From an uncultured Deinococcales bacterium (GTDB lineage Bacteria > Deinococcota > Deinococci > Deinococcales > Trueperaceae), in assembly GCA_937934635.1 (NCBI GenBank), contig CALGZD010000045.1, positions 1-11,369 of the forward strand: a stretch of 11,369 nucleotides of DNA, in the 5' to 3' direction. Each line of letters begins with the position of its first letter. The first letter of the stretch is position 1. Below, in pieces: positions 1 to 11,369 of the stretch. A program made the position numbers and the translations under genes. The notes beneath the pieces are model-generated. The model searched no databases. It was not told where the DNA came from and saw nothing but the letters and a program-made list of their open reading frames with translations.

Positions 1-46
1 GCTATTCAGACTAAAACCATCTTTCAACCTGAAATGGGACGCACCC
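1..46 (-). mobile_element. End of a MITE-like element, truncated by the window edge
   Basis: These 46 bases match the reverse complement of 2582-2627 with one difference (C at 17 in place of T). They finish with the 11-base terminal motif gggacgcaccc at 36-46. This is therefore the outer end of a second copy of the element described at 2582-2772, in the opposite orientation. The rest of the copy, and its other target-duplication arm, lie left of the window, so insertion borders cannot be confirmed here. If it made a 9-bp duplication, the inner arm would be 47-55. Confidence 0.75.
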
Positions 47-71
47 AAAGCAAACAGAAGTTTTTCGCTTT

Positions 72-101
72 TTGAAAACTCCAACATGTGTCCTTTATAA
101 T
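72..101 (+). promoter_or_regulatory. Predicted sigma70 promoter, possibly for galE
   Basis: A -35 box ttgaaa (72-77, five of six consensus bases) and a perfect -10 box tataat (96-101) are separated by 18 bp. This is the best promoter match seen upstream of galE. It lies about 340 bp from the galE start codon, so a closer promoter may also exist; the nearer candidates I checked had poor -35 boxes or wrong spacing. Confidence 0.5.
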
Positions 102-215
102 TTAAGGGCATAGCACTTTTGCTGGATATTCATACACCTTATAAATAGGCACACCCATTTGCACCCATTTTATGTAACAAATCATTATCGCAATTCTTGT
201 AAAATAGAGTTAGAT

Positions 216-236
216 AGAATCTTTCTTTAAGATTCT
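216..236 (+). other. Stem-loop in the galE leader
   Basis: The arms agaatctt (216-223) and aagattct (229-236) are perfectly complementary, with the five-base loop tcttt. No T-run follows, so this does not look like an intrinsic terminator. It could be a structure in the long galE leader or a protein-binding palindrome; nothing distinguishes these. Confidence 0.35.
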
Positions 237-443
237 TGAAAGTCTTAATAAGACAAACTTTACAAATGAACGGTTTACCAGATTTCGTGTATCAACTTTT
301 GTATTCCTTGATTTAATCAATTTATACAGAAACAGAACTAATACACACAAAATCGGAAACCTTCAACAAATGTTATTGCAAGCTACTTTCACTCTCTCAA
401 AAACGAAAGAAAATTGTAATACCTTATATTAGGAGATGATGTA

Positions 444-1472
444 ATGAACGTTTTAGTCACTGGGGGCGCAGGCTACATCGGTAGTCACACATGTATCGAG
501 TTACTAGAGGCTGGACATAATGTCACAGTCATCGATAACTTATCAAACAGCAGCGAAGAATCACTTAAGCGTGTTCAGCAAATCACAGGTAAAGAGCTTA
601 CATTTCACAAAGTCGACTTACTTGATACTGTTGCGCTAGATAAAGTGCTTGCTAGCGATACTTTTGATGCGGTTATTCACTTTGCTGCTCTTAAAGCAGT
701 GGGTGAGTCCGTAGAACAACCTATTCGTTATTATCACAATAACGTAACAGGTACGCTCAATCTGTGTGAAGCTATGGCAAAAGTTGGTCTAAAGAACTTT
801 GTCTTTAGCTCATCGGCTACCGTTTATGGCACGCCAAAGTCACTACCTCTTACCGAAGATGCAGATACACCAATCGAAGAAGTCACTAACCCTTATGGTC
901 GCAGTAAACTAATGATGGAATGGGTACTCAAAGACCTAAACGTTTCAGACCCAAGTTGGAATGTAGCACTACTTCGTTATTTCAACCCAGTTGGTGCTCA
1001 CAAGAGTGGTTTAATCGGTGAAGATCCACAAGGTCCACCAAATAACCTTATGCCATATGTCAGCCAAGTTGCTGTTGGTAAACGTGAGAAGCTAAGCGTT
1101 TATGGCGATGACTATCCAACGCCAGACGGTACTGGTGTGCGTGATTATATCCACGTTGTTGATTTAGCTAAAGGTCATGTTAAGGCTATTGAAAAACTAG
1201 CTACTGCTCCTGGCGTCGTTGTTTACAACTTAGGCACTGGTCAAGGCTACAGCGTGTTAGAAATGGTCAAAAGCTTTGAAGAAGCATCAGGCAAAGATGT
1301 ACCTTATCAAGTAGCAGAGCGTCGCTCTGGTGATATTGCGTCTTGCTATGCAAACCCAGAAAAAGCAAAAAATGATTTAGGTTGGCAAGCAGAGCTTGGT
1401 CTTCGTGACATGTGCGAAGACTCATGGCGTTGGCAATCACAAAATCCAGATGGTTACAACCAAGCTGGTTAG
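444..1472 (+). CDS. galE: UDP-glucose 4-epimerase
   Basis: This enzyme interconverts UDP-glucose and UDP-galactose in the cytoplasm using tightly bound NAD. It belongs to the Leloir pathway and also supplies UDP-galactose for surface polysaccharide. The protein has 342 residues, close to the family norm of about 338. It is an extended short-chain dehydrogenase fold with the N-terminal nucleotide motif TGGAGYIG (6-13), the SSSATVYG segment with catalytic Ser124, and the YxxxK pair Tyr151/Lys155 in NPYGRSK. The RYFNPVGAH motif and the C-terminal substrate-binding region are intact. The start is supported by aggag at 431-435. The gene stands alone, with no other Leloir genes adjacent, and faces a kinase gene on the other strand. 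It is flanked by inverted copies of a mobile repeat (1-46 and 2582-2772). Identification is secure; the physiological role (galactose use or polysaccharide synthesis) is not shown by context. Confidence 0.97.
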
Positions 1473-1490
1473 GGAGTAAATCCACCCCGA

Positions 1491-1511
1491 CCCTCCTTTT
1501 TCAAAGGAGGG
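1491..1511 (+). terminator. Hairpin between convergent galE and kinase genes
   Basis: Perfect 9-bp arms ccctccttt (1491-1499) and aaaggaggg (1503-1511) enclose a three-base loop. The hairpin starts 18 bp after the galE stop codon and lies between two converging genes, where a terminator is expected. The following + strand sequence is only moderately T-rich and lacks a clean T-run on either strand, so termination efficiency is uncertain. Confidence 0.55.
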
Positions 1512-1547
1512 AGAAAATCAGTTTGTTTAGTTGTAAGTTCTGTATAG

Positions 1548-2531
1548 CTACAAATTCAAAGGCAGGATGTCGTTTACGATGTTCTGCCTTAACTCTTGAA
1601 CAGCCTCTAACTCTTCTTCATCAAGTTTTGTATCTTGCATAACTGCGTGTAGGTACAAATATAAATCGACTTGTCGCCACATTAAAAAATCAGGGATGTG
1701 CTCTAGCCACATAGCATCAAGCTGATTTTCTTCTTGATAGCCAAGCATAAATTGACGGTAAACGTTCTTACCGTGCTGCTCTTGCACTTCTTTAGAAGCC
1801 TCATGACCTTCAGGCAAAAATCTACGGTAGTAGTACATGGCGGTGGCTATATCCATAGCAAACCAACCGTAGAGGCAATCTGCGAAATCAAGAACTGTGA
1901 TTTTATGGTTTACTTTATCTAGAAAAAAGTTATCGCTGTGGAAATCAGCATGGATTAGAGCGTAACTGTTAGTGTCGGTAGGGAGATTGCGAAGTGTGTT
2001 GTAGAGAGATTTGATGGCGGCCCTAGCCTCATCATCCTCAGGTACATTCTTCTCCCATTCTGCCACATGCTCATCAACAAACCAATCATTTCGCTTCTGA
2101 GATTCTTTAGCAACATAGCTTTTACTAATGTTGTGCATCTTCCCCATTGTTCGTCCCATTTGCTTATAGAGCTCATCCGAAGCATCTTCTTTCGATACTT
2201 CAGCTCCACTTGCTTTTTCAAAACAGCTTGCTAAAAAAGCAGACTTGTTTGGTAGGTCTACTACTTCAACCAGTTCGTCATTGTTTGACAAAATCGGTGC
2301 TGCAACAGATGCACCACCATCTGCCAAATGCCTAATAAAACTCAGCTCAGCCAAAATACTGTCTTTTGAAGTATAGCTATCATGGTGAACTTTTAGGACA
2401 CTTTCTCCAGCATCAAAAACCAAGCTTTCATAACCATCTAAAGCTTTTAGGTTTGTTGCGTCTAGACCAAATCGACCTGCTATAGTTTCTTGAATTTCAG
2501 CAACAAATTGTTCGGCAACAGAACGAATCAT
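1548..2531 (-). CDS. Aminoglycoside-phosphotransferase-family small-molecule kinase
   Basis: A 327-residue protein of the APH/choline-kinase fold, which transfers the ATP gamma-phosphate to a hydroxyl of a small molecule or, in some branches, a protein. Visible motifs are a probable ATP-contacting lysine in the N-lobe (Lys47 in SVLKVHH), the catalytic loop HADFHSDN (His194, Asp196, Asn201) and the metal-binding DFAD with Asp215. Length is close to the SrkA/homoserine-kinase-like branches, but the sequence is not clearly either. It is not evidently a resistance enzyme. No strong Shine-Dalgarno precedes the ATG; the first in-frame Met fits the fold's start. It is codirectional with the catabolic operon upstream, from which it is separated by 250 bp, 200 of which are the MITE and one target copy. 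Before that insertion it would have sat 50 bp behind the thioesterase gene, so it may phosphorylate a pathway substrate or intermediate. The substrate is unknown. Confidence 0.85.
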   Translation of the reverse strand: MIRSVAEQFVAEIQETIAGRFGLDATNLKALDGYESLVFDAGESVLKVHHDSYTSKDSILAELSFIRHLADGGASVAAPILSNNDELVEVVDLPNKSAFLASCFEKASGAEVSKEDASDELYKQMGRTMGKMHNISKSYVAKESQKRNDWFVDEHVAEWEKNVPEDDEARAAIKSLYNTLRNLPTDTNSYALIHADFHSDNFFLDKVNHKITVLDFADCLYGWFAMDIATAMYYYRRFLPEGHEASKEVQEQHGKNVYRQFMLGYQEENQLDAMWLEHIPDFLMWRQVDLYLYLHAVMQDTKLDEEELEAVQELRQNIVNDILPLNL

Positions 2532-2572
2532 AATTAAAAGTTTAGCAAAAACTACGAACTATATACAAAGTT

Positions 2573-2581
2573 AAAATACAC
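2573..2581. repeat. Target site duplication, left copy
   Basis: The nine bases aaaatacac abut the first base of the inverted repeat at 2582 and are repeated exactly at 2773-2781 on the other side of the element. This is the expected footprint of a transposition event. Confidence 0.85.
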
Positions 2582-2772
2582 GGGTGCGTCCCATTTCAGG
2601 TTGAAAGATGATTTTAGTCTGAATAGCATGTTTTCAAACGAAGTGTAATGAACAGTTTTTATGTTCATTCATAAACTGCCGAGGTGCGTCCCAGACGATG
2701 GTGAAAACTATATAGATGTGGAAACTATATAGATATAGTCATGTACGTTTCAACCTTGAGCGGGACGCACCC
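2582..2772. mobile_element. 191-bp MITE with terminal inverted repeats
   Basis: The element starts gggtgcgtccc (2582-2592) and ends gggacgcaccc (2762-2772), a perfect 11-bp terminal inverted repeat. The similarity continues inward (gap of five poorly matching bases, then aggttgaaa), giving about 20 of 24 matching bases. A perfect 9-bp direct repeat flanks it. It contains no credible reading frame, so it must have been moved by a transposase encoded elsewhere. Inside are a third end-like motif (ggtgcgtccc at 2683-2692), an imperfect hairpin at about 2653-2678, and a 13-bp direct repeat (2705-2717 and 2722-2734, period 17). A 9-bp duplication is seen with several insertion-sequence families (for example IS1 or some IS4 members), so the parent family cannot be assigned. 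The element abuts the thioesterase stop codon and its inverted ends could fold in transcripts and reduce read-through into the kinase gene. Confidence 0.8.
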
Positions 2773-2781
2773 AAAATACAC
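2773..2781. repeat. Target site duplication, right copy
   Basis: An exact second copy of aaaatacac, directly following the last base of the element at 2772. It ends one base before the thioesterase stop codon (2782-2784 on the minus strand), so the insertion did not disturb the coding sequence. Confidence 0.85.
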
Positions 2782-3249
2782 TCACACTACAGAATAGCTT
2801 GCAGTGCCAATAGCAATGAGGTCGTCTTTTTCATTGCGGACTTCCATACGTGTAACTGCAACTCGTTTGCCCAATCGCACAAGCTCTGAGCTAGCAATAA
2901 AACGCTCACCCCATCCAGGCTTTAGAAAGTCCACACGCATATCAATCGTGCCAAGTTTCGAAATTCGCAATAGCATCTCGTTTAAATCATCGCTTTCAAA
3001 AGCATTCAGCACAGCCGAGGTCACTGCAATACCACCAACAACATCTAACAGCGAGGAGGTCACACCACCGTGCAATATACCTTGTGCCATGTTGCCAACC
3101 AATTCATCAGCCATATCGACAGTGATTTGTGCACTCTTCTCGGTAACATCTAAAACTGTGATGCCTACATGTTTATTAAAAGGCAGTACATTATATATGT
3201 GACGAATATTTTCGTAAATTAGCTTTTGCTTTTGGGTAAGTTCATGCAT
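2782..3249 (-). CDS. yigI: Hotdog-fold acyl-CoA thioesterase, YigI family
   Basis: A 155-residue hotdog-fold thioesterase, exactly the length of E. coli YigI as I recall it. Shared features include VGNMAQGILHGGV with the following LLDVVGG (likely catalytic Asp), RISKLGTIDMRVDFLKPG, GERF and the late VAVTRMEVRNE. E. coli YigI hydrolyses medium- and long-chain acyl-CoA thioesters. Here the gene is the last of the minus-strand operon, 15 bp after the short-chain dehydrogenase, so it may instead release a pathway acid or free CoA from a dead-end thioester. No good Shine-Dalgarno is visible in the short gap, suggesting translational coupling to the upstream gene. The stop codon directly touches the target duplication of the MITE. 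Family assignment is firm; the substrate in this cluster is inferred only. Confidence 0.85.
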   Translation of the reverse strand: MHELTQKQKLIYENIRHIYNVLPFNKHVGITVLDVTEKSAQITVDMADELVGNMAQGILHGGVTSSLLDVVGGIAVTSAVLNAFESDDLNEMLLRISKLGTIDMRVDFLKPGWGERFIASSELVRLGKRVAVTRMEVRNEKDDLIAIGTASYSVV

Positions 3250-3264
3250 TAAAAAAAATTGGAC

Positions 3265-4017
3265 TTACGTTAAAGGTCTACCACCATCAACAGGAATAAT
3301 ATCGCCTGTTGAGAATTTCAAATGCTCAGCAATTGCATAGACTGCTTCTGCTACGTCTTTTGCTTGAGCAAGACGCTTTAGAGGCGTAGCATCTCGCTGA
3401 GCTTGATTCCATTCAGGATCTAGCTTTTCAGTATAAGGTCCTTCGACAAGTCCTGGCGCAACTGACAGCACTCGAATATCTGGAGCAAGTGCCCTAGCCA
3501 AAGAACGCGTCATAGAATCCATCGCAGCTTTTGAGGCACAGTAAGCAACATTGCTACCATTACCCGTACGTGCAGCAATTGAAGAAATATTCACCACAAC
3601 CGCATCATCAGAGGCTAGCAAGAGTTCTTTGAATCCTCGAATCATAGCAAATGCACCACGCACATTCACTTGAAAAATTTGGTCAAAAAAGTCATCGTCC
3701 AGCCCATCAAGATCATCATGGGCGACAAACTTGCTAAAGCCTGCATTGTTCACTAGAACATCTAATTTGCCGTAGTGGCTGTGGACCGCTTGAACGATAC
3801 GCTGGATGCTCGAGCTATCATCCACCTCTACTCTTAATGCACTATGCCCAATACCCTCAAGACTACGCAGCAAATCATCAGCAGCCTCCTGACTGCTTCG
3901 GTAAGTAACAACTACTTGATAGCCCGACTCAGCAAATCGCTTACAAATTGCTGAACCAATTCCACCTGTAGCCCCAGTAATTAATGCAACCTTCGGACTA
4001 GTTTGACTCATCAACAT
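3265..4017 (-). CDS. Short-chain dehydrogenase/reductase, FabG-like
   Basis: A classical 250-residue SDR that should oxidise a secondary alcohol or reduce a ketone with NAD(P). It has the cofactor motif TGATGGIG (14-21), NNAG (90-93), the catalytic Asn118, Ser146, and Tyr159/Lys163 in YCASK. Arg40 after the second strand (TYRSS) suggests NADP(H) preference, by family precedent. The reading frame opens at 4017, but Met3 (start at 4011) is preceded by gag six bases upstream and would give a 248-residue protein; I slightly prefer it. It follows the HisD-family gene by 51 bp and precedes the thioesterase by 15 bp. A FabG role in fatty-acid synthesis is possible from sequence alone but unlikely given the catabolic neighbours and no fab genes. 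Substrate not determined. Confidence 0.87.
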   Translation of the reverse strand: MLMSQTSPKVALITGATGGIGSAICKRFAESGYQVVVTYRSSQEAADDLLRSLEGIGHSALRVEVDDSSSIQRIVQAVHSHYGKLDVLVNNAGFSKFVAHDDLDGLDDDFFDQIFQVNVRGAFAMIRGFKELLLASDDAVVVNISSIAARTGNGSNVAYCASKAAMDSMTRSLARALAPDIRVLSVAPGLVEGPYTEKLDPEWNQAQRDATPLKRLAQAKDVAEAVYAIAEHLKFSTGDIIPVDGGRPLT

Positions 4018-4038
4018 CTCGATTCATATACCAATATT

Positions 4039-4058
4039 TTATAGATACTAATCTATAA
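4039..4058 (-). other. Intercistronic stem-loop
   Basis: A perfect 8-bp inverted repeat, ttatagat (4039-4046) and atctataa (4051-4058), with a four-base loop, lies between the HisD-family gene and the SDR gene. It has no T-run and is AT-rich, so termination is unlikely. It may be an mRNA processing or stability structure, or chance in AT-rich spacer. Confidence 0.3.
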
Positions 4059-4068
4059 GCGACTACTT

Positions 4069-5343
4069 TTAATCTCCATAACGCCTAATACGCAATAGTG
4101 CTTGCTCACGATGACCAGCAAAGCCTTCCATTTCACAAATCTTAGCACAGTTTTGTCCCACAAGAACGCTTGCAGACTTTGTAGCCTTTTGGTAGGTCAC
4201 TGTTTTGATATATTTACCGACCCACAAACCACCTGTATATCGTGCAGCTTTATTCGTAGGCAAAATATGGTTTGTACCAATAGCTTTATCACCATAGGCC
4301 ACATTGGTTTCTTGACCCAAAAACAGTGAACCGTAGTTGGTCATATTCTCTAAAAAATAATCTGGGTCTTTGGTGAGTATCTCAACATGTTCAGAAGCAA
4401 TGTCATCGGCGACTTTAACCATTTCAGCATCATCTTTCGCTAAGATAATTTGACCATAGGTCTTCCACGCTTCACCAGCAACTTCAGCAGTAGCTAGAGT
4501 CTCTAACTGCCTATCAATCTCAGCCTGAATGCCATTAGCAAGTTCTTCACTTGTCGTGAGCAGTACAGCAGGAGAGTTTGGACCATGTTCTGCTTGACCA
4601 AGCAAATCTGTAGCAATAATTTCTAGATCCGCAGATTCATCTGCTATCACTAAAACTTCAGTTGGTCCAGCAAGAAGGTCGATACCAACTGTTCCAAATA
4701 GCTGCCGCTTTGCCTCAGCTACATAAGCATTACCGGGACCAACTAACATGTCAACAGGATTCATAAACTCAGTACCAAGTGCCATCGACACCATTGCTTG
4801 GACACCACCAAGTACATAGATTTCATCTGCACCAGCCATTGCCATTGTGGCAACCGTTGCGGGGTAAGGCAAGCCATCTTTTGGAGGGGTACATGCCACC
4901 ACACGTTGTACACCTGCAACTTTTGCTGTTGCAATACTCATAATGCCTGATGCAAGCATCGGGTAACGTCCACCTGGGATATAAGCACCAACATTATTGA
5001 TGGGAATATTTTTGTGTCCTAAAATAACGCCAGGCATTGTTTCAACTTCAACATCTTGAAGTGCTGCACGTTGATGTTTAGCAAAGGTTGTGACTTGATC
5101 AAGTGTAAATTGAATCGCAGCGATTTCATCATCTGGAACTTGAGCTACAAGTTCATCAATTTGGGCTTGGCTTAAACGAAAACTATCAGGACTATAGTTA
5201 TCAAACTTTTCAGATAGCTCTCTAACAGCAGCTTCGCCTCTTGTGCTTACATCATTGATAATATCTTCTACAGTTTTACGAACACCAGCGTCAATATTTT
5301 GTTTGGTATCAACATCGATACCTCTTTTGATATAGGTTGCCAT
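4069..5343 (-). CDS. Histidinol-dehydrogenase-family NAD-dependent alcohol dehydrogenase (HpsN-like)
   Basis: A 424-residue member of the Zn- and NAD-dependent histidinol dehydrogenase family, which oxidises a primary alcohol to a carboxylate in two steps. The active site is intact: Glu318/His319, and Zn ligands Gln250, His253, Asp352 and His411. The segment YIPGGRYPMLASGIM (121-135) and the C-terminal GTNHILPT with ARYTGGLWVGKYIKTVT resemble sulfopropanediol 3-dehydrogenase (HpsN) and related catabolic enzymes more than biosynthetic HisD. No his genes are nearby; the neighbours are a hydrolase, an SDR and a MetE-like protein. A strong Shine-Dalgarno (aaggaga, 5351-5357) fixes the start. The enzyme most likely oxidises a hydroxymethyl group of the pathway substrate. 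Sulfonate substrates are a possibility by family resemblance, not shown here, and no sulfolactate lyase or sulfonate transporter genes are in the window. Confidence 0.88.
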   Translation of the reverse strand: MATYIKRGIDVDTKQNIDAGVRKTVEDIINDVSTRGEAAVRELSEKFDNYSPDSFRLSQAQIDELVAQVPDDEIAAIQFTLDQVTTFAKHQRAALQDVEVETMPGVILGHKNIPINNVGAYIPGGRYPMLASGIMSIATAKVAGVQRVVACTPPKDGLPYPATVATMAMAGADEIYVLGGVQAMVSMALGTEFMNPVDMLVGPGNAYVAEAKRQLFGTVGIDLLAGPTEVLVIADESADLEIIATDLLGQAEHGPNSPAVLLTTSEELANGIQAEIDRQLETLATAEVAGEAWKTYGQIILAKDDAEMVKVADDIASEHVEILTKDPDYFLENMTNYGSLFLGQETNVAYGDKAIGTNHILPTNKAARYTGGLWVGKYIKTVTYQKATKSASVLVGQNCAKICEMEGFAGHREQALLRIRRYGD

Positions 5344-5379
5344 TTTTGATTCTCCTTATCTAACCTTAGTTAGTTGGAA

Positions 5380-6066
5380 TTAAGTATTATCTAGAAAAAA
5401 GTCTTTCAGTAAATTACTCACTTTTACAGGTTGTTCAAGTGGACTGTAGTGTCCACAATTTGCCAAGGAAACAAAACTTGAATCCACAATCTTCTGGTGC
5501 ATTTCATAATGAACTGAAACAGGTGTCAGTCTATCTTCACGACCACAAAGTAATAAAGTTGGACATGAAATATCCGATAGCGTTGGTTGACTATCTTTTC
5601 TTGTCTTTAAAATTTGCAATTGCCTTTGTAAACAATCTGTACCTTGTTGCTGAGCCATATCCCAGATAGTTCTACGACATGCGTCCTGAACAATACTATC
5701 CTTAAAATCATGGATGATTTCTGGGAAACCACCCTTATCAAGTTTGCTCGTCCAACTATCCCAAGTTTGCAACTGCTTATTTGATGTCGCCGCAGGATTT
5801 ACATTCATCAGTACCATTGATTGAACACGCTCGGGAGCTTGCCGTTGCATTTCAAATGCAATTACACCACCCATAGAAAAACCTACTAAAGAAAAGTGCT
5901 GAGGTAAGCCATCTAAAATCAAAGTTGCAAGTTCCTCAACTGAATTTCCTCTATTCAAAGTATCAATCGTGATATTTGCAAAATCACTTAGATGATTCTT
6001 CTGAACTCGAAAACACTCCTCAGTACACAGCGTTCCCGTTAGAAAGACGACATTTTTCTCTAGCAT
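5380..6066 (-). CDS. Alpha/beta hydrolase
   Basis: A 228-residue single-domain alpha/beta hydrolase with a complete predicted triad: nucleophile Ser64 in GFSMGG (62-67), Asp178 in GREDRLTP and His206 in NCGHYSPLEQP. The N-terminal VVFLTGTLCTEECF is the expected first strand and oxyanion region. There is no signal peptide, so it should act in the cytoplasm. It would cleave an ester, lactone, thioester or C-C bond; sequence does not discriminate. It lies 44 bp after the MetE-like gene and 36 bp before the HisD-family gene in the same operon. No clear Shine-Dalgarno precedes the ATG, unlike its downstream neighbour. It is shorter than the roughly 260-280 residues common in C-C hydrolases, with a small cap region. 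Confidence 0.85.
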   Translation of the reverse strand: MLEKNVVFLTGTLCTEECFRVQKNHLSDFANITIDTLNRGNSVEELATLILDGLPQHFSLVGFSMGGVIAFEMQRQAPERVQSMVLMNVNPAATSNKQLQTWDSWTSKLDKGGFPEIIHDFKDSIVQDACRRTIWDMAQQQGTDCLQRQLQILKTRKDSQPTLSDISCPTLLLCGREDRLTPVSVHYEMHQKIVDSSFVSLANCGHYSPLEQPVKVSNLLKDFFLDNT

Positions 6067-6110
6067 TACTTTTATACAGTACTTGAAATAATCAAAGCTA
6101 AATGAGCTAA

Positions 6111-7247
6111 TTAAGCCCTAGCAGATGCAATCTCCGCACCTTCAGCCATTGCACCCAACTTCGCCCAACAGATGCTTGGATGAATCGCACCAAAGCCAGC
6201 AAAGGTACCAAAGCCACAATCCGAACCAGCCATCACCCTATCTACACCTACGATATTTGTAAATCGTTCAAGTCGCTGAGCAACAAGTTCAGGGTGCTCA
6301 ACAAAATTAGCAGTCGTATCGACAACACCAGGTACTAAGACTTTATTTTCTGGTATTTGGTCCTTATGTTCAGCCCAAACTTTCCACTCATGTGCATGTC
6401 GAGCATTTGCTGCTTCAAATAAAACAGCTTGCGGTTTAGCTTTCATAACCACATCAAAGATTTTTTCAAAAGGAATATCATGCGTATGTGGACCTTCGTA
6501 GTTGCCCCAGCAAACATGCATCCGCAAGTTTTCAGCAGGTACATTCTCTAAGGCATAATTTAATGCTTCCACTTGCATTTCAGCATTCTTTACAAAGGTA
6601 GCGTCATCTACATCACGAAATTTAATGTGTCTACCCATGGCTAAATCAGGGCAATCAATCTGTAGCTGAATGCCCGCCTCATTAATCATCTCGTACTCTG
6701 TTTTCATTGCTTCTGCTAGCGCTTGAAGATAGCTTTCATGGCTGTCGTAGTATTCATTTGGCTGAAACACAGCAACCACACCTGGTGACGCTGCATTCAT
6801 AAAAGCTGCTCCTGCTCCTGAAACATCCATTGCAGCTTTCAGATTGACCAAATCTTTTTCTAAGCCACTTAAATCTTTAACTTTTATTTCGCCTCGGCAA
6901 ATCGGACGGTTATATTTTGGTGTACCGCCTTGGGCAGCAAGTTTGTCTCTGAACTCTGGAAATTCATCTAAATCTTTTGGTGTAGCTCTTGGTGCTTCAC
7001 CAATTTCAAAACCAGTCAGTCTGTGGCGAATATAGGTAGCGTAGCTAATTTTGCTCATCTCACCATCGCTAACTACATCAACACCTGCATCAACTTGTTT
7101 TTGCACAATGTCTTTGACTGCAGCTGTCATAACAGCATCAAAAGCATCTAGGGTATCGAGTTCACCTTTATCCTGGGCAAAGAGCATATCTACAACGTCT
7201 TGTGAACGTGGCATACTGCCAACATGGGTAGTCTTTATTCGACTCAT
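6111..7247 (-). CDS. MetE C-terminal-domain-like zinc thiol-transferase
   Basis: A 378-residue protein of the cobalamin-independent methionine synthase (Meth_synt_2) superfamily. It corresponds to the C-terminal catalytic barrel only, about half the length of true MetE. It starts THVGSMPRS, a family hallmark, and retains all four Zn ligands expected from MetE: His244 and Cys246 (HVCWGNY), Glu278 (LFEAANARH) and Cys344 (GSDCGFGTFAG). The family activates a thiolate on zinc for alkyl transfer. Length and architecture resemble epoxyalkane:coenzyme M transferase and uncharacterised catabolic relatives, so it probably makes or breaks a C-S bond, or transfers a methyl group, on the pathway substrate. 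Its start codon overlaps the cupin stop as ATGA (7244-7247), indicating translational coupling. A bona fide methionine synthase is unlikely because the N-terminal domain is missing and the context is catabolic. Confidence 0.85.
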   Translation of the reverse strand: MSRIKTTHVGSMPRSQDVVDMLFAQDKGELDTLDAFDAVMTAAVKDIVQKQVDAGVDVVSDGEMSKISYATYIRHRLTGFEIGEAPRATPKDLDEFPEFRDKLAAQGGTPKYNRPICRGEIKVKDLSGLEKDLVNLKAAMDVSGAGAAFMNAASPGVVAVFQPNEYYDSHESYLQALAEAMKTEYEMINEAGIQLQIDCPDLAMGRHIKFRDVDDATFVKNAEMQVEALNYALENVPAENLRMHVCWGNYEGPHTHDIPFEKIFDVVMKAKPQAVLFEAANARHAHEWKVWAEHKDQIPENKVLVPGVVDTTANFVEHPELVAQRLERFTNIVGVDRVMAGSDCGFGTFAGFGAIHPSICWAKLGAMAEGAEIASARA

Positions 7248-7906
7248 TTCAACTCAACTCCATCCTTTGCACCAAGTTTATCTAGCATATCTTTCTCAAG
7301 CTCAGCATAATTATCAGGTTTCATCATTTTCCCTGTTTCATCTGCATGAAAGCCTGCTTTCTCTGCTGCTTTAGTAACATACGGTGACCAATATGGATCT
7401 TTACCTGTAAATACCTTATGTTCCTCAAGAATACCAATAGCTAAGGCTTCACCTTCTTGACCTTCAGCAACTTCAAAGCCACGCCAGACATTTGGCGGAA
7501 AAGAGATCAAATCCCACTTTTCTAAAAAGATTTCACCTTCTACAGTTTCCGCATCTGGTCCATAGTAAAAACGCCATTTATGGTCAGTCAGAGGCATAAA
7601 CGCTTCTATGTAATCATGTCTGTGATAGGCAGGACCATTGCCTGCGGTACAGGTGAACATACCCACTTGAAAACCGTGAGGGGCTGTAATTGATGGTGAA
7701 AAGCTTGGATTTTCACTCGCAGTATCACCAATGACTGCATAGTTTAGTCGTTCATGACCCTTTAGGATTGAATCAATAAACATAAGGCTTACGGGTCGCT
7801 CACGTAACTCGCCAAAACGACTCACCATATTTTCCATAATGCCTTCTCCTGTAGATGTTTCAGAAGAAAAGGCTGGTTTTTGCTCTCTAGGATCAATATC
7901 AGACAT
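7244..7906 (-). CDS. Cupin-domain protein, first gene of the operon
   Basis: A 220-residue protein with one cupin barrel at about residues 75-165. The first metal motif is present: His95, His97 and Glu101 in YHRHDYIEAF. In the second motif, PPNVWRGFE, the usual metal-binding histidine position is occupied by Arg142, so any metal would have only three protein ligands. An N-terminal extension of about 70 residues and a lysine-rich C-terminal tail flank the barrel. Cupins of this size act as dioxygenases, isomerases, lyases or sugar/ligand binders; function is not assignable. A good Shine-Dalgarno (aggagt, 7915-7920) sets the start. It is the promoter-proximal gene, divergent from the LacI-family regulator, and overlaps the MetE-like gene by four bases, so the two products probably work on the same or consecutive steps. 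Confidence 0.82.
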   Translation of the reverse strand: MSDIDPREQKPAFSSETSTGEGIMENMVSRFGELRERPVSLMFIDSILKGHERLNYAVIGDTASENPSFSPSITAPHGFQVGMFTCTAGNGPAYHRHDYIEAFMPLTDHKWRFYYGPDAETVEGEIFLEKWDLISFPPNVWRGFEVAEGQEGEALAIGILEEHKVFTGKDPYWSPYVTKAAEKAGFHADETGKMMKPDNYAELEKDMLDKLGAKDGVELK

Positions 7907-7926
7907 TAGTTTGGACTCCTATTCCT

Positions 7927-7966
7927 ACTTAGATATGGGTAATTTAAATTTATGATTAGTCTAAGT
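7927..7966. promoter_or_regulatory. Inverted repeat in the divergent promoter region, possible operator
   Basis: Perfect 7-bp arms acttaga (7927-7933) and tctaagt (7960-7966) are 33 bp apart centre to centre, about three helical turns. A 10-bp palindrome aatttaaatt (7941-7950) sits between them. The right arm touches the predicted -10 box of the operon promoter and the whole structure covers its expected start point. Binding there would repress transcription. The spacing is wider than a usual LacI-family operator and there is no central CG, so the assignment is tentative. Confidence 0.35.
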
Positions 7967-7993
7967 TATATCAGACGATGAATACCTATGCAA
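7965..7993 (-). promoter_or_regulatory. Predicted sigma70 promoter of the cupin operon
   Basis: On the minus strand, a -35 box ttgcat (7988-7993, three of six consensus bases) and a -10 box tataac (7965-7970, five of six) are separated by exactly 17 bp. TG one base before the -10 makes it an extended -10 promoter, which compensates for a weak -35. Transcription would start near 7958, giving a leader of about 50 nt before the cupin start codon. Confidence 0.55.
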
Positions 7994-8051
7994 CAGCGCA
8001 AACGTCATCAAAGCAATTTCACCTTCAAAATGATGTTAAACTGAACAGTCT

Positions 8052-9077
8052 ATGGGTGAGAAAAAGCATATAAGTTCTGTTGATGTTGCCAAAGCCGCAG
8101 GTGTTTCACAATCAGCGGTCTCAAGAGCTTTTACACCTAAGGGGAAAATCTCAGCTAAAACCAGAGATCACATCTTACAAGTGGCTAGTGAACTAGGTTA
8201 TTCACCCAATGCCTTAGCAAGAAGCCTTGTAAAACAACATGGCGACTTAGTAGCTGTACTAACCTATCGACAAACTAATCCTTTTTATGATGCTGTCTTG
8301 CATCAATTGGCTGAGAGCTTACAACAACATGGAAAGCAAGCGCTTTTTCTGAAAATTGAAGATGAAAGCAATGCACAAGAAAGCTTGTTACTTGCCAAGC
8401 AATACCGAGTACAGGCAGTCATCATGCTATCTATCACCTTAACCTCAACCATCATTGAACAATTTTCTGCTATCGGCATCCCTGTCATTCTTTTCAACCG
8501 TTACCAAAAATCTAGTAGCGCTAATTTTGTCGCTGTTTCCTGCAATAACTTTAAAGGTGGGCAAGATATTGCAGACAGCTTGCTTGCTGCTGGGCATAAA
8601 CGTTTTGCTTATATAGGAGGTAAGCCCAATACGTCCACAAATCAGGATAGACGTGATGGTTTTATCGACAAACTTGGTAAAGCAGGCATAGATCTCAGCT
8701 TTAGCATCGAACGTGAGTATAGTTATGAATGGGGCTGTGAAGCAGTGAGGATGATATACAGCTCGAGCCCACCCCAAAGCTCTCCCGATGCCATCTTTTG
8801 TGCAAACGACACCATCGCACTTGGCGCACTAGACACCTTAAAACTTGAACTAGGAAAAAAAGTTCCAGAAGATGTTTCGGTAGTAGGCTTTGACGATATT
8901 CCCACAGCTAGCTTTAAAGCCTATGACCTTAGTACTGTCCAGCAACCTCTGGAAAAAATGATGGCAGAAACCTTAAACATTTTGGAAGAGCGTCCTTTTG
9001 ACACGCTAGATGGACCAGATATTCGTTTTATTGAGGGTGATTTCATTCAGCGCGGTTCTTCACTAGTTCTTTCTTAA
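8052..9077 (+). CDS. LacI-family transcriptional regulator
   Basis: A 341-residue LacI/GalR-type regulator. The N-terminal helix-turn-helix (about 8-27, SSVDVAKAAGVSQSAVSRAF) is followed by the hinge region YSPNALARSLV (50-60). The remainder is a periplasmic-binding-protein-like effector domain, with the family segments GHKRFAYIGG, DAIFCANDTIALGAL and VSVVGFDDIP. Such proteins usually repress a neighbouring catabolic operon until a sugar or other pathway metabolite binds. It is divergent from the cupin gene with 145 bp between start codons, so it most likely controls that operon and perhaps itself. No Shine-Dalgarno is visible before the ATG, which suggests weak or leaderless translation, consistent with a low-abundance repressor. 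A 14-bp tandem repeat begins in its last codons and runs past the stop. Confidence 0.93.
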   Translation: MGEKKHISSVDVAKAAGVSQSAVSRAFTPKGKISAKTRDHILQVASELGYSPNALARSLVKQHGDLVAVLTYRQTNPFYDAVLHQLAESLQQHGKQALFLKIEDESNAQESLLLAKQYRVQAVIMLSITLTSTIIEQFSAIGIPVILFNRYQKSSSANFVAVSCNNFKGGQDIADSLLAAGHKRFAYIGGKPNTSTNQDRRDGFIDKLGKAGIDLSFSIEREYSYEWGCEAVRMIYSSSPPQSSPDAIFCANDTIALGALDTLKLELGKKVPEDVSVVGFDDIPTASFKAYDLSTVQQPLEKMMAETLNILEERPFDTLDGPDIRFIEGDFIQRGSSLVLS

Positions 9078-9116
9078 CTAGTTCTTCTTAACTAGTTCTT
9101 CTTGTAGTAGTTCTTC
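9062..9116. repeat. Short tandem repeat over the regulator stop codon
   Basis: Units of about 14 bp (actagttcttctta) occur at 9062-9076 (with one extra base), 9077-9090 and 9091-9103, followed by a degraded copy (gtagtagttcttc, 9104-9116). The first unit supplies the last codons and stop of the LacI-family gene. It fills nearly all of the 56-bp space between this gene and the convergent lyase gene. Each unit contains the 8-bp palindrome aactagtt, but I see no proper intrinsic terminator. Confidence 0.65.
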
Positions 9117-9133
9117 AACAACCAAATAAGACT

Positions 9134-10060
9134 TTAAATTGATTTCGGAAAAAACCGTGTTTTACTCCTCAAGGTAGCTTTAGCAACTTTTGAGCCATCA
9201 CTAGCAACCACTTTTCTGATGCCCTCTCCTACTTCAATCAATTTATCTGTATCAATCGCACCATCAAGTTCACAACCATAACCTTGCAACATATACAGCA
9301 AATCTTCAGTTGCTACATTACCTGTCGCACCTTCTGCGTAGGGACAGCCACCCAAACCTGCAACCGAACTATCAAATACCCGAACACCTTTTTCAAGTCC
9401 AAGCAATACATTTAGCAAAGCTTGTCCATAGGTGTCATGCAAATGTAAAGCCAATCTATCACTAGATACTGATGCAGTAATATCATCAAGCAAGTTACCC
9501 ATTCGCTGAACTGTTGCGACACCAATCGTATCTCCAAGCGATAGCTCATAACATCCCATATCAAATAGTGCTTCTACAACTGGCACGACCTTAGCAGAAT
9601 CAACCCATCCTTCGTATGGGCAACCAATAACACACGATACATAGCCTCTTACACGTATTCCCGCCTCAAGCGCCTCTATAACAACAGGACGAATACCTTC
9701 AATGCTTTCTTGAACCGTGCAGTTAATGTTTTTTTCTGAGAAACTATCGCTTGCTGCAACGAATACAGCAATTGTTTTGACGTCTATCGTTTGGGCTCGA
9801 GCCAACCCCCTAGCATTTGGCACAAGCATATGTAACTTTTCAGCATCCAAGCCCAAAGCCACAGCTTTCTGATATACCTCATCACTATTTGCCATCTGAG
9901 GTACCCACTTGGGTGAAACCAAACTACCGACTTCAATATCTTGTAAACCTGCTTCAGCTAAGCCTTGTATCAACGCTACTTTATCATCAACACTTAGATG
10001 TTTAGCCTCGTTTTGCAAACCATCTCTTGGTCCAACTTCAACAATCTTTACTTTAGTCAT
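9134..10060 (-). CDS. Hydroxymethylglutaryl-CoA lyase
   Basis: A 308-residue HMGL-family aldolase-type lyase that splits 3-hydroxy-3-methylglutaryl-CoA into acetoacetate and acetyl-CoA, the last step of leucine and isovalerate breakdown. The TIM-barrel motifs are complete: EVGPRDGLQNE with Arg12/Asp13, Glu43 in IEVGSLVSPKWVPQM, metal-binding His206/His208 in HLHDTYGQ, and the signature loop GLGGCPYAEGATGNVATEDL with Cys239. There is no targeting peptide. Length is normal. It follows ivd by 17 bp on the same strand, so the two are probably cotranscribed. Unlike typical liu operons, no carboxylase or hydratase genes lie between them. A weak agagaa is the only Shine-Dalgarno-like sequence before the start, so translation may rely on coupling to ivd. 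Confidence 0.94.
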   Translation of the reverse strand: MTKVKIVEVGPRDGLQNEAKHLSVDDKVALIQGLAEAGLQDIEVGSLVSPKWVPQMANSDEVYQKAVALGLDAEKLHMLVPNARGLARAQTIDVKTIAVFVAASDSFSEKNINCTVQESIEGIRPVVIEALEAGIRVRGYVSCVIGCPYEGWVDSAKVVPVVEALFDMGCYELSLGDTIGVATVQRMGNLLDDITASVSSDRLALHLHDTYGQALLNVLLGLEKGVRVFDSSVAGLGGCPYAEGATGNVATEDLLYMLQGYGCELDGAIDTDKLIEVGEGIRKVVASDGSKVAKATLRSKTRFFPKSI

Positions 10061-10077
10061 AAGCTTACAGATTCTCT

Positions 10078-11253
10078 TTAAAGATTTTCTTCAAACAGCT
10101 CTCGCCCAATCAACATGCGGCGTATCTCTGTCGTGCCTCCACCAATGTCATAAAGCTTAGCATCTCGCAGCAACCGCCCTGTTGGATACTCATTGATATA
10201 GCCATTACCACCAAGACATTGAATAGCATCTAGTGCTGAAGTCACACCACTTTCCGAAGCAAACAAAAACGCTGCTGCTGCATCTTTTCGAGTCACCGTT
10301 TTTGTATCACAAGCTTTTGCTACTGAGTATAGGTAGGCTCTTGCAGCACTCAAGCGAGTAAACATATCAGCAACTTTGGCTTGCATAATCTGGAATGTTC
10401 CAATTGGCTTACCAAATTGCTCACGTTCATGAACATAAGGAATTACAATATCCATACAAGCTTGCATGATACCAAGTGAACCAGCCGATAAAATCACACG
10501 CTCATAGTCTAAACCGCTCATGAGTACACGAACACCACGGTCAACTTCACCAATCATATTCTCTGCTGGAATAACACAATTATCGAATACCAACTCACCA
10601 GTTGCTGATCCACGCATACCAAGTTTGTCTAATTTTTGAGCACTACTAAAACCAGCAGTTCCTTTTTCAACAATAAAGGTCGTAATACCTTTAGAACCTG
10701 CATCAGGTGTTGTTTTTGCGTAGACAATGACGACATCAGCATCTGGACCATTAGTAATCCACATTTTTGAACCGTTGAGCACATAGGTATCGCCCTGCTT
10801 AATAGCAGTCATTCGCATACCCACAACATCCGAACCAGCACCTGGTTCGCTCATAGCGAGTGCTCCCACGTATTCACCTGAAATAAGTTTAGGTAGGTAT
10901 TTTTTCTTTTGTGCTTCTGAACCATTTAGACTCAGTTGGTTTACACACAGATTAGAATGTGCAACGTAGCTTAAACCTAGTGAACCACTAGCTCGGCTGA
11001 TTTCTTCCATGGCTATAGCATGTGCCATATAGCCCATGTTTGAACCACCGTAGTCTTCTTCTATGGTGATTCCTAATAGACCTAGTTCACCTAGTTTTAG
11101 CCAGATGTCATCGGGGATTCTACCAGCTTCGTCGAAGGATTCTGCTCGGGGCTCGAGCTCCTCCACAGCAAAGCGCCGAACCGTCTCACGTAATAGCTGC
11201 AAAGTATCTTCATCATGGTCATAATTCTGAATTGGCTTTTCTAATGTAACCAT
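10078..11253 (-). CDS. ivd: Isovaleryl-CoA dehydrogenase
   Basis: A 391-residue FAD-dependent acyl-CoA dehydrogenase that oxidises isovaleryl-CoA to 3-methylcrotonyl-CoA, passing electrons to electron-transfer flavoprotein. Family signatures are present: [13 protein letters not shown] (131-143), [10 protein letters not shown] and the C-terminal [13 protein letters not shown]. The subtype is shown by the catalytic base: Glu251 in [11 protein letters not shown] occupies the isovaleryl-specific position, while the position used in medium-chain enzymes is glycine (GGGTTEIRR, 371-379). The start is supported by aggag at 11261-11265, seven bases upstream. It is probably the first gene of a unit with the HMG-CoA lyase gene. 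The upstream regulator usual for such operons (LiuR, MerR family) is not within the 116 bp visible to the right. Alternative names in the literature are liuA and ivd. Confidence 0.94.
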
Positions 11254-11369
11254 TTATTTGCTCCTAAGAAATACAAAAACGTCTTTCATTTAGTTAAGCA
11301 GATAAACGTTAGCGCATCAGAACCTAAACCCAGTGTGTTTAGTAGCAAGGGTACAAAAAAAGAGCATCT

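What the first reader, a model, noticed from the sequence alone, without database searches (positions are those of the whole stretch)
2782..9077. Unrecognised six-gene inducible operon with a divergent LacI-family regulator
The sequence shows cupin, MetE-barrel protein, alpha/beta hydrolase, HisD/HpsN-type dehydrogenase, SDR and YigI-type thioesterase, all codirectional with gaps of 51 bp or less and one ATGA overlap, facing a LacI-type gene. Family knowledge predicts C-S or methyl transfer, hydrolysis, oxidation of a primary and a secondary alcohol, and thioester cleavage. Inference: a catabolic route for a thioether, sulfonate or methylated compound. I know no described pathway with this exact set. 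No transporter or CoA ligase is present, so partners must be elsewhere.
Basis: partly seen in the sequence, partly recalled or inferred. Interest (0 to 1): 0.72.

Follow-up and report, generated by a model that had tools for sequence, protein, structure and literature searches.

The report
Undescribed catabolic operon shared across phyla
This six-gene bacterial operon belongs to a recurring but apparently undescribed set of genes that probably breaks down a methylated, sugar-like compound, and its key dehydrogenase is not the sulfonate enzyme it resembles.

Summary
The six co-directional genes and the divergent LacI-type gene are there as described. Five of them (cupin, MetE-like, α/β hydrolase, HisD-like, SDR) recur with LacI in Chloroflexota and Pseudomonadota; Deinococcus and Priestia have the set without MetE. 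The YigI-type thioesterase had no match in any fetched locus. In 369 genomes of one class, 8 of 11 with the window-type HisD also carry the MetE-like gene, 0.3 expected. The DHPS reading fails its best test: HpsN's diagnostic His126 (GRY[AS]H) is Met here (GRYPM) and is not His in any of 36 readable relatives. The HisD lies in a 43-row clade (100/100) apart from HpsN. The MetE-like protein keeps the zinc- and homocysteine-site residues of E. coli MetE but has lost folate-side residues and the N-terminal domain. Best reading: oxidative catabolism of a methylated sugar- or polyol-like compound, its methyl passed to homocysteine, ending at a pyruvate-forming aldolase. Relatives encode that aldolase and a sugar transporter nearby; the window has neither. 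Substrate unknown; boldest candidate: the mycosporine/gadusol core.

The parts
7244..7906 (-). cupin, first gene of the operon
   Evidence: ORF; H95, H97 and E101 (HxH...E) invariant in 25 aligned sequences; 585 proteins at E<=1e-3 among 749 candidates, 120 listed
6111..7247 (-). MetE-like single-domain protein, proposed homocysteine methyltransferase with a non-folate methyl donor
   Evidence: MetE catalytic-domain fold, zinc and homocysteine residues kept, folate-side residues and N-terminal domain lost
5380..6066 (-). alpha/beta hydrolase
   Evidence: Abhydrolase_1; nearest solved structures are esterases, with meta-cleavage C-C hydrolases further down the list; Ser (GFSMGG), Asp and His motifs can be read in the translation
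4069..5343 (-). HisD-like dehydrogenase of a clade that is neither housekeeping HisD nor HpsN; proposed oxidation of a primary alcohol to a carboxylate
   Evidence: zinc and catalytic residues kept, motif GRYPM
3265..4017 (-). SDR dehydrogenase
   Evidence: an SDR stands beside the HisD-like gene in many relatives
2782..3249 (-). YigI-type hotdog thioesterase; last ORF of the run, not part of the conserved set
   Evidence: PRK11688 174.4 bits (cut-off 107); no tblastn match at E<=1e-4 in any fetched locus
8052..9077 (+). divergent LacI-family regulator
   Evidence: LacI genes recur in the set
7907..8051 (.). 145-bp divergent intergenic region, expected place of operator and promoters
   Evidence: no inverted repeat of 8 bp or more found in 7890-8070 and no promoter-like site listed inside it

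Best explanation
The window carries one version of a catabolic gene set found in several phyla, under a LacI-type repressor, for a methylated sugar- or polyol-like compound. Proposed work: the substrate is imported by a transporter encoded elsewhere; the HisD-like enzyme oxidises a primary alcohol to a carboxylate in two NAD+ steps and the SDR oxidises a secondary alcohol; the MetE-like enzyme transfers a methyl group from the substrate or an intermediate to zinc-bound homocysteine, giving methionine and a demethylated product; the α/β hydrolase opens a lactone or cleaves a C-C bond; the cupin is an isomerase or helper; the product is a 4-hydroxy-2-oxo acid that an HpcH/HpaI- or RraA-type aldolase (near the operon in relatives, not in this window) cleaves to pyruvate plus an aldehyde or oxo acid. 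Shown: gene order, conservation, clade and residue patterns, predicted fold of the MetE-like protein. Inferred: every reaction, their order, the methyl donor and the substrate class.
For: Recurrence: among 80 loci found through the MetE-like protein (best 80 of 469), 30 hold a HisD-like gene (42% identity or more), and of these 25 SDR, 26 LacI, 23 cupin, 20 α/β hydrolase, 23 aldolase, 27 SnoaL and 25 a transporter. L006 (Chloroflexota) has the window's own order cupin-MetE-hydrolase-HisD-SDR. Start from HisD instead: 7 of 10 window-type stretches of at least 12 kb contain the MetE-like gene, against 0 of 4 around HpsN-type HisD; without G005, which was reached through MetE, 6 of 9. One further window-type match (L102) lies on a 3.3-kb contig and was not counted. 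Genome level: 8 of 11 against 0.3 expected, hypergeometric p 9e-13. Sugar-like substrate: sugar ABC systems near the set, nearest solved relatives of one binding protein (L081) a sugar ABC protein and a trehalose/maltose binder, aldolases nearest YfaU, HpaI and GarL though below the NCBIfam cut-offs, SMP-30 proteins and fuconolactonase-like proteins, also below cut-off, in some loci. Methyl to homocysteine: S11, E63, D198 and the zinc ligands H244, C246, E278, C344 invariant in 30 of 30 sequences, while positions matching E. coli W561, E605 and H694 are changed in all 30. HisD chemistry: zinc and catalytic residues complete in 37 of 39 rows, the other two being cut short.
Against: No enzyme was assayed and no substrate is known. 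Not all sets hold MetE: Priestia L088, Deinococcus L089, Sinorhizobium L090, Klebsiella L091, Roseibium L092 and Novosphingobium L093 lack it in the stretch shown, so demethylation cannot be the heart of the pathway. Three of ten window-type HisD stretches show only an SDR (L122, L123, L128). 27 of 53 MetE-found loci of at least 14 kb have no HisD. The window itself lacks transporter, SnoaL and aldolase. MetE relatives also occur near syringate/protocatechuate-type genes, in Rhodococcus without the set and in haloarchaea, so this protein family has more than one context. Roles of the E. coli MetE residues are recalled, not from a call. SnoaL, aldolase and transporter counts used queries taken from the same loci, so they describe rather than test. 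Sugar ABC neighbours only suggest the substrate class.
Confidence: 0.45

Rival explanations
1. DHPS (2,3-dihydroxypropanesulfonate) or another sulfonate is the substrate and the HisD-like gene is HpsN.
For: HpsN and (R)-DHPS dehydrogenase are the closest solved structures by sequence (1e-112, 2.9e-106), and an SDR stands beside it, as HpsO is an SDR of the DHPS pathway (PMC11131964, passages seen). The Lys next to the zinc Asp is kept.
Against: His126, which PMC11382572 gives as the mark of HpsN and binder of the sulfonate (abstract and passages seen), is Met in the window and not His in any of 36 readable motifs. 15 of 27 HisD matches in the class search are GRY[AS]H; the 14 of these kept in the tree form a separate 100/100 group, and the 4 HpsN-type loci fetched at length lack cupin, MetE, SnoaL, hydrolase and aldolase matches.
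Confidence: 0.04
2. Mycosporine/gadusol-type compounds are the substrate: amino substituents are removed, the C7 hydroxymethyl is oxidised by the HisD-like enzyme, the O-methyl is removed by the MetE-like enzyme, the six-membered diketone ring is opened by the hydrolase, and 4-carboxy-4-hydroxy-2-oxoadipate (CHA) or a near relative is cleaved by the aldolase to pyruvate and oxaloacetate.
For: Carbon count and functional groups of the C7 core (tertiary alcohol bearing CH2OH, enol methyl ether, 1,3-diketone; recalled) fit the enzyme set. Optional amidase or CN-hydrolase genes and a serine dehydratase near two MetE-bearing loci, L061 and L062, would fit amino-acid substituents. The RraA-type protein of L081 keeps an E-X20-R-D stretch that can be read (its meaning is recalled). 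Hosts include Octadecabacter from offshore Alaska, Roseibium from a Rhodosorus culture and freshwater Novosphingobium.
Against: No direct evidence at all. Hosts also include Medicago-associated Sinorhizobium and leaf Priestia. The HpcH-type aldolases are nearest to sugar-acid and HpaI aldolases and the RraA protein is far from any solved one (5.1e-9). An amidase match also fell in one control stretch, L150. Two searches for bacterial use of mycosporines listed 13 papers, none showing such a gene cluster in its title or the start of its abstract; their texts were not read.
Confidence: 0.1
3. The MetE-like protein is an ordinary methyl-THF:homocysteine methyltransferase that only disposes of, or supplies, methyl groups made by other enzymes, and the rest is a plain sugar-acid pathway.
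For: Homocysteine site intact; in Croceicoccus L086 and Novosphingobium L085 relatives stand near aminomethyltransferase, methylenetetrahydrofolate reductase, folD-type and purU genes.
Against: Positions of W561, E605 and H694 are changed in all 30 sequences and the N-terminal domain is absent; no C1-folate genes are annotated beside the HisD-bearing sets read with annotation; in L083 genes annotated DmdA and GcvT lie in a neighbouring DMSP block.
Confidence: 0.2
4. The operon is a chance run of unrelated genes.
For: The last gene (YigI type) is not conserved in the set and the flanks look ordinary: galE, a kinase, and genes of leucine-degradation type.
Against: Recurrence of five of six genes with LacI in other phyla against 20 control stretches.
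Confidence: 0.02

Closest known systems
HpsN, sulfopropanediol 3-dehydrogenase (PDB 8v35, 8wwe)
   Same: HisD family, zinc and catalytic residues, Lys by the zinc Asp, SDR neighbour
   Different: His126 replaced by Met; separate supported clade; different gene neighbours
Histidinol dehydrogenase HisD
   Same: Family PF00815/TIGR00069
   Different: GRYPM instead of GSAPL, and of GRAAY or GTAPL in the four housekeeping copies read; all 7 host genomes tested carry a separate 34-40% identical copy
MetE, cobalamin-independent methionine synthase (1xdj, 3rpd, E. coli MetE)
   Same: Catalytic barrel, zinc ligands, homocysteine residues
   Different: No N-terminal domain; folate-side residues changed
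Sugar-acid routes ending in HpcH/HpaI-type aldolases (YfaU, GarL)
   Same: Dehydrogenases, lactonase-like hydrolases, LacI control, sugar ABC transport and a pyruvate-type aldolase in relatives
   Different: HisD-like, MetE-like and SnoaL-like members have no counterpart in the routes I know (recalled)

Membership tests
HpsN (DHPS 3-dehydrogenase) | G-R-Y-A/S-H motif, His126 | tested here: not met
   Window GRYPM; 0 of 36 readable relatives have His; 15 of 27 matches in the class search do, as HpsN type
HpsN (DHPS 3-dehydrogenase) | Zinc ligands and catalytic Glu, His, Asp | tested here: met
   Q, H, E, H, D, K, H complete in 37 of 39 rows, two cut short
HpsN (DHPS 3-dehydrogenase) | Falls in the HpsN clade | tested here: not met
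   43-row clade 100/100 without any HpsN-motif row; HpsN-motif 14 rows 100/100
HpsN (DHPS 3-dehydrogenase) | Sulfolyase (SuyAB, Xsc or CuyA) in the pathway | not tested
   None among the annotated neighbours read; no targeted search was made
HisD (histidine biosynthesis) | G-S-A-P-L motif | tested here: not met
   GRYPM
HisD (histidine biosynthesis) | The genome's housekeeping copy | not testable with these tools
   No genome held for the window; 7 of 7 relatives' genomes carry a separate 34-40% copy
MetE methionine synthase | Zinc ligands His, Cys, Glu, Cys and homocysteine residues | tested here: met
   30 of 30, placed
MetE methionine synthase | Folate residues W561, E605, H694 and N-terminal domain (roles recalled) | tested here: not met
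   F/Y/T, M/L/G and T/V/C/S/K in 30 of 30; 378 aa, single domain
LacI regulator | LacI HTH and periplasmic-binding-like domain | tested here: met
   PF00356 50.4 bits, PF13377 88.2 bits, both above cut-off
LacI regulator | Palindromic operator in the divergent promoter region | tested here: inconclusive
   One simple scan found no inverted repeat of 8 bp or more in 7890-8070; imperfect operators would be missed
Mycosporine/gadusol catabolism (proposed) | Activity on the C7 core | not testable with these tools
   Needs enzymes and substrates
Pyruvate-forming aldolase pathway | HpcH/HpaI or RraA gene with the set | tested here: inconclusive
   23 of 30 HisD-bearing MetE loci have one; the window has none

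The most novel reading that the evidence does not exclude
This is the first seen genetic route for bacterial breakdown of mycosporine/gadusol-type sunscreens: a HisD-clade enzyme turns the ring hydroxymethyl into a carboxylate, a MetE-fold enzyme moves the ring O-methyl straight to homocysteine, and the opened C7 core ends as 4-carboxy-4-hydroxy-2-oxoadipate, cleaved to pyruvate and oxaloacetate.
Probability: 0.1. Interest if true: 0.85.

Novelty: new variant of a known kind. Interest (0 to 1): 0.52.

Why it matters
HisD-like genes of this kind are annotated as histidinol dehydrogenase in plasmid records read or could be mistaken for HpsN, so DHPS use could be over-called in genomes; one motif separates them. 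The set is spread over several phyla in marine, freshwater, soil and plant-associated hosts, so its substrate is probably common. A MetE-fold enzyme that takes methyl from a catabolic substrate to homocysteine would be a corrinoid- and folate-free demethylase, directly testable with purified protein.

Tried and rejected
DHPS/sulfonate reading: rejected by motif, clade and neighbours. Thioesterase as a pathway member: rejected, no match in any fetched locus at E<=1e-4. Operator search: one simple scan, nothing; promoter-like sites in 2500-9200 no more than in shuffles (11 against mean 15.4) and terminator-like sites 8 against 5.0. Rfam: nothing above gathering score. Literature: 10 searches gave no paper with this set; seven of them returned nothing at all. 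Zero hits are weak evidence: gene lists are rarely in main texts, and most subscription journals and bioRxiv preprints are not held. Host identity: not settled; isovaleryl-CoA dehydrogenase relatives are mixed. No near copy of the Klebsiella plasmid version in the E. coli collection. Control stretch L136 held a cupin, hydrolase and RraA of the same set, so one of 20 controls is not clean: its genome G265 has HisD, SDR and MetE on another contig. The P[ML] motif as such is not one clade: 10 rows with it lie outside the 43-row clade, and HpsN-motif rows branch among them under midpoint rooting. Rows dropped before counts: 3 of 13 MetE matches (41-42% identity); L102 (3.3-kb contig) from the neighbourhood count; L113 and other short or repeated HisD rows from the tree (one search kept 71 rows).
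Full report
What is there. The window (11,369 bp, 41% G+C) holds galE, an APH-type kinase, then on the minus strand a run of six genes, a divergent LacI-type gene, and two more minus-strand genes. Of those two, 10078-11253 matches isovaleryl-CoA dehydrogenases; 9134-10060 looks like an HMG-CoA lyase by my reading of its translation and was not searched on its own. No whole genome is held for the window.

Is the set conserved? A scan of genome contigs with the MetE-like protein gave 481 pattern matches, of which 469 encode a relative at tblastn E<=1e-3; the best 80 loci were kept. They come from Trueperaceae (74% identity), Chloroflexota, Acidobacteria-type MAGs, Burkholderiales, sphingomonads, Devosia, Microbacterium and others. 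Among the 80, 30 hold a HisD-like gene (42% identity or more) within the locus; of those 30, 25 hold an SDR, 26 a LacI gene, 23 a cupin, 20 an α/β hydrolase, 27 a SnoaL-like ('ester cyclase') gene, 23 an HpcH- or RraA-type aldolase and 25 a transporter. Many loci are clipped by contig ends; of the 53 of at least 14 kb, 26 hold HisD and 27 do not. L006 (Chloroflexota) has the window's order cupin-MetE-hydrolase-HisD-SDR; the Burkholderiales locus L042 has all five with LacI in another order. The queries for SnoaL, aldolase and transporter, and further queries for the other families, were taken from some of these loci, so these counts describe the family rather than test it.

Controls. Twenty control stretches of about 19.9 kb from genomes reached in the searches (four of them centred on the housekeeping HisD) held SDR matches in 6, LacI in 1, TonB receptor in 1, amidase in 1, MetE in 0, SnoaL in 0, and cupin, hydrolase and aldolase in 1 and the same stretch, L136. 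L136 lies in genome G265, whose HisD, SDR and MetE lie on another contig, so it is a split copy of the set.

Independent start. A search with the window HisD in 369 genomes of the class of G005 gave 21 genomes at E<=1e-100 and 27 matches. Eleven matches (L094-L104, 57-65%) have the motif G[RK][YF]P[ML]; fifteen have GRY[AS]H; one has GRYPL. The MetE-like protein occurs at 55% identity or more in 10 of the 369 genomes (13 at E<=1e-80; three at 41-42% were left out). Overlap with the 11: 8 genomes, 0.3 expected, p 9e-13; without the centre genome G005, 7 of 10, p 2.5e-11; none of the 10 genomes with only the HpsN type has it. The genomes are related, so the p-value is only a guide. Neighbourhood: 7 of 10 window-type stretches of at least 12 kb hold MetE (6 of 9 without G005), 0 of 4 HpsN-type stretches do; three window-type stretches (L122, L123, L128) show only an SDR.

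What the HisD-like enzyme is not. PMC11382572 (abstract and passages seen) states that HpsN differs from HisD by a motif GRY[A/S]H whose His126 binds the sulfonate, while HisD has GSAPL. The window reads GRYPM. Of 39 aligned relatives in the loci held at that point, 36 have the motif readable and none has His; 8 further copies in plasmid loci have none. Zinc and catalytic residues are complete in 37 of 39 rows, the other two being cut short. In a tree of 71 rows the window lies in a 43-row clade with support 100/100, HpsN-motif rows form their own clade of 14 (100/100), and the four housekeeping copies a third. The P[ML]-type motif is also found in 10 rows outside the 43, and in some sets a second HisD-like gene of that other kind is in the same locus (L032, L049, L053, L055, L077, L089, L093).

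What the MetE-like enzyme may do. The AlphaFold2 model (23 rows, mean pLDDT 91) matches the catalytic domain of T. maritima MetE best (TM 0.76-0.78 by query length). hhalign and HMMER alignments with MetE place V9-G10-S11 on I431-S433, E63 on E484, D198 on D599, E278 on E665 and C344 on C726 of E. coli MetE; HMMER places H244 and C246 on the zinc His and Cys, where the hhalign alignment opens a gap or shifts. All but position 9 are invariant in 30 of 30 sequences. Positions matching W561, E605 and H694 are F (28 of 30), M or L (29 of 30) and T, V, C, S or K (30 of 30), never the E. coli residue, and the N-terminal domain is missing. The roles of these E. coli residues (homocysteine, zinc, folate, proton donor) are recalled. 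Inference: it still binds homocysteine at zinc but takes its methyl group from something other than folate.

What else belongs. Annotated relatives give a fuller picture. Ruegeria L081, Octadecabacter L082 and Marinovum L083 plasmids hold HisD, LacI, SnoaL/NTF2-type genes, cupin, MetE and hydrolase, with sugar ABC genes nearby; L081 and L082 also an SDR and a gene annotated RraA family, while L083 shows no SDR and labels the gene at the same place demethylmenaquinone methyltransferase, an old label for RraA-type proteins (recalled). Priestia L088, Deinococcus L089, Sinorhizobium L090, Klebsiella L091, Roseibium L092 and Novosphingobium L093 hold versions without MetE in the stretch shown. Amidase or CN-hydrolase genes occur in some; Amidohydro_2 proteins, two of which score weakly as fuconolactonase, in six distinct loci (one search lists seven, but L134 and L056 are the same region); SMP-30-type proteins in four Chloroflexota loci. 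So the stable core looks like HisD, SDR, cupin, hydrolase, aldolase and LacI; MetE, SnoaL and amidase are options. The thioesterase of the window matched nothing.

How it probably works. Sugar-type ABC transport, LacI control, lactonase-like hydrolases and aldolases nearest to YfaU, HpaI and GarL (all below NCBIfam cut-offs) point to a sugar- or polyol-like substrate oxidised to a 4-hydroxy-2-oxo acid and cleaved to pyruvate. The HisD-like enzyme would oxidise a CH2OH beside a carbon with OH (as HpsN does) to a carboxylate; the MetE-like enzyme would remove a methyl group onto homocysteine; the hydrolase, nearest to esterases with meta-cleavage C-C hydrolases further down the list, would open a lactone or cut a C-C bond. 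All reactions are inferred. The window lacks transporter and aldolase; they would have to lie elsewhere in its genome.

The boldest reading is the mycosporine/gadusol core. Its C7 skeleton, CH2OH on a tertiary alcohol, enol methyl ether and diketone (recalled) could, by the reactions above plus one more terminal oxidation, end at 4-carboxy-4-hydroxy-2-oxoadipate, the kind of substrate that RraA-family aldolases are known to cleave (recalled). Optional amidases and a serine dehydratase near two MetE-bearing loci would fit amino substituents. But there is no direct evidence, hosts also include legume- and leaf-associated bacteria, and the HpcH-type aldolases look like sugar-acid aldolases. I give it 0.1.

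Verdict. Observation confirmed; interpretation partly right. It is a real, widespread and, as far as 10 searches of an open-access library show, undescribed catabolic set.

Noticed in passing
window 36-45 (-), 2583-2592 (+), 2683-2692 (+), 2762-2771 (-): GGTGCGTCCC occurs four times where 0.14 is expected; three copies sit in the 2532-2781 gap after the operon, with imperfect inverted arms of 25-31 nt: possibly a REP- or MITE-like repeat.
   Followed up: partly
window 2701-2734: A 17-bp unit GTGAAAACTATATAGAT is repeated in tandem once with one change, between the thioesterase and kinase genes.
   Followed up: no
L085 11995-13122, L086 12001-13131: MetE-like relatives (52-54% identity) stand near protocatechuate 4,5-dioxygenase, aminomethyltransferase, methylenetetrahydrofolate reductase, purU and folD-type genes in Novosphingobium and Croceicoccus plasmids, suggesting a role with methoxy-aromatic compounds.
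   Followed up: no
L087 7989-9137: Haloarchaeal plasmids carry MetE-like relatives (about 37-43% identity, 19 of the 40 records listed), here beside AMP-binding and branched-chain ABC genes.
   Followed up: no
L136 from 1761 to about 4150, and L124: Genome G265 has the set split over two contigs: cupin, hydrolase and RraA on one, HisD, SDR and MetE on another.
   Followed up: partly
L083 17800-25101: In Marinovum algicola plasmid pMaD9 the set lies near genes annotated as DMSP demethylase and DMSP breakdown.
   Followed up: no
L006 7806-9158: A flavin oxidase above the NCBIfam cut-off for N-methyl-L-tryptophan oxidase stands just upstream of the Chloroflexota version of the set.
   Followed up: no
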